Below, one piece after another: positions 1-64,000 of a DNA stretch of 64,000 nt (the first letter of the stretch is position 1; each line of letters starts with the position of its first letter). A program made the translations under genes and the position numbers. The notes beneath the pieces are model-generated. The model was not told the DNA's origin. It saw nothing but the letters and a program-made list of their open reading frames with translations, and did not search any database. The DNA is from Latilactobacillus sakei subsp. sakei DSM 20017 = JCM 1157 (GTDB lineage: Bacteria; Bacillota; Bacilli; Lactobacillales; Lactobacillaceae). The stretch spans positions 558,001 through 622,000 of the forward strand of contig NZ_AP017929.1 of the NCBI RefSeq assembly GCF_002370355.1, given 5' to 3'.

Positions 1-940
1 GAACGTTGGAATCGATTTGCCCAGCAATATAACTGAGCGTATCTTCTGGAATTTCCAGATGTTCCGCATCGGCTTTATTTCTTAAAATCGCAATTCGCGT
101 CTCAAGATCAGGTGGCGTGATATCGACTGGTAACCCCCATTTAAACCGAGAAACCAAGCGTTCTTGCAGCTTGGGAATCTCATTTGGGAGGCGATCAGAG
201 GTCAACACAATTTGTTTCTTATCATTATAGAGATCATTAAATGTATGGAAGAATTCTTCTTGCGTTCCTTCTTTATCAGCGAAAAATTGAATATCATCCA
301 CTAATAAAAGGTCGACGTTCCGGTATTCTTGTCTAAATTTCTCTTGATTCTTCGTTTGAATCGAATTGATAAAATCGTTGGCAAAAGCCTCACTCGTCAC
401 GTACTTAACGTTCGTTTCGGGTTTTGATTCGAGTAATTGGTGACCAATTGCTTGCATCAAATGGGTTTTACCTAAACCAACACCACCATATAAGAAGAGG
501 GGATTGTATAAGACACCGGGTTCTTCGGAAACCACCAACGCCGCAGCGTGGGCCATTTGATTGCCTTTCCCAGTGACAAACGTATCAAATGTATATTTAC
601 TATTTAAATGCGTTTCACGTAAAAAGGTTGGTGTTTCAGCCTTCGTTAAAACGTGTTCTTCTTCTGGTTCAAGCGGTGTTAAGTTGTCAGATTCACCAGG
701 TAACACAAAAATAGGGGTCAGCTCGATTTCCGCAAACTCATAGGCCCCTTCAACGACTTTAGTCGCCAAGTTATTTTCCCAGTATTCTTTGTGCAAGACA
801 GAAGGCACTTCAATTAGTAGTTCGTTAGCTCTAAAAGCAAGCGGCTTAGCGGTTTTAATCCAAGCGTTAAAGCCAACCGTGGTTAGATCGGTTTGGAATT
901 TTTCTTGCAGATAATTCCAAAGTTCCTGAAGATCAGGCAT
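1..940 (-). CDS. dnaA: DnaA, chromosomal replication initiator (3' end outside window)
   Basis: DnaA binds DnaA boxes at the origin and opens the duplex for replication. The 313 visible codons cover domain I (residues 1 to about 80), the variable linker and the AAA+ ATPase domain III, with Walker A in [13 protein letters not shown] near residue 155 and Walker [11 protein letters not shown]. Domain IV, which contacts DnaA boxes, lies beyond the left edge. The start ATG (complement of 938-940) follows a strong GAGGAGG ribosome binding site. The gene reads away from the DnaA-box cluster, as expected next to oriC. Identification is firm. Confidence 0.98.
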
Positions 941-1510
941 GTAGCGTGTCCTCCTCACATAAAATCACCACTTTATTGAAAAATACTCAATAAAGAAAGA
1001 CTAAATACATTCTAGCATTCTAAAAAAAGTTTTCCACAACAAGAACAAAATCCACAGGATAAAAATAAAAAGTTATGCACTCATCCACAACGAGGCGGAT
1101 AACTTTTATTCTGGGGTGTGGACAACTGAGAAATACACAGCAATTTTAGAGTTATCCACAAAAACGAATTGAAAATAGACGCTTTCATAGTGCGGGTTCT
1201 TCAGACTTATTCACAACGTTAAAAACAGGTGTGGATAACTAATAAACACCCTGTGATTCTCTGGATAACTCTGGTAGGTTTGCTGGGGATAAAAATTATG
1301 TTAAAATCGACTATTCAGGTTATCCACAAGAAAAACAAAATTTTTCAGATCTGTGGACAACCAAATTTAACGAATTTTTTTACAGAAAGTGTTTTAACTT
1401 CTATAGAAATATGCTATTATATTTTAGTGAATGTCATAGGTGGTTATTGCCGCCAGTTGTTTCTCAGATAAGAAAACAATAGACATAGTCAATTAGGAGG
1501 TGCCAGATTA
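941..1510. other. oriC region, dnaA-rpmH intergenic, DnaA-box cluster
   Basis: This 570-bp non-coding stretch holds many DnaA boxes. Exact TTATCCACA matches lie at 1152-1160 and 1320-1328 (plus) and 1230-1238 (minus). TTATTCACA is at 1207-1215, TTGTCCACA on the minus strand at 1117-1125 and 1352-1360, and near matches at 1030-1038 (TTTTCCACA), 1072-1080 (TTATGCACT), 1081-1089 (TCATCCACA), 1260-1268 and 1284-1292. In Bacillus-type origins the rpmH-dnaA interval is one half of a bipartite origin, the unwinding element usually lying between dnaA and dnaN, which is not in this window. An 8-bp perfect inverted repeat (971-978 and 988-995) lies in the dnaA leader. Confidence 0.93.
1393..1420 (+). 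promoter_or_regulatory. rpmH promoter (candidate)
   Basis: TTTAAC (1393-1398) and TATTAT (1415-1420) are separated by 16 bp, about 90 bp upstream of rpmH and just downstream of the last DnaA box. The -35 match is partial, so this is a candidate only. Confidence 0.4.
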
Positions 1511-1651
1511 ATGACTACAAAGAGAACATTTCAACCAAAGAAACGCCATAAAGAACGTGTTCATGGTTTCATGAAACGTATGAATACTAAGAACGGTCGC
1601 AAGGTACTTGCAAGACGCCGTGCTAAGGGCAGAAAAGTATTATCTGCATAG
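1511..1651 (+). CDS. rpmH: 50S ribosomal protein L34
   Basis: This 46-residue basic protein is too short for most ORF filters but is unmistakable: it starts [20 protein letters not shown] and ends in the Arg/Lys-rich [12 protein letters not shown] of L34. L34 is a small component of the large ribosomal subunit. The ATG follows AGGAGGTG (1496-1503). It is the first gene of the rpmH-rnpA-yidC-jag series on this side of the origin, and a hairpin with a T-run separates it from rnpA. Confidence 0.98.
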
Positions 1652-1652
1652 G

Positions 1653-1677
1653 CCACTGATGCTTCAGTGGTTTTTTT
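1653..1677 (+). terminator. rpmH-rnpA intergenic terminator or attenuator
   Basis: Stem CCACTGA/TCAGTGG (1653-1659 and 1664-1670) is followed by seven T residues. It probably lowers read-through from the abundant rpmH message into rnpA. Confidence 0.75.
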
Positions 1678-1716
1678 ATTATCCTCAATTTATTAATAGA
1701 AATGCCGGAGTGAATT

Positions 1717-2079
1717 ATGAGAAAGTCGTACCGTGTTAAAAAAGAACAAGATTTCCAAACGGTTTTTGATGCAAGTCAATCAGTGGCCAACCGCAATTTT
1801 GTGGTTTACCGCTTAGATAAACCTGGTCAAAAACATTTTAGAGTCGGTCTTTCTGTCGGTAAAAAAGTGGGTAACGCAGTGATGCGTAATCAGGTGAAAC
1901 GTTATATTCGCCAAAGTATTACGGAGTTGAAACCAGATTTGTTGCAACCCGTTGACTTTTTGGTGATCGCAAGACGTGGCGCTAACCAATTAACGATGGC
2001 AGAAACAAAACAAAATTTAATCCATGTCTTCAAGCTAGCTAAGTTATTAAAGGAAGAAGCAGATTCTGCTTCTGAATAA
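1717..2079 (+). CDS. rnpA: Ribonuclease P protein component
   Basis: RnpA is the protein subunit of RNase P, which removes 5' leaders from pre-tRNAs together with the rnpB RNA. The 120-residue basic protein shows the conserved RNR-type signature, [13 protein letters not shown] near residue 52, and the N-terminal [15 protein letters not shown] typical of the family. Length and position between rpmH and yidC are standard. The ATG follows a CCGGAG-type ribosome binding site. Confidence 0.98.
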
Positions 2080-2093
2080 GTGAGGGATTGAGA

Positions 2094-2927
2094 GTGAATT
2101 CAAAAAATCGCAAACGACTATTATTAGTCGCTAGTTTATTCTTATTTATGCTAATTGCTGCTGGGTGTAGTACTGCACCTGTTAGCAGTGCTAGCACTGG
2201 TTTCTGGGATCACTATATTATTTATAACTTCTCACGATTCCTGTTGTGGTTAGCTGATATCTTTGGTGGTAGTTATGGTTGGGCCATCGTTGCCTTTACT
2301 ATTATTATCCGGTTGATTATTTTGCCATTAACTTGGTGGCAAAGTAAGACAATGATGAAGCAACAAGAAGTGGCACCTGAAATTCAAGCCCTTCAAAAGA
2401 AATACGCTTCTAAAGATGTTGAAACACAACAAAAATTACGTGAAGAAACACAGAAACTTTACGCTGAAGCAGGGGTCAATCCTGTGATTGGTTGTTTACC
2501 ATTATTGGTCCAAATGCCAGTCTTGATTGCCTTGTATCAAGCCATCTACCGGACATCTGCTTTGAAGAGTGGGTCATTCTTATGGATGCAACTTGGTAAA
2601 GCTGATCCGTACTTTATTATGGCGATTTTGGCGGCCGTCTTTACGTTTGCCACATCATATTTAACGATGATGTCACAACCAACGAAGAATGCCACAACGA
2701 CCGCAATGCTCTGGGTAATGCCAATCATGATTTTCGTGATGGCGATGAACATTGCGTCAGCCGTTTCAATTTACTGGGTGGTCACAAATGCCTTTTCTGT
2801 TGGTCAAACAATGGTGATTCAAAACCCATTCAAGATCCGTCGGGAACGTGAAGCTAAAGAACGAGCTAAACGTGATCGGGAAAAAGCACTTGCTAAAGCA
2901 CGTAAGAAAGCAACGAAAAAACGTTAA
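2094..2927 (+). CDS. yidC: YidC/OxaA membrane protein insertase (lipoprotein)
   Basis: YidC inserts and folds membrane proteins, alone or with Sec. The GTG at 2094 is preferred over the TTG at 2088, because GTGAGGG (2080-2086) ends only 1 nt before the TTG but 7 nt before the GTG. The protein (277 residues) begins with a lipoprotein signal ending LIAAGC, then five or so membrane segments with the family stretch VNPVIGCLPLLVQMPVLIAL and a basic tail (RERAKRDREKALAKARKKATKKR-like) that could contact ribosomes. It follows rnpA closely and jag lies further downstream, as in other Firmicutes. Confidence 0.96.
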   Translation: MNSKNRKRLLLVASLFLFMLIAAGCSTAPVSSASTGFWDHYIIYNFSRFLLWLADIFGGSYGWAIVAFTIIIRLIILPLTWWQSKTMMKQQEVAPEIQALQKKYASKDVETQQKLREETQKLYAEAGVNPVIGCLPLLVQMPVLIALYQAIYRTSALKSGSFLWMQLGKADPYFIMAILAAVFTFATSYLTMMSQPTKNATTTAMLWVMPIMIFVMAMNIASAVSIYWVVTNAFSVGQTMVIQNPFKIRREREAKERAKRDREKALAKARKKATKKR

Positions 2928-2941
2928 TTTTAAAATTAAAA

Positions 2942-2976
2942 GACCGACCAGCATTTTATGCTGGTCGGTCTTTTTT
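2942..2976 (+). terminator. Terminator after yidC, probably bidirectional
   Basis: A perfect 13-bp stem GACCGACCAGCAT/ATGCTGGTCGGTC (2942-2954, 2958-2970) is followed by TTTTTT. An A-rich flank on the left could serve the convergent minus-strand gene. Confidence 0.93.
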
Positions 2977-2981
2977 GTGTT

Positions 2982-3332
2982 TTAATAATCCAACTGCTTC
3001 AAGCGGAATAAGAAGTGCTGGTCGTCAATTGGTTTTAGACGATAGAGCGTGACCACTTTGCGCGTTAATTTCGCGTCGATTGGGGTTGCGTCATCAAAGA
3101 GATGAAAGTGATCGAAAAACGCCGTGTTAGCTTGTTCGATAAGGGTTAAAAGACCGGCACCACCTAGATCGCTGCCGAGGTGGGCTTCATCTGATAGTTG
3201 GCTAGCCATGAGATGTTGACCGTACTGGATCAATTCTGGTCCGGTCGCCATGATTTCGTCAGGGACTTCACGCCTATTTAATAATGCGGCTAAATCTGCC
3301 AATGTGTTGGCTGGTATTTGTTCAATGGTCAT
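2982..3332 (-). CDS. Hypothetical protein, about 116 residues
   Basis: I do not recognise this family. The product is acidic and soluble, with no signal peptide or membrane segment; the C-terminal third ends VTLYRLKPIDDQHFLFRLKQLDY and reads as a folded beta-rich stretch. Two ATGs (3332 and 3341) are possible; AGAAAGG upstream is 2 nt from the distal one and 11 nt from the proximal one, so the inner start is slightly preferred. It converges on yidC across a shared terminator and diverges from the peptidase gene. Confidence 0.7.
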   Translation of the reverse strand: MTIEQIPANTLADLAALLNRREVPDEIMATGPELIQYGQHLMASQLSDEAHLGSDLGGAGLLTLIEQANTAFFDHFHLFDDATPIDAKLTRKVVTLYRLKPIDDQHFLFRLKQLDY

Positions 3333-3488
3333 GTTCAGCATCGCCTTTCTAGCAGTTATGTATCTGCTTACATCGCTAATATAACAGATTTAAATTAAAT
3401 GTCTAGTAGGCGGCCGCTTAAAATCGTCGCACTGGTCGTTAAAATTCGTTATAATAGGCGCAATAGTTGAAAAGCGGAGGGCAAGGAT

Positions 3489-5282
3489 ATGACTTACTCA
3501 GAACAATGGGATTTAGAAACCATTTTTAAAGGGGGCTTAGCCTCACCAGCCTTAGAAAATCGACTCCAAGCATTGGGGCAACAGATTCCGGTTGTTTTAA
3601 AAATGACAAGTGACTGGCAATTTGTGTTTGATGAACCGGCCTTTGAACAAATGCAGGCCATCACGACGCAATTACAACAAATTGAATCCGGGTTGAAGCA
3701 AACAGGCAGTTTCGTCAACATGATTCAATCGGTTGACGAACGCAACCAACAAGTGGCGCCCATGATGGACCGGATTAATCAATTGCAAAATACCGCCCGT
3801 CAAATTGATGTTTTATTGACGAAAAAATTGGTGGCTTTAACGACTGAACAATTCGAAACATTAGTCAGCCAACCAGCCTTTGCGCCGATTCAGTTCAACC
3901 TACGGGAAAAACGCCAACAAGGGGCGGACTTATTAGATGAACAAACCGAAAAATTATTGGACCAATTGGCACTCGATGGGTTGCAAGGATGGAGTGATCA
4001 CTACGATACGATCGTTGCGGAAACCCAGATTCCTTATTTAGATCAAACCTTATCAGCTGGGCAGGCTCAAAATAAGTTTGAATCAGATCCAGATTCTAAA
4101 GTCCGCGAAGTGGTTTTTAAAAATTGGCAACAAACCTGGGATCGTTTCTCACCAATGTTGGCGGATACCTTGAATCACTTAGCTGGTTTTAGATTAACGA
4201 CTTACCAAGCTCATGGGACCACCGACTTTATGAAAAAACCGCTAGAATATAACCGGATGAAACCAGCTACACTGGATGCGATGTGGTCGGTAGTCAGCCA
4301 AAATAAAGCACCACTGGTTGCTTTTTTGAACCGGAAGGCCGCTTTAATGGGTAAAAAGCAGTTAGCTTGGCAAGATACTTGGGCACCGGTCGTGGTTGAT
4401 GATTTCCAGATGACTAAAAAATCGTATGACGAAGCTGCTGAATTTATCATTGCGCATTTCCGAGATTTCAGTCCGAAAATGGCAGCCGTCGCACAAACGG
4501 CATTTGAAAAGCGGTGGATTGAAGCGGAAGATCGGCCGGGTAAACAACCGGGTGGCTACATGACCGATTTACCCGAGACGAATGATTTTAGAATTTTCAT
4601 GACCTATGATGGCACACCCGGCGGCGTCTCAACTTTGGCGCATGAATTAGGGCACGGCTTCCATACAATGATGATTAATCAATTACCTGGCTGGCGCCAA
4701 GATTACGCGATGAACGTCGCCGAAACAGCTTCGACGTTGGCGGAATTAATCGTGGTCGATGCAACGGTCAATGAAGCACAAGATCGCGCAACGAAGATTA
4801 ACTTACTCGATCAAAAAATAACAAACGCCATCGATATGTTTATGAATATTCATGCGCGCTATTTATTTGAACATCGCTTCTATGAAATGCGGCAACAAGG
4901 GCTACTAACGCCTGACGATTTGAAAGGCATCATGTTGAGCGCCCAAAAAGAAGCCTATGCGGACGCACTAACAGATTATGACCCATTATTCTGGGCAGAC
5001 AAACAACATTTCTTCTTCGATGATGTGCCATTTTATAACTTCCCGTATACATTTGGATATCTCTTTTCAATGGGGATTTACGCCAAAGCGCAAAGTGTGC
5101 CGCACTTTGAAGCGGATTATATCGCACTCTTGCAAGACACGGCCAATATGAGTACTGAAGAATTGGCGCAAAAACACTTAGGCGTTGATTTGACGCAACC
5201 GGCCTTTTGGCAAGCGGCGGCGGATTCGATTGCCAAAGATGTGGCGCTCTTTTTAGAACTAACCGCTACCGATTTAGATTAA
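3489..5282 (+). CDS. M3 family oligoendopeptidase (PepF-like)
   Basis: A cytoplasmic zinc metallopeptidase that trims medium-length peptides. The 597-residue protein has the M3 signature TLAHELGHGFHTMM (HExxH near residue 386), followed by the downstream glutamate in MNVAETASTLAELI, giving the expected HExxH plus E zinc site. Length fits the oligoendopeptidase F branch (about 600). The ATG follows GGAGGGCAAGGAT. It stands alone with its own upstream TATAAT-like -10 at 3450-3455 (weak -35). The exact paralogue (pepF1 or pepF2) cannot be assigned from sequence alone. Confidence 0.93.
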   Translation: MTYSEQWDLETIFKGGLASPALENRLQALGQQIPVVLKMTSDWQFVFDEPAFEQMQAITTQLQQIESGLKQTGSFVNMIQSVDERNQQVAPMMDRINQLQNTARQIDVLLTKKLVALTTEQFETLVSQPAFAPIQFNLREKRQQGADLLDEQTEKLLDQLALDGLQGWSDHYDTIVAETQIPYLDQTLSAGQAQNKFESDPDSKVREVVFKNWQQTWDRFSPMLADTLNHLAGFRLTTYQAHGTTDFMKKPLEYNRMKPATLDAMWSVVSQNKAPLVAFLNRKAALMGKKQLAWQDTWAPVVVDDFQMTKKSYDEAAEFIIAHFRDFSPKMAAVAQTAFEKRWIEAEDRPGKQPGGYMTDLPETNDFRIFMTYDGTPGGVSTLAHELGHGFHTMMINQLPGWRQDYAMNVAETASTLAELIVVDATVNEAQDRATKINLLDQKITNAIDMFMNIHARYLFEHRFYEMRQQGLLTPDDLKGIMLSAQKEAYADALTDYDPLFWADKQHFFFDDVPFYNFPYTFGYLFSMGIYAKAQSVPHFEADYIALLQDTANMSTEELAQKHLGVDLTQPAFWQAAADSIAKDVALFLELTATDLD

Positions 5283-5373
5283 GTGTCGCTTAAAAAGCGG
5301 GCATGTTATACTGATATTAGATAAAAATAAGCGTCCAGTGACAAACTGACGCTTAATGAGCGGAGGTTTAAAA

Positions 5374-6096
5374 ATGCCAACTTTTGAAGGTAAGGATATT
5401 CAAGCCGCAATTGATGCGGGGTTAGCAGCGTTAAAATTAACGCGTGATAAGGTCACAGTTGATGTCCTTGAAGAAGGTAAGAAGGGTTTTTTAGGGTTTG
5501 GTAAGCAACCAGCAATCGTTACGTTAAATCCGATAACGGTCGCTGAACCAACCCCAGTTGAACCGGAACAACCAAGCGTTGAAGACGTGGCAACTGAACC
5601 AGCAGATCAGCCAGAAAAGGCCCCAATGCGTCAGAGTCGTGAGGCGACGATCGAAGCTTTAAAGCAATACATTACCGACATAACAGCGCAGATTGGCACG
5701 CCGGTCACGATGACCGTTACAAAAGAACACAAGCAAGTCATCTTCCATTTAAAGACGACTAAGGAAGGTTTGCTGATTGGCAAACACGGGAAGACGATCA
5801 ATGCGCTCCAATATTTAGCGCAAACGTATTACGATCATCACACCAAAGGAAAACAGTTGATGATGCTGGATGTTGGCGATTATCGGCAAAGAAGAGCGAC
5901 AATTGTTAAACATTTAGCGGATAAGGCGGCCAGAGAAGTGGTCGCAACTGGTAAGGCGGTCACTTTAGAGCCAATGCCAGCGTTTGAACGGAAGATTGTT
6001 CATGGCTATTTAACGAACAACCGTCACGTCCAAACTCACTCAGAAGGGCGCGGCGATCGCCGGGTAATTGTGGTTGAATCAGCCCGTTCTTTTTAA
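5374..6096 (+). CDS. jag: RNA-binding protein Jag/KhpB (SpoIIIJ-associated)
   Basis: Jag (also EloR/KhpB) is an RNA-binding protein linked to control of cell elongation and division in Firmicutes. The 240-residue protein has the Jag_N domain (KGFLGFGKQPA near residue 40), an acidic Pro/Glu-rich linker (about 60-95), a KH domain with GLLIGKHGKTINALQ, and a C-terminal R3H domain ending in NNRHVQTHSEGRGDRRVIV. The ATG at 5374 follows GCGGAGG (5360-5366); an upstream in-frame ATG at 5356 overlaps that site and is rejected. Confidence 0.96.
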   Translation: MPTFEGKDIQAAIDAGLAALKLTRDKVTVDVLEEGKKGFLGFGKQPAIVTLNPITVAEPTPVEPEQPSVEDVATEPADQPEKAPMRQSREATIEALKQYITDITAQIGTPVTMTVTKEHKQVIFHLKTTKEGLLIGKHGKTINALQYLAQTYYDHHTKGKQLMMLDVGDYRQRRATIVKHLADKAAREVVATGKAVTLEPMPAFERKIVHGYLTNNRHVQTHSEGRGDRRVIVVESARSF

Positions 6097-6106
6097 GACT
6101 TGTCAA

Positions 6107-6134
6107 TTGACGGTCGATAGAAATCGTGTATAAT
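6107..6134 (+). promoter_or_regulatory. Promoter upstream of mnmE leader
   Basis: TTGACG (6107-6112) and TATAAT (6129-6134) with a 16-bp spacer form a near-consensus sigma-A promoter. Transcription would begin near 6141, ahead of the strong hairpin at 6164-6223. Confidence 0.75.
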
Positions 6135-6163
6135 GAAACTAATTAAATATCGATAAAGTAGTG

Positions 6164-6223
6164 AAAGTGCTTTGTCCACCCCTTACGCAATGACGGGAGG
6201 GGTGGACGCTAAGCGCTTTTTTT
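6164..6223 (+). terminator. Intrinsic terminator inside the mnmE leader
   Basis: A two-part stem precedes a T7 run: outer AAAGTGCTT with AAGCGCTTT (6164-6172, 6211-6219) and inner GTCCACCCCT with AGGGGTGGAC (6174-6183, 6198-6207). It sits between the promoter and mnmE, so it would release an RNA of about 80 nt unless read through. Confidence 0.88.
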
Positions 6224-6254
6224 ATGCAGCTATTTTAGGAAGGAAGCTTTTATA

Positions 6255-7643
6255 ATGCCAACGACAGTCACAGAATTTGATACGATTACGGCGATCTCAA
6301 CACCACCTGGTGAGGGGGCAATTTCAATTGTGCGTCTTTCAGGAGATGACAGTTTAGCCATCATTAAACGGGTTTATCGCGGCAAGGATCTCGATAAAGT
6401 GGCAAGCCATACGATTAATTATGGCCATATTATTGACCCTAAAACGGATGCGGTGGTCGACGAAGTCATGGTTTCTGTCATGCGTGCGCCTAAAACATTT
6501 ACGCGCGAAGATGTGATTGAAATTAATTGTCATGGTGGGATTGTGGCGACTAACCGAATCTTGCAACTATTGATGAGTTACGGTGCACGAATGGCCGAAC
6601 CAGGTGAATTCACGAAGCGGGCCTTTTTAAACGGGCGGATTGATTTAACCCAAGCTGAATCTGTGATGGATCTTATCCGGGCTAAAACTGACAGGGCAAT
6701 GCAAGTTGCTGTTGATCAATTGGATGGGAGCTTAACGCATCTCATTAAGAATTTACGCCAAGAAATCTTAGAAGTATTGGCGCAAGTCGAAGTTAACATT
6801 GACTATCCCGAATACGATACCGATGAAATGACGACCCGAATTTTACTTGAAAAAGCTGAACTTGTTAAAGGGCGGATTGGTGAATTACTCCAAACAGCGC
6901 AACAAGGTAAAGTCTTGCGTGAAGGGTTGGCAACGGCCATCGTTGGGCGACCAAACGTTGGTAAATCAAGTTTGTTAAACCATCTTTTACATGAAGATAA
7001 AGCTATTGTGACGGATGTTGCTGGAACGACCCGTGATGTTTTGGAAGAATACGTCAACGTCCGCGGTGTACCATTGAAGCTGGTTGATACGGCGGGGATT
7101 CATGATACCGAAGATAAGGTTGAAAAGATTGGGGTCGAAAGAAGTCGCGCAGCAATTACCAAAGCCGACTTGATTTTATTGGTCCTAAACCAAAGCGAAC
7201 CTTTAACGATTGAAGATCGCGAACTAATCACAGCGACAACTGATAAAAAACGGATCATTATTTTAAATAAGACTGACTTACCTAATCAATTGGACTTAGA
7301 TGAACTCCAAACATTAGTACGTGCAGATGAAGTGATTCAAACGTCAATTTTAACGAGTGAAGGGGTGACTGATTTGGAAGCCCAAATCGCCAAACTCTTC
7401 TTCGGTGGGATTGAAAATAGCCAAAGTACGGTGATGATTACCAACGCCCGTCAAATTGGCTTATTAAACCAAGCACAACAATCATTAGATGAAGTTATTA
7501 GCGGGATTGCAGCTGGCATGCCAGTTGACCTCGTGCAAATCGATATGACCAACTGTTGGGACAAGCTCGGTGAGATTACCGGGGATTCAGCGCCAGATGA
7601 ATTGATTACGGAACTCTTTAGCCAATTCTGTTTAGGTAAATAG
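6255..7643 (+). CDS. mnmE: tRNA modification GTPase MnmE
   Basis: MnmE with MnmG installs the (carboxymethyl)aminomethyl group at U34 of certain tRNAs. The 462-residue protein has the N-terminal folate-binding domain, an inserted G domain with [12 protein letters not shown] (about residue 228), [13 protein letters not shown] and NKTDL, and the essential C-terminal CLGK. The ATG follows AGGAAGG. mnmG lies immediately downstream, giving an mnmEG unit. The leader terminator at 6164-6223 suggests expression is limited by read-through. Confidence 0.98.
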
Positions 7644-7673
7644 GTCTTGAACCATATTAAAGGAGAACAAAAC

Positions 7674-9566
7674 ATGCGAGAATATGACGCAGCGCACTAC
7701 GACGTAATTGTTGTTGGTGCCGGCCATGCGGGTTCCGAAGCGGCATTAGCTGCTGCACGAATGGGCCGCGAAACATTATTATTAACGATTAACTTAGATA
7801 TGGTTGCTTTTATGCCATGTAACCCATCATTGGGTGGCCCGGCAAAAGGCATCGTGGTCCGTGAAATTGACGCCTTAGGTGGTCAAATAGGCCGCAATAT
7901 CGATAAGACTTACATCCAAATGCGGATGCTAAATACAGGTAAAGGCCCAGCTGTCCGCGCATTACGCGCCCAAGCTGATAAGCATGCCTATCACCGGACA
8001 ATGAAACGGACAATCGAAACGACGGACCACTTAACACTCCGTCAAGGGATTGCTGAATCATTGATCGTTGAAGACGGTGTCTGCAAAGGGATTGTGACTA
8101 ACACAGGTGCCCGTTACAGTGCTGACAGTGTGATTTTAACAGCCGGAACAGCCTCACGAGGCAAGATTATCATTGGTGAATTAACGTATTCATCAGGTCC
8201 TAATAATTCAATTCCTTCTATTAAACTTTCAGAGAGTCTTGAAGATAACGGTTTTGTGTTGACGCGTTTTAAAACGGGGACACCACCACGAGTGGACGGC
8301 ACAACAATCGATTTTTCAAAGACGGAAGAACAACCAGGGGATAAGGAACCGAACCACTTTAGTTTTGAAACACCTGATAGTGCTTATTTGAAAGACCAAC
8401 TTTCTTGTTGGATGACGTACACGAATGATACGACGCATCAAGTGATTCGCGATAATCTCGACCGCGCCCCAATGTTTACCGGTGTGATTGAAGGTGTCGG
8501 CCCACGTTATTGCCCATCAATTGAAGATAAAATTGTCCGCTTCGCGGATAAGCCTCGCCACCAAATTTTCTTGGAACCAGAAGGCCGCGAAACAGAAGAA
8601 TACTACGTTGGTGATTTCTCAACATCAATGCCAGAAGAAATCCAACACAAAATGATTCATTCTATCGAAGGGTTAGAAAATGCCCAAATGATGCGCCCTG
8701 GTTATGCGATTGAATATGATGTCGTTGAACCATGGCAATTAAAACCAACCCTTGAAACTAAAGTGGTTGAAAATCTTTATACAGCTGGCCAAATGAACGG
8801 CACTTCAGGTTATGAAGAAGCTGCTGGTCAAGGTTTGATGGCCGGGATTAACGCCGCCCTCAAACAAACGGGCCGCGACCCATTCATCTTGGATCGAAGT
8901 GAAGCTTACATCGGGGTCTTAATCGATGACTTGGTCACTAAGGGGACTAAGGAACCTTACCGTCTATTAACCTCACGTGCAGAATACCGTTTAATGCTTC
9001 GTCACGATAATGCTGATTTGCGTTTAACGGAAAAGGGTCATGAATTAGGTTTAATCAATGATGACCGTTTTGACAGTTATGAAGTGAAAAAAGCAGCGGT
9101 TGAAGCTGAATTAGCACGTTTAGAAAAGATTCGCTTAAAACCAACACCAGAAATCCAAGCCTTTTTAGCTGCTAAGGGTGAAGCGCCACTTAAAGATGGT
9201 GTTTTAGCCAGTGACTTCTTAAAACGACCAGAAGTGAAGTATGCCGATTTAATTCAATTCATTCCAGCGGTTGAAGGAATCGATAACCGTGTTGTGGAAC
9301 AAGTTGAAATCCAAGTCAAATATGCAGGTTATATTGATAAGGAAAAGGCTAAGATTGCGAAGTTAAAACGGATGGAAGCTAAGAAGATTCCAGCCAATAT
9401 CGATTACGATGCAATTGAAGGCCTTGCAACAGAAGGTCGTCAAAAATTACAAAAAATTCAACCCGAAACACTTGCACAAGCAAGTCGGATTGGTGGGGTG
9501 AACCCAGCCGATATCGGGATTCTAAGCGTCTATATTCAACAAGGTAAGATTGCTAAGGTCAAATAG
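7674..9566 (+). CDS. mnmG: tRNA uridine-5-carboxymethylaminomethyl synthase MnmG (GidA)
   Basis: This FAD-binding partner of MnmE modifies the wobble uridine. The 630-residue protein begins with the dinucleotide fold [14 protein letters not shown] (about residue 11), and carries the family blocks [13 protein letters not shown] and [16 protein letters not shown]. The ATG at 7674 follows AAAGGAG (7659-7665); an upstream in-frame start at 7647 lacks such a site. It ends in a stretch leading to a hairpin terminator. Confidence 0.98.
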
Positions 9567-9624
9567 CCTGGTTGATAACTAGTCATTAGATATGTTAGAG
9601 TTAAGCATATATTGTCAATGGTAG

Positions 9625-9661
9625 AAAGCCAGCCGTTTCACATGAAACGGTTGGCTTTTTA
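9625..9661 (+). terminator. Terminator after mnmG, contains a parS-like core
   Basis: A 16-bp stem AAAGCCAGCCGTTTCA/TGAAACGGTTGGCTTT (9625-9640, 9643-9658) with loop CA is followed by T residues. Its centre, CGTTTCACATGAAACG (9633-9648), resembles the ParB site parS. Confidence 0.88.
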
Positions 9662-9690
9662 GAGTCATGAAAGAAAAGTGAGGGAATCAA

Positions 9691-11316
9691 GTGATAACTG
9701 TTAGTGAAATGAGCTTAACGCTTTCTGGGCGTAAGTTATATGAAGACGTTAATTTGAAGTTTACACCTGGAAATTGTTATGGCGTGATCGGTGCCAATGG
9801 TGCAGGTAAGTCAACTTTTCTAAAATTATTAGAAGGTAAATTACAACCATCATCAGGCCACATCTCAATGGGCCCTAATGAACGGATGTCGAGTTTGAAT
9901 CAAGATCACTACGCTTTTGAAGAATTCGAAGTGTTAGAGACCGTGATCCAAGGTCATAAGAAGTTATATGAAGTGATGCAAGCTAAGGATGCCCTATACG
10001 CTAAAGCTGAATTCACTGAAGAAGATGGGATGAAGGCTGCTGATCTAGAAGCTGAATTCGCTGAAATGAATGGTTGGGATGCTGAATCAGAAGCTGCTCA
10101 ATTACTCCAAGCTTTAGGTATCGATGAATCTTTACACCATGTGAAGATGAGTGAATTGATGGAAGGGCAAAAGATTAAGGTTTTACTTGGTCAAGCGCTC
10201 TTTGGCAAACCTGATATCCTATTATTGGACGAACCAACTAATGGTTTGGACAGTGCCTCAGTTGAATGGTTAGAAAACTTCTTGGCTGACTTCCCGAACA
10301 TCGTGATCGTTGTTTCCCATGACCGTTACTTCTTAAATCAAGTATGTACAATGATGTGTGATGTGGACTTTGGTCGCATCAAGACATTTGTTGGTAATTA
10401 CGACTTCTGGTTAGAATCAAGTAAGTTGGCAGCTAAGTTACAATCAAACGTTAATGCTAAAAAAGAAGAACAAATCAAAGAATTACAAGACTTTATCGCA
10501 CGTTTCAGTGCTAATGCTTCAAAATCAAAACAAGCTACTTCTCGTAAGAAGCAATTAGAGAAGATTACATTAGAAGACATCCAACCTTCTTCACGTCAAT
10601 ACCCATTCATTAAGTTCGATTTCGAACGCGAATTGGGAAATGACCTTTTACGGGTTGAGAACGTCTCAAAAACAATCGATGGTGTTAAAGTGTTAGATAA
10701 CATCAGCTTCTCAGTTAAGCCAGACGAAAAAGCAGCAATCGTTTCACGAAATGACGTTGCGACAGCTGTCTTAATGCAAATCTTAGCTGGTGAAGTAGAA
10801 CCAGATAGTGGTACAGTGACATGGGGTGTGACGAGTCAACAATCATACTTACCAAGAGATACGAACTCAGCCTTTAATGATGATCAACTCATTATCTTAG
10901 ACTGGTTACGTCAATTTGCCGCTAAGGGTGAAGACGACAATACCTTCTTACGTGGTTTCTTAGGGAAAATGTTATTCTCTGGGGATGAAGTAACGAAGGA
11001 AATTAATGTTCTCTCTGGTGGGGAAAAGGTTCGTTGTATCCTATCTAAGATCATGCTTCAAAAATCAAACACCTTACTATTAGATGATCCAACTAACCAT
11101 TTGGATTTGGAATCAATTACATCATTGAATGATGCCTTGATCGATTTCAAGGGTGCTTTGATCTTTACATCTCATGATCACCAATTTATTCAAACAATTG
11201 CAGATCACATCATTGAAGTTTCAGCTAACGGTTTAGTTGATCGTGCCGAAACAAACTATGATGAATTCTTAGCACATCCAGAATTACAAAAACAAGTTGC
11301 TAAACTATACGCTTAA
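9691..11316 (+). CDS. ABC-F family ATPase (YbiT/YkpA-like)
   Basis: ABC-F proteins are soluble twin-ATPase factors that act on the ribosome. The 541-residue protein has two ABC domains: the first with Walker A GANGAGKSTFLKLL and Walker B ILLLDEPTNGLD, the second with signature VLSGGEKVRCILSK and TLLLDDPTNHLD. A charged linker (about residues 245-290) joins them, and there are no membrane segments. The second Walker A position reads VSRNDVATAVLMQIL, lacking the GK[ST] core, so only one site may bind ATP normally. The first signature (MSELMEGQKIKVLL) is also degenerate. The start is GTG with AGTGAGGGAATCA upstream. Confidence 0.93.
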   Translation: MITVSEMSLTLSGRKLYEDVNLKFTPGNCYGVIGANGAGKSTFLKLLEGKLQPSSGHISMGPNERMSSLNQDHYAFEEFEVLETVIQGHKKLYEVMQAKDALYAKAEFTEEDGMKAADLEAEFAEMNGWDAESEAAQLLQALGIDESLHHVKMSELMEGQKIKVLLGQALFGKPDILLLDEPTNGLDSASVEWLENFLADFPNIVIVVSHDRYFLNQVCTMMCDVDFGRIKTFVGNYDFWLESSKLAAKLQSNVNAKKEEQIKELQDFIARFSANASKSKQATSRKKQLEKITLEDIQPSSRQYPFIKFDFERELGNDLLRVENVSKTIDGVKVLDNISFSVKPDEKAAIVSRNDVATAVLMQILAGEVEPDSGTVTWGVTSQQSYLPRDTNSAFNDDQLIILDWLRQFAAKGEDDNTFLRGFLGKMLFSGDEVTKEINVLSGGEKVRCILSKIMLQKSNTLLLDDPTNHLDLESITSLNDALIDFKGALIFTSHDHQFIQTIADHIIEVSANGLVDRAETNYDEFLAHPELQKQVAKLYA

Positions 11317-11323
11317 TAACGAG

Positions 11324-11368
11324 AGAAGACCAGCAGACACGGATTTGTGTCGCGGGTCTTCTTTTTTT
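11324..11368 (+). terminator. Terminator after ABC-F gene
   Basis: Stem AGAAGACC...GGTCTTCT with an inner GACAC/GTGTC arm, followed by T7 at 11362-11368. Confidence 0.9.
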
Positions 11369-11388
11369 GAATCTTTTTCAGAAAGTCC

Positions 11389-11417
11389 TTGTATCTGCTA
11401 TTGTAAGTTGGTATACT
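11389..11417 (+). promoter_or_regulatory. rrn promoter P1
   Basis: TTGTAT (11389-11394) and TATACT (11412-11417), spacer 17 bp, about 340 bp upstream of mature 16S rRNA. Confidence 0.6.
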
Positions 11418-11575
11418 AGTAAAGTTGTCGCAAGCGAGTAGCTCAGTAATGAGTGAGAAAATAAATAATTAAAATGTTTTTGAAAAACACTTGTTATTTA
11501 TTTCTAATCGTGATAACATATCATATGTTGCTTACGGAGCTATAACTTCTAAGTGATAAATAATTTTAAAAGTGT

Positions 11576-11604
11576 TTGACAGGTAATTAGTTATATGATA
11601 TAAT
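11576..11604 (+). promoter_or_regulatory. rrn promoter P2
   Basis: Consensus TTGACA (11576-11581) and TATAAT (11599-11604) with a 17-bp spacer, preceded by AT-rich sequence that could act as an UP element. A boxA-like TCTTTGAAAACT follows in the leader (about 11629). Confidence 0.88.
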
Positions 11605-11753
11605 TAAAAAGCTGTTTCAACACAGTAGATCTTTGAAAACTGAACAAAGTTTTGATAAACCAAATGTGTAGGGTCGCCCTTCGGGGCACAACATATTTGC
11701 GAAGTCAATTTCGCTAGCAAATAAATTAAGTAACAAAACAAGAGCTACAAACT

Positions 11754-16473
<4,720 letters not shown>

Positions 16474-16563
16474 AGGTGCAATGTTAGGCTTTTGAAATGA
16501 AAATATTACTTATTATGCAGTTTTGAGAGAACGAAGTTCTTCTCAGTGCGAAAGCACAAATAG

Positions 16564-16680
16564 TGTGGTGGCGATAGCAAGAAGGATACACCTGTTCCCA
16601 TGTCGAACACAGTAGTTAAGCTTCTTAGCGCCGATAGTAGTTGGTGGGAAACTACCTGCGAGGATAGGACGTTGCCACGC
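16564..16680 (+). rRNA. 5S ribosomal RNA
   Basis: A 117-nt gene beginning TGTGGTGGCGATAGC and ending GGACGTTGCCACGC, whose ends pair to form helix I. It closes the rrn operon; no tRNA genes follow. Confidence 0.97.
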
Positions 16681-16686
16681 AAATTA

Positions 16687-16718
16687 AAAAGGTTGAACCT
16701 TAGGGTTCAGCCTTTTTT
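16687..16718 (+). terminator. rrn operon terminator
   Basis: Stem AAAGGTTGAACC/GGTTCAGCCTTT followed by a T-run, directly after 5S. Confidence 0.92.
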
Positions 16719-16838
16719 GTTGTCTTAAGTATGGTAGTATTTTTATCATTACTTAAATACATCTTTTGTGTTTATCTATGATTGTTTATACTAAAGAGAT
16801 TAGAATAAGTGACTTTGAATAAAAGTGAGGTTTTCATC

Positions 16839-17681
16839 ATGGGTGTTAAAATGATCGTTGTTGATATGGATGGGACTTTTTTGGACCAGAATAATCAATA
16901 TAATCAGGCGCGGTTTGCGCGAGTTTTTCAGGCGTTACAAGCACGCCAAGTTAAGTTTGTAGTCGCTAGTGGATCGCAATATCAACGGCTGCAAAATCAA
17001 TTTGATCCGTATCGTCAGTCGTTAGATTTCATTTCTCAAAATGGGGCGATTGTGCATCATGGGGATGATTTACTGCGAGTAGACGCATTGGCTGATGATG
17101 ATTTACAAGCGTTGTTAGCGTTAATTGCGAAGGGCTTTCCAGCGGGGACAATTGTGCAAAAAACAATTTCTGGGTTGGCCCAAACGTATGTGCCGCGACA
17201 GGCTTCACCCGAAACACTAGCAATCATTAAACAGTATTACCATGCGGTGACGTTGGTCGATCATTTTGATCAGTTGACGGGGCGCTCAGTCAACGATCAA
17301 ATTACTAAAGTCGGGATCACGTTTGGGCCGGATGTTGATTATTCACAGGCGGTTCAGCAGTTACGGGGCTCCTTACCGGTAGGTTTGATGAGTCAGAATT
17401 CGGGATTTCAAACGGAGTTGATTGGTAATGTTGGTGTGGATAAGGTGAGCTGTCTACGTCAATTACAGACGCGTTACCAAATTGCCGATGATGAATTGAT
17501 GACTTTTGGGGATAATGAAAATGATTTGGGGATGCTGACGATGACGCCTTGGGGCTTTGCGATGCCTAATGCCTATGAGTCGATAAAAAAACAATCCGCT
17601 AACATTGCGTTAGCGGATCATAATCACGATGGTATCTTGACGACGATTGAGCATTACTTAAAAGAAGGTGTCATCGGATGA
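16839..17681 (+). CDS. HAD-superfamily Cof-type phosphatase
   Basis: A soluble HAD hydrolase of the Cof/YidA class, which dephosphorylate sugar phosphates or flavin-like small molecules. The 280-residue protein has motif I VDMDGTFLD near the start, a cap region, and the C-terminal motif GDNENDLGML near residue 230 with the usual cofactor aspartates. ATG 16839 follows AAAGTGAGG; the upstream in-frame GTG at 16809 has no good site. Its stop overlaps the start of the next gene (ATGA), indicating translational coupling. The substrate cannot be inferred. Confidence 0.9.
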   Translation: MGVKMIVVDMDGTFLDQNNQYNQARFARVFQALQARQVKFVVASGSQYQRLQNQFDPYRQSLDFISQNGAIVHHGDDLLRVDALADDDLQALLALIAKGFPAGTIVQKTISGLAQTYVPRQASPETLAIIKQYYHAVTLVDHFDQLTGRSVNDQITKVGITFGPDVDYSQAVQQLRGSLPVGLMSQNSGFQTELIGNVGVDKVSCLRQLQTRYQIADDELMTFGDNENDLGMLTMTPWGFAMPNAYESIKKQSANIALADHNHDGILTTIEHYLKEGVIG

Positions 17682-18364
17682 CGGCGCACCAACAAAAGCG
17701 GCTGATACTGGCGGTAAGTATCATCTTACTAGCGCTGATTGTTTTATTGATTGGTTGGCGCCATCAGAGGACGGTCATTGCTTTTTTAGCGCAGTGGCAG
17801 GATTATCGGCAATATGTGTTGGATATTCGTCATCTGGGACCGTATGCGTTCTTGGTGTTTGGCTTAGTGATGGTCGTGATGACAGTGATTCCTGGCGCGC
17901 CGACGTCAGCAGTCGCGATGCTTGTCGGGGTTTGCCTAGGGCATTGGGGCGGCTTTGTCGTTAATGCGATTGGTTTAACGCTCGGGAATTTACTGCAAGT
18001 GCAGTTATTGACCAGAGTGCGGGATCGCCGCCACAAAAAGCCGGATTCACGCGTTTATCGTGCGCTAGTTAAAATGCGGCATCCGGCAGTGGGCGTCTTG
18101 ATTGGTTATGCAGTACCAATGATCCCGACTGCTTTTGTGAATCTAGCCGCCGGTGATACGCATTTAACGGCTAAAGCACAAAGCTGGGCTTGTTTAGCCG
18201 GTTCGACGATCGTTGCTTTTATTTACGCTTTTGCTGGAGATCTATTAATCTTGAAACAAGATTGGAAGAGTCTCCTCATTCTGTTGACGATTGCGGTTGT
18301 AATTGGCTTGGCGGAATACGGGATTCGTATGCGGCGCGATGCTGTGGTGCGAGGGACCGACTAG
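17678..18364 (+). CDS. TVP38/TMEM64 (DedA-like) membrane protein
   Basis: A membrane protein of the VTT/DedA superfamily, some members of which move lipids across membranes. The 228 residues contain about five to six hydrophobic segments, and the core VIPGAPTSAVAMLVGVCLG followed by a G-rich segment matches the VTT domain. The start overlaps the HAD gene stop by 4 nt. Its end overlaps the convergent oxidoreductase gene by 4 nt, so no separate terminator fits between them. Confidence 0.85.
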   Translation: MTAHQQKRLILAVSIILLALIVLLIGWRHQRTVIAFLAQWQDYRQYVLDIRHLGPYAFLVFGLVMVVMTVIPGAPTSAVAMLVGVCLGHWGGFVVNAIGLTLGNLLQVQLLTRVRDRRHKKPDSRVYRALVKMRHPAVGVLIGYAVPMIPTAFVNLAAGDTHLTAKAQSWACLAGSTIVAFIYAFAGDLLILKQDWKSLLILLTIAVVIGLAEYGIRMRRDAVVRGTD

Positions 18365-19302
18365 ATAGTGAAAACGAGGCGTTCATTGCCAGGGAGGTGC
18401 CAGCCAGCTTCAACATCTGATAATGGCAGTGTCCGAGTTGTAAAAGTAAAAGGTTGTTCTTTTTCAGCGGTTAAAATGGCGTTCAATGATTTCATCATAT
18501 TGATAGGCGCAACTGAACCCTGACCAGAGCCGATTAAGCGCAAAGCAACGGCGCGGAAGGCAGCGCCTGGAATGGGTGCGGTTTGGCCGGCAGATGAGCC
18601 GATTTCAACCCATTGCAAAAGTTGTTCGGCATTTTGACGGTGGGGGATGATGGCGGTCATGGCGTTTGCGGCAACGTCGCCCCAAAGATAATCAAGGACG
18701 ATATCAACGTCACTGCCGGCTTTAGCGAGTTGAGCATTGCGTTGTGCGGGTTCTGCAGAGAGATCGACCAGTTGTGTAGCGCCTAAGGCAGTCAGTGTCT
18801 TGAGCTGCTCTGTATTGCGGGCGACGGCGATAATTTCTGAAGCGCCTAAGCGTTTGGCAATCTGAACGGCCATCATACCGGCGTTACCGGTAGCGCCCGG
18901 AATCATGACTTTTTGACCGGTACTAAAATTGGCACGGTAGTTTAGTGCCATCCAAGAAGAAAGGGCGGGATTCATCATGCCCGCTAATTTAATCGCATCA
19001 AGGCCATCGGGAACTGTTACCCAGTGGCCTTTTTTGACGGCGACTTGTTCAGCAAAAGTACCTTCGCTGGCGAAATAAACTTGTTCACCGGTTGGTAAAG
19101 TACCAATGCCATCGACACCGGGAATCATTGGTAGTTGGTCCGTCGATGTGTAGTGGCTGCCGGCTGCACCGGAGCGCGCCCGATTGGAAAGGGATGAGGC
19201 AATCACGTTAATGAGGACTTCATCTGGGTTAGGAATTGGTGTTGGAAATTGGTTATCAAATTTAGGATCTTGTTTAAAATCTGTTACGACTGCTGCTTTC
19301 AT
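18361..19302 (-). CDS. Zinc-independent MDR-family oxidoreductase (quinone reductase-like)
   Basis: A medium-chain dehydrogenase/reductase that probably uses NADPH to reduce quinones or enones. The 313-residue protein has the GroES-like N-terminal half and a Rossmann half with the nucleotide motif PGATGNAGMMAVQIAK (about residue 133-148). The zinc ligands of classical alcohol dehydrogenases are not evident. It diverges from a MarR regulator across a region with three matching operators, suggesting induction by a small molecule. Confidence 0.88.
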   Translation of the reverse strand: MKAAVVTDFKQDPKFDNQFPTPIPNPDEVLINVIASSLSNRARSGAAGSHYTSTDQLPMIPGVDGIGTLPTGEQVYFASEGTFAEQVAVKKGHWVTVPDGLDAIKLAGMMNPALSSWMALNYRANFSTGQKVMIPGATGNAGMMAVQIAKRLGASEIIAVARNTEQLKTLTALGATQLVDLSAEPAQRNAQLAKAGSDVDIVLDYLWGDVAANAMTAIIPHRQNAEQLLQWVEIGSSAGQTAPIPGAAFRAVALRLIGSGQGSVAPINMMKSLNAILTAEKEQPFTFTTRTLPLSDVEAGWHLPGNERLVFTI

Positions 19303-19328
19303 ATTAAAAACCTCTTTTTTATAGAATT

Positions 19329-19466
19329 AATTACCGGTAATTGATTGGGGTAAAAATGACCCGGTTAATTGTAAAAATGAAAGATTCTTGTTTTTTAATT
19401 ACCTGTAATGTAAAATTAGTATAGATCCTAAATTAATGAAAGTCAACAGATATATTACAGGTAATT
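19329..19466. promoter_or_regulatory. Three MarR-type operators in a divergent promoter region
   Basis: AATTACCGGTAATT (19329-19342, perfect palindrome), AATTACCTGTAAT (19397-19409) and ATTACAGGTAATT (19454-19466) share the core TTAC[CA][GT]GTAA. The third overlaps the ribosome binding area of the MarR gene, 5 bp before its ATG. The arrangement fits autoregulation plus control of the divergent oxidoreductase. Confidence 0.75.
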
Positions 19467-19470
19467 AAAA

Positions 19471-19953
19471 ATGTCTAAATTAGCAAAGTTCCAAGAAATG
19501 ATCGCCAAATTACATGCTGAAAATGATCAAGATCCTGAGCGGGATTGGTTATTACAGCATTTACAGGCCAATAAAACGCCGGAGATGATGGCCCAAGCCA
19601 AGAAACTAACGCATTCAGAATTGGCAATTTTGACGCAACTGGCACAGGCGGGCGAAGCAATTCCCTTCAAGCAGCTACAGGCGCAATCTGAATTGTCGCA
19701 AGGAATGTTATCGCGCTATATTCAGCGCCTCGCTAAGAATCGGTTGGTTGAAAAATTTCACACGCCGGAAAATCAAAAAGCCGTCGTACTGAGAATTACG
19801 GCTCGCGGGCAAGAAATCGGCGAGCTTCACCAACAATTACATCAACGGCAACGCCAAAACTATGAAGCGGTTTTAGCCAACTACTCCGAAGCCGAAGTTG
19901 AGACTATTGCGCAATTTATCGAACAGATGATAGCGGCGCGCGAAAATCTTTAA
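19471..19953 (+). CDS. MarR family transcriptional regulator
   Basis: A winged-helix repressor of 160 residues. The central block LTHSELAILTQLAQ...IPFKQLQAQSELSQGML reads as the MarR recognition region, followed by a wing (EKFHTPENQKAVVLRITARG) and a C-terminal dimerisation helix. An operator-like palindrome overlaps its leader. Its likely targets are itself and the divergent oxidoreductase. Confidence 0.88.
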   Translation: MSKLAKFQEMIAKLHAENDQDPERDWLLQHLQANKTPEMMAQAKKLTHSELAILTQLAQAGEAIPFKQLQAQSELSQGMLSRYIQRLAKNRLVEKFHTPENQKAVVLRITARGQEIGELHQQLHQRQRQNYEAVLANYSEAEVETIAQFIEQMIAARENL

Positions 19954-20038
19954 CCCGAAATCTCAAAAACGGTTAGAAGTGACATATTGTGTCGCAATCA
20001 TTTTTTATAATTATCATAGAAAGTGAGCGTGATGCTAA

Positions 20039-20626
20039 ATGACAAAATATACAGCCGTTGATAGTTGGTTATACTGGTCAATTCCAAGCGACCTGACTGA
20101 CGCAACGCCGGAAGAAGCCATTTTACCGTTATTCAAAGAAAATTATGAACCCGGCTTTCCGAGTGACATTGATAAAGCAGCCTTGGATCAAAAATTGAGT
20201 GCGGTGCAATACGTCTTTATCGGATTGAACCCAGGCGATGCGGGCCCACTACCAGAATTATTCGGGAACTTCCACGGTGATCGCAAAAGTTGTGATTATC
20301 GACTAGCAGCCATTACTTACGGTACTGCTGCATGGGGTGGTTTCATTACGGATTTAGAAGGGTCACTAGAAAGTGACTCCAGCAAGGTTAAGGTTGGCCA
20401 AGCCAATGTAACAGCCTTACTCGATCACTTGAAGGACCTCGGCATTCCACAATCAGCAACCTTAATTGCTTTAGGCAGCAAGGTTTATAAGGCCCTAGAA
20501 GGCAATCTACCAACAGGCTATCATCTCAGCCAATTAATGCACTATTCTGGGATGAACGGTCACTGGCGCTTTGAAAAGGAACGGAAAAAGGTGCGGCAAA
20601 TAATTGAAGCCCACACGGCATTGTAG
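20039..20626 (+). CDS. Uracil-DNA-glycosylase-superfamily-like protein
   Basis: A 195-residue soluble protein. The block YVFIGLNPGDAGPL (about residues 59-72) matches the GxNPG water-activating loop of the uracil-DNA glycosylase superfamily; TLIALGSKVYKAL and the HYSGMNG region correspond to the second and third conserved strands. I see no clear catalytic equivalents beyond these, so it may be a divergent member without known base specificity. The ATG follows GAAAGTGAGCG. Function is inferred from fold motifs only. Confidence 0.65.
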   Translation: MTKYTAVDSWLYWSIPSDLTDATPEEAILPLFKENYEPGFPSDIDKAALDQKLSAVQYVFIGLNPGDAGPLPELFGNFHGDRKSCDYRLAAITYGTAAWGGFITDLEGSLESDSSKVKVGQANVTALLDHLKDLGIPQSATLIALGSKVYKALEGNLPTGYHLSQLMHYSGMNGHWRFEKERKKVRQIIEAHTAL

Positions 20627-20633
20627 CCGATTG

Positions 20634-20663
20634 AAAAAGGACTCTGAAAAGGGGCCTTTTTTT
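20634..20663 (+). terminator. Terminator after UDG-like gene (weak)
   Basis: AAAAAGGaCTC / GGGgCCTTTTT with a 6-nt loop and T7. One mismatch in the stem. Confidence 0.6.
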
Positions 20664-20686
20664 ATGCATCAAAACAAATTTTAGTG

Positions 20687-20721
20687 CAACTAAGCTAAAT
20701 TGAATCGCATTAGGTTAGTTG
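20687..20721. promoter_or_regulatory. Inverted repeat upstream of the LytTR gene
   Basis: CAACTAAGCTA (20687-20697) and TAGGTTAGTTG (20711-20721) are inverted with one mismatch, their starts 24 bp apart (about two helical turns). Position 40 bp upstream of the gene fits an autoregulatory LytTR operator. Confidence 0.55.
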
Positions 20722-20760
20722 ATTTGTTATTGTTGATTTTAAAGAGGAGGGATGTGGCTA

Positions 20761-21201
20761 ATGCATTTTATTTTTAAATGGGGGTCCAATTATTCACCGG
20801 AGACAGTAGTGATTCAGGGGCATTCAAAGCACCAAGAATTAATAGAATCTGCCCTTAAATCACTGCAATTTGATCAAACAATTCAAGTTAGAAATAGGCA
20901 GAACGAACGGCAGCAAAAAATTTCTTTAGATACTGTTGAAGCTTTTACGTCAATGGGACATCTTTCTAAGGTCTACACAGTCGATGGTTCAATTTATTAT
21001 TATGGCAGTACCTTAAAGCAGATGGCGGCATTCAACCAAATGGGCTTTTCAAGGATAAATAATACAACTGTTCTTAATCTCAATCAGATTGTGAACTTTA
21101 AGGCCAGTAAGAATGCAAAATTAAGTGTGTTTACACAATCGGGTAAGGAGTATGTTGTCAGTCGGCACTATGCACAACAGATAAAGGAGCGTTTAAATTG
21201 A
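20761..21201 (+). CDS. LytTR-domain DNA-binding protein
   Basis: A stand-alone LytTR regulator of 146 residues, without a receiver domain. The N-terminal third is variable; residues from about 50 on form the LytTR fold (ISLDTVEAFTSMGHLSKVYTVDG, MAAFNQMGFSRINNTTVLNLNQI, EYVVSRHYAQQIKERL). The ATG at 20761 sits 10 nt after AAAGAGGAGG; the ATG at 20752 is only 1 nt from it and is rejected. It overlaps the DUF3021 gene downstream, a pair common in Firmicutes in which the membrane protein probably restrains the regulator. Confidence 0.88.
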   Translation: MHFIFKWGSNYSPETVVIQGHSKHQELIESALKSLQFDQTIQVRNRQNERQQKISLDTVEAFTSMGHLSKVYTVDGSIYYYGSTLKQMAAFNQMGFSRINNTTVLNLNQIVNFKASKNAKLSVFTQSGKEYVVSRHYAQQIKERLN

Positions 21202-21590
21202 TAAAACAAATGAAGCAAGATTTTAGCCAAACGACTTTAATTGCAATTATTTGGATGACATTACTAGCGACAATCCAAGAAAACTCGATAGGCATTTGGC
21301 GAATAATTGGTATTGGTTTATTAGTCGGAATTGTATTTGGGATCGTTTATCCATATCTATGGCATTTTTCAACATTAGGTGCAGTATGGAATATTGTAAT
21401 TAGTACCGTATGTAATATTGGATTTCAGATTCTCGCGTTACTACTCTATTCACCTGAGTTGTTTAAGTGGATAGCGCCATACTTAATAATTACGTCAGTT
21501 ATGACGTTTGGATTGCATCTCATCATTTTTTATTTTTATATGCGGCATTTAAATCGACAATTGGTAAAAGAATTAAATCAAATAAGCTAG
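21198..21590 (+). CDS. DUF3021-like membrane protein
   Basis: A 130-residue protein with four predicted membrane segments (about residues 13-30, 36-56, 63-85 and 92-112) and short loops. It starts with TTG, 8 nt after AAAGGAG (21183-21189), overlapping the stop of the LytTR gene (TTGA). LytTR-DUF3021 pairs are known to act together. No catalytic motif is visible. Confidence 0.8.
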   Translation: MIKQMKQDFSQTTLIAIIWMTLLATIQENSIGIWRIIGIGLLVGIVFGIVYPYLWHFSTLGAVWNIVISTVCNIGFQILALLLYSPELFKWIAPYLIITSVMTFGLHLIIFYFYMRHLNRQLVKELNQIS

Positions 21591-21616
21591 TTAGAAGAAT
21601 AATAGAATTTTTGGAT

Positions 21617-21661
21617 AGAGGGTGCTGTTGCCAGTTTAATTGTTGGCAGGGTGCCCTTTTA
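21617..21661 (+). terminator. Terminator after DUF3021 gene
   Basis: A long stem formed by AGGGTGCTGTTGCCA and TTGGCAGGGTGCCCT with mismatches, then TTTT. It marks the left border of the AT-rich cassette. Confidence 0.7.
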
Positions 21662-21826
21662 TAATTAACTTATAGCAGAAATACAAGCTATATGAGTATT
21701 AGCGTAGCTCAATTTTATAGCAGTAGTAGGGTATAATATATGAGAGGATTATCATGTGAATTATTGTGATTAATTAAGGTATTAATTTAGATTGTAAACG
21801 GAACTACTGTATTGGGGGAAGCAAAA

Positions 21827-23017
21827 GTGAGTAGTCGTAAAGTTAGTTTAATAGATGATGAAAAACAGATGGATTTATTTGAAGTTACTGATGTGCAGAA
21901 TTTAAAAAAGGAGCCTAGAGATAAAAATATTCCAGCAGAAGGTACAAAACAGACCAATGCATCAGCATCGGCATTTGGATGGCAATTTCAAATTATAGTA
22001 GGGATAATACTGTCGTTGGAAAATATAAAAAATCTGAACGAAGTAAAGATTGAAGGGAACACAGAAGATGTAGAATTATATTTAAATGATAGAAAACCAG
22101 TTTATGTACAGGTTAAATCAATACAAAAAAAGATATATGATGTGAAAGATAGTACCAAGATTACCGCGGCAATGAACACTCTAATTAATACTAGCAATAT
22201 AACTAACGGTGGATATTCAGAGTTAATATATATAGCTAATTTTCGTAATCCATTAAATTTAGATGATGCGCTTATGCAGGCGAGTTGGATACCAGAAATG
22301 AATAAGACTTTTATCCGTACATATGAGTCTTTACCTGAGAAGGCTAAACAATTTGTTCAAGAAAGAATAGAAATGGCACAACGACAATTAGAAGAAAAAT
22401 ATACATCTAGTATAGAGAATTTTGATTTGCGGCGACTAAGAATAGGAACGATTCTGTTTGGATCAGACTCACAGGATGCACAACAATATTCAGTATTAGA
22501 AGGAACAATAAAGTATTTTTTTGAATTGGTGAAATTAGAAAAAGTTATAACTAAAGTGGACAGAGTAAAAAATATGTTAATTACGCATTACTTAAGTAAT
22601 GCAGGAACTCAAGATACCACAGAAAAAAAGAGAAGAATAACTAAAGAAAGTTTAATTTGGAGAATCATTTTTGAAATTATAGATGATGTACCAGAAAGTT
22701 TCTTTGAGAATGCTCCTGCAGGGACACGAGGTGAATTAGAGACATATGAGAATGATTTTATTAAGCAACAAGTGGAAAGAATAGAAATTATTAATGGCAT
22801 ACAAAAAGGGTTAATGAGATATGCAGGTGGTAAATTGATAACGAGTAAGATTTGCGAAAAATTTGTAAAGGAAGAGTGGGATAAATATTTAGATATATTT
22901 CCTATAGATCATGAAGATAAGATTATACAGGAGTATGGAATAAAACTAATTATGACAAGAATTATTAACGGGAAGAGATTGATAGAAAAAATTGAAGAGG
23001 GGGTTAATATGAAATGA
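21827..23017 (+). CDS. DUF4297/Cap4-like nuclease candidate of a two-gene defence-type cassette
   Basis: A 396-residue protein I read as a restriction-endonuclease-fold effector. After an acidic N-terminus, residues about 45-100 carry AFGWQFQIIVGIILSLEN, then EGNTEDVELYLND and YVQVKS; the spaced E/D...QxK residues match the PD-(D/E)xK nuclease core of the DUF4297 group used as the effector in Cap4 and Lamassu systems. The C-terminal half is helical and may hold the partner-binding domain of ABC-3C effectors. GTG 21827 follows GGGGGAA; an upstream TTG at 21812 overlaps this site. It overlaps the ATPase gene by 4 nt. Codon use is markedly AT-rich (ATA, AGA) unlike neighbours, suggesting transfer. 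Confidence 0.65.
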   Translation: MSSRKVSLIDDEKQMDLFEVTDVQNLKKEPRDKNIPAEGTKQTNASASAFGWQFQIIVGIILSLENIKNLNEVKIEGNTEDVELYLNDRKPVYVQVKSIQKKIYDVKDSTKITAAMNTLINTSNITNGGYSELIYIANFRNPLNLDDALMQASWIPEMNKTFIRTYESLPEKAKQFVQERIEMAQRQLEEKYTSSIENFDLRRLRIGTILFGSDSQDAQQYSVLEGTIKYFFELVKLEKVITKVDRVKNMLITHYLSNAGTQDTTEKKRRITKESLIWRIIFEIIDDVPESFFENAPAGTRGELETYENDFIKQQVERIEIINGIQKGLMRYAGGKLITSKICEKFVKEEWDKYLDIFPIDHEDKIIQEYGIKLIMTRIINGKRLIEKIEEGVNMK

Positions 23018-24450
23018 GATTATTAAAATTAACAATAAAGTATGATGGTGATGAAAGAACGTTTGATTTTTCTGACAAAACATTATTATTTAGTACCAAC
23101 AATAGTGTAGGCAAAAGCACTATATTAAGATTGATTTTTTACGGACTAGGATACCCTGTACCAGGTACTTACGGAATGAAATTTTCAAAAGTAGATACTC
23201 AAGTTAGTTTTGAAAGAGATAATAGTTTATTTACTGTTATGAGAAAAGAGAATTATATAGAAATCAACCAGGATAATAGTTTTTTAACATCTAGAATACT
23301 AACCGGTAATGATGATACATGGTTTGCATACATTTGGGGTATAGATTCTATTAGAGTTTTGAGGAATATATTGGGCGCTATTTATATGGATCAAGATAAA
23401 GGTTGGACACTTTTAAATCGAGGGAAAGTTATAGGTAATATTCGATTTAACATACGTGATCTCTTAGTAGGATTATCTAGAAATGGTGAAAGTTTAGAAA
23501 ATAAGTTAGTTCAGTTGCAGGAATTAAAAAGTGCTTTATCTCGTGTAAGACAGTTAATAGAGCTAAAGGAAAGTACTCTAGAGTATAAAAATAGTAATGT
23601 TGAGTCTTTGAGAGAAAAAGATGACACTAAGTTAATCGATAACTACAAGAATTTAAAATTAAAACTAAGAGTTGAAAAACAAGAATTACAAAAGGTTAGG
23701 AAAAGCTTTCTTGAGGAGGAAAACTTAAAAAATTATATTTTATCGCTAAATATAATTATTGATTATAATGGTAAAAATATAGTAGTTGATGATGATAACA
23801 TTTTAAATTTTGATGATAACATTAATTTTTTGAAACAAAAATCAGCTATTATTCAAGAAAACATTGAGCAATTGAGGATTCAAATTACGGAGACTGAAAA
23901 AATACTTGCCGATAGTACCGCTAATTTATTTAGCGAAGTCGACGTAGTAGCAAGAGCATTTAGTGATATTTCTACAATTAATATTAATCATACAATATTA
24001 TCAGCACGAGAAGAGGAGTTAAAATCGGCTATAGCAAGTCTTAACGATATTATAGAAAAAGAATTTATGGCTAATAATGAACTAATTGATGAAACTAGAG
24101 AATGGGTAAATATATTTGCAGAAAAACTTGGTATTTTAGATGTTGTTAAAGATAAAAAGTATATTTTTACACGAGATTTAAAGTCAATTAGCGGAACGAT
24201 TTATTACAAAGTTGTATTTTCATTTAAAATGGCGTATATAAAAATTATAGAGAAATATACAAAGGTAAAATTACCGATTGTATTAGATTCGCCAAGTGGT
24301 AGAGAAGTTTCAGATAGGAATATTGCAGAAGTTATAAGAATATTAAATGAATATTTTGAACCAAATCAAATAATAATAGCTTCGATAAATAAATATGATT
24401 TGAAAAATATTGAAGAAATTGAATTAGTAGATAGAATTTTTGAAAATTAA
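23014..24450 (+). CDS. SMC/ABC-type ATPase of the same cassette
   Basis: A 478-residue ATPase with an SMC/Rad50-like layout. Walker A lies in STNNSVGKSTILRL (residues 27-40); a coiled-coil region spans roughly 165-300; Walker B and D-loop are in LPIVLDSPSGREVSDRN (about 420-436), followed by the H-switch region IIIASINKYDL. The residue after the Walker B aspartate is Ser, not Glu. It is shorter than typical LmuB proteins. Four-nt overlap with the nuclease candidate shows translational coupling. No middle component gene is present between or beside them. Confidence 0.75.
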   Translation: MRLLKLTIKYDGDERTFDFSDKTLLFSTNNSVGKSTILRLIFYGLGYPVPGTYGMKFSKVDTQVSFERDNSLFTVMRKENYIEINQDNSFLTSRILTGNDDTWFAYIWGIDSIRVLRNILGAIYMDQDKGWTLLNRGKVIGNIRFNIRDLLVGLSRNGESLENKLVQLQELKSALSRVRQLIELKESTLEYKNSNVESLREKDDTKLIDNYKNLKLKLRVEKQELQKVRKSFLEEENLKNYILSLNIIIDYNGKNIVVDDDNILNFDDNINFLKQKSAIIQENIEQLRIQITETEKILADSTANLFSEVDVVARAFSDISTININHTILSAREEELKSAIASLNDIIEKEFMANNELIDETREWVNIFAEKLGILDVVKDKKYIFTRDLKSISGTIYYKVVFSFKMAYIKIIEKYTKVKLPIVLDSPSGREVSDRNIAEVIRILNEYFEPNQIIIASINKYDLKNIEEIELVDRIFEN

Positions 24451-24455
24451 AGGAG

Positions 24456-24482
24456 AAAAACGTACTAGGAGTACGTTTTTTT
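24456..24482 (+). terminator. Terminator closing the AT-rich cassette
   Basis: Perfect stem AAAAACGTACT/AGTACGTTTTT (24456-24466, 24470-24480) with T-run. Confidence 0.9.
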
Positions 24483-24484
24483 GT

Positions 24485-24515
24485 TTGCCTTCCAGTCAAC
24501 TTGAAGGTGTATGAT
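24485..24515 (+). promoter_or_regulatory. MerR-type promoter upstream of the MFS efflux gene
   Basis: TTGCCT (24485-24490) and TATGAT (24510-24515) have the long 19-bp spacer typical of MerR-activated promoters. The spacer region carries the inverted repeat CCTTCCAGT-ca-ACTTGAAGG (24488-24507), one mismatch. Confidence 0.65.
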
Positions 24516-24607
24516 AATAAAAGTGGTTGAGCGGCTGAAGGAAGGTCGTTAATTGAGATAGCTTATACTATAATAAGTAAAAACAGAAAATACGGAGTAA
24601 GTTGATA

Positions 24608-26086
24608 GTGAATAAGAAGAATACACTTTTAGTAACACTGGCATTATTATTATCAAATATGATGGCGGGGCTTGATGGGACAATCATCAATACGGCCTTG
24701 CCAGCAATCATTAGTGATTTGCACGGGATTCAATATATGGGCTGGATTGTGGCGGTCTTCTTGTTGGGGATGGCGGTGGCCACGCCCTTATGGAGTAAGT
24801 TGGGTGAACACATCGGCAATCGGCGGGCCTACCAATTGGCAACGTTACTGTTTGCGGTCAGTTCGATTTTTCAGGCAGTTTCTGGGAATATCGTTTTTTT
24901 CTTGATTGCTAGAACCGTCATGGGGATTGGCGCTGGTGGGATGAACACCTTGCCATTCATCATTTATGCTGATTTATACCAAGATTTGCGCAAGCGGGCG
25001 CAAGTTATCGGGTACGCGACCGCGAGTTATAGCGCGGCTTCGATTGTCGGGCCACTGATTGGTGGGTGGATTGTTGATACCTTTAGTTGGCACTGGGTCT
25101 TTTACATCAACGTGCCAATCGCATTGGTATCCATTCTCTGCGTGCGTTATTTCTTCAAAGAACAACCTAAGACACATCTAAGTGGCAGCGTCGATTACTT
25201 GGGCGCCGGCATTATGATTACCAGTTTGGTGACGTTATTGACTGGGATTCAAATGATTGGGACTGGTTCATTGACGCTGATAATTGGGTTAATCGTCGCA
25301 GGTTTGATCTTGCTAGTTGTATTATACCGAGTGGAAGATCGCGCGGCCGATCCAATCGTACCGAACCGGTTGTTTAAAAATCCGCAATTGGTGACTGATT
25401 TTATCTTATTCGTCGTTTTATGGGGCGCATTTATCGCGTTTAACATCTATATTCCAATGTGGGCGCAAGGGTTATTAGGCTTGAGTGCGTTACTCGGCGG
25501 GATGACGCAAATTCCAGGCGCGGTCACCAACTTGATTGGTTCGCTGGCTGGGCCGGCAGTTCAACCGCGCTTAGGGAAACACCGCGTGGTGACCTTGGGG
25601 ACGGTCGCTTTTTTAATCGCCTTTAGTGGGATGTTAATGATGGGCGATCGGGCACCATTTTGGTTTTTATTATTGATGGGCGCTTTTGAAGGGTTCGGAC
25701 TTGGGATGAGCTTTAACGTCTTGCAAATTAGTGTCCAAGAAGATGCTGAGACGCGCGATGTGCCTATTGCGACCTCTTTTGCCTATCTCTTACGGATTCT
25801 GAGTCAAACGTTCATGTCGTCAATTTACGGCGTGATTTTGAACCATGCTTTAACGCAAGGGATTGCCAAATCACACGGTCAAATCACGATGGCGATGATG
25901 AACAAGTTGAGCAACCTCCAACGCGTGCACGAATTGCCAGCGCACCTCTTACCGGCAATGCGCGCGATTATGTACCAAGGTTTACACAATATTATGTTGA
26001 TTGCGACAGTGCTCTTGGTGGTCGTACTCGCCTTTAATCTGTGGTTACAAGGAAAAGCGAAAAAAGAAAATGTTAAAATAGACTAA
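24608..26086 (+). CDS. MFS multidrug efflux transporter, DHA2 family (EmrB/QacA-like)
   Basis: A 14-segment proton-driven exporter of drugs or other hydrophobic compounds. The 492-residue protein starts with the DHA2 stretch MMAGLDGTIINTALP, contains motif A (GEHIGNRRAYQL) and a motif C-like ASYSAASIVGPLIGGW in segment 5. Start could be TTG 24602 or GTG 24608; GGAG at 24594 sits 10 nt from the GTG. A MerR-type promoter lies 100 bp upstream, but no merR gene is adjacent; the regulator must be elsewhere. Confidence 0.9.
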   Translation: MNKKNTLLVTLALLLSNMMAGLDGTIINTALPAIISDLHGIQYMGWIVAVFLLGMAVATPLWSKLGEHIGNRRAYQLATLLFAVSSIFQAVSGNIVFFLIARTVMGIGAGGMNTLPFIIYADLYQDLRKRAQVIGYATASYSAASIVGPLIGGWIVDTFSWHWVFYINVPIALVSILCVRYFFKEQPKTHLSGSVDYLGAGIMITSLVTLLTGIQMIGTGSLTLIIGLIVAGLILLVVLYRVEDRAADPIVPNRLFKNPQLVTDFILFVVLWGAFIAFNIYIPMWAQGLLGLSALLGGMTQIPGAVTNLIGSLAGPAVQPRLGKHRVVTLGTVAFLIAFSGMLMMGDRAPFWFLLLMGAFEGFGLGMSFNVLQISVQEDAETRDVPIATSFAYLLRILSQTFMSSIYGVILNHALTQGIAKSHGQITMAMMNKLSNLQRVHELPAHLLPAMRAIMYQGLHNIMLIATVLLVVVLAFNLWLQGKAKKENVKID

Positions 26087-26091
26087 ATATT

Positions 26092-26130
26092 AAAAAGGAC
26101 TAGCTGTTGTTTTAACAGCTAGTCCTTTTT
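26092..26130 (+). terminator. Terminator after MFS gene
   Basis: Long perfect stem AAAAAGGACTAGCTGTT/AACAGCTAGTCCTTTTT, then T-run. Confidence 0.93.
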
Positions 26131-26185
26131 GTTGTACGGTGATAATAATTGATTAAAAAATAGTTTGTTAGTGGGCTTGCATAAA

Positions 26186-26212
26186 TTGGTGCAAAATATG
26201 GTCTGTTATAAT
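26186..26212 (+). promoter_or_regulatory. Promoter of the PRD regulator (candidate)
   Basis: TTGGTG (26186-26191) and TATAAT (26207-26212), spacer 15 bp, about 45 bp upstream of the ATG. Confidence 0.5.
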
Positions 26213-26256
26213 ACAGAGGTACTGGTAATATGTAGTGTAAGGAAGGGAGTAGACAC

Positions 26257-26520
26257 ATGATGAGATCGTATATGATTCTAAAAGCATTGTTTAATACTAA
26301 GGATTATTTACCGATTACATTTTTCATGGAACAGTTGGAAGTGTCTAAGCGGACTGTTCAAAGCGAATTTGCATATTTAAAAAAAGTAAGTGATAAACAC
26401 GGGTATTTAATTCACATTGCTTATGGAAAAGGATATTTTATTGAAGTTATTGATAAAGTAGCCTTTACACAATTTTTAGATAGTTTAACCCCAGATGATA
26501 TTGTAACAAGTGGCGAATAA
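26257..26520 (+). pseudogene. N-terminal part of a PRD transcriptional regulator, cut by an in-frame TAA
   Basis: This 87-codon frame encodes the first DNA-binding HTH (residues about 20-45, VSKRTVQSEFAYLKK) of a BglG/LicR/ManR-type regulator. The TAA at 26518-26520 is followed, in the same frame and without any indel, by 552 further sense codons encoding the rest of the family. The intact protein would be about 640 residues, the normal length. The upstream half has a strong start (AAGGAAGGGAG). It is thus one gene interrupted by a single nonsense codon. Confidence 0.8.
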
Positions 26521-28179
26521 CTTATTTCTGACGTGCTTAGTATATTGTTAACAAATACAACTGAATATGTGGTTGTAAGTGAGTTATCTGAGTCATTAGG
26601 GATTAGTCGAAGTTTATTGTATTCGGAAATGAAAACGATTTCTAATTATTTAAATTCCTATAATTTAAAGTTAATTCGAAAAAGTCACTATGGTATCTGT
26701 ATTAAAGGGGAAGCACGCTATGTTAGACAATTGATGTTGGATCTCTATCTGAGGGGTGATAATCAATTTAAAGAACTAACTGATGAAAAAGTAGGTCAAT
26801 TTGAGGAATATGAACGATTAGTTGAAGACTGTATTCGCAATAATAATTTAAGAATTGGTTATTATGAATTTCAAGTTTTAATAGGATGGCTAAAAATTTT
26901 TATTATTTTTTCTGCCAATAGACAATTCTCAACCTCGGAGAATAATGGGGTGATAAACCCTGAATCAGATAAGGTTTTGCGACATTTTGACATAATCTTA
27001 TTACAACTACAAGAACGCTTTAAAGTTATTGTAACGATGCAGGATATTGATGAATTCAATTATTTTATCCAGAAAAGCGTGCAGAAGAATAATCGAATTG
27101 ATAATCATCTTAGTCAAAAAGTATTTAAAAACGAATTGCTTGAGTTTTTTAGCGCAGTGGATGTTAAAAATAGAACAGATTATAGCAAGGATCACGAGTT
27201 TTTAGAGCAAATTACAACGCACTTACTATTTCTAATTGATAGGATAGATCAAAAAATTACGTATAAGAATCCATTGTTGCTGGAGCTATGTATTAGGTAT
27301 CCGATGGTATTTGATATAGTTTTAAAATTTTCAACATTTTTGAAAACAAAATTTGGATACGATATTTCCAATGACGAACTTGGTTTTATTGCTGTTCACT
27401 TTTTAAATCATACAGAGAAGGAAAAAAATAAACGTATTAATCAGTATGAGCGAATAGCCGTAATTTGTACAACTGGTGGTGGTGTAAGTAATCTTGTTAG
27501 AACTCAAATCATGGAAATATTCCCTAGAGCTGTTGTAAAAGCTTTTTCATTCTGGGAAGAGCAAGATCTAGCAACTTTTAAACCGGATTTAATTTTTTCC
27601 GTAGTCCCTCTTAAAAGAGCACCAAAGGTACCAACTATTTATATTAAAGAGTTACTGTCAAACAGAGATATCAAAAATATTAAACAAGTTCTATTTTTGG
27701 ATAATCCACCTAGAAGTGATAATACACAAATTGACTACTCACAAGACTACCTTAGCTTATTAAAGCCAAACCTATTCTCAGTTGAGACGATTCAAAACTA
27801 TGATGTCTTAATTAAAAAAATGGCAGAGAAGATGATGTCGAAAGGTTATGCGGATGATAATTTTCAAAAAAATGTCGTTTTGAGAGAACAATACATGAGT
27901 ACGGTCTATAACAATGGCATTGCAATGCCACATCCTATTGAAATGAAAGGGAAACAAAGTGCAATAGCGGTATCAGTTGTAAAGCCGGAATTAAGAGTAG
28001 GAAAGCGAGTAGTACGATTAGTCTTTATGGTTTGCTTGGCGAAAGAAGATTTTCATTTTTACAGCAATATTTCAAATGGTTTATTTCAGTTAATGCAAGA
28101 TAATCATAAGATCAGCGATATTTATCATAAACCCGATCTGCAAAGGATTATAAATATTTTTAAGGAAATGGAGGGGTAG
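26521..28179 (+). pseudogene. C-terminal part of the interrupted PRD regulator (HTH-PRD-PRD-EIIB-EIIA)
   Basis: Same frame as the preceding 87-codon piece. Domain order: second HTH (VVVSELSESLGISRSLLYSE), two PRD domains (about 26,830-27,430, with the conserved H-bearing ISNDELGFIAVHFLNH in PRD2), an EIIB-like domain starting IAVICTTGGGVSNLVRTQI, and an EIIA mannitol/fructose-type domain with MPHPIE. Such proteins activate PTS operons when their PRDs are correctly phosphorylated. Translation could restart at GTG 26533, giving 548 residues, but I see no ribosome binding site there. It immediately precedes the peptidase-PTS operon and is its likely regulator. Confidence 0.8.
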
Positions 28180-28181
28180 TT

Positions 28182-29225
28182 ATGGAATTTCAATTATTAA
28201 ATAAATTGTCAAATGCAGATAGTATTGCTTCTAATGAAGATGAAGTTAGAACGCTGTTAAAGAAACAGTTAAAAGGCTACGAAGAAACGTTTCAATTTGA
28301 TGGTATCGGAAGTTTGATGGTGACTAAAAGAGCGACTCGTAAAGATGCGCCAACAATTATGTTTGCAGCTCATATGGATGAAGTTGGTTTTATGATTCGG
28401 TACATCTCTGATATTGGGATGGCGCACGTTGTCACAATCGGAAATGTTGAAGTACGGGCTGAGTCAATGCAGTTAGTTAGAGCAACTACTAATAATGGCG
28501 AGAAGATAGAAGGACTTTTGAATGTAAATTATGATGCTACAGGTCATATTAATCAGATGTATGTGGATTTTGGGTTTGATTCACGTGAAGAATTATTAGA
28601 GGTAGGATTAGATGTTGGCAATATGGTTTGTTTTGCATCGCATTGCCATGAACTTAAACCACAAGATATTATTGCGGGAAAAGCAATGGATGATCGTGCA
28701 AGTTGTTTTGCATTAGTTGAAGCGATGAATCAATTAGTTGATGTTGACCTAGATGTAAATGTTGTGGCAGCCTTTACGAGCAGTGAGGAGGTTGGTACAC
28801 GAGGTGGGCGATTAACAGCGCAGATTGTAAATCCAGATATTTTCTTTGCGGTTGACGTGGCTAAGAACCCTGAACTTGACCGTGGTTTTATGAACACTCG
28901 TAAGTTAGGAAAGGGACCAATGATTGAATTTTATGATAAAACAATGGTTCCGAATGCCAAGTTGTTACGGATCGTATGTGAAATTGCTGACTCTGCAGGC
29001 CTCCCATATCAAAAAGACATGTTTAAGGGTGGTGGAACGGATGCTGGATCTGCCCATTTAGAAAATGGGGGAATTCCTGCAGTAGTTTTAGGAATTCCGT
29101 TACGATATTGCCATGATCCATATTCGTTAGTTCATAAGAATGATTTAGAGGTGATGTGTCAACTAATTAAAACGTTAGCAGGGTACCTTAATAAAGACAA
29201 TGTTACAGAAATTAAGAAATTTTAA
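28182..29225 (+). CDS. M42 family aminopeptidase (glutamyl aminopeptidase/PepA-like)
   Basis: A two-metal, tetrahedral-type cytoplasmic aminopeptidase. The 347 residues show FAAHMDEVGFM (metal ligand H64), AGKAMDDRAS (D170/D171), SSEEVGTRGG (catalytic E202/E203) and FFAVDVAKNP (D225), ending with the final histidine in YCHDPYS. The ATG lies 2 nt after the regulator stop with GGAGGGG upstream, so it is translated from the same message. Placement in a PTS operon is unusual and suggests that the imported compound is a peptide or peptide-like conjugate. Confidence 0.9.
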   Translation: MEFQLLNKLSNADSIASNEDEVRTLLKKQLKGYEETFQFDGIGSLMVTKRATRKDAPTIMFAAHMDEVGFMIRYISDIGMAHVVTIGNVEVRAESMQLVRATTNNGEKIEGLLNVNYDATGHINQMYVDFGFDSREELLEVGLDVGNMVCFASHCHELKPQDIIAGKAMDDRASCFALVEAMNQLVDVDLDVNVVAAFTSSEEVGTRGGRLTAQIVNPDIFFAVDVAKNPELDRGFMNTRKLGKGPMIEFYDKTMVPNAKLLRIVCEIADSAGLPYQKDMFKGGGTDAGSAHLENGGIPAVVLGIPLRYCHDPYSLVHKNDLEVMCQLIKTLAGYLNKDNVTEIKKF

Positions 29226-29243
29226 TAGAGGGAGTATTTATTG

Positions 29244-29570
29244 ATGGATAAGACAGAAAAACAAATTATGGGACTAATTTCTTCATCAGGAGAAAGTCGA
29301 GCAAAGGCTTTTGAGGCTTTACAAAAAGTAAAGACACATGAATATGAAGCTGCACATAAAATGTTAAAAGAAGCGCAAGAATTAGATATTGAGGCACATA
29401 ATATTCAAACTGCTATTATTCAGCAAGAACTGAGTGAAGAGGAAGATAAAGTAACCATTAGTTTATTAATGGTACATGCGCAAGACCATTATATGACAGC
29501 ACAATTATCACGAGATCTGATTGAAGAACTAATTAAAATTTTTGAAGCACGCGAAAAAATGGAGGGATAA
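29244..29570 (+). CDS. PTS lactose/cellobiose family IIA component
   Basis: The phosphocarrier that receives phosphate from HPr. The 108-residue helical protein has the conserved phospho-histidine at H78 in MVHAQDHYM, exactly as in the lactose family. ATG 29244 follows AGAGGGAG (29227-29234) better than the TTG at 29241. It is part of a complete IIA-IIB-IIC set. Confidence 0.93.
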   Translation: MDKTEKQIMGLISSSGESRAKAFEALQKVKTHEYEAAHKMLKEAQELDIEAHNIQTAIIQQELSEEEDKVTISLLMVHAQDHYMTAQLSRDLIEELIKIFEAREKMEG

Positions 29571-29572
29571 AA

Positions 29573-29923
29573 ATGAAAATTGTTTTAGCTTGTGTAGCGG
29601 GATTATCAACAACAATGATGATGGATAGTATGAAAAGCGTCATTAAGAATAGTCAAAAATTGAATATTGATGATTTTACATTAATGGCGATCCCGGTTGA
29701 ACAATTACCGGCAGAAATAGAAGGAACAGATGTTGTTTTATTAGGCCCTCAAGTTTCATATAAGAGTGATTTTGTAGAGTCAGTTACAAAACCACTTAAT
29801 ATTCCCTACGTCATTATCGACAAGGAGACATACGGTTCAATGGATGGGGGGACTGTAATAAAAGAAGCATTGATCGCTAAAAGAAAACAAGATATCCAGA
29901 ATAAAGAAAGTGAGGGTAACTAA
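29573..29923 (+). CDS. PTS lactose/cellobiose family IIB component
   Basis: The cytoplasmic domain that passes phosphate to the incoming sugar. The 116-residue protein begins MKIVLACVAGLSTTMM with the active-site cysteine C7. ATG follows GGAGGGATAAAA. The stop overlaps the IIC start (TAATG), indicating coupling. Confidence 0.93.
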   Translation: MKIVLACVAGLSTTMMMDSMKSVIKNSQKLNIDDFTLMAIPVEQLPAEIEGTDVVLLGPQVSYKSDFVESVTKPLNIPYVIIDKETYGSMDGGTVIKEALIAKRKQDIQNKESEGN

Positions 29924-31239
29924 TGTTTGATAAATTTGAGGCGTTTATGTCTAAATATTTTATTCCGCTTGCTAACAAAATGGATCGTAATATCTATTTA
30001 AGTGCAATTAAAAAATCAATGGTGGCGATGACACCTATTTTAATTATTGGTAGTTTTGCATTAATTCCAGATGCTATTCCTAATATGATTGGTAAGAATA
30101 ATCCTGTGTCTCAATGGATTGCCCAATATTCTAGTGTTATCAGTATCCCGTATACTGTCGGGATGGGGATGATGGCGTTATATGTCGCTGCAATTATTGG
30201 GTATCATCTAGCTCAGTCTAAGAAATTGGATGTTCCTGGGTGTGTCACAATGGCAGTAATGGGATTTTTAATTCTAGCAGTTGATTTCACTAAAGATGGT
30301 ATGGTTGATACGATGTATTTTGGGACTAAAGGGTTATTCGTATCAATGTTCGGTTCCATTATAGCTGTTGAACTGTTTAGCTGGTGTAAGAAACGTAATT
30401 TTACAATTAAAATGCCAGAAACAGTACCGGATTTTGTTTCTAAATCGTTTGAAATGATTCCAATTTCAATAATTGTTGTGGGAACCTTTGTTATTATCCG
30501 TGTGGTTTGCGTTGATGTGCTCAACACGACACCACCAATGATATTTACAAATTTACTTGCACCGTTAGTGGGGTCAATGGATAATCCGTTCGCCTATACT
30601 TTCCTAAAAATGCTTCAATGTTTATTGTTCTTCTTTGGTATTCATCCAGCGGTTCTCAGTCCAATTACAAGTCCAGTTTCAACTCAGTTTATTGCAGAAA
30701 ACATTGCAAATTATAAAGCTGGAACAGCAATGACTCACTTCTTTACACCAGGAATGGACTCAGCGTTCGGAAATCTTACGGGTACTGGGGTAACGTTCGG
30801 GTTAGTATTCTGGTGCATGTTTTCGAAAGCGGTTGCACAAAGGAAAATTGGTCGAATTTCGATTATACCAGCGTTGTTTGGTATTAATGAACCTATTCTT
30901 TTTGGTGCACCTGTTGTATTAAATCCATTATTATTTATTCCATTTGTTATCATTGGACCAATCATTTCATCATTTGGTGCTTGGGCAATGTCGTTTGGAT
31001 GGTTAAAAATGTCTGTCTTCACACCGCCATATGTTGGGGTTTTCTTTGAGGGCTACTTAGCAACGTTTGATTGGCGAAGCTTTATCGTTAATGGTATGCA
31101 ATTAATCGTATCTATTATAATCTGGTACCCATTCTTTAAAATGTATGAACGTCGTGAACTCCAAGCAGAAAGTGAAAAGCAAGCTGCAATCTCGAAAGAG
31201 GATGAAGCGATGCTTGATGATCTTGATTTAGATTTTTAG
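29923..31239 (+). CDS. PTS lactose/cellobiose family IIC permease
   Basis: The membrane channel component of 438 residues with about ten hydrophobic segments. It contains the family stretches FFGIHPAVLSPI and FGINEPILFGAPVVLNP, the latter being the GxNEPxxFG signature of IIC lactose/cellobiose. The tail is short and acidic. The sugar cannot be fixed: the operon has no phospho-glycosidase, but two peptidases and a C-S lyase, so a disaccharide is not the obvious substrate. Confidence 0.93.
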   Translation: MFDKFEAFMSKYFIPLANKMDRNIYLSAIKKSMVAMTPILIIGSFALIPDAIPNMIGKNNPVSQWIAQYSSVISIPYTVGMGMMALYVAAIIGYHLAQSKKLDVPGCVTMAVMGFLILAVDFTKDGMVDTMYFGTKGLFVSMFGSIIAVELFSWCKKRNFTIKMPETVPDFVSKSFEMIPISIIVVGTFVIIRVVCVDVLNTTPPMIFTNLLAPLVGSMDNPFAYTFLKMLQCLLFFFGIHPAVLSPITSPVSTQFIAENIANYKAGTAMTHFFTPGMDSAFGNLTGTGVTFGLVFWCMFSKAVAQRKIGRISIIPALFGINEPILFGAPVVLNPLLFIPFVIIGPIISSFGAWAMSFGWLKMSVFTPPYVGVFFEGYLATFDWRSFIVNGMQLIVSIIIWYPFFKMYERRELQAESEKQAAISKEDEAMLDDLDLDF

Positions 31240-31334
31240 TCCGTTAGAAGCACTGCTAATATTGGTGGAGAAGGGAGTTAGTCCAGAATGGCAAAAATGA
31301 AAAAAAGTATCATAAACAGATTGAACCAAAAGTG

Positions 31335-31922
31335 ATGCAAACTCCTACACCTAATTTTAGTAGTAAACGGATCATTGCAAGTGGTATTGATTGGGTTTTT
31401 GGGGGGATTATAAGTGGTATCCCTAGTGTTGTATTTTTTGCAGTATTAACAAAAAGCAGCAAGCCCTTAACGAGTATGTATCAATTTGAATCGATGGGAT
31501 TTAGTCGTAATATTACGATTCTAGTAAGCTTAATCTGTTTATTATGTGGTTTTTGTTATTACGTAATAGTACCTTGGAAAATTTTCCCAGGACAAACTTT
31601 AGGTAAGCATTGGTTAAATTTAAAAATTGTTCATTTGAATAATCAGCGAATAACATTAGGGGGATATTGTATACGACAATTTCTAATTCTTATTTTTATC
31701 GAAGGTGCTGCAACAGCAACTTCAACTTATATTAAGGTATTGGTAACAACAATTTCTCGATTCTATATTGATCCCTACCTAAGGATAATTTGGTTCATAG
31801 TAACATTAGGCTCATTAATTTTATTATTTTGGTCAAAAAAACATTTAGCACTACACGATATACTTACTAAAACAACTGTTATTGACGTTTTTAAAAGCAA
31901 TAATGTCGAAGGTGGTTTTTAG
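31335..31922 (+). CDS. RDD family membrane protein, 5' end possibly frameshifted
   Basis: A 195-residue protein with RDD traits: an initial arginine in SKRIIASGIDW, three to four membrane segments, FPGQTLGKHWLNLKIV, and KHLALHDILTKT near the end. Neither GTG 31332 nor ATG 31335 has a ribosome binding site. AGAAGGGAG (31269-31277) precedes ATG 31288, which opens a 15-codon frame stopping at the RDD start. One extra A in the A7 run at 31300-31306 would join both into a single protein beginning MAKMKKKYHKQIEPKVMQ. So the gene may be frameshifted, slippage-expressed or carry a sequencing error. Confidence 0.75.
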   Translation: MQTPTPNFSSKRIIASGIDWVFGGIISGIPSVVFFAVLTKSSKPLTSMYQFESMGFSRNITILVSLICLLCGFCYYVIVPWKIFPGQTLGKHWLNLKIVHLNNQRITLGGYCIRQFLILIFIEGAATATSTYIKVLVTTISRFYIDPYLRIIWFIVTLGSLILLFWSKKHLALHDILTKTTVIDVFKSNNVEGGF

Positions 31923-40981: not shown

Positions 40982-41935
40982 ATGTTATTTCAAAATATTG
41001 CGGGGATTGATTGGCTCGTCTGGATTGGGGTCGTTGCAGCTTTAATGCTGTTAAACGAAGCCGCACGGGCTAACAAATGGGTAGCATTATTATTATTTGT
41101 TGGACTACCTATTATTTTAACGATTTTTGTTTGGCCAACGACGGCCGGACCTGATAGTAGTACTGGGACATGGTTCCACTGGGTTAAAGTTTACTCAGCG
41201 TTGGCCGGGTGTTTAGGCTTTATGGCGTTGCGCTTTAGCCCTAAATTGCAACACAATAAGCGGGCATTGATTTTCCCACCGGCTATCTTGGCCTTCAACA
41301 TTATGGAAGCCGTTATCCGTGACTTCCAAGTGGCTGGCTTACACGGTTTAGTGGACGGCGTTGTCATGAATGGTGGCGCTTGGAACATCATGAACGGGAT
41401 TGCTGGGATGATTAATATCATCACGATTTCAGGGTGGTTTGGGATTATCATCAGCCACGACAAACAAAAAGACATGATCTGGCCCGATCAAATTTGGCCT
41501 TGGATTATCGCCTATGATGTTTGGAACTTCGCCTACGTTTATAACTGTGTTGGCGACCATTCATTCTACGCAGGCGCGGCTTTATTGATTTCATGTACAT
41601 TAGCCGCTTTCTTTGTGAAAAAAGGCAGTTGGTTACAAGCACGCGCACAAACATTGGCTTTTTGGATGATGTTTACGATGAGTTATCCCGCTTTTGTGAC
41701 GGACTCACAATTCTCTGTCCAAAGTACGCATAGTAGCGCTGCTTTGATGACGGTCAGCGCATTAGCCCTTGCCATTAACGTGGCAGTGCTAGTGTTACAT
41801 GTTTACCGGATTATCAAACACCGTCGCAACGTTTTAACGGACGACATTTACGTCGGAACAGTAGCGCATGATCAAGTATTGGCAGACAACACACCAGCCG
41901 ACCAACAACCGGCAGGATTGAATTTGAAGAAATAA
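40982..41935 (+). CDS. Multi-spanning membrane protein (DUF5692-like)
   Basis: A 317-residue integral membrane protein with about nine hydrophobic segments and a polar C-terminus (HRRNVLTDDIYVG onward). The middle stretch DVWNFAYVYNCVGDHSFYAGAALL, rich in aromatic residues, recalls DUF5692, of unknown function. A strong TAGGAGGGG site precedes the ATG. The neighbouring TetR regulator may control it. No catalytic or transport signature can be named. Confidence 0.65.
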   Translation: MLFQNIAGIDWLVWIGVVAALMLLNEAARANKWVALLLFVGLPIILTIFVWPTTAGPDSSTGTWFHWVKVYSALAGCLGFMALRFSPKLQHNKRALIFPPAILAFNIMEAVIRDFQVAGLHGLVDGVVMNGGAWNIMNGIAGMINIITISGWFGIIISHDKQKDMIWPDQIWPWIIAYDVWNFAYVYNCVGDHSFYAGAALLISCTLAAFFVKKGSWLQARAQTLAFWMMFTMSYPAFVTDSQFSVQSTHSSAALMTVSALALAINVAVLVLHVYRIIKHRRNVLTDDIYVGTVAHDQVLADNTPADQQPAGLNLKK

Positions 41936-41940
41936 GCAAT

Positions 41941-41986
41941 AAAATATCGTAGCGCACAGATTCTAATGTGAGCTACGATATTTTTT
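41941..41986. terminator. Bidirectional terminator
   Basis: Stem AAAATATCGTAGC/GCTACGATATTTT with an inner CACA/TGTG arm, T-rich on both strands, between convergent genes. Confidence 0.9.
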
Positions 41987-43013
41987 ATTTATTCATATAT
42001 TGATAAGTAATTGTCTGTGATATTTTTTGATTCTTAGGTAAGACAACATCCCCAAAACCTGGGTGATTAGGTGTATCGGGTAATGTTTGCGATTCTAGCG
42101 CAATTCCCATGTAAGGTTCACCAGCTCCGGAATTAAATGCGAGGTTTTTAGTGAATGAATTGCTAGTAAAGACAACTAAGGCGTTGCGTGATGATGAAAT
42201 AGTCAATGAGCGGTGACTGGTAGGATCTGATAATTTAACGATTGGCTGTTGATTAGGCGTTATTTTGTATATATCATCGAAACCTTTTTCAGTCGTTCCT
42301 TGAAGTGCTTGGATAGCATCTCCTAATTGTTGATTCGTGGTGAAATCAAATGGTGTGCCTTTGACTGGTAGTAGTTTGCCAGTAGGGATTTTTTCGGAAT
42401 CCATCTCTAAATATTCTGAACTAGCAATCATTAACTGATGACCGAGAATGGTCTTTGAATCACTTAAGTTAAAGTAGGCATGACTAGTTGGGTTGAAGAG
42501 CGTATCTTCATTACTTTCACCAGTAAATTGTAATGTGACACGGTTATGGTTATCTAAAGTGTAGGTAACAGTAGCTGCTAAATCACCAGGGAAGCCATCT
42601 TCATTATGGCTAATCGATCGTGAGAAAGTAATGCTGACGGCTTCATCGCTTTGACAACTATTATAATCCCAGATAAGTGTGTTGAAACCACTAGGACCGC
42701 CATGTAATGTGTTTTGGCCCTCATTAGTTGGAACGGTTACTGATTGTCCGTTGAGTGGGAAAGTACCATTTTTAATTCGACCAGCCGTTCGACCGATTGC
42801 CATACCAATATAAAAAGGATTAGATAAATAATCATGAGCTGTAGAGAAATTCAATAAAATATTTTTTTGTTTGTCTTGGATTGGGACTAAGAATTCATGC
42901 CAAGTTGCACCTAAAGAGAGTAGACTAATTGCAACGTTGTTGTCATTAGTTAGCGTGATTTTGTGAATACTATGTCCTTGATAGGTATCGAAAATTGTTT
43001 CTTCAATATTCAT
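41985..43013 (-). CDS. galM: Aldose 1-epimerase (galactose mutarotase)
   Basis: Interconverts alpha and beta forms of free sugars, here probably L-arabinose or galactose released from oligosaccharides. The 342-residue beta-sandwich protein shows GRTAGRIKNGTF, LHGGPSGFNTL (with the conserved His) and NPTSHAYFNLSD (second His), plus GEPYMGIALESQTLPD with the catalytic Glu. ATG 43013 has GGAGG 7 nt upstream; an upstream in-frame start adds a non-conserved stretch. Last gene of the minus-strand arabinose-linked operon. Confidence 0.93.
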   Translation of the reverse strand: MNIEETIFDTYQGHSIHKITLTNDNNVAISLLSLGATWHEFLVPIQDKQKNILLNFSTAHDYLSNPFYIGMAIGRTAGRIKNGTFPLNGQSVTVPTNEGQNTLHGGPSGFNTLIWDYNSCQSDEAVSITFSRSISHNEDGFPGDLAATVTYTLDNHNRVTLQFTGESNEDTLFNPTSHAYFNLSDSKTILGHQLMIASSEYLEMDSEKIPTGKLLPVKGTPFDFTTNQQLGDAIQALQGTTEKGFDDIYKITPNQQPIVKLSDPTSHRSLTISSSRNALVVFTSNSFTKNLAFNSGAGEPYMGIALESQTLPDTPNHPGFGDVVLPKNQKISQTITYQYMNK

Positions 43014-43078
43014 TATAAAAGCCTCCTGAAAATACCGAAAAGAAGGATGGTTTATGACCATCCTCCTTTCCCATAAGT

Positions 43079-43345
43079 TTATTTTTTATTGCGGTTAGCA
43101 ACTTGTAAAAACGCCATTGTTTGTAAACGACCAATAGTCATTTCGAAATCTTGATCTTTAGTAGCTGTAGCATCGAATGCCTTACCTTCGACAGCGTTAA
43201 AACGTTCAGCTAGTAACTTTGAAATGAGATATAGCGTTAAATTCTGTTTGGCAGTATCCTCAAGATCGCCAGTATTAAGTGATTCAGACGAAACGACTAG
43301 TTTAGCAAATTCATCTGGATCAATGTAGATATGGTTTTGAGTCAT
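43079..43345 (-). CDS. Small hypothetical protein in the arabinoside operon
   Basis: An 88-residue soluble protein I do not recognise. It is acidic at the N-terminus (YIDPDEFAKLV) and helical throughout, with no signal or membrane segment. ATG 43345 has AAAGGAG upstream. Position between the transporter and galM in the same operon suggests a role tied to sugar uptake, but none can be assigned. Confidence 0.75.
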   Translation of the reverse strand: MTQNHIYIDPDEFAKLVVSSESLNTGDLEDTAKQNLTLYLISKLLAERFNAVEGKAFDATATKDQDFEMTIGRLQTMAFLQVANRNKK

Positions 43346-43361
43346 AATTAACACTCCTTTA

Positions 43362-44633
43362 TTATTCTGTTTGAACGGCAGGTTGACCAGTAGTTTGTTC
43401 AACAAGTGGGTGTTCTTTTTCGAGCATGAACGCTGCGACTAAAGTAATGACAAAAACGATAGCTGAAAGGATGAAGTATGTTTTTTGAAAACCAACGACA
43501 TCGTATAATTTACCGGCAACTGTTGAGAAGATGAAAACTGAAATTTGTTTAGCAAAATTGGAAGCCATTAAGTAAACCGTTGCATACAAACGAATATCAA
43601 ATGCGCCGGTGATATATTTCATGATTGAAACCAAGAGTAATGGCATTTCTAAACCAGCTAATAATCTAAAGAAGACTAATAATTCCCAGTTTGGTGCAAT
43701 TGCACTCCCGAAAATACGGATGAATGTAATAAAACCAAATGCAATTAGGCCTTTTTTAGCACCGATTTTGTTGATAATAAATGGCATTGGAATCATCAAT
43801 AGTAATTCAATAGCAGTTTGGGCTGAAGCCATGTAACTATAGGTAATGGTCCCTTGACTAGCAGATTTAAAGAACGTTGTGAAGTAAACAATGAACTGTT
43901 GATCAAAAACATCATAGATTGCAGCGGCACCCATGTAGAATAATGAAAGTACCCAGAAATTTTTAAGTTTAAAGATAGAAAGAATTGTTTTTTTATCTAA
44001 CGGAGCTGATTCATTGTCTGAATCAGTATCTGGATTGGATTGTAAATCACTAACGTTGACTTTATCACTGAATAGAACAAGACAAGTTAGGATAACGGCG
44101 GAAACAGAACATGCCCAGAAAATTGAGTTAGGTTGCCAGATGAATAAGCGACCGGCAATAAGGGATGCTGTCATACCAGCTAGTGAACCACCCATTCGTG
44201 AGTGGCCGTATTCAAATTTATTGACTAAACTAGCACGTTCAACGTATTGTTCAACAACGCCAACGCCACCATTTAAGATAAAACTGAGATATAAACCAGC
44301 AATAATAGCAGCTAAGAATGAACTGGTATGGACGATTGGCAAGAATAACCATTGGAAGAAAGGTCCGACCAAAATAGCGGCTAATGTAATGGTCACTAAT
44401 AAGTTCTTTTTGAAGACTAGTTTATCAGATAAAATTCCGAATACTGGCTGGAAGAACAACGAAATACCGGCCATAAATGAAAAGATAAAGCCTGATTCAG
44501 TCCCATTTAAATGAGCGACTTGTTCTAACCAAAGTGTTAAATAGCCGTAAACAATAGCCCAGATAAAGAAGTAGGTGAAATGAGTACTTGCGAAACTCCA
44601 AAAGTGTTTATTTTCTTTATGAATTGCATTCAT
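43362..44633 (-). CDS. MFS oligosaccharide:H+ symporter (LacY family)
   Basis: A 12-segment, 423-residue transporter. The stretch VEQYVERASLVNKFEYGHSRMGGSLAG around residue 130-155 parallels the LacY region containing the substrate-binding Glu and Arg. Lying with a GH43 glycosidase and controlled by an AraR box, it most likely imports arabinose-containing oligosaccharides. Substrate is inferred from context only. Confidence 0.88.
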   Translation of the reverse strand: MNAIHKENKHFWSFASTHFTYFFIWAIVYGYLTLWLEQVAHLNGTESGFIFSFMAGISLFFQPVFGILSDKLVFKKNLLVTITLAAILVGPFFQWLFLPIVHTSSFLAAIIAGLYLSFILNGGVGVVEQYVERASLVNKFEYGHSRMGGSLAGMTASLIAGRLFIWQPNSIFWACSVSAVILTCLVLFSDKVNVSDLQSNPDTDSDNESAPLDKKTILSIFKLKNFWVLSLFYMGAAAIYDVFDQQFIVYFTTFFKSASQGTITYSYMASAQTAIELLLMIPMPFIINKIGAKKGLIAFGFITFIRIFGSAIAPNWELLVFFRLLAGLEMPLLLVSIMKYITGAFDIRLYATVYLMASNFAKQISVFIFSTVAGKLYDVVGFQKTYFILSAIVFVITLVAAFMLEKEHPLVEQTTGQPAVQTE

Positions 44634-44648
44634 ACTAATAATCTCCCT

Positions 44649-45614
44649 TTATTTGTAATTGTAAGGAACGGGTTTATCGAAACGTGGCATGCCTGATTTA
44701 TCCCATGAAAATGGCTGAACTTTAGTATGGCGATTTGGATCATAAAGTGGGTCACCTTTGATATCAGTGTAGTCGCGGCAATGATAAACAAGAATATCGG
44801 TTAAGCCGTCTTCTGAAATAGTGAATGAGTTATGGCCAGGGCCAAATTGGTCAGTTGTTAAATCACTAGCAAACACGGGTTCAGCTTCTTTATGCCAGTT
44901 AGTAGGATCGAGTAGGTCGGCAGAATCATCAACAGTTAGCATACCCATACAATAATTTTCATCAGTAGCACTTGCTGAATAAGTTAAGAAAATTTTGCCA
45001 TTACGTTTCAAAATGGCAGGTCCTTCATTAACCCAGAACCCCCGTGTTTCCCAATCGAACTCTGGTTTTGAAAGCATGACTGGTTTTGTTTTTAGGGTCC
45101 AGGGGTTTGCCATTTCAGCAATATATAAATTAGAATTACCGCGGATATCGTTGTCCTTTTGTGCCCAGACATAATAAAGCTTGTTGTTATGTTCAAATGT
45201 TGTGGCATCTAAGCAAAATGTATCTTTATCAGTGACGATTTGTCCTTTTTCAACCCAATCATCTTCGGAGTTCATAGGATTATCTGCAGCGCATTCAATA
45301 CAATACATTCTATGTGTGAATAAACCGTTTACAATATCGGTCGTATCGGTTGCTGCAAAATAGATGTACCACTTGTTATTTGTAAAGTGAATTTCAGGTG
45401 CCCATATTAATTGGCTCATTTCACCAGCTTCATGCTTACGCCAGATAGTTCTAGGAGTTGCGTGTGCTAACCCGTTTAGTGTTTTAGCGCGACGGATTTC
45501 AATGCGATTATATGCGGGAACAGATGCTGTAAGGTAATAATAGCCATCGGTATGTTTATAAATAAATGGATCTGCTCGTTGAATAATTAGTGGATTGATA
45601 TAAGTTTCTGTCAT
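44649..45614 (-). CDS. GH43 glycoside hydrolase (probable alpha-L-arabinofuranosidase)
   Basis: A five-bladed propeller hydrolase of 321 residues without signal peptide, so intracellular. Expected catalytic residues sit in QRADPFIYKHTDGYYYLTA (base Asp), CLDATTFEHNNKLYYVWAQ (Asp) and WVNEGPAILKRNGKIFLTYSA (acid Glu). It would release arabinose from imported oligosaccharides. ATG 45614 has GGAGGT upstream. First gene of the operon driven by the promoter with an AraR box. Confidence 0.93.
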   Translation of the reverse strand: MTETYINPLIIQRADPFIYKHTDGYYYLTASVPAYNRIEIRRAKTLNGLAHATPRTIWRKHEAGEMSQLIWAPEIHFTNNKWYIYFAATDTTDIVNGLFTHRMYCIECAADNPMNSEDDWVEKGQIVTDKDTFCLDATTFEHNNKLYYVWAQKDNDIRGNSNLYIAEMANPWTLKTKPVMLSKPEFDWETRGFWVNEGPAILKRNGKIFLTYSASATDENYCMGMLTVDDSADLLDPTNWHKEAEPVFASDLTTDQFGPGHNSFTISEDGLTDILVYHCRDYTDIKGDPLYDPNRHTKVQPFSWDKSGMPRFDKPVPYNYK

Positions 45615-45636
45615 AATAGTAACCTCCAATATTTTT

Positions 45637-45650
45637 TGAAAACGCTAACT
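45637..45650 (-). promoter_or_regulatory. Catabolite-responsive element (cre) of the GH43 operon
   Basis: TGAAAACGCTAACT matches the cre consensus TGWAANCGNTNWCA except at the last base. It is downstream of the predicted start site, where CcpA would block elongation when glucose is available. Confidence 0.7.
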
Positions 45651-45667
45651 ATAACTTGTATGAGGCT

Positions 45668-45696
45668 AGTCTAATATTTATACGGACGAATGTCAA
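45668..45696 (-). promoter_or_regulatory. GH43 operon promoter with AraR box
   Basis: On the minus strand: TTGACA (complement of 45691-45696) and TAGACT (45668-45673), spacer 17 bp. The spacer holds ATTCGTCCGTATAAAT (45676-45691), one base different from the box before araB. Confidence 0.88.
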
Positions 45697-45846
45697 CAAC
45701 AAAAATGTTTACTAATTTAAAATAAATAAACGATAGTAAATATAAATGTTTATGATTAAGCGGATTCATTTTAATGATATTTATGTTCGTAAACTAAAAC
45801 GTTATGGTAGTATAGAAATAATAGAAAGTAAGGTAGGTAGTTTCCG

Positions 45847-46737
45847 ATGGAGATTGATATTTCAGAAACATCACTAAAGGTGTATGCAGCGCTTGATAGT
45901 CCAGTTCGGTTACAGATTATTCAATTACTCTCAGTGGAGCGATTGAACGTTAGAGCGCTTGCTCATAAACTAAATTTAAGCAGTACAATTATTAATATGC
46001 ACCTAAAAAAATTAGAAGAAGCACAGATTATTGCCTTCGAGAAGAAAGGAAACCAAAAAATATCACGGTTGAAAGTTGATCGGATAAATATCACTTTTCC
46101 TAAATCGATTTTTCCAGCATTTGATGTACATGAAACCTTCATTCCTGTTGGTCATTACACGAAGTACACGGTGCAGCCATCTTGTGGATTAGCAAACGAT
46201 AAGGATTTTATTGGTAAGGTAGATGATCCTAAGTATTTCATGGATCCAGCACGTGTGACGGCTGGTATGATTTGGTTCTCAGAAGGTTTTGTTGAGTATC
46301 AATCACCGAATTTTTTGGAAGATAATGAGCGATTAGAAATGTTGGATTTATCGCTCGAGCTAGGATCTGAATTTCCATTTTCTAATAATGTTTGGCCGTC
46401 AGATATAACATTTTATTTAAATGATGTCGAAATTGGCACATGGACTAGTCCAGGGGATTTCTCTGATACTCGAGGGAAATATACACCTGACTGGGTACCA
46501 GATAATGTAAATCAGTATGGCTTATTAAAAACACTGCGGATTACAGATCACGGGACTTATTTAGATGGACAACCCTTTACGGATATCTCTTTATCAGCGT
46601 TTAACCAGCATACGGAAACTTGGAAGGTTCGAGTGGCTGTTAAAAATGATGCACAGCATAAGGGTGGCTGTACAATTTTTGGTAAAGGGTTCGGCAATCA
46701 TGACCAAGATATTAATTTAAAGCTTTACTATAGTTAG
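45847..46737 (+). CDS. ArsR-type winged-helix regulator with sugar-operon context
   Basis: A 296-residue regulator. The N-terminal HTH (about residues 15-60, LDSPVRLQIIQLLSVERLNVRALAHKLNLSS region) is of the ArsR/TrmB-like type; the long C-terminal part (80-296), with many aromatic and acidic residues and WPSDITFYLND, looks like a beta-rich domain I cannot name. It diverges from the GH43 operon and lies upstream of araR. It probably adds a second layer of control. Confidence 0.8.
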   Translation: MEIDISETSLKVYAALDSPVRLQIIQLLSVERLNVRALAHKLNLSSTIINMHLKKLEEAQIIAFEKKGNQKISRLKVDRINITFPKSIFPAFDVHETFIPVGHYTKYTVQPSCGLANDKDFIGKVDDPKYFMDPARVTAGMIWFSEGFVEYQSPNFLEDNERLEMLDLSLELGSEFPFSNNVWPSDITFYLNDVEIGTWTSPGDFSDTRGKYTPDWVPDNVNQYGLLKTLRITDHGTYLDGQPFTDISLSAFNQHTETWKVRVAVKNDAQHKGGCTIFGKGFGNHDQDINLKLYYS

Positions 46738-46798
46738 CCATTATTGATACAGTAATGGTATTATTCATTACGAATATATAGGCGAGGTTATTTAAAAA

Positions 46799-47884
46799 AT
46801 GGAAAATAAATACGAAATTGTTGAGCGGGATCTGAAAGAAAAAATATTAGCCGGTATTTATGCGATAAATGATAAATTACCGACTGAATCAGAATTAATG
46901 AGTACTTATGGTGTCAGCCGATACACGATTCGAAGAGCTGTTGGGGATTTAGAGAATGAACATTATATCTATCGAATTCAAGGCGGTGGTATTTTTGTTG
47001 ATGACTGGCAAAATGCGATTAAGGCGCCATTAAAAAGTAAGGTGATTGGCGTTATCACAACACATATTGCTGACTATATTTTTCCTAATATCATTACTGG
47101 GATTGATCGGTATATTTCAAGCGAGGGCTATTCAATATTGATTAGTAATACGCAAAATAATCCAGAAAAAGAGCGTAAAAGTATTCAAAAAATGATGGAA
47201 AGTAACTTGGCAGGGCTTATCATTGAACCAACGCAGAGTGCATTGGATAACCCCAATAAGGATTTATACCAAAAAATTAAAGATCAGGAATTACCGACGT
47301 TATTTATTAATGCGCATTATCCAGAATTAGATTTTCCATACATCGAAATGGACGATTTTGAGAGTGGGAAAGTGGTGACTGAGCAACTAATTAAGCTAGG
47401 ACATCATAAGATTTTAGGATTATTTAAAATTGATGATAGTCAGGGTGTTCATCGAATGAACGGCTTTGTAAAGGCCTATCAAGAACGTAATGAATTGGCG
47501 TTATTGAGTGAAATTGTTATGTATCAATCGACCGATAATATGCATGCTGTTTTCACTAAATTAGAGAAGATTCTATTAAGAGATGATAGACCATCAGCAA
47601 TCATTTGTTATAATGATCAACTGGCAATTCAAGTGATTGATTTGATTCGTTCAATTGGGTTAGAAGTACCAGCTGACGTCTCAGTCATGGGGTTTGATAA
47701 CTATCAACTGTCACAATATATTTCACCTAAGTTAAGTACTGTAGAGCATCCTAAAGAGAAGATGGGAAGAGCTGCCGGGAAAATGATCTTAGAAATGATT
47801 GAGACAGGAACAAAGGGCGAACCACTTATTTATGAACCTAAGCTAGTTATTAGAGATTCAGCAAACAATTTAAAAAATAAATAG
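46799..47884 (+). CDS. araR: Arabinose repressor AraR (GntR HTH, LacI-type sensor)
   Basis: A chimeric repressor, 361 residues: an N-terminal GntR HTH (LPTESELMSTYGVSRYTIRRAVGDL, residues about 28-55) and a periplasmic-binding-protein-like C-terminal half (IGVITTHIADYIFPNII; VMGFDNYQLSQYISP). L-arabinose binding releases it from operators. Boxes in the araB and GH43 promoters, plus one at the end of this gene, are its likely sites. Confidence 0.93.
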   Translation: MENKYEIVERDLKEKILAGIYAINDKLPTESELMSTYGVSRYTIRRAVGDLENEHYIYRIQGGGIFVDDWQNAIKAPLKSKVIGVITTHIADYIFPNIITGIDRYISSEGYSILISNTQNNPEKERKSIQKMMESNLAGLIIEPTQSALDNPNKDLYQKIKDQELPTLFINAHYPELDFPYIEMDDFESGKVVTEQLIKLGHHKILGLFKIDDSQGVHRMNGFVKAYQERNELALLSEIVMYQSTDNMHAVFTKLEKILLRDDRPSAIICYNDQLAIQVIDLIRSIGLEVPADVSVMGFDNYQLSQYISPKLSTVEHPKEKMGRAAGKMILEMIETGTKGEPLIYEPKLVIRDSANNLKNK

Positions 47885-47895
47885 TCCGTATAAAA
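47880..47895. promoter_or_regulatory. Auxiliary AraR box at the araR 3' end
   Basis: AATAGTCCGTATAAAA shares the core GTCCGTATAAA with the two promoter boxes and overlaps the araR stop codon. It is 95 bp (about nine turns) from the box in the araB promoter, suitable for looping. Confidence 0.6.
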
Positions 47896-47939
47896 AGGTA
47901 TCTAACAAGCAGTGTTGTTAACTTGTTAGATACCTTTTT
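47892..47939 (+). terminator. Terminator after araR
   Basis: 18-bp stem AAAAAGGTATCTAACAAG/CTTGTTAGATACCTTTTT, the right arm ending in a T-run. Confidence 0.93.
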
Positions 47940-47971
47940 AATTTTGTAAAAAAATAAATTATATTCACCGC

Positions 47972-48000
47972 TTGATTTGTCCGTATAAATATTCTATACT
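47972..48000 (+). promoter_or_regulatory. araB promoter with AraR box
   Basis: TTGATT (47972-47977) and TATACT (47995-48000), spacer 17 bp. The AraR box ATTTGTCCGTATAAAT (47975-47990) fills the spacer, so bound repressor excludes RNA polymerase. Confidence 0.88.
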
Positions 48001-48011
48001 TTAGCCAACGC

Positions 48012-48025
48012 TGAAACCGTTTTAT
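48012..48025 (+). promoter_or_regulatory. Weak cre-like site before araB
   Basis: TGAAACCGTTTTAT, just downstream of the promoter, shares the cre left half and CG core but diverges at the last two positions. Confidence 0.45.
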
Positions 48026-48090
48026 TTAAACCTTTTTTATTAAATATGAACGTGATAGCTATTTATTCAGCATTCGAGGGAGTGAATTAT

Positions 48091-49698
48091 ATGAACTTAG
48101 TAGAAATAGCACAAGCCATCAAATCCGGTCAGGTCTCATTAGGGATCGAATTAGGCTCCACACGGATTAAAGCCGTTTTAGTAGCGCAAGATTTTCAAAC
48201 CATTGCGTCAGGGAGTTTTGTTTGGGAAAACCAATTAGAAGATGGCGTCTGGACGTATCCAATTGATGCGGTTTGGACCGGGATTCAAGCGAGCTATATG
48301 CAAATGGCTGCGGAAGTCCAAAGCAAGTATCACGAACCGATTACCACGATTAAAAGTATCGGTGTCAGCGCGATGATGCATGGTTATCTCGCCTTTTCTA
48401 AGGACGATCAATTGTTGGTGCCTTTTAGAACGTGGCGCAACAACATTACCGAACAAGCGGCTGATAAATTAACCGAACAATTTAATTTTAATATTCCACA
48501 ACGGTGGAGCATTGCTCATTTATATCAAGCCATCTTAAATGACGAAGCACACGTCAGCCAAGTGGCTTTCATGACCACCTTAGCGGGTTATGTCCACTGG
48601 CAATTATCAGGTGAAAAAGTCCTCGGGATTGGCGATGCATCCGGTGTCTTCCCAATTGATCCCAAAACGGGAAGTTATGATGCTCAGTTAGTCGCACAAT
48701 TCGATCAAATCAAACGCGTTCAACAACAACCTTGGCAGTTAGCCGATATTTTACCAGCGGTCTTGACAGCGGGACACGCTGCTGGCCAATTAACGTCAGC
48801 CGGCGCGCAATTGTTAGATCCAAGCGGTAATTTGACAGCGGGCAGCTTGATGGCACCGCCTGAAGGAGATGCCGGAACCGGGATGGTCGGCACTAACAGC
48901 GTCCGCAAACGGACCGGGAACATCTCAGTCGGGACGTCAGCTTTTTCAATGGTGGTGTTAGATCAACCGCTCAAACAAGTGCATCGCGATATTGATATGG
49001 TGATGACCCCTGATGGCTCACCAGTTGCGATGGTCCACACAAATAATTGTTCGTCAGATATCAATGCTTGGGCCAATTTATTCAATGAATTTGCAGCACG
49101 CTTGGGAGTGTCATTAGCGCCTGATCGGTTATACGAAACGTTGTTCTTAGAAGCAACCCATGCCGATCAAGACGCAGGTGGTTTGATTAATTACAGCTAC
49201 TTATCCGGTGAAAATGTCACTAAAATGCCGGCTGGGCGCCCATTATTTGTCAGACAACCGCATAGCCACTTCAACTTACCCAACTTTATTCAAACGCAAT
49301 TATATGCAGCCTTTGCACCGCTTAAAATTGGGATGGATATCTTGGTGAAGGAAGAACAAATCAAGACGGATGTCATGATTGCCCAGGGTGGATTGTTCAA
49401 AACCCCCGTCGTTGGACAACAAGTCTTAGCGAATGCTTTAAACACACCGATTACGGTTATGAGTAATGCCGGCGAGGGTGGTCCTTGGGGCATGGCTGTC
49501 TTGGCAATGTTTGCCGCTGATAATAATGGTCAAACGCTCGATGATTTCTTGGATCACAACGTCTTTACGAATCCAGAAAGCATGACGCTCAGTCCAGAAG
49601 CCGCGGGTGTGGCTGGTTATCAAACCTTTATTGAGGCCTACCAAGCAGGGTTACCAATTGAAAGTGCGGCAATTGCTGCGATTAAAGATGAGAAGTGA
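48091..49698 (+). CDS. araB: L-ribulokinase
   Basis: Phosphorylates L-ribulose to L-ribulose 5-phosphate. The 535-residue FGGY kinase starts with the phosphate-binding loop SLGIELGSTRIKAVLV (about 17-32) and contains the ATP-binding GTSAFSMVVLDQP and QGGLFKTPVVGQQVLANAL-like regions. ATG 48091 follows GAGGGAG; the upstream in-frame start at 48046 lacks one. First gene of araBDA; this is the lactobacillus-type AraB rather than the E. coli type. Confidence 0.93.
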   Translation: MNLVEIAQAIKSGQVSLGIELGSTRIKAVLVAQDFQTIASGSFVWENQLEDGVWTYPIDAVWTGIQASYMQMAAEVQSKYHEPITTIKSIGVSAMMHGYLAFSKDDQLLVPFRTWRNNITEQAADKLTEQFNFNIPQRWSIAHLYQAILNDEAHVSQVAFMTTLAGYVHWQLSGEKVLGIGDASGVFPIDPKTGSYDAQLVAQFDQIKRVQQQPWQLADILPAVLTAGHAAGQLTSAGAQLLDPSGNLTAGSLMAPPEGDAGTGMVGTNSVRKRTGNISVGTSAFSMVVLDQPLKQVHRDIDMVMTPDGSPVAMVHTNNCSSDINAWANLFNEFAARLGVSLAPDRLYETLFLEATHADQDAGGLINYSYLSGENVTKMPAGRPLFVRQPHSHFNLPNFIQTQLYAAFAPLKIGMDILVKEEQIKTDVMIAQGGLFKTPVVGQQVLANALNTPITVMSNAGEGGPWGMAVLAMFAADNNGQTLDDFLDHNVFTNPESMTLSPEAAGVAGYQTFIEAYQAGLPIESAAIAAIKDEK

Positions 49699-49708
49699 GG
49701 ATTAAAGC

Positions 49709-50443
49709 ATGTTAGAAAAACTAAAACAAGAAGTGTATGACGCCAATATGCGCCTACCTAAATTAGACCTAGTCACTTTTACTTGGGGTAATGTTTCCGG
49801 AATTGATCGCGAAAAAGGCTTGTTTGTCATCAAACCTTCTGGTGTTGATTACGAAGACTTAAAACCAAGCGACATGATTGTCGTTAACTTAAAAGGCGAA
49901 GTCGTTGAAGGCAATATGAATCCTTCTAGTGATACGCCAACGCATACCGTTTTATACAATGAATTCCCAGAAATCGGTGGCATTGTGCATACGCATTCAC
50001 CTTGGGCCGTTTCATTTGCTGAAGCCGGTATTTCGGTGCCCGCACTTGGCACGACACACGCGGATACTTTTTACGGGGATGTCCCAGTTTCTGAAGCTTT
50101 AACACAAGCCGAAATCGAAAATGATTACGAAGAAAATACGGGCAAGGTCATCGTGAAAACCTTCAAGGAACAAGGTATTGATCCTGAAGCCGTCCCAGCA
50201 GTGCTTGTGCGTCAACACGGACCTTTCACTTGGGGTGCCACACCAGACAAAGCCGTTTATAACGCTAAAGTCTTAGAAGTGGTGGCTGAAATGGATTATC
50301 ACGCCCTTCAATTGACACGCAATAACAGTGCCGTGCCACAATTCTTGTTGGACAAACATTATTACCGCAAGCATGGCAAAAATGCCTACTACGGTCAAAA
50401 TAACGCCCAATCACAAGGTCATGCTAAAAAAGAAGTGCGTTAA
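49709..50443 (+). CDS. araD: L-ribulose-5-phosphate 4-epimerase
   Basis: Converts L-ribulose 5-phosphate to D-xylulose 5-phosphate, feeding the phosphoketolase route. The 244-residue class II aldolase-fold protein shows zinc histidines in IVHTHSPWAVSFAEAG (H95/H97) and RQHGPFTWG, and FTWGNVSGIDRE near the N-terminus. It follows araB by 10 nt. Its last codons (AAAAAAGAAGTGCGT) are partially repeated in the downstream spacer. Confidence 0.95.
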   Translation: MLEKLKQEVYDANMRLPKLDLVTFTWGNVSGIDREKGLFVIKPSGVDYEDLKPSDMIVVNLKGEVVEGNMNPSSDTPTHTVLYNEFPEIGGIVHTHSPWAVSFAEAGISVPALGTTHADTFYGDVPVSEALTQAEIENDYEENTGKVIVKTFKEQGIDPEAVPAVLVRQHGPFTWGATPDKAVYNAKVLEVVAEMDYHALQLTRNNSAVPQFLLDKHYYRKHGKNAYYGQNNAQSQGHAKKEVR

Positions 50444-50709
50444 AAAAGGAAGTGCATCATCAACGGGTAGCTTCTGAGCACTTGACTAACTTAGCGAATT
50501 GGCGCTACAAGCGCCGATTTGATAAGTGTGGCAAAGCGCAGGAAGCTGTTGATGAAAGCACGTTAAAAAAGAAGTACGTCAAAAGCGATTAGTTTGAAAA
50601 ATACATTAAAAAAGGAGTGCGTTTGAAACGAGTTGATTCTGAGCATTGACAAATGTCGTTAAGCGCAAGAGTCAGTTTCAAAAAGCACGTTAAAAAAGGA
50701 GTCTTTATC
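50444..50709 (+). repeat. araD-araA spacer with repeated RBS-like and hairpin modules
   Basis: This 266-bp spacer carries four copies of a motif close to TTAAAAAAGGAGTGC (about 50442, 50563, 50609 and 50691). It also carries two hairpin elements of shared plan. The first (about 50458-50555) has a basal stem TCATCAAC...AGCTTC with GAAGCT..TTGATGA and an inner GGCGCTACAAGCGCC hairpin; the second (about 50622-50678) pairs GTTTGAAAC with GTTTCAAA around TCTGAGCATTGAC...GCGCAAGA. Both share TTCTGAGCA and GCGCA[AG]GA blocks. No gene is seen. Function is unclear. Confidence 0.75.
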
Positions 50710-52134
50710 ATGTTAAACACAGAAAATTATGAATTTTGGTTTGTCACAGGGAGTCAATCATTATACGGCGAAGAAACCCTCCGATCAGTTGAAAAAGACG
50801 CTAAGGAAATCGTTGAAAAATTAAATGCGAGTCGCCAATTACCTTACCCAATCGTTTTCAAATTAGTCGCAACAACTGCTGATAATATTACGAAAGTGAT
50901 GAAAGAAGCTAACTACAACGATCACGTTGCTGGTGTGATCACTTGGATGCATACTTTCTCACCTGCTAAAAACTGGATCCGCGGGACAAAATTATTACAA
51001 AAACCATTACTTCATTTAGCAACCCAATTCTTAAACAAGATTCCATACGACACAATCGATTTCGATTACATGAACTTAAACCAATCAGCTCATGGTGATC
51101 GCGAATATGCCTTCATCAATGCGCGTTTACGTAAAAATAACAAGATTATCTCAGGTTACTGGGGTGATGAAGACGTTCAAAAAGCAATGGCTAAATGGAT
51201 GGACGTTGCGGTAGCTTACAACGAATCATTCAAGATTAAAGTCGTGACATTTGCTGATAAAATGCGGAACGTGGCCGTCACAGACGGTGATAAAGTCGAA
51301 GCTCAAATCAAATTTGGTTGGACGGTTGATTATTGGGGTGTCGGTGATTTAGTCGCAGAAGTCAATGCTGTCTCAGAGGCTGATATTGATGCTAAGTATG
51401 CTGATTTACAAAAAGAATACGACTTTGTTGAAGGTCAAAATACACCTGAAAAATTCGAACACAATGTTAAATACCAAATTCGTGAATACTTCGGTTTGAA
51501 GAAATTTATGGACGATCGTGGCTACACAGCCTTCACAACCAACTTCGAAGATTTAGTTGGGTTGGAACAATTACCTGGTTTAGCAGCCCAATTATTGATG
51601 GCTGAAGGTTATGGTTTCGCCGGTGAAGGGGACTGGAAGACAGCTGCTTTAGATCGCTTGTTGAAGATTATGGCTCATAATGAAAAGACGGTCTTCATGG
51701 AAGATTACACACTTGATTTACGTCAAGGCCACGAAGCTATCTTGGGGTCACATATGCTTGAAGTTGATCCTTCAATCGCGTCAGATAAACCACGGGTTGA
51801 AGTTCACCCATTAGATATCGGCGATAAAGACGATCCTGCACGTTTAGTCTTCACAGGGATGCAAGGCGATGCTGTGGACGTCACAATGGCTGATTATGGC
51901 GACGAATTCAAATTGATGTCATATGATGTTCGCGGCAACAAACCAGAAGCCGATACACCACACTTGCCAGTTGCTAAACAACTCTGGACACCAAAACAAG
52001 GCTTACGCGAAGGTGCCGTTGGTTGGTTAACCGTTGGTGGTGGTCACCATACAGTCTTATCATTTGCTGTTGATTCAGAACAATTACAAGATTTAAGTCA
52101 CTTGTTTGATTTAACTTACGTCAATATTAAATAA
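50710..52134 (+). CDS. araA: L-arabinose isomerase
   Basis: Converts L-arabinose to L-ribulose. The 474-residue length is standard for AraA, and family blocks are seen ([16 protein letters not shown] at the start, [24 protein letters not shown], and [10 protein letters not shown] near the end). ATG 50710 follows AAAAAAGGAG; upstream in-frame starts lie in the repeat spacer. The wide spacer from araD makes its expression separately tunable. Confidence 0.97.
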
Positions 52135-52146
52135 GGCGGTCAAATT

Positions 52147-52184
52147 AAAAGAGGCTACGGCAAAATTTGTCGTAGCCTCTTTTG
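52147..52184 (+). terminator. Terminator after araA
   Basis: Stem AAAAGAGGCTACG/CGTAGCCTCTTTT, extended by CAAA/TTTG, ends the araBDA unit. Confidence 0.92.
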
Positions 52185-52243
52185 CTATTGAAATGGGTGT
52201 CAGCTTTCTTATAGTATAATGGAGAAACGAAAGTGGGGATAAC

Positions 52244-52855
52244 ATGACAACTTTTTATTTTGTACGTCACGGCGAAACGACCATTAATAAAGCACAGTGT
52301 TTCAATGGCGGTGGGGTCGATTCTGCGTTGACACCAGCGGGGCTAGCGGCCGCAGACCGCTTGGGTGATTATCTAGGCGACCAAATTTTTGATGCCATCT
52401 TAACGTCACCGCTCCAACGCGCCCAAACGACCGCGGAACACTTACTGGCGCAATCGCGCGTTGTGCAACCGGCGTTAACGATTGCCTCCCAACTACGGGA
52501 AATGGCGTTAGGTGATTGGGAAGCACAGCCGGTAGCGGCGCAAGAAAAGCATCCGCAATTTGATAATTACTTCCACCATCCAGATTTATTTGAGGCCAAT
52601 CAGATTCACGCGGAATCCTACCAAGCCGTTTTAAAACGGGCCATGACGGTTATTGACCAAGCCCAACAAGCTTATCCAGAGGGCAACGTCTTAATTGTGG
52701 CGCACGGGATTGTTTTATTGTTTGTCATGGGAACCCTTTTAGGCGTGCCGTTTAGTGCCATTCGCGATCAAAAAATGGTGGCAAACGCAAGCCTATCGAT
52801 CTTAGAAGGCCAAGGCCAACCGTATGAAAAGGTCCTTTGGAATAAAACGGTGTAG
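52244..52855 (+). CDS. Histidine phosphatase family protein (phosphoglycerate mutase-like)
   Basis: A 203-residue phosphohydrolase with the phosphohistidine motif FVRHGETTINK at residues 5-15 and the second histidine in IVAHGIVLLF. Such proteins dephosphorylate varied small molecules; the true substrate is unknown. GTGGGGATAAC precedes the ATG. The AlkD-type gene follows 9 nt later, likely in one transcript. Confidence 0.88.
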   Translation: MTTFYFVRHGETTINKAQCFNGGGVDSALTPAGLAAADRLGDYLGDQIFDAILTSPLQRAQTTAEHLLAQSRVVQPALTIASQLREMALGDWEAQPVAAQEKHPQFDNYFHHPDLFEANQIHAESYQAVLKRAMTVIDQAQQAYPEGNVLIVAHGIVLLFVMGTLLGVPFSAIRDQKMVANASLSILEGQGQPYEKVLWNKTV

Positions 52856-52867
52856 AGGAGGCAAATG

Positions 52868-53506
52868 ATGTTGATATTCGAGTTACCCATTCATCCAGAA
52901 AACCAAGCAGCGATGGCGCGATATATGCAAGATCAGTTCACTTTTAACGGTGTCAAAGCGACCGAAAGACATGCTTATGAACGCGACTTTTGGCCAGCCG
53001 TGAAACAGTTACCAGCGGCAGAACTGATGGTGATTATTAAGGCGCTTTATGCGCGTGAAGCGCGCGAATATCAATATGTCGCAATCGATATTGCGGCGCG
53101 GGCCGTGCGCAAATGGCAACGTGCCGATCTATTGCAGTTTGCCGAATTAGTAACTGAAAAAGTATGGTGGGACAGTGTAGACCCTTGGAAACGTGTTTTT
53201 AGCGAGTACATCAAGCGTCATCCAGCTGAATTTGAATGGGTCGGGCAACTATTTGCTCAAAAAGAGAATTTTTGGTTACGCCGCGTCGGGTTGATTCTGC
53301 AATTAGGGTTCAAGAATGCAACGTGTATTGACTATTTGCAAGCTGCTATCGAAGACGATCAAACAACGCCGGAATTTTTTATCCAAAAAGCGATTGGGTG
53401 GGCCTTGCGTGATTACGCTAAGACTAATCCGGAATGGGTGATTGATTTTGTCGACACACATACGTTATCGGCATTAGCGCAGCGCGAAGCGTTAAAACAA
53501 CTCTAA
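52868..53506 (+). CDS. AlkD-like DNA alkylation repair glycosylase
   Basis: A HEAT-repeat protein of 212 residues that would excise alkylated purines. The family hallmarks are visible: EKVWWDSVDPW (Trp and catalytic Asp) and FFIQKAIGWALRDYAKTNP (Trp in the second site). ATG 52868 lies 6 nt after GAGGAGG; an ATG at 52865 is also possible. It follows the phosphatase gene directly. Confidence 0.9.
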   Translation: MLIFELPIHPENQAAMARYMQDQFTFNGVKATERHAYERDFWPAVKQLPAAELMVIIKALYAREAREYQYVAIDIAARAVRKWQRADLLQFAELVTEKVWWDSVDPWKRVFSEYIKRHPAEFEWVGQLFAQKENFWLRRVGLILQLGFKNATCIDYLQAAIEDDQTTPEFFIQKAIGWALRDYAKTNPEWVIDFVDTHTLSALAQREALKQL

Positions 53507-53514
53507 AAAAGGCT

Positions 53515-53536
53515 AAATGTTTCACACGAAACATTT
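53515..53536. repeat. parS-like inverted repeat
   Basis: AAATGTTTC/GAAACATTT with loop ACAC. The core TGTTTCACACGAAACA (53518-53533) differs from the ParB-site consensus TGTTTCACGTGAAACA at two central bases. No T-run, so it is not an obvious terminator. Confidence 0.55.
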
Positions 53537-53553
53537 ACTAGATTGTAATGTGT

Positions 53554-53559
53554 TATAAT
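53554..53559 (+). promoter_or_regulatory. -10 box before the yjdF leader
   Basis: TATAAT with no clear -35; start of the leader RNA would be near 53566. Confidence 0.4.
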
Positions 53560-53566
53560 AGCGCTG

Positions 53567-53678
53567 TAAAAGTAAAAACATAGTTCGGTTGGTAGTCCGG
53601 ACATAATAGTTAACTATTATCAGTAACCTGCCTCCTTGGTTGTCCATCTTTTATAATTACTTAAAGGAGGGACTACCA
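53567..53678 (+). ncRNA. yjdF-type riboswitch (azaaromatic-sensing) candidate
   Basis: A 112-nt structured leader in front of yjdF. GGTAGTCC (53591-53598) can pair with GGACTACC (53670-53677), covering the ribosome binding site GGAGG and the sequence next to the GTG start; CCTCC at 53631-53635 is a second anti-ribosome-binding-site segment. The yjdF motif is an established riboswitch class that binds azaaromatic compounds and sits upstream of yjdF homologues in Firmicutes. Assigned from gene association and pairing, not from a covariance match. Confidence 0.75.
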
Positions 53679-54098
53679 GTGGTATTTATTAGCGGTAGTT
53701 TAACAATTGTTTTTGAGGCACCTTATTATCAAGGCGTTTTTACGTGTCAAACTGATACTTCATATCAAGTGGCCAAGGTTAATTTTGGTAGTAGTACGCC
53801 TAAGGCAACAGCTGTTTATCAATATATTCTAAGGCATTTTTCAGAATTAGAATTTTATACAGTTGAAAGCGAAGGGGCGTGCCAACATTATCAGATAAAT
53901 CCGAAACGACAACAGCGAATGGCTAAACAAGCGATGACGGCTGGAATTGGTACAAAGTCACAGCAACTTTTAAAGCAACAGTATCAAGCAATTAAACAAG
54001 AAAAGCGTCGGAATTTACGAGAGAAAAAGCAGCAGTCTAAAAAGCAAAAATTTCGACAGCGTCAAGTTAAGAAACGTATAAAACACCGAGGACACTAA
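53679..54098 (+). CDS. yjdF: YjdF family protein (DUF2992)
   Basis: A 139-residue protein of unknown function that is characteristically placed under yjdF riboswitches, suggesting a role in handling toxic aromatic heterocycles. The N-terminus VFISGSLTIVFEAPYYQGVF and KVNFGSSTPK fit DUF2992; the C-terminal 60 residues are Lys/Arg/Gln-rich and helical (KRRNLREKKQQSKKQKFRQ), probably nucleic-acid-facing. The start GTG at 53679 lies 8 nt after AAAGGAGG, so the longer frame from 53640 is not used. Confidence 0.88.
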   Translation: MVFISGSLTIVFEAPYYQGVFTCQTDTSYQVAKVNFGSSTPKATAVYQYILRHFSELEFYTVESEGACQHYQINPKRQQRMAKQAMTAGIGTKSQQLLKQQYQAIKQEKRRNLREKKQQSKKQKFRQRQVKKRIKHRGH

Positions 54099-54107
54099 TG
54101 AAGTGTC

Positions 54108-54147
54108 AAGAGCAGCTAACAGCACCAATTTGTTAGTTGCTCTTTTT
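54108..54147. terminator. Bidirectional terminator after yjdF
   Basis: Stem AAGAGCAGCTAACA/TGTTAGTTGCTCTT (one G-T pair), then TTTTT, between convergent genes. Confidence 0.88.
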
Positions 54148-54531
54148 GTCATTTAAAACTACTTCAACGCTATAACGGGCCCAATTTGAAAGATGATCGA
54201 TGAAAGTTGTCAGGCGCGTTTGTTCAAAGTGTGCGATGACCACATAACAAGCTTGACCGCTAACTTGGTAAAAAGAGTCTACTTCAGAATACTGATTTAC
54301 CGCTGCTTCGACGTCTGAAAAATGATTATTATTCATAAAGAGTCGGATGAATTGCCGTTGCTGTTGTGCGATTTCAATCGTGAAACGGGTAATGGTCTGT
54401 TGATCGATTAGGTGATTAATCCGTTGACCAACTGCCTGCCCAGTGAGATGGACTTGGGCGCCAATTTCTTTGTTAGAAAGGCGGCTATCTTGTTTGAGTA
54501 GGCTTAAAATGGTGAGATCGAGTTGGTCCAT
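54133..54531 (-). CDS. Lrp/AsnC family transcriptional regulator
   Basis: A 132-residue regulator starting MDQLDLTILSLLKQDSRLSNKEIG, the classic AsnC HTH opening, with a RAM-like ligand half from about 65 onward (IRLFMNNNHF, YQVSGQACYVVIAHF). It diverges from the isochorismatase gene, its plausible target. AAAGGAACC upstream serves as the ribosome binding site. Confidence 0.9.
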   Translation of the reverse strand: MDQLDLTILSLLKQDSRLSNKEIGAQVHLTGQAVGQRINHLIDQQTITRFTIEIAQQQRQFIRLFMNNNHFSDVEAAVNQYSEVDSFYQVSGQACYVVIAHFEQTRLTTFIDHLSNWARYSVEVVLNDKKSN

Positions 54532-54644
54532 GAGAGGGTTCCTTTCAAGATGAAGTTAAATGCGTAAATATGCTTTCGCGCGGCACTGTATGAGTGGCTT
54601 AATCACCGGTACAATAAGCCTATTAACAGAGGATGGTGACTGAG

Positions 54645-55184
54645 ATGAAACAAGCATTGTTGGTAATTGATGTTCAGAATGATTATTTCCCGGGTGGTAA
54701 AATGATCTTATCACACCCTGAAGCAGCTTTGGCCGCGGTGAATCGCTTGGAAGCTGACTTTCAAGCTAAACACTTACCGATTATTTATATTCAACATATT
54801 AAACGTCAAAAAGATGCCGATTTTTTTGAAGAAGGAACAGTTGGGGCCCAGCTACATCCTGATTTACACGTTACAGATGAGTCTATCATAATTAAAAAGC
54901 ATTTTCCGAACAGTTTTCAAGAAACACGATTGGCAACCGTGCTACAAGAATTAGCAATCGACCAACTTGTGATCTGTGGCATGATGACGCAGATGTGTAT
55001 CGACTCAACTACCCGTGCGAGTTTTGAACGGGGCTATCAACCGATTCTTATTCAGGATGCAACGGCTACCAAAGCATTAACGATGAATGGTGAGTCAGTA
55101 TCAGCGTCTCACGTTCAAACGGCATTTATCGCAGCGTTAACTAATTTTGCCAGTGTTCAGAATAGCATTGAATTCATTAACTAA
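54645..55184 (+). CDS. Isochorismatase-family cysteine hydrolase
   Basis: A 179-residue amidohydrolase-type protein. The catalytic Asp is in LLVIDVQNDYFPGG, the Lys in IIIKKHFPNSF and the nucleophilic Cys in VICGMMTQMCIDSTTR. Members hydrolyse amides such as nicotinamide, or isochorismate; here the substrate is open. Starts at 54633 and 54645 are both possible; the inner ATG begins directly with the core fold. Confidence 0.9.
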   Translation: MKQALLVIDVQNDYFPGGKMILSHPEAALAAVNRLEADFQAKHLPIIYIQHIKRQKDADFFEEGTVGAQLHPDLHVTDESIIIKKHFPNSFQETRLATVLQELAIDQLVICGMMTQMCIDSTTRASFERGYQPILIQDATATKALTMNGESVSASHVQTAFIAALTNFASVQNSIEFIN

Positions 55185-55226
55185 AAAGAGGCTCAAGCAA
55201 AAATAATTTTGCTTGAGCCTCTTTTT
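55183..55226. terminator. Bidirectional terminator after isochorismatase gene
   Basis: 20-bp perfect stem AAAAAGAGGCTCAAGCAAAA/TTTTGCTTGAGCCTCTTTTT between convergent genes. Confidence 0.95.
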
Positions 55227-55228
55227 AG

Positions 55229-55612
55229 TTATTTTTCTAATTCAGTTTGTACTTTAGCTGGAATTTTATCCTTAGCAATATTATTGGGACCTGTTAAGAC
55301 CCGTTTGTCATTGAATTCCAATTTGACGTAGCTGTTAGGTGTCAATGGTGTTGGTTTTTCGCTAGAAATTTCAACAGGGACAGTTGTTCGCGTACCATCT
55401 TCTTTAACAACATTTAGTTGGTAATGGTAACTGTATTCATTTGGCACAACCTTACCTTGATCATCCTTTGTCGCTTGCTTGGCAGGCGTTTTAGCGGGCA
55501 CTTGGGCGTAGCCAACGTCACCCTGGTAAGTATTTTTATAGTAGTTATAACCGGCAAAGCCGACGATGATGAGCGCAACAATCGCGACCAGACTAATCAT
55601 TTTCTTTTTCAA
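55229..55612 (-). CDS. YxeA family exported protein
   Basis: A 127-residue protein with an N-terminal membrane anchor or signal (KKKMISLVAIVALIIVGFAGY) and an extracellular beta-type domain (SYHYQLNVV, VKLEFNDKRVLTGP). It fits the YxeA/DUF1093 family of unknown function. TTG 55612 lies 8 nt after GAGG and is favoured over GTG 55621. Confidence 0.85.
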   Translation of the reverse strand: MKKKMISLVAIVALIIVGFAGYNYYKNTYQGDVGYAQVPAKTPAKQATKDDQGKVVPNEYSYHYQLNVVKEDGTRTTVPVEISSEKPTPLTPNSYVKLEFNDKRVLTGPNNIAKDKIPAKVQTELEK

Positions 55613-55860
55613 TGAAAACACCTCATTATTTAATTGATAAAGGTATCATATACTGACCAACGTTAAAAAGCGATGTTTTTAACGCCGGGTAACAAAAGTG
55701 TTAGGTCATGCTGAAAAGACTGTCACCTTAGTGTTTAAATTGACGGTATTTTGCTTTCAGAACGGCTTTATCAAGGATGTGGTCCTTCATGGTGGTTGTC
55801 AATTGATTTTAACGATCAATTGAAAGGGAATTACCCAAACGGCTTTTGATTTCTACGCAA

Positions 55861-55904
55861 TTATACCCCGACAACAAAAAGTCTATTTTGTTGTCGGGGT
55901 ATAA
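55861..55904. repeat. Perfect 19-bp inverted repeat
   Basis: TTATACCCCGACAACAAAA (55861-55879) and its exact complement (55886-55904) with a 6-nt loop AGTCTA. No T-run follows on either strand, so it is not a standard terminator. Confidence 0.85.
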
Positions 55905-55968
55905 TGAAAAAGTCACTGCTATCAGCGTTATACTATAAAGCTAATAGCCTTTCGGTTAACAAAAACAG

Positions 55969-56036
55969 CAAACTTCACTAAGTTTTGAGTTTTGAGAAAC
56001 GTATTAGACGGGCATTTCAGACCGATACCACGCATG
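55969..56036 (+). repeat. Flanking repeat, copy A
   Basis: Begins AAACTTCACTAAGTTTTGAG and ends ACCGATACCACGCA; about three quarters identical to copy B at 56509-56577, on the other side of the SemiSWEET gene. Confidence 0.8.
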
Positions 56037-56137
56037 ATTCACAAAATAAGATAAATAGCTCTGTTATAATCAGACGTTAATAATACGACTTCTATATACT
56101 GAAATCCCTTATTTGTTGGGTAATCGACACCTGATAT

Positions 56138-56452
56138 TTAGTGAATATATACAGTAATTACAGTAACTAAGCCAAAAATAACACCTGGGATATTCGCTAT
56201 AATGACGGGCCAATCCTTATAAGTTTTTGACCATCCATATCCAGTCCACAAGCAACCATTAATCGTTGCTACCAAAGGTTGTAAAGGCGAAACTGGTGAT
56301 CCAGAAAAGTTGGCTATAATTTGTGGAATATAAGATACATACATAGCAATGCAGGTAATAGTAGCAACCTTGCTAAGTATTTTTAAACGTCTAACCTTTT
56401 TAGGGTGAACGGCATTGTCGCCAGTGGGATATTTGCTAGTATCAATTCGCAT
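56138..56452 (-). CDS. SemiSWEET family sugar transporter
   Basis: A 104-residue half-transporter with three membrane segments, which forms dimers for facilitated sugar movement. The PQ-loop-type motif YVSYIPQIIANFSGSPVSPLQP and NGCLWTGYGW are diagnostic. ATG 56452 has GGAAGG upstream; a longer in-frame start at 56593 reads through repeat copy B and is rejected. Placed between two copies of a repeat, suggesting mobility or duplication of the flank. Confidence 0.88.
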   Translation of the reverse strand: MRIDTSKYPTGDNAVHPKKVRRLKILSKVATITCIAMYVSYIPQIIANFSGSPVSPLQPLVATINGCLWTGYGWSKTYKDWPVIIANIPGVIFGLVTVITVYIH

Positions 56453-56508
56453 ATTGATCTTCCTTCCCGTATATAAAATAATTGACCACCCTAATAATAC
56501 CACAAAAT

Positions 56509-56577
56509 ACAATTTCACTAAGTTTCGGATGTTGAGAAACTTAGTGAATGGGCATTTAAACCCTATACCACGCAACT
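56509..56577 (+). repeat. Flanking repeat, copy B
   Basis: Begins CAATTTCACTAAGTTTCGGA and ends CCCTATACCACGCA. An internal inverted repeat TTTCACTAAGTTTC / GAAACTTAGTGAA gives a hairpin. Pairs with copy A. Confidence 0.8.
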
Positions 56578-56662
56578 CCATGCTGAGACACATGTGGTTG
56601 TAAAGACTTCGTAGAATGCCACTTTTATGTTAATTTATAAATATAATTTATTATTTACCAAA

Positions 56663-56718
56663 TAATTAAAGACAGTATAGCTTTCATTTATGCATGGAAA
56701 GCTACACTGTCTTTAATT
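56663..56718. terminator. Bidirectional terminator-like hairpin
   Basis: Stem AATTAAAGACAGTATAGCTTTC/GAAAGCTACACTGTCTTTAATT, one mismatch, before the XRE gene. T-rich on both sides. Confidence 0.75.
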
Positions 56719-56771
56719 ATAAGCACGCACGCATTATATTAAGAATACACAAGTGAAAGGAATTTAATACA

Positions 56772-57254
56772 ATGGAATTTGGAGATAAAATTAAAAAATT
56801 ACGTAAAGAAAAATACCTAACACAAGAAAAATTCGCAAATGAATTAAATGTTTCAAGACAAGCAGTATCCAATTGGGAAAATAATAGAAATCTCCCAGAT
56901 CTAGAAATTATAGTATTAATTTCTGAAAAATTTCATATTTCACTTGATTACCTAATACTAGGAGGACCTACTATGAATAAAATGACAGAAAAATTAATCA
57001 ATGACGGTAGTGAAACAAGAAAAGCTAAAATGAATTTAACAACCACGACTGTTGGTTCAATACTACTAATAATCGGATTTTTATGTTTGTTTATAAAAGC
57101 AAATTCAGTAGAATACATTGATTCATCTGGTATATTACATGAAAATTTCTACTTACTGCCTATTGGATTTCTATTCTTATTTGCTGGTATTATAGTATTC
57201 TTAACTGTTGGAATTAAATATTTAATACAAGTATTAAAAAATAGAACAATATAA
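56772..57254 (+). CDS. XRE-type HTH protein with membrane C-terminus (DUF3955-like)
   Basis: A 160-residue membrane-attached regulator. The HTH_3 domain (residues 6-60, RKEKYLTQEKFANELNVSRQAVSNWE) is followed by two membrane segments (about 92-107 and 128-150), between which IDSSGILHENFYLLPIGF fits DUF3955. Codon use is AT-rich like the 21.8-24.5 kb cassette, unlike recQ nearby. GTGAAAGGAA precedes the ATG. Targets unknown. Confidence 0.82.
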   Translation: MEFGDKIKKLRKEKYLTQEKFANELNVSRQAVSNWENNRNLPDLEIIVLISEKFHISLDYLILGGPTMNKMTEKLINDGSETRKAKMNLTTTTVGSILLIIGFLCLFIKANSVEYIDSSGILHENFYLLPIGFLFLFAGIIVFLTVGIKYLIQVLKNRTI

Positions 57255-57267
57255 ACCACCTTTTAGC

Positions 57268-58041
57268 TTAAATTTTTGACCAGTCATCAATTGAGCGGCC
57301 ATCTTGATCAATGAGTTCTAGCCAACTATTGGTGCCGCCAAAGTAGAGAAATAGCCCAATTTCATTGACACTTTTCAAGATAATATCCTCTGTTGTGACA
57401 TTATCTTGAACTTGATTGCTGTGTTCATGGCGCAATTGGGTACCCATTTTAGCGGCAAAGCCAAGTGAGCCATCCTTGTTGAGGGGCGGTTCCGGCATTA
57501 ATGTCGCGCCGACTTTGAGGCACATTTCGTTTCGTTTTTGCCAAATGGCTGTTCCGGTTGCTTGTCGCGTTGCAATGGTAAATGGCACGGTGCTGATGGC
57601 TTTTGTCCAACGGTGCCGTGCTTTAGCGGCCGGTTTTGCTTTTGGGGCCGTTGCTGGTTGCCAATTGAAGCCAAATCTTTCTAGAATTAAGTTTAAGGTT
57701 TCAAACAGTGGTCGTAAAGTTTGGCGGTAATTACTGGGGATTTTGGCGGGTAAATTGGTTGTTTTGATTGCTGATGATTGTTCAGCTAACAAACAGCCTA
57801 AATAGGGTAAACCTTCGGGCCAGTCCGCATCAGTGAGTGTTAAAAAGGGTCCGTTTGGAATGGTCGTGATTTCCCCAGCGAGATAGTCAATTTGCGTGAT
57901 TTGTTGCTGGTTTGTATGCAGTAGTAGGCCGTCAAACGGTGGTAATGTGGCCGGTTGTTCCGAATAGATGGTTAGCATTTGTTGGTCAAAAAGAATCTCA
58001 GTTTGCGTGTTCTTTAAGTTAACTTGCAGTTTAATCATCAT
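57268..58041 (-). CDS. Hypothetical protein, about 257 residues
   Basis: I do not recognise this family. The protein is soluble, rich in Gln/Thr/Pro, with no signal or membrane segment. A basic linker (KAKPAAKARHRW, about residue 141-152) separates two halves; the C-terminal half has LRHEHSNQVQDNVTTEDIIL and ends LIDQDGRSIDDWSKI. GGAGG is 4 nt from ATG 58041 and 7 nt from ATG 58038; either may start it. GC content fits the chromosome, so it may be core. Confidence 0.75.
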   Translation of the reverse strand: MMIKLQVNLKNTQTEILFDQQMLTIYSEQPATLPPFDGLLLHTNQQQITQIDYLAGEITTIPNGPFLTLTDADWPEGLPYLGCLLAEQSSAIKTTNLPAKIPSNYRQTLRPLFETLNLILERFGFNWQPATAPKAKPAAKARHRWTKAISTVPFTIATRQATGTAIWQKRNEMCLKVGATLMPEPPLNKDGSLGFAAKMGTQLRHEHSNQVQDNVTTEDIILKSVNEIGLFLYFGGTNSWLELIDQDGRSIDDWSKI

Positions 58042-58152
58042 AAAACCTCCATCGTGAGTCATTAATTTTAATTAAACACTAAAAAAGACTGGTTGTCAGC
58101 TAATGAATACCGTAAACTAGTCTTGAATAAAAAAATAAGGAGTGATTAATTG

Positions 58153-58713
58153 ATGAAAAAGGAACGATTTGAAGCATTTACTGATGCGGTAATTGCCATT
58201 ATTTTAACAATTTTAGTATTGGAACTACATCTTCCAGAGGATGATCATTCATGGATGGCGATTTTAGATGTCCGGATGAAATTTTTTGCCTACGTATTGA
58301 CTTTTATTTTTATTGCGACAATGTGGGTTAATCATCATTATTTGTTTGCGCAAGTGAAGCAAATTAATGGCCAGATTATCTGGGTGAATATCTTATTACT
58401 ATTCTGGACATCATTATTGCCAGCAACAACGGCTTGGTTGGGGACGGATATTCATTCAGTAGCTGCCTCAACGTTATATAACGTGAATGTCTTACTATTC
58501 AATATCACGACCGCTTATCTAAGACGATTGGTCATCAAAACGAACCCAATTCACGATATGCATATGTTGTTAATTGGCGAACTTGTTTCATTTAGTTTGA
58601 ACTTTATCACGTTGATCGTCAGCTTTTTTTACCCACCATTTCCGTTTATCGGTCTCTCATTAAATATTATGATTTGGGCAGTAGTGGGATTAAGAGGTAG
58701 AATTACAGTGTAA
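58153..58713 (+). CDS. TMEM175-family (DUF1211) potassium channel-like protein
   Basis: A 186-residue protein with about six membrane segments. The first helix carries RFEAFTDAVIAIILTILVLEL, close to the RxxxFSD signature of TMEM175, with T in place of S. Bacterial members are leak K+ channels. ATG 58153 follows AAGGAG by 10 nt. A terminator hairpin follows. Confidence 0.88.
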   Translation: MKKERFEAFTDAVIAIILTILVLELHLPEDDHSWMAILDVRMKFFAYVLTFIFIATMWVNHHYLFAQVKQINGQIIWVNILLLFWTSLLPATTAWLGTDIHSVAASTLYNVNVLLFNITTAYLRRLVIKTNPIHDMHMLLIGELVSFSLNFITLIVSFFYPPFPFIGLSLNIMIWAVVGLRGRITV

Positions 58714-58726
58714 TTAATAATAGAGA

Positions 58727-58758
58727 ACAGTCCTTGGTATTAGGGACTGTTTTTATTT
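58727..58758 (+). terminator. Terminator after TMEM175-like gene
   Basis: AACAGTCC / GGGACTGTT stem followed by TTTTATTTT. Confidence 0.75.
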
Positions 58759-58825
58759 TGACCGCAACGGTGTTGTTTTTTTGTTATGATAGTAGATAGG
58801 AATTTTAACGGGTGGGAGAAATGGC

Positions 58826-60574
58826 ATGCAGGCACAAGCAGTACTAAAAGAAAAATTTGGCTATGATCATTTTAGAGAAGGCCAAGCAGATGTGATTGAA
58901 TCCTTGCTAGCAGGGACCAATGTATTGGCGATTATGCCGACTGGTGGCGGGAAGTCGTTATGTTACCAGATTCCAGCGCTGATGTTACCGGGGTTAACGC
59001 TAGTCGTTTCACCATTGATTTCGCTGATGAAAGATCAAGTCGATGCGCTCAACGAAAATGGGATTCCGGCAACGTTTATCAACAGTACCTTGACGCAAGG
59101 TGAGGTGCAGGAGCGCTTCAATCAGGCCGCACGTGGTGAAGTAAAGTTGCTTTATGTGTCGCCGGAACGGTTGGACTCTGATTACTTTTTAGCGGATTTA
59201 GCCGAATTAACGATTGATTTGATTGCCGTTGATGAAGCGCATTGTATCTCGCAATGGGGGCACGATTTCCGACCTAGTTATTTACGCTTAACGGATACAA
59301 TTAAAAGCATGCGGCAACAACCAACGATTGTCGCACTAACGGCGACCGCTACGTCACAAGTAGCTGATGATATTATGTTGCGCTTAGGGATTCAACATGA
59401 AGTGAAGACTGGTTTTTCACGGGAAAACCTGGCTTTTCAAGTGGTTAAAAACCAAAACAGTGATCGCTACTTAATCGATTATTTAAAGGTTAATAAGCAA
59501 AAATCCGGCATCATCTATGCTAGTACACGTAAAGAAGTTGAACGGCTCACGAAGCTGATTGAAAAAGCGAAACTGGCAGTCACAATGTATCATGGTGGCT
59601 TAAATGAAATGGTGCGCCGGCAAAATCAAGAGGATTTTCTCTACGACCGTAAACCGATTATGGTCGCCACGAATGCTTTTGGGATGGGGATTGATAAGAG
59701 TAATGTGCGATTTGTCGTGCATGCCCAAATTCCCGGCAGCTTAGAAGCTTATTATCAAGAAGCAGGTCGGGCCGGACGTGATGGCTTACCGAGTGAGGCC
59801 ATCTTACTGTTTAAAGTCAATGATGTCCAAATCCAACATTTTTTCATCGATCAATCAGAGATGGACGATGAAAATAAGCAACGGGAATACGCTAAGTTAC
59901 AAGAAATGACACAATACGCCAACACGCAACAGTGCTTGCAACAATATATCGTCAATTATTTTGATGATGACTGTGAAAAATGTGGCCGTTGTAGCAATTG
60001 TCTTGATACACGCGAATCACAAGACATTACAATTGATGTCCAAAAGGTTTTATCGTGTATCAAGCGAATGGATGAACGTTTCGGCAAAGTAATGGTCGCG
60101 CAAGTCTTGACGGGCTCTAAGAATCAGAAGATTATGCAGTTCCGCTTTGATGAATTGCCAACATACGGTTTGATGCGGGGCGATTCACAAAAAGAAGTCA
60201 GTGGTTTGATTGATTACTTAGTTGCGTCAGGCTATTTACGGGCTTCTGGTGGTCAATATCCCGTTTTACAGATCACGTTGGCGGGCGTCAAAGTACTTAA
60301 GGGTCAAGAAAAGGTGTCACGTAAAATGGCTGCTAAGGTTCAAAAAACATTGCCTGAAGACAATGAGTTATTCGAACGCTTACGCGAATTACGCCGTGAT
60401 TTAGCTGAAGAACAGGGTGTACCGCCGTTTGTAATCTTCTCAGATAAGACGTTGTATTCAATGTGTGAAATTATGCCAACCTCACTGACTGAAATGTTAG
60501 ATGTTAAAGGTGTCGGGGAGAATAAATTAGAAAAATATGGTGAATTATTCTTGGATATTTTAGTTGCTGAGTAA
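58826..60574 (+). CDS. recQ: ATP-dependent DNA helicase RecQ
   Basis: A 3'-5' helicase for recombination and fork repair. The 582-residue protein has motif [18 protein letters not shown], the DEAH box [15 protein letters not shown], motif [12 protein letters not shown], a zinc-binding cluster ([20 protein letters not shown]) and a C-terminal HRDC domain ([15 protein letters not shown]). RecQ subdomains are complete. ATG 58826 follows GGGTGGGAG. Confidence 0.96.
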
Positions 60575-60587
60575 TTCCCCGGGAAAT

Positions 60588-60626
60588 AAAAAGGGCCGCC
60601 AACGGTTAGTTGGCGGCCCTTTTTTG
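60588..60626. terminator. Terminator after recQ, bidirectional
   Basis: AAAAAGGGCCGCCAAC/GTTGGCGGCCCTTTTTT with loop GGTTA. Confidence 0.95.
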
Positions 60627-60633
60627 ATAGTGC

Positions 60634-60831
60634 TTAGTATGGGGCATCTGCGGGGTTACCGTAGACGAAATGTTGATTGGATTTTGGGTTTGGTTTAGCG
60701 TCTGGTAAGAGACATGTATAACGTGTACCATCAGGGCCTTGGGCCAAGAAAATGCGCGTAAATGAATTTTCTGTTTCGATTAGTTTACAGTTATCATGCG
60801 TAATACCATAGACATCAGTTACTTGCGTAAT
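60634..60831 (-). CDS. Unlisted small ORF with AUU start or frameshifted 5' end
   Basis: A 65-codon frame without ATG, GTG or TTG near its 5' end but with coding-like composition: it reads VTDVYGITHDNCKLIE, FTRIFLAQGPDGTRYTC and ends HFVYGNPADAPY. An in-frame TGA lies at 60835-60837 and the first possible start is ATT at 60829-60831, 12 nt after AAAGAG. An ATG at 60836-60838 is one frame off; a single-base deletion between them would give MYITQVTDVYG. So it is either an AUU-initiated protein or a recent frameshift. Family unknown. Confidence 0.5.
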   Translation of the reverse strand: MTQVTDVYGITHDNCKLIETENSFTRIFLAQGPDGTRYTCLLPDAKPNPKSNQHFVYGNPADAPY

Positions 60832-61035
60832 ATATCATCTCTTTTACTTAGTTTAAAAAGGGGTAAAATAAGCCTATATTTTACGACTAGATTACTAATA
60901 AGTATAGTCTTTTGATAGTATAATATCAAATTATTTGCTTAATGATATGAATTAATGGGTCATTATTGTTGGCATTTTAACTATTTAACTGTATAATTAA
61001 TAGGGTTCACAACAATTAGAGAGAAGGAATTATTT

Positions 61036-61689
61036 ATGCGACGTTATGCAGCAGAATTTATTGGTACTTTTATGTTAGTGTTCTTAGGCACTGGCGCAGT
61101 CGTGATTGCTAAAGCTGATACATTAACAATTGGCTTAGCATTCGGGTTAACGGTCACTGTGATGGCTTATGCTTTTGGTGGTGTTTCGGGTGGTCATTTT
61201 AACCCAGCCGTGTCAATTGCAATGATGATTAATAAACGCTTAGAAGCAAAAGATGGCGTTTTTTATATCGTAGCGCAATTTTTAGGCGCAATTGTGGCTT
61301 CAGGGTTACTATCAGTCCTCATTAATGCGCTTGATTTAAGCCGGACTGGTTTTGGTCAAACAGATTTCCCTAAAATTGGTGCGGGAGTGGCCTTTTTAGT
61401 TGAAGTGATTGTAACATTCAGTTTCATCTTGGTGATCTTAATGACAACCAGTGATCGGTTTGGCAATAGCCAAATGGCACCATTGGCAATCGGGATTACA
61501 TTGAGTTTATTGATTATCGTTGCCCTCAACTTAACGGGTGGGTCATTGAACCCTGCTAGAAGTTTTGGACCAGCTATTTTTGCTGGCGGTTCAGCACTAG
61601 CCCATTATTGGGTTTACTTAGCAGCCCCAATCGTGGGTGCTATCCTAGCAGCCTTTACAGGTCGTTTATTAGGTAGCGAAGAACGTTAA
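61036..61689 (+). CDS. Aquaporin/glycerol-facilitator family channel
   Basis: A 217-residue MIP channel with six membrane segments. Both pore boxes are intact: GGHFNPAVSIA (about 53-63) and GGSLNPARSFGPA (about 165-177), the latter with the selectivity-filter Arg. Loop lengths are nearer the water-selective AqpZ type than GlpF, though this cannot be settled by eye. GAGAAGGAATT precedes the ATG. Confidence 0.92.
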   Translation: MRRYAAEFIGTFMLVFLGTGAVVIAKADTLTIGLAFGLTVTVMAYAFGGVSGGHFNPAVSIAMMINKRLEAKDGVFYIVAQFLGAIVASGLLSVLINALDLSRTGFGQTDFPKIGAGVAFLVEVIVTFSFILVILMTTSDRFGNSQMAPLAIGITLSLLIIVALNLTGGSLNPARSFGPAIFAGGSALAHYWVYLAAPIVGAILAAFTGRLLGSEER

Positions 61690-61703
61690 AAAAAGTAATT
61701 TAA

Positions 61704-61738
61704 AAAGGTGTGTTCCCAAACGGGGGCACACCTTTTTT
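61704..61738. terminator. Terminator after aquaporin gene
   Basis: AAAAAGGTGTG-TTCCC / GGGGGCACACCTTTTTT, slightly imperfect, between convergent genes. Confidence 0.88.
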
Positions 61739-62225
61739 ATTGTTCGAGCGCTAATAACTGTTTTTTGAAAGGCAAACCACCGCGATAACCGCCTAGTGAG
61801 CCATCTTTGCGGATGACACGATGACACGGGACAATCATGAGGAGCGGATTACGCCCAACAGCGGAGGCCACTGCTCGAATCGCAGTTGGCCGACCGATTT
61901 GTGTGGCGAGTTGATTGTAAGTCACGGTTTGACCATAGGGGATCGTCTGCAAGGTCGTCCAGACTTGTTGTTGAAAAGGCGTGCCCACTAAGAAGTCGAA
62001 TGGCAAATCCCAAGTGGTTCTGGCGTGTGTTAGATAGGCCGTTATTTGGTCAATCACTGGCGCCAGTTTGGCGGGGTCTTGTAATAAGTCGTGATTGGGC
62101 ATAAAAGTTGTTAATTCGCTGAGTGGTTGGTTAGGTGAACCGACAAAGCAGATGCCGTGGTCGGTTGCGGCAACGATTATTTTTTGATCGTCCTGCATTA
62201 AATAATCGTAATAGATTGTGGTCAT
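61737..62225 (-). CDS. ogt: Methylated-DNA--cysteine S-methyltransferase
   Basis: A suicide enzyme that takes methyl groups from O6-methylguanine. The 162-residue protein has the active-site PCHRVI and upstream GTPFQQQVWTTLQTIPYGQTVTY, plus SLGGYRGG. ATG 62225 lies 8 nt after GGAGG, better than the longer frame from 62240. With the AlkD-type gene at 52.9 kb it is the second alkylation-repair gene of the window. Confidence 0.95.
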   Translation of the reverse strand: MTTIYYDYLMQDDQKIIVAATDHGICFVGSPNQPLSELTTFMPNHDLLQDPAKLAPVIDQITAYLTHARTTWDLPFDFLVGTPFQQQVWTTLQTIPYGQTVTYNQLATQIGRPTAIRAVASAVGRNPLLMIVPCHRVIRKDGSLGGYRGGLPFKKQLLALEQ

Positions 62226-62269
62226 CGAAGACACCTCCATTTAGTAGCCTCAGTATAACAATTTTCAAT

Positions 62270-62310
62270 AAAATAAACTGTCGATAAGCTTACTATCGAC
62301 AGTTTATTTT
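62270..62310. terminator. Bidirectional terminator between ogt and ABC operon
   Basis: Stem AAAATAAACTGTCGATA/TATCGACAGTTTATTTT. Confidence 0.9.
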
Positions 62311-62318
62311 AGACTATT

Positions 62319-62981
62319 CTAGAGTGTGACTTCTTCAAAAGTTTTGTGCTGCAATAGATATTGTACGTCGCAACTCGCGGCGACTTCTTTTTCATGGGTC
62401 ACGAGGATGACACACTTTTGTTGTTCGTGGGCGAGTTCTTGGAACAGTTTAATTATTTCCCGGGTGTTAGTGTCGTCCAAATTCCCGGTTGGTTCATCGG
62501 CAACAACGACTGGTGCATCACAACACATTGCACGAACGATTGCGACTCGTTGTTGCTGCCCACCGGATAGTTTCTGAACGTTTTTACGAGCCATATCAGG
62601 GTTGATACCAACCTTAGTCAGCATCTCTAGCGCAAACTCACTAGGGTTTTCGCGTTCTGAATGAGTAATGGCCATTGCGGTTAGGACGTTATCGAGTGCC
62701 GACATGTAGGGGAGTAAATTGTAGGCTTGGAAGACAATTGAAACATAGCGGTTGCGGTATTGCGTCAAACCGATTTTTTGAAGTGAAGTGCCTTCATAGA
62801 GGATTTCACCCTTGCGTGGTTTGTCGAGACCGGCAAGCATTGTTAAGAGGGTTGTTTTACCGGCACCACTACTACCGATAATGCCGTAGAGTTGCCCGGC
62901 TTCAAAGTTGAGATTAACGTCTTTATAGAGTGTATTTTCTTCTGAATCGTACCAATAACTGACATCTTTGGCTGTTAACAT
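62319..62981 (-). CDS. ABC transporter ATP-binding protein (MacB/LolD type)
   Basis: The ATPase of an FtsX-type ABC transporter. The 220-residue protein has Walker A GSSGAGKTTLLTM, signature KLSGGQQQRVAIVRA and Walker B VVVADEPTGNLDD. GGAGGTCAC precedes its ATG. It lies 15 nt downstream of the permease gene. Such pairs export or sense antimicrobial peptides or other compounds; no two-component genes are seen here. Confidence 0.92.
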   Translation of the reverse strand: MLTAKDVSYWYDSEENTLYKDVNLNFEAGQLYGIIGSSGAGKTTLLTMLAGLDKPRKGEILYEGTSLQKIGLTQYRNRYVSIVFQAYNLLPYMSALDNVLTAMAITHSERENPSEFALEMLTKVGINPDMARKNVQKLSGGQQQRVAIVRAMCCDAPVVVADEPTGNLDDTNTREIIKLFQELAHEQQKCVILVTHEKEVAASCDVQYLLQHKTFEEVTL

Positions 62982-62996
62982 AATGTGACCTCCTAA

Positions 62997-64000
62997 TTAT
63001 CCAATGAGAATTTTTCGTGGTTCGAGTCTTAAAATATTGGCTGAAGCGAGTAAGACTGCAAAAGCAATGATTGTAAAGCCAAAGGCGCCTAATTGAAGTA
63101 AGGTTAACGGATTAATTTTAAGGTTCAGATCGCTCGCTTTAATTGATTTGGCTTTATTTTGCGTTCCTTGCGTCATTTGACCACCAGGACGATTGCCACC
63201 AGGTTGGCCACTTGGTGCTTGACCGCCGCCAGGGCCACCATTACCGCCAGGTTGAGTTGTTGCACTGTCGGTTGTGGTACTTGTTGTAACGGAGCTCATG
63301 ACTTGCTTGCTGAGCGCTTGACCGGCAAATTGGCCACCGATACCCGCGAGTGCTAAGCTGACAATTAGTAACATGAACATTTCAACGAGTAATTGCCCAA
63401 TAATTTTAGTCCGTTTTTCACCTAATGAGAGTAAAACACCCATTTCATAACGGCGTTCGCGCACCATCAAGATGATGATTAGCGCTAAAATGACAGTACC
63501 GGCGATGGCAACTAACCAGACAATCTTATTAGCGAAACTTTCCATTTTTTGCATAGATTGTTTCAAGGCTTGGTAAGTACTATCGTCTGCTGTGAGACTA
63601 AATTTCTTAGTATTGATAATTTTCTTAGCGGCTTTCAAGAAGGCCGTTTTTTGAGTTGGATTGCTTAAAGTAAAGACGGCACTGTCGACTTTATTGGTTT
63701 GGCCTTTAATTTGGTTAGCCAATGTATAAGCGGTATAAAGTGTATTAGAAGGATCGCTTTGTTGAGGACCCATACTTGAGCTGCTACTTTGACTCGCTTT
63801 GTAGATTCCGACGACTTTGAGGGTATAAGCTTTTTTACCAGTCGTTGTGGCTTTAATCTTAATTGTATCGCCAACACTGAGATCGTTTTGTTTAGCAAGT
63901 TCACTTTCAATCACAACATTGTTAGTATTAACATCGGCACTGGTTAAAGCACGGCCTTTTGTAATCTTGTTAGTGTTATCTTTGAAATCGCTGAGGGTCT
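62997..64000 (-). CDS. FtsX-like ABC permease, N-terminus outside window
   Basis: The C-terminal 334 residues of a MacB/FtsX-type permease; the frame is open to the right edge. An extracellular MacB_PCD-type domain (ALTSADVNTNNVVIESELAKQ onward) leads to membrane segments near IVWLVAIAGTVILALIIILM, FMLLIVSLALAGIGG and LGAFGFTIIAFAVLLASA. Between the last two lies an unusual Gly/Pro/Gln/Asn-rich loop (GGNGGPGGGQAPSGQPGG), probably extracellular. It ends LRLEPRKILIG and directly precedes the ATPase gene. Confidence 0.9.
   Translation of the reverse strand, partial: TLSDFKDNTNKITKGRALTSADVNTNNVVIESELAKQNDLSVGDTIKIKATTTGKKAYTLKVVGIYKASQSSSSSMGPQQSDPSNTLYTAYTLANQIKGQTNKVDSAVFTLSNPTQKTAFLKAAKKIINTKKFSLTADDSTYQALKQSMQKMESFANKIVWLVAIAGTVILALIIILMVRERRYEMGVLLSLGEKRTKIIGQLLVEMFMLLIVSLALAGIGGQFAGQALSKQVMSSVTTSTTTDSATTQPGGNGGPGGGQAPSGQPGGNRPGGQMTQGTQNKAKSIKASDLNLKINPLTLLQLGAFGFTIIAFAVLLASANILRLEPRKILIG

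Follow-up and report, generated by a model that had tools for sequence, protein, structure and literature searches.

The spacer between araD and araA of Latilactobacillus sakei (50444–50709) contains repeated A-rich segments and strong hairpins, and raises the question of whether these belong to the ara genes or to something more general. Coordinates refer to the window, that is, the whole 64,000-nt stretch of DNA that was analysed, and all features described lie on its + strand. The upstream gene, araD (L-ribulose-5-phosphate 4-epimerase; 49709–50443), was identified by Pfam PF00596 and by 80 AraD relatives, the downstream gene, araA (L-arabinose isomerase; 50710–52134), by its open reading frame and by BLAST neighbours annotated as araA. 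The araA start was placed at 50710 because a Shine-Dalgarno sequence (AAGGAG, 50696–50701) precedes it. An ATG at 50653, located inside the short hairpin and in frame with araA (ORF 50653–52134), may be taken as the start by automatic gene callers.

Read from the araD stop, the spacer opens with a linker, AAAAGGAA (50444–50451), delimited from the sequence and from the flanks of the 91 runs described below. Unit 1, a full 110-nt hairpin, begins 8 nt past the stop (50452–50561; 103.7 bits, E = 3.2e-29 with the covariance model R1, see below). It is followed by the linker GTTAAAAAAGAA (50562–50573), which resembles linkers at other loci, by unit 2 (50574–50604), by the linker ATTAAAAAAGGA (50605–50616) and by unit 3, which is shortened to 72 nt (50617–50688; 64.9 bits, E = 3.4e-17). 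The 3′ junction, GTTAAAAAAGGAGTCTTTATC (50689–50709), includes the araA Shine-Dalgarno sequence immediately past unit 3. Unit 3 lacks 38 central model positions (40 positions of R1 are replaced by 2 bases) and retains the outer arms and both internal-loop motifs. Unit 2 folds weakly by itself, and only the outer-arm letters GTAC/GTCAAA...TTTGA/TAC remain; judged from these letters and from a comparison with a congener (G001), which carries GAAGCACATT at this place, it is probably a collapsed third unit.

The original prediction had described a segment repeated four times, one copy being the end of araD, interleaved with two hairpins that share sequence blocks. Both observations are correct. 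A-rich segments broadly of the TTAAAAAAGGAGTGC type lie at five places, namely at 50423 (GCTAAAAAAGAAGTGC, the end of araD), 50440, 50563, 50606 and 50690; the one at 50690 is the Shine-Dalgarno region of araA. The blocks TTCTGAGCA and GCGCA are common to the two hairpins, and each hairpin is far more stable than its dinucleotide shuffles (z = −6.2 for 50455–50575 and −3.6 for 50612–50702; in neither case did any of 200 shuffles fold as well; the whole spacer yields z = −5.35). The A-rich segments are, however, linkers that separate the units of a genome-wide family, and there is nothing special to ara about them.

The family is genome-wide: a BLAST search with the spacer yielded 63 matches in the 1.94-Mb genome. 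A hairpin script that required a GTG-like foot and favoured lengths near 111 picked 88 units in the loci, 73 of them 110–112 nt long. Sixty of the 62 own-genome units of 105–117 nt (L031:1185 and L034:1833 were omitted) form alignment A1, from which 23 units of other genomes and three of other length were excluded; row 1, ara unit 1, begins one base late. The covariance model R1 was built from A1. Searching the L. sakei genome with R1 revealed at least 149 full-length copies and one partial row; at most 150 candidates were scored, and the true copy number may therefore be higher. The shortened ara unit is absent from the set of 149.

These numbers bear on the proposal that the spacer is a module made at the ara locus to tune araA. 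The genome-wide search for the hairpin family that had been put forward as its check returned, in large part, a common repeat unrelated to ara: the unit is dispersed, and the proteins encoded upstream of 20 runs, drawn at random from the 65 that follow a stop codon closely (see below), are unrelated to one another (NusG, NAD synthase, phosphoketolase, two aminoacyl-tRNA synthetases, peptidases and transporters among them). The hairpins are real; the ara-specific module is not. An element that adjusts araA translation or responds to arabinose in the manner of a riboswitch would fit the strong folding of hairpins placed immediately upstream of the araA Shine-Dalgarno sequence, but against it stand the number of copies, their unrelated neighbours, the smaller number of units at this locus in G001 and the araD relatives at large, 76 of 80 of which have no R1 match at the locus. 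We consider such a regulator extremely improbable. One part of the original prediction survives: an effect of the hairpins on mRNA stability or on araA translation is plausible, since they sit in sense orientation and separate two genes that apparently form an operon.

Units 1 and 3 differ in arm sequence and parts of unit 3 match copies at other places (at up to 92%), so that a simple local duplication at ara is unlikely. Near-identical units do occur within one run at five other places in the L. sakei genome.

Structure, rather than sequence, is the conserved feature of the family. A full unit is an imperfect hairpin of ∼110 nt with near-constant loop letters and covarying arms, and own-genome units of the same length have a median ungapped identity of 56%. 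In A1, 36 of 42 pairs show changes on both sides, and 96.1% of cells are paired, compared with 71.0% after shuffling and 29–41% when the partners are slid. Alignment A2, with 64 rows from 44 loci in many genera, gives 95.0% paired cells and variation on both sides in 39 of 42 pairs, although its rows were fitted to R1 and hence lean towards the R1 structure. A1 shows little or no variation in the GTG...CAC foot and at several letters of the internal loops; the GTG(C/T)...CAC foot carried by the units had also been one of the criteria of the search. A1 contains 250 G-U pairs and 30 A-C mismatches (three conserved wobble columns account for 123 of the 250), and the folding strand is therefore the gene-sense strand, as RNA or as single-stranded DNA. 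In two units (L009:4964–5073 and L031:1384–1493) the left and right arms seemingly come from different subtypes, which suggests recombination inside arrays.

On a short time scale the picture is less clear. Nine of 17 G001 units have a match of at least 85% in L. sakei, and in these nine close pairs, some of which come from different sites, 12 changed base pairs were kept and 13 broken, none had changed on both sides and 20 changes fell on unpaired letters; the random expectation for kept pairs is 36%. The nine pairs give no clear signal of purifying selection on pairing in individual copies.

The 149 listed copies make up 91 runs, each with one to four units. For 76 runs the nearest frame upstream is in sense, for 15 it has the opposite direction, and in 65 runs the first unit starts 0–16 nt past a sense stop codon, scored on same-strand open frames of at least 70 codons. 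Controls gave 2.5% for random positions, 4.1% for non-coding positions (either strand) and 4.8% for non-coding positions outside units. Docking in antisense, scored when an opposite stop lay no more than 10 nt inside or 25 nt beyond the 3′ end, was found in two of the 91 runs. Of the runs other than the 65, three have the stop within the unit itself, nine are preceded by a T-tract and were classed on that T-tract alone, and 14 fit no class. The 65 docked stops comprise 47 TAA, 18 TAG and no TGA. All 18 TAG stops lie 1–2 nt ahead of the unit, as in TAG-A-GTGC. For comparison, TAG and TGA end 31 and 13 of the 186 long frames in a 260-kb part of G001, and 14 and 6 of the 54 long frames in the 64-kb window.

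This pattern has to be weighed against a purely parasitic repeat, spread by DNA transposition or recombination that needs a single-strand hairpin, in which the stop-codon and sense-strand placement would reflect target preference and the purging of harmful insertions and the RNA would have no useful effect. The restriction of TAG stops to distances of 1–2 nt, as if the stop had been rebuilt at the junction, agrees with such an origin; a symmetric TA target alone, however, would not yield 65 sense and two antisense dockings in 91 runs. With the further evidence given below, we regard the purely parasitic reading as possible but doubtful.

Of the 91 runs, 62 have a terminator-like hairpin within 200 nt downstream, compared with 17.5% of random positions. 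The unit itself is not an intrinsic terminator of the type with a GC-rich hairpin and an immediate U tract: the runs continue mostly with GTT(T)AA-like letters, and the terminator-like hairpins are separate, their median start lying 30 nt further on. Since 62 runs are then followed by such a hairpin, most are not between co-transcribed genes. This is at odds with the proposal that the units are processing sites for RNase III or a similar enzyme, cut in operon mRNA so as to uncouple, at the present locus, araB-araD from araA. Long hairpins of the gene-sense strand and the precedent of the Correia/NEMIS elements (PMC2229807) favour this proposal, but the conserved internal loops also break up the duplex, and we judge it rather unlikely. 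A shared 3′ tail, ATATTCGGATA, was considered as a universal part of the unit and rejected; it is a loose motif, found at 16 of 91 runs compared with 5.2% of random positions, with some instances plainly due to chance, and is at most a subfamily feature. In some runs (e.g. at genome positions 811871, 838260 and 1063381) the tail resembles GTTTANACYATCAATATTCGGATATC and the terminator has the core GACAAAATTACTTTTGTC.

The repeat is patchily distributed beyond L. sakei. R1 matches were found in 25 of 61 Lactobacillaceae genomes and in 17 of 40 genera, with one to at least 63 copies per matching genome; 36 genomes had no match. This patchiness is in keeping with a parasitic repeat. At the level of the order, nine of 118 genomes matched, L. 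sakei included. With a broader model, R2, four of 250 Bacilli genomes are among the matches listed, namely L. sakei itself, another member of its order and two genomes from a single genus outside that order, under strict filters and with the results examined resting on 15 scored candidates per genome. The weak relatives outside the order are L303, L307 and L310 in G358 and L304, L308 and L311 in G349; of the 13 G358 copies among the matches listed, 12 share a strand and fall in the interval 0.73–1.05 Mb. Stop docking recurs in two genomes of other genera, in which a sense stop lies within 25 nt of the start in 15 of 20 sampled copies (G008, 100 found) and in 10 of 20 (G058, 62 found). Four of the 80 araD loci of named genomes, three from Furfurilactobacillus and one from Lentilactobacillus otakiensis, carry an R1 unit, in each case 0–8 nt past the araD stop. 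The araD loci of L. diolivorans and L. parabuchneri (Lentilactobacillus) have a similar hairpin after a TAG stop, outside the R1 matches. A phage origin found no support among 50,697 phage records, none of which matched at E 1e-5. Two plasmid records, both from Latilactobacillus curvatus, match unit 1 with 90.6% and 83.3% identity.

To follow the turnover of units, we used the comparison with G001, whose flanks are 84–99% identical to those of L. sakei where the ten loci align. Ten of 12 runs in the range covered were comparable: in G001 eight loci have units (one of them truncated, as judged by eye), one has a scar, AAGAGTGC-GTTTCA, and one has a 33-nt hairpin. The last is the counterpart, with a similar foot, of a full unit at position 698814 of the L. 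sakei genome. Unit number or subtype differs between the two genomes at nine of the ten loci (by eye); at one locus at least three units in L. sakei correspond to a single, different unit in G001. The araD-araA spacer of G001 contains one full unit and a scar. Runs are frequently flanked on the left by TA(A)nGA, and none of the ten loci offered a clean empty site that would display a target duplication. The sites thus seem to predate the split of the species while the units turn over. A purely parasitic repeat does not readily account for sites that are kept between two species while the units are exchanged.

A lost unit may also have left its mark inside araD. The last codons of the gene, AAAAAAGAAGTGCGTTAA (50426–50443; KKEVR*), read as a linker followed by GTGC and GTTAA and resemble the scar AAGAGTGC-GTTTCA of G001, and an EVR ending is absent from all 80 AraD relatives.

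Recent spread was seen in G058. Nine of 20 sampled copies (L264, L267, L269, L270, L272, L273, L275, L280 and L282) share a near-identical hairpin in unrelated flanks, and these copies are the product of recent spread. A tail of ∼30 nt is common to eight of the nine. In L264, L270, L273, L275 and L282 the sequence continues into terminator hairpins of one type with a T-tract, and in L280 into a terminator hairpin with other arms. Seven of the nine have an upstream frame in sense, and for three a sense stop is no more than 25 nt away. Young copies in unrelated flanks and less tightly tied to stops fit a parasitic repeat. In L. sakei, 19 pairs of units at separate loci are at least 95% identical.

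The blocks of several young G058 copies, which run from AGA-GTG through the tail into a terminator hairpin with its T-tract, form the basis of a further and bolder reading. The repeat could be a self-spreading 3′ UTR, a stop-docking RNA hairpin that brings its own terminator and inserts mostly in sense at the ends of transcripts, possibly by a new route of mobilisation (recognition of terminating transcripts or a hairpin-specific recombinase), and would then impose dispersed post-transcriptional control on scores of gene ends. We regard this as distinctly improbable. Searches for three types of resident mobiliser were negative in both L. sakei and G058: a Y1 transposase (PF01797), present in eight of 17 genomes with at least 15 units, a reverse transcriptase (PF00078, RVT_1) and an IS630-type transposase (PF13358, DDE_3), above the cut-off in one of 61 genomes. 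The lack of these three domains in the L. sakei genome counts against a purely parasitic repeat.

In the loci scanned, no Rfam family matched above threshold. There was no match up to E 1 in 48000–53000 of the window, and across 14 loci mir-4782 was the sole family hit, with a score that fell far short of its gathering score. Nor did titles and the openings of abstracts in the open literature, on repeats of this kind in lactobacilli or on parallels, reveal a description of such a family.

In behaviour, the closest known kind is the BOX element of Streptococcus pneumoniae. According to PMC3049150, BOX elements are small interspersed repeats of variable length that are overrepresented between convergent genes and supply the 3′-end stop codon in 36 of 58 overlaps with coding sequences; Croucher et al. 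argued there that the pneumococcal repeats are parasitic, which by analogy favours the same for the present family, and also considered possible stabilising stem-loops at the 3′ ends of transcripts. Set against this description, the Lactobacillaceae repeat is distinguished by its near-fixed length, covarying arms, whole-unit steps of ∼123 nt and strong docking at stops on the sense strand. ERIC, RUP and Correia/NEMIS elements resemble it in size (∼100–150 nt), long hairpin and terminal TA (PMC2229807). The same source states that ERIC and NEMIS act on mRNA when transcribed, that ERIC was reported to destabilise upstream transcripts and that an IS630-type mobiliser was suggested for RUP. The Lactobacillaceae units differ in forming tandem runs and in the lack of DDE_3 in L. 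sakei.

REP/BIME repeats, linked to RAYT transposases, likewise have many copies outside genes (PMC2817692, PMC3733652). REPs are 20–40 bp long, most with a GTAG or CGTC tag (PMC3733652), and REP-bearing mRNAs are degraded by RNase R together with PNPase (PMC12320835). The unit described here shares the many extragenic copies, but it is ∼110 nt long, has a GTGC...GCAC foot instead of a tagged 20–40-bp palindrome, and occurs in a genome without a Y1 transposase match. Liang et al. (2015) reportedly found many E. coli REPs within about 15 nt of stop codons, where they affect translation. EFAR elements are intergenic structured repeats of Enterococcus faecalis. Efa-1, from the same species, is described by a 163-nt model with 65 copies and consists of a pair of adjacent stem-loops (PMC2267715). 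Compared by description, Efa-1 and EFAR are alike in being intergenic structured repeats of a related group, and the adjacent stem-loop pair of Efa-1 contrasts with the single imperfect hairpin of the present unit.

Taken together, the reading that we favour, and hold as a whole to be probable, is that the ara spacer is an array of three units (full, collapsed and shortened) of a dispersed repeat, and that this is a mobile, non-coding, structured 3′-UTR repeat of the BOX/REP kind, transcribed with the upstream gene, whose mRNA it stabilises. The repeat would be transcribed within the 3′ UTR or the intercistronic RNA of the upstream gene, and its hairpin would meet the terminating ribosome and slow 3′-to-5′ exonucleases, thereby stabilising the upstream message. 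At the ara locus, araB-araD mRNA would be stabilised relative to araA, with a secondary influence on araA. The repeat may persist in part because insertion at a TA(A) stop rebuilds the stop and does little harm.

Several observations stand against parts of this 3′-UTR reading. Not every copy is located in a 3′ UTR, given the nine of 91 runs that come after a T-tract and the 14 without a class; the upstream frame of 15 runs also points the other way. The looser placement of the young G058 copies relative to stops and the nine close unit pairs without clear constraint on pairing stand against stabilisation, and the precedents of ERIC and of RNase R would, by analogy, speak against it as well. 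Because of the T-tract copies, the young G058 copies, the pairing result and these precedents, the purely parasitic reading stays a possible, if doubtful, alternative.

The repeat family itself brings two questions within reach of experiment. One is why the docking of a mobile repeat at stop codons favours a single orientation; the other is whether it is the host or an enzyme that maintains repeats whose arms are free and whose loops are fixed. For annotators it is a caution that spacers of this kind should not be taken for operon-specific regulators. If a role at the RNA level is true, one small genome would carry an interchangeable structured 3′ element at scores of its gene ends, and food and gut lactobacilli would possess a widespread layer of mRNA control that is absent from Rfam.
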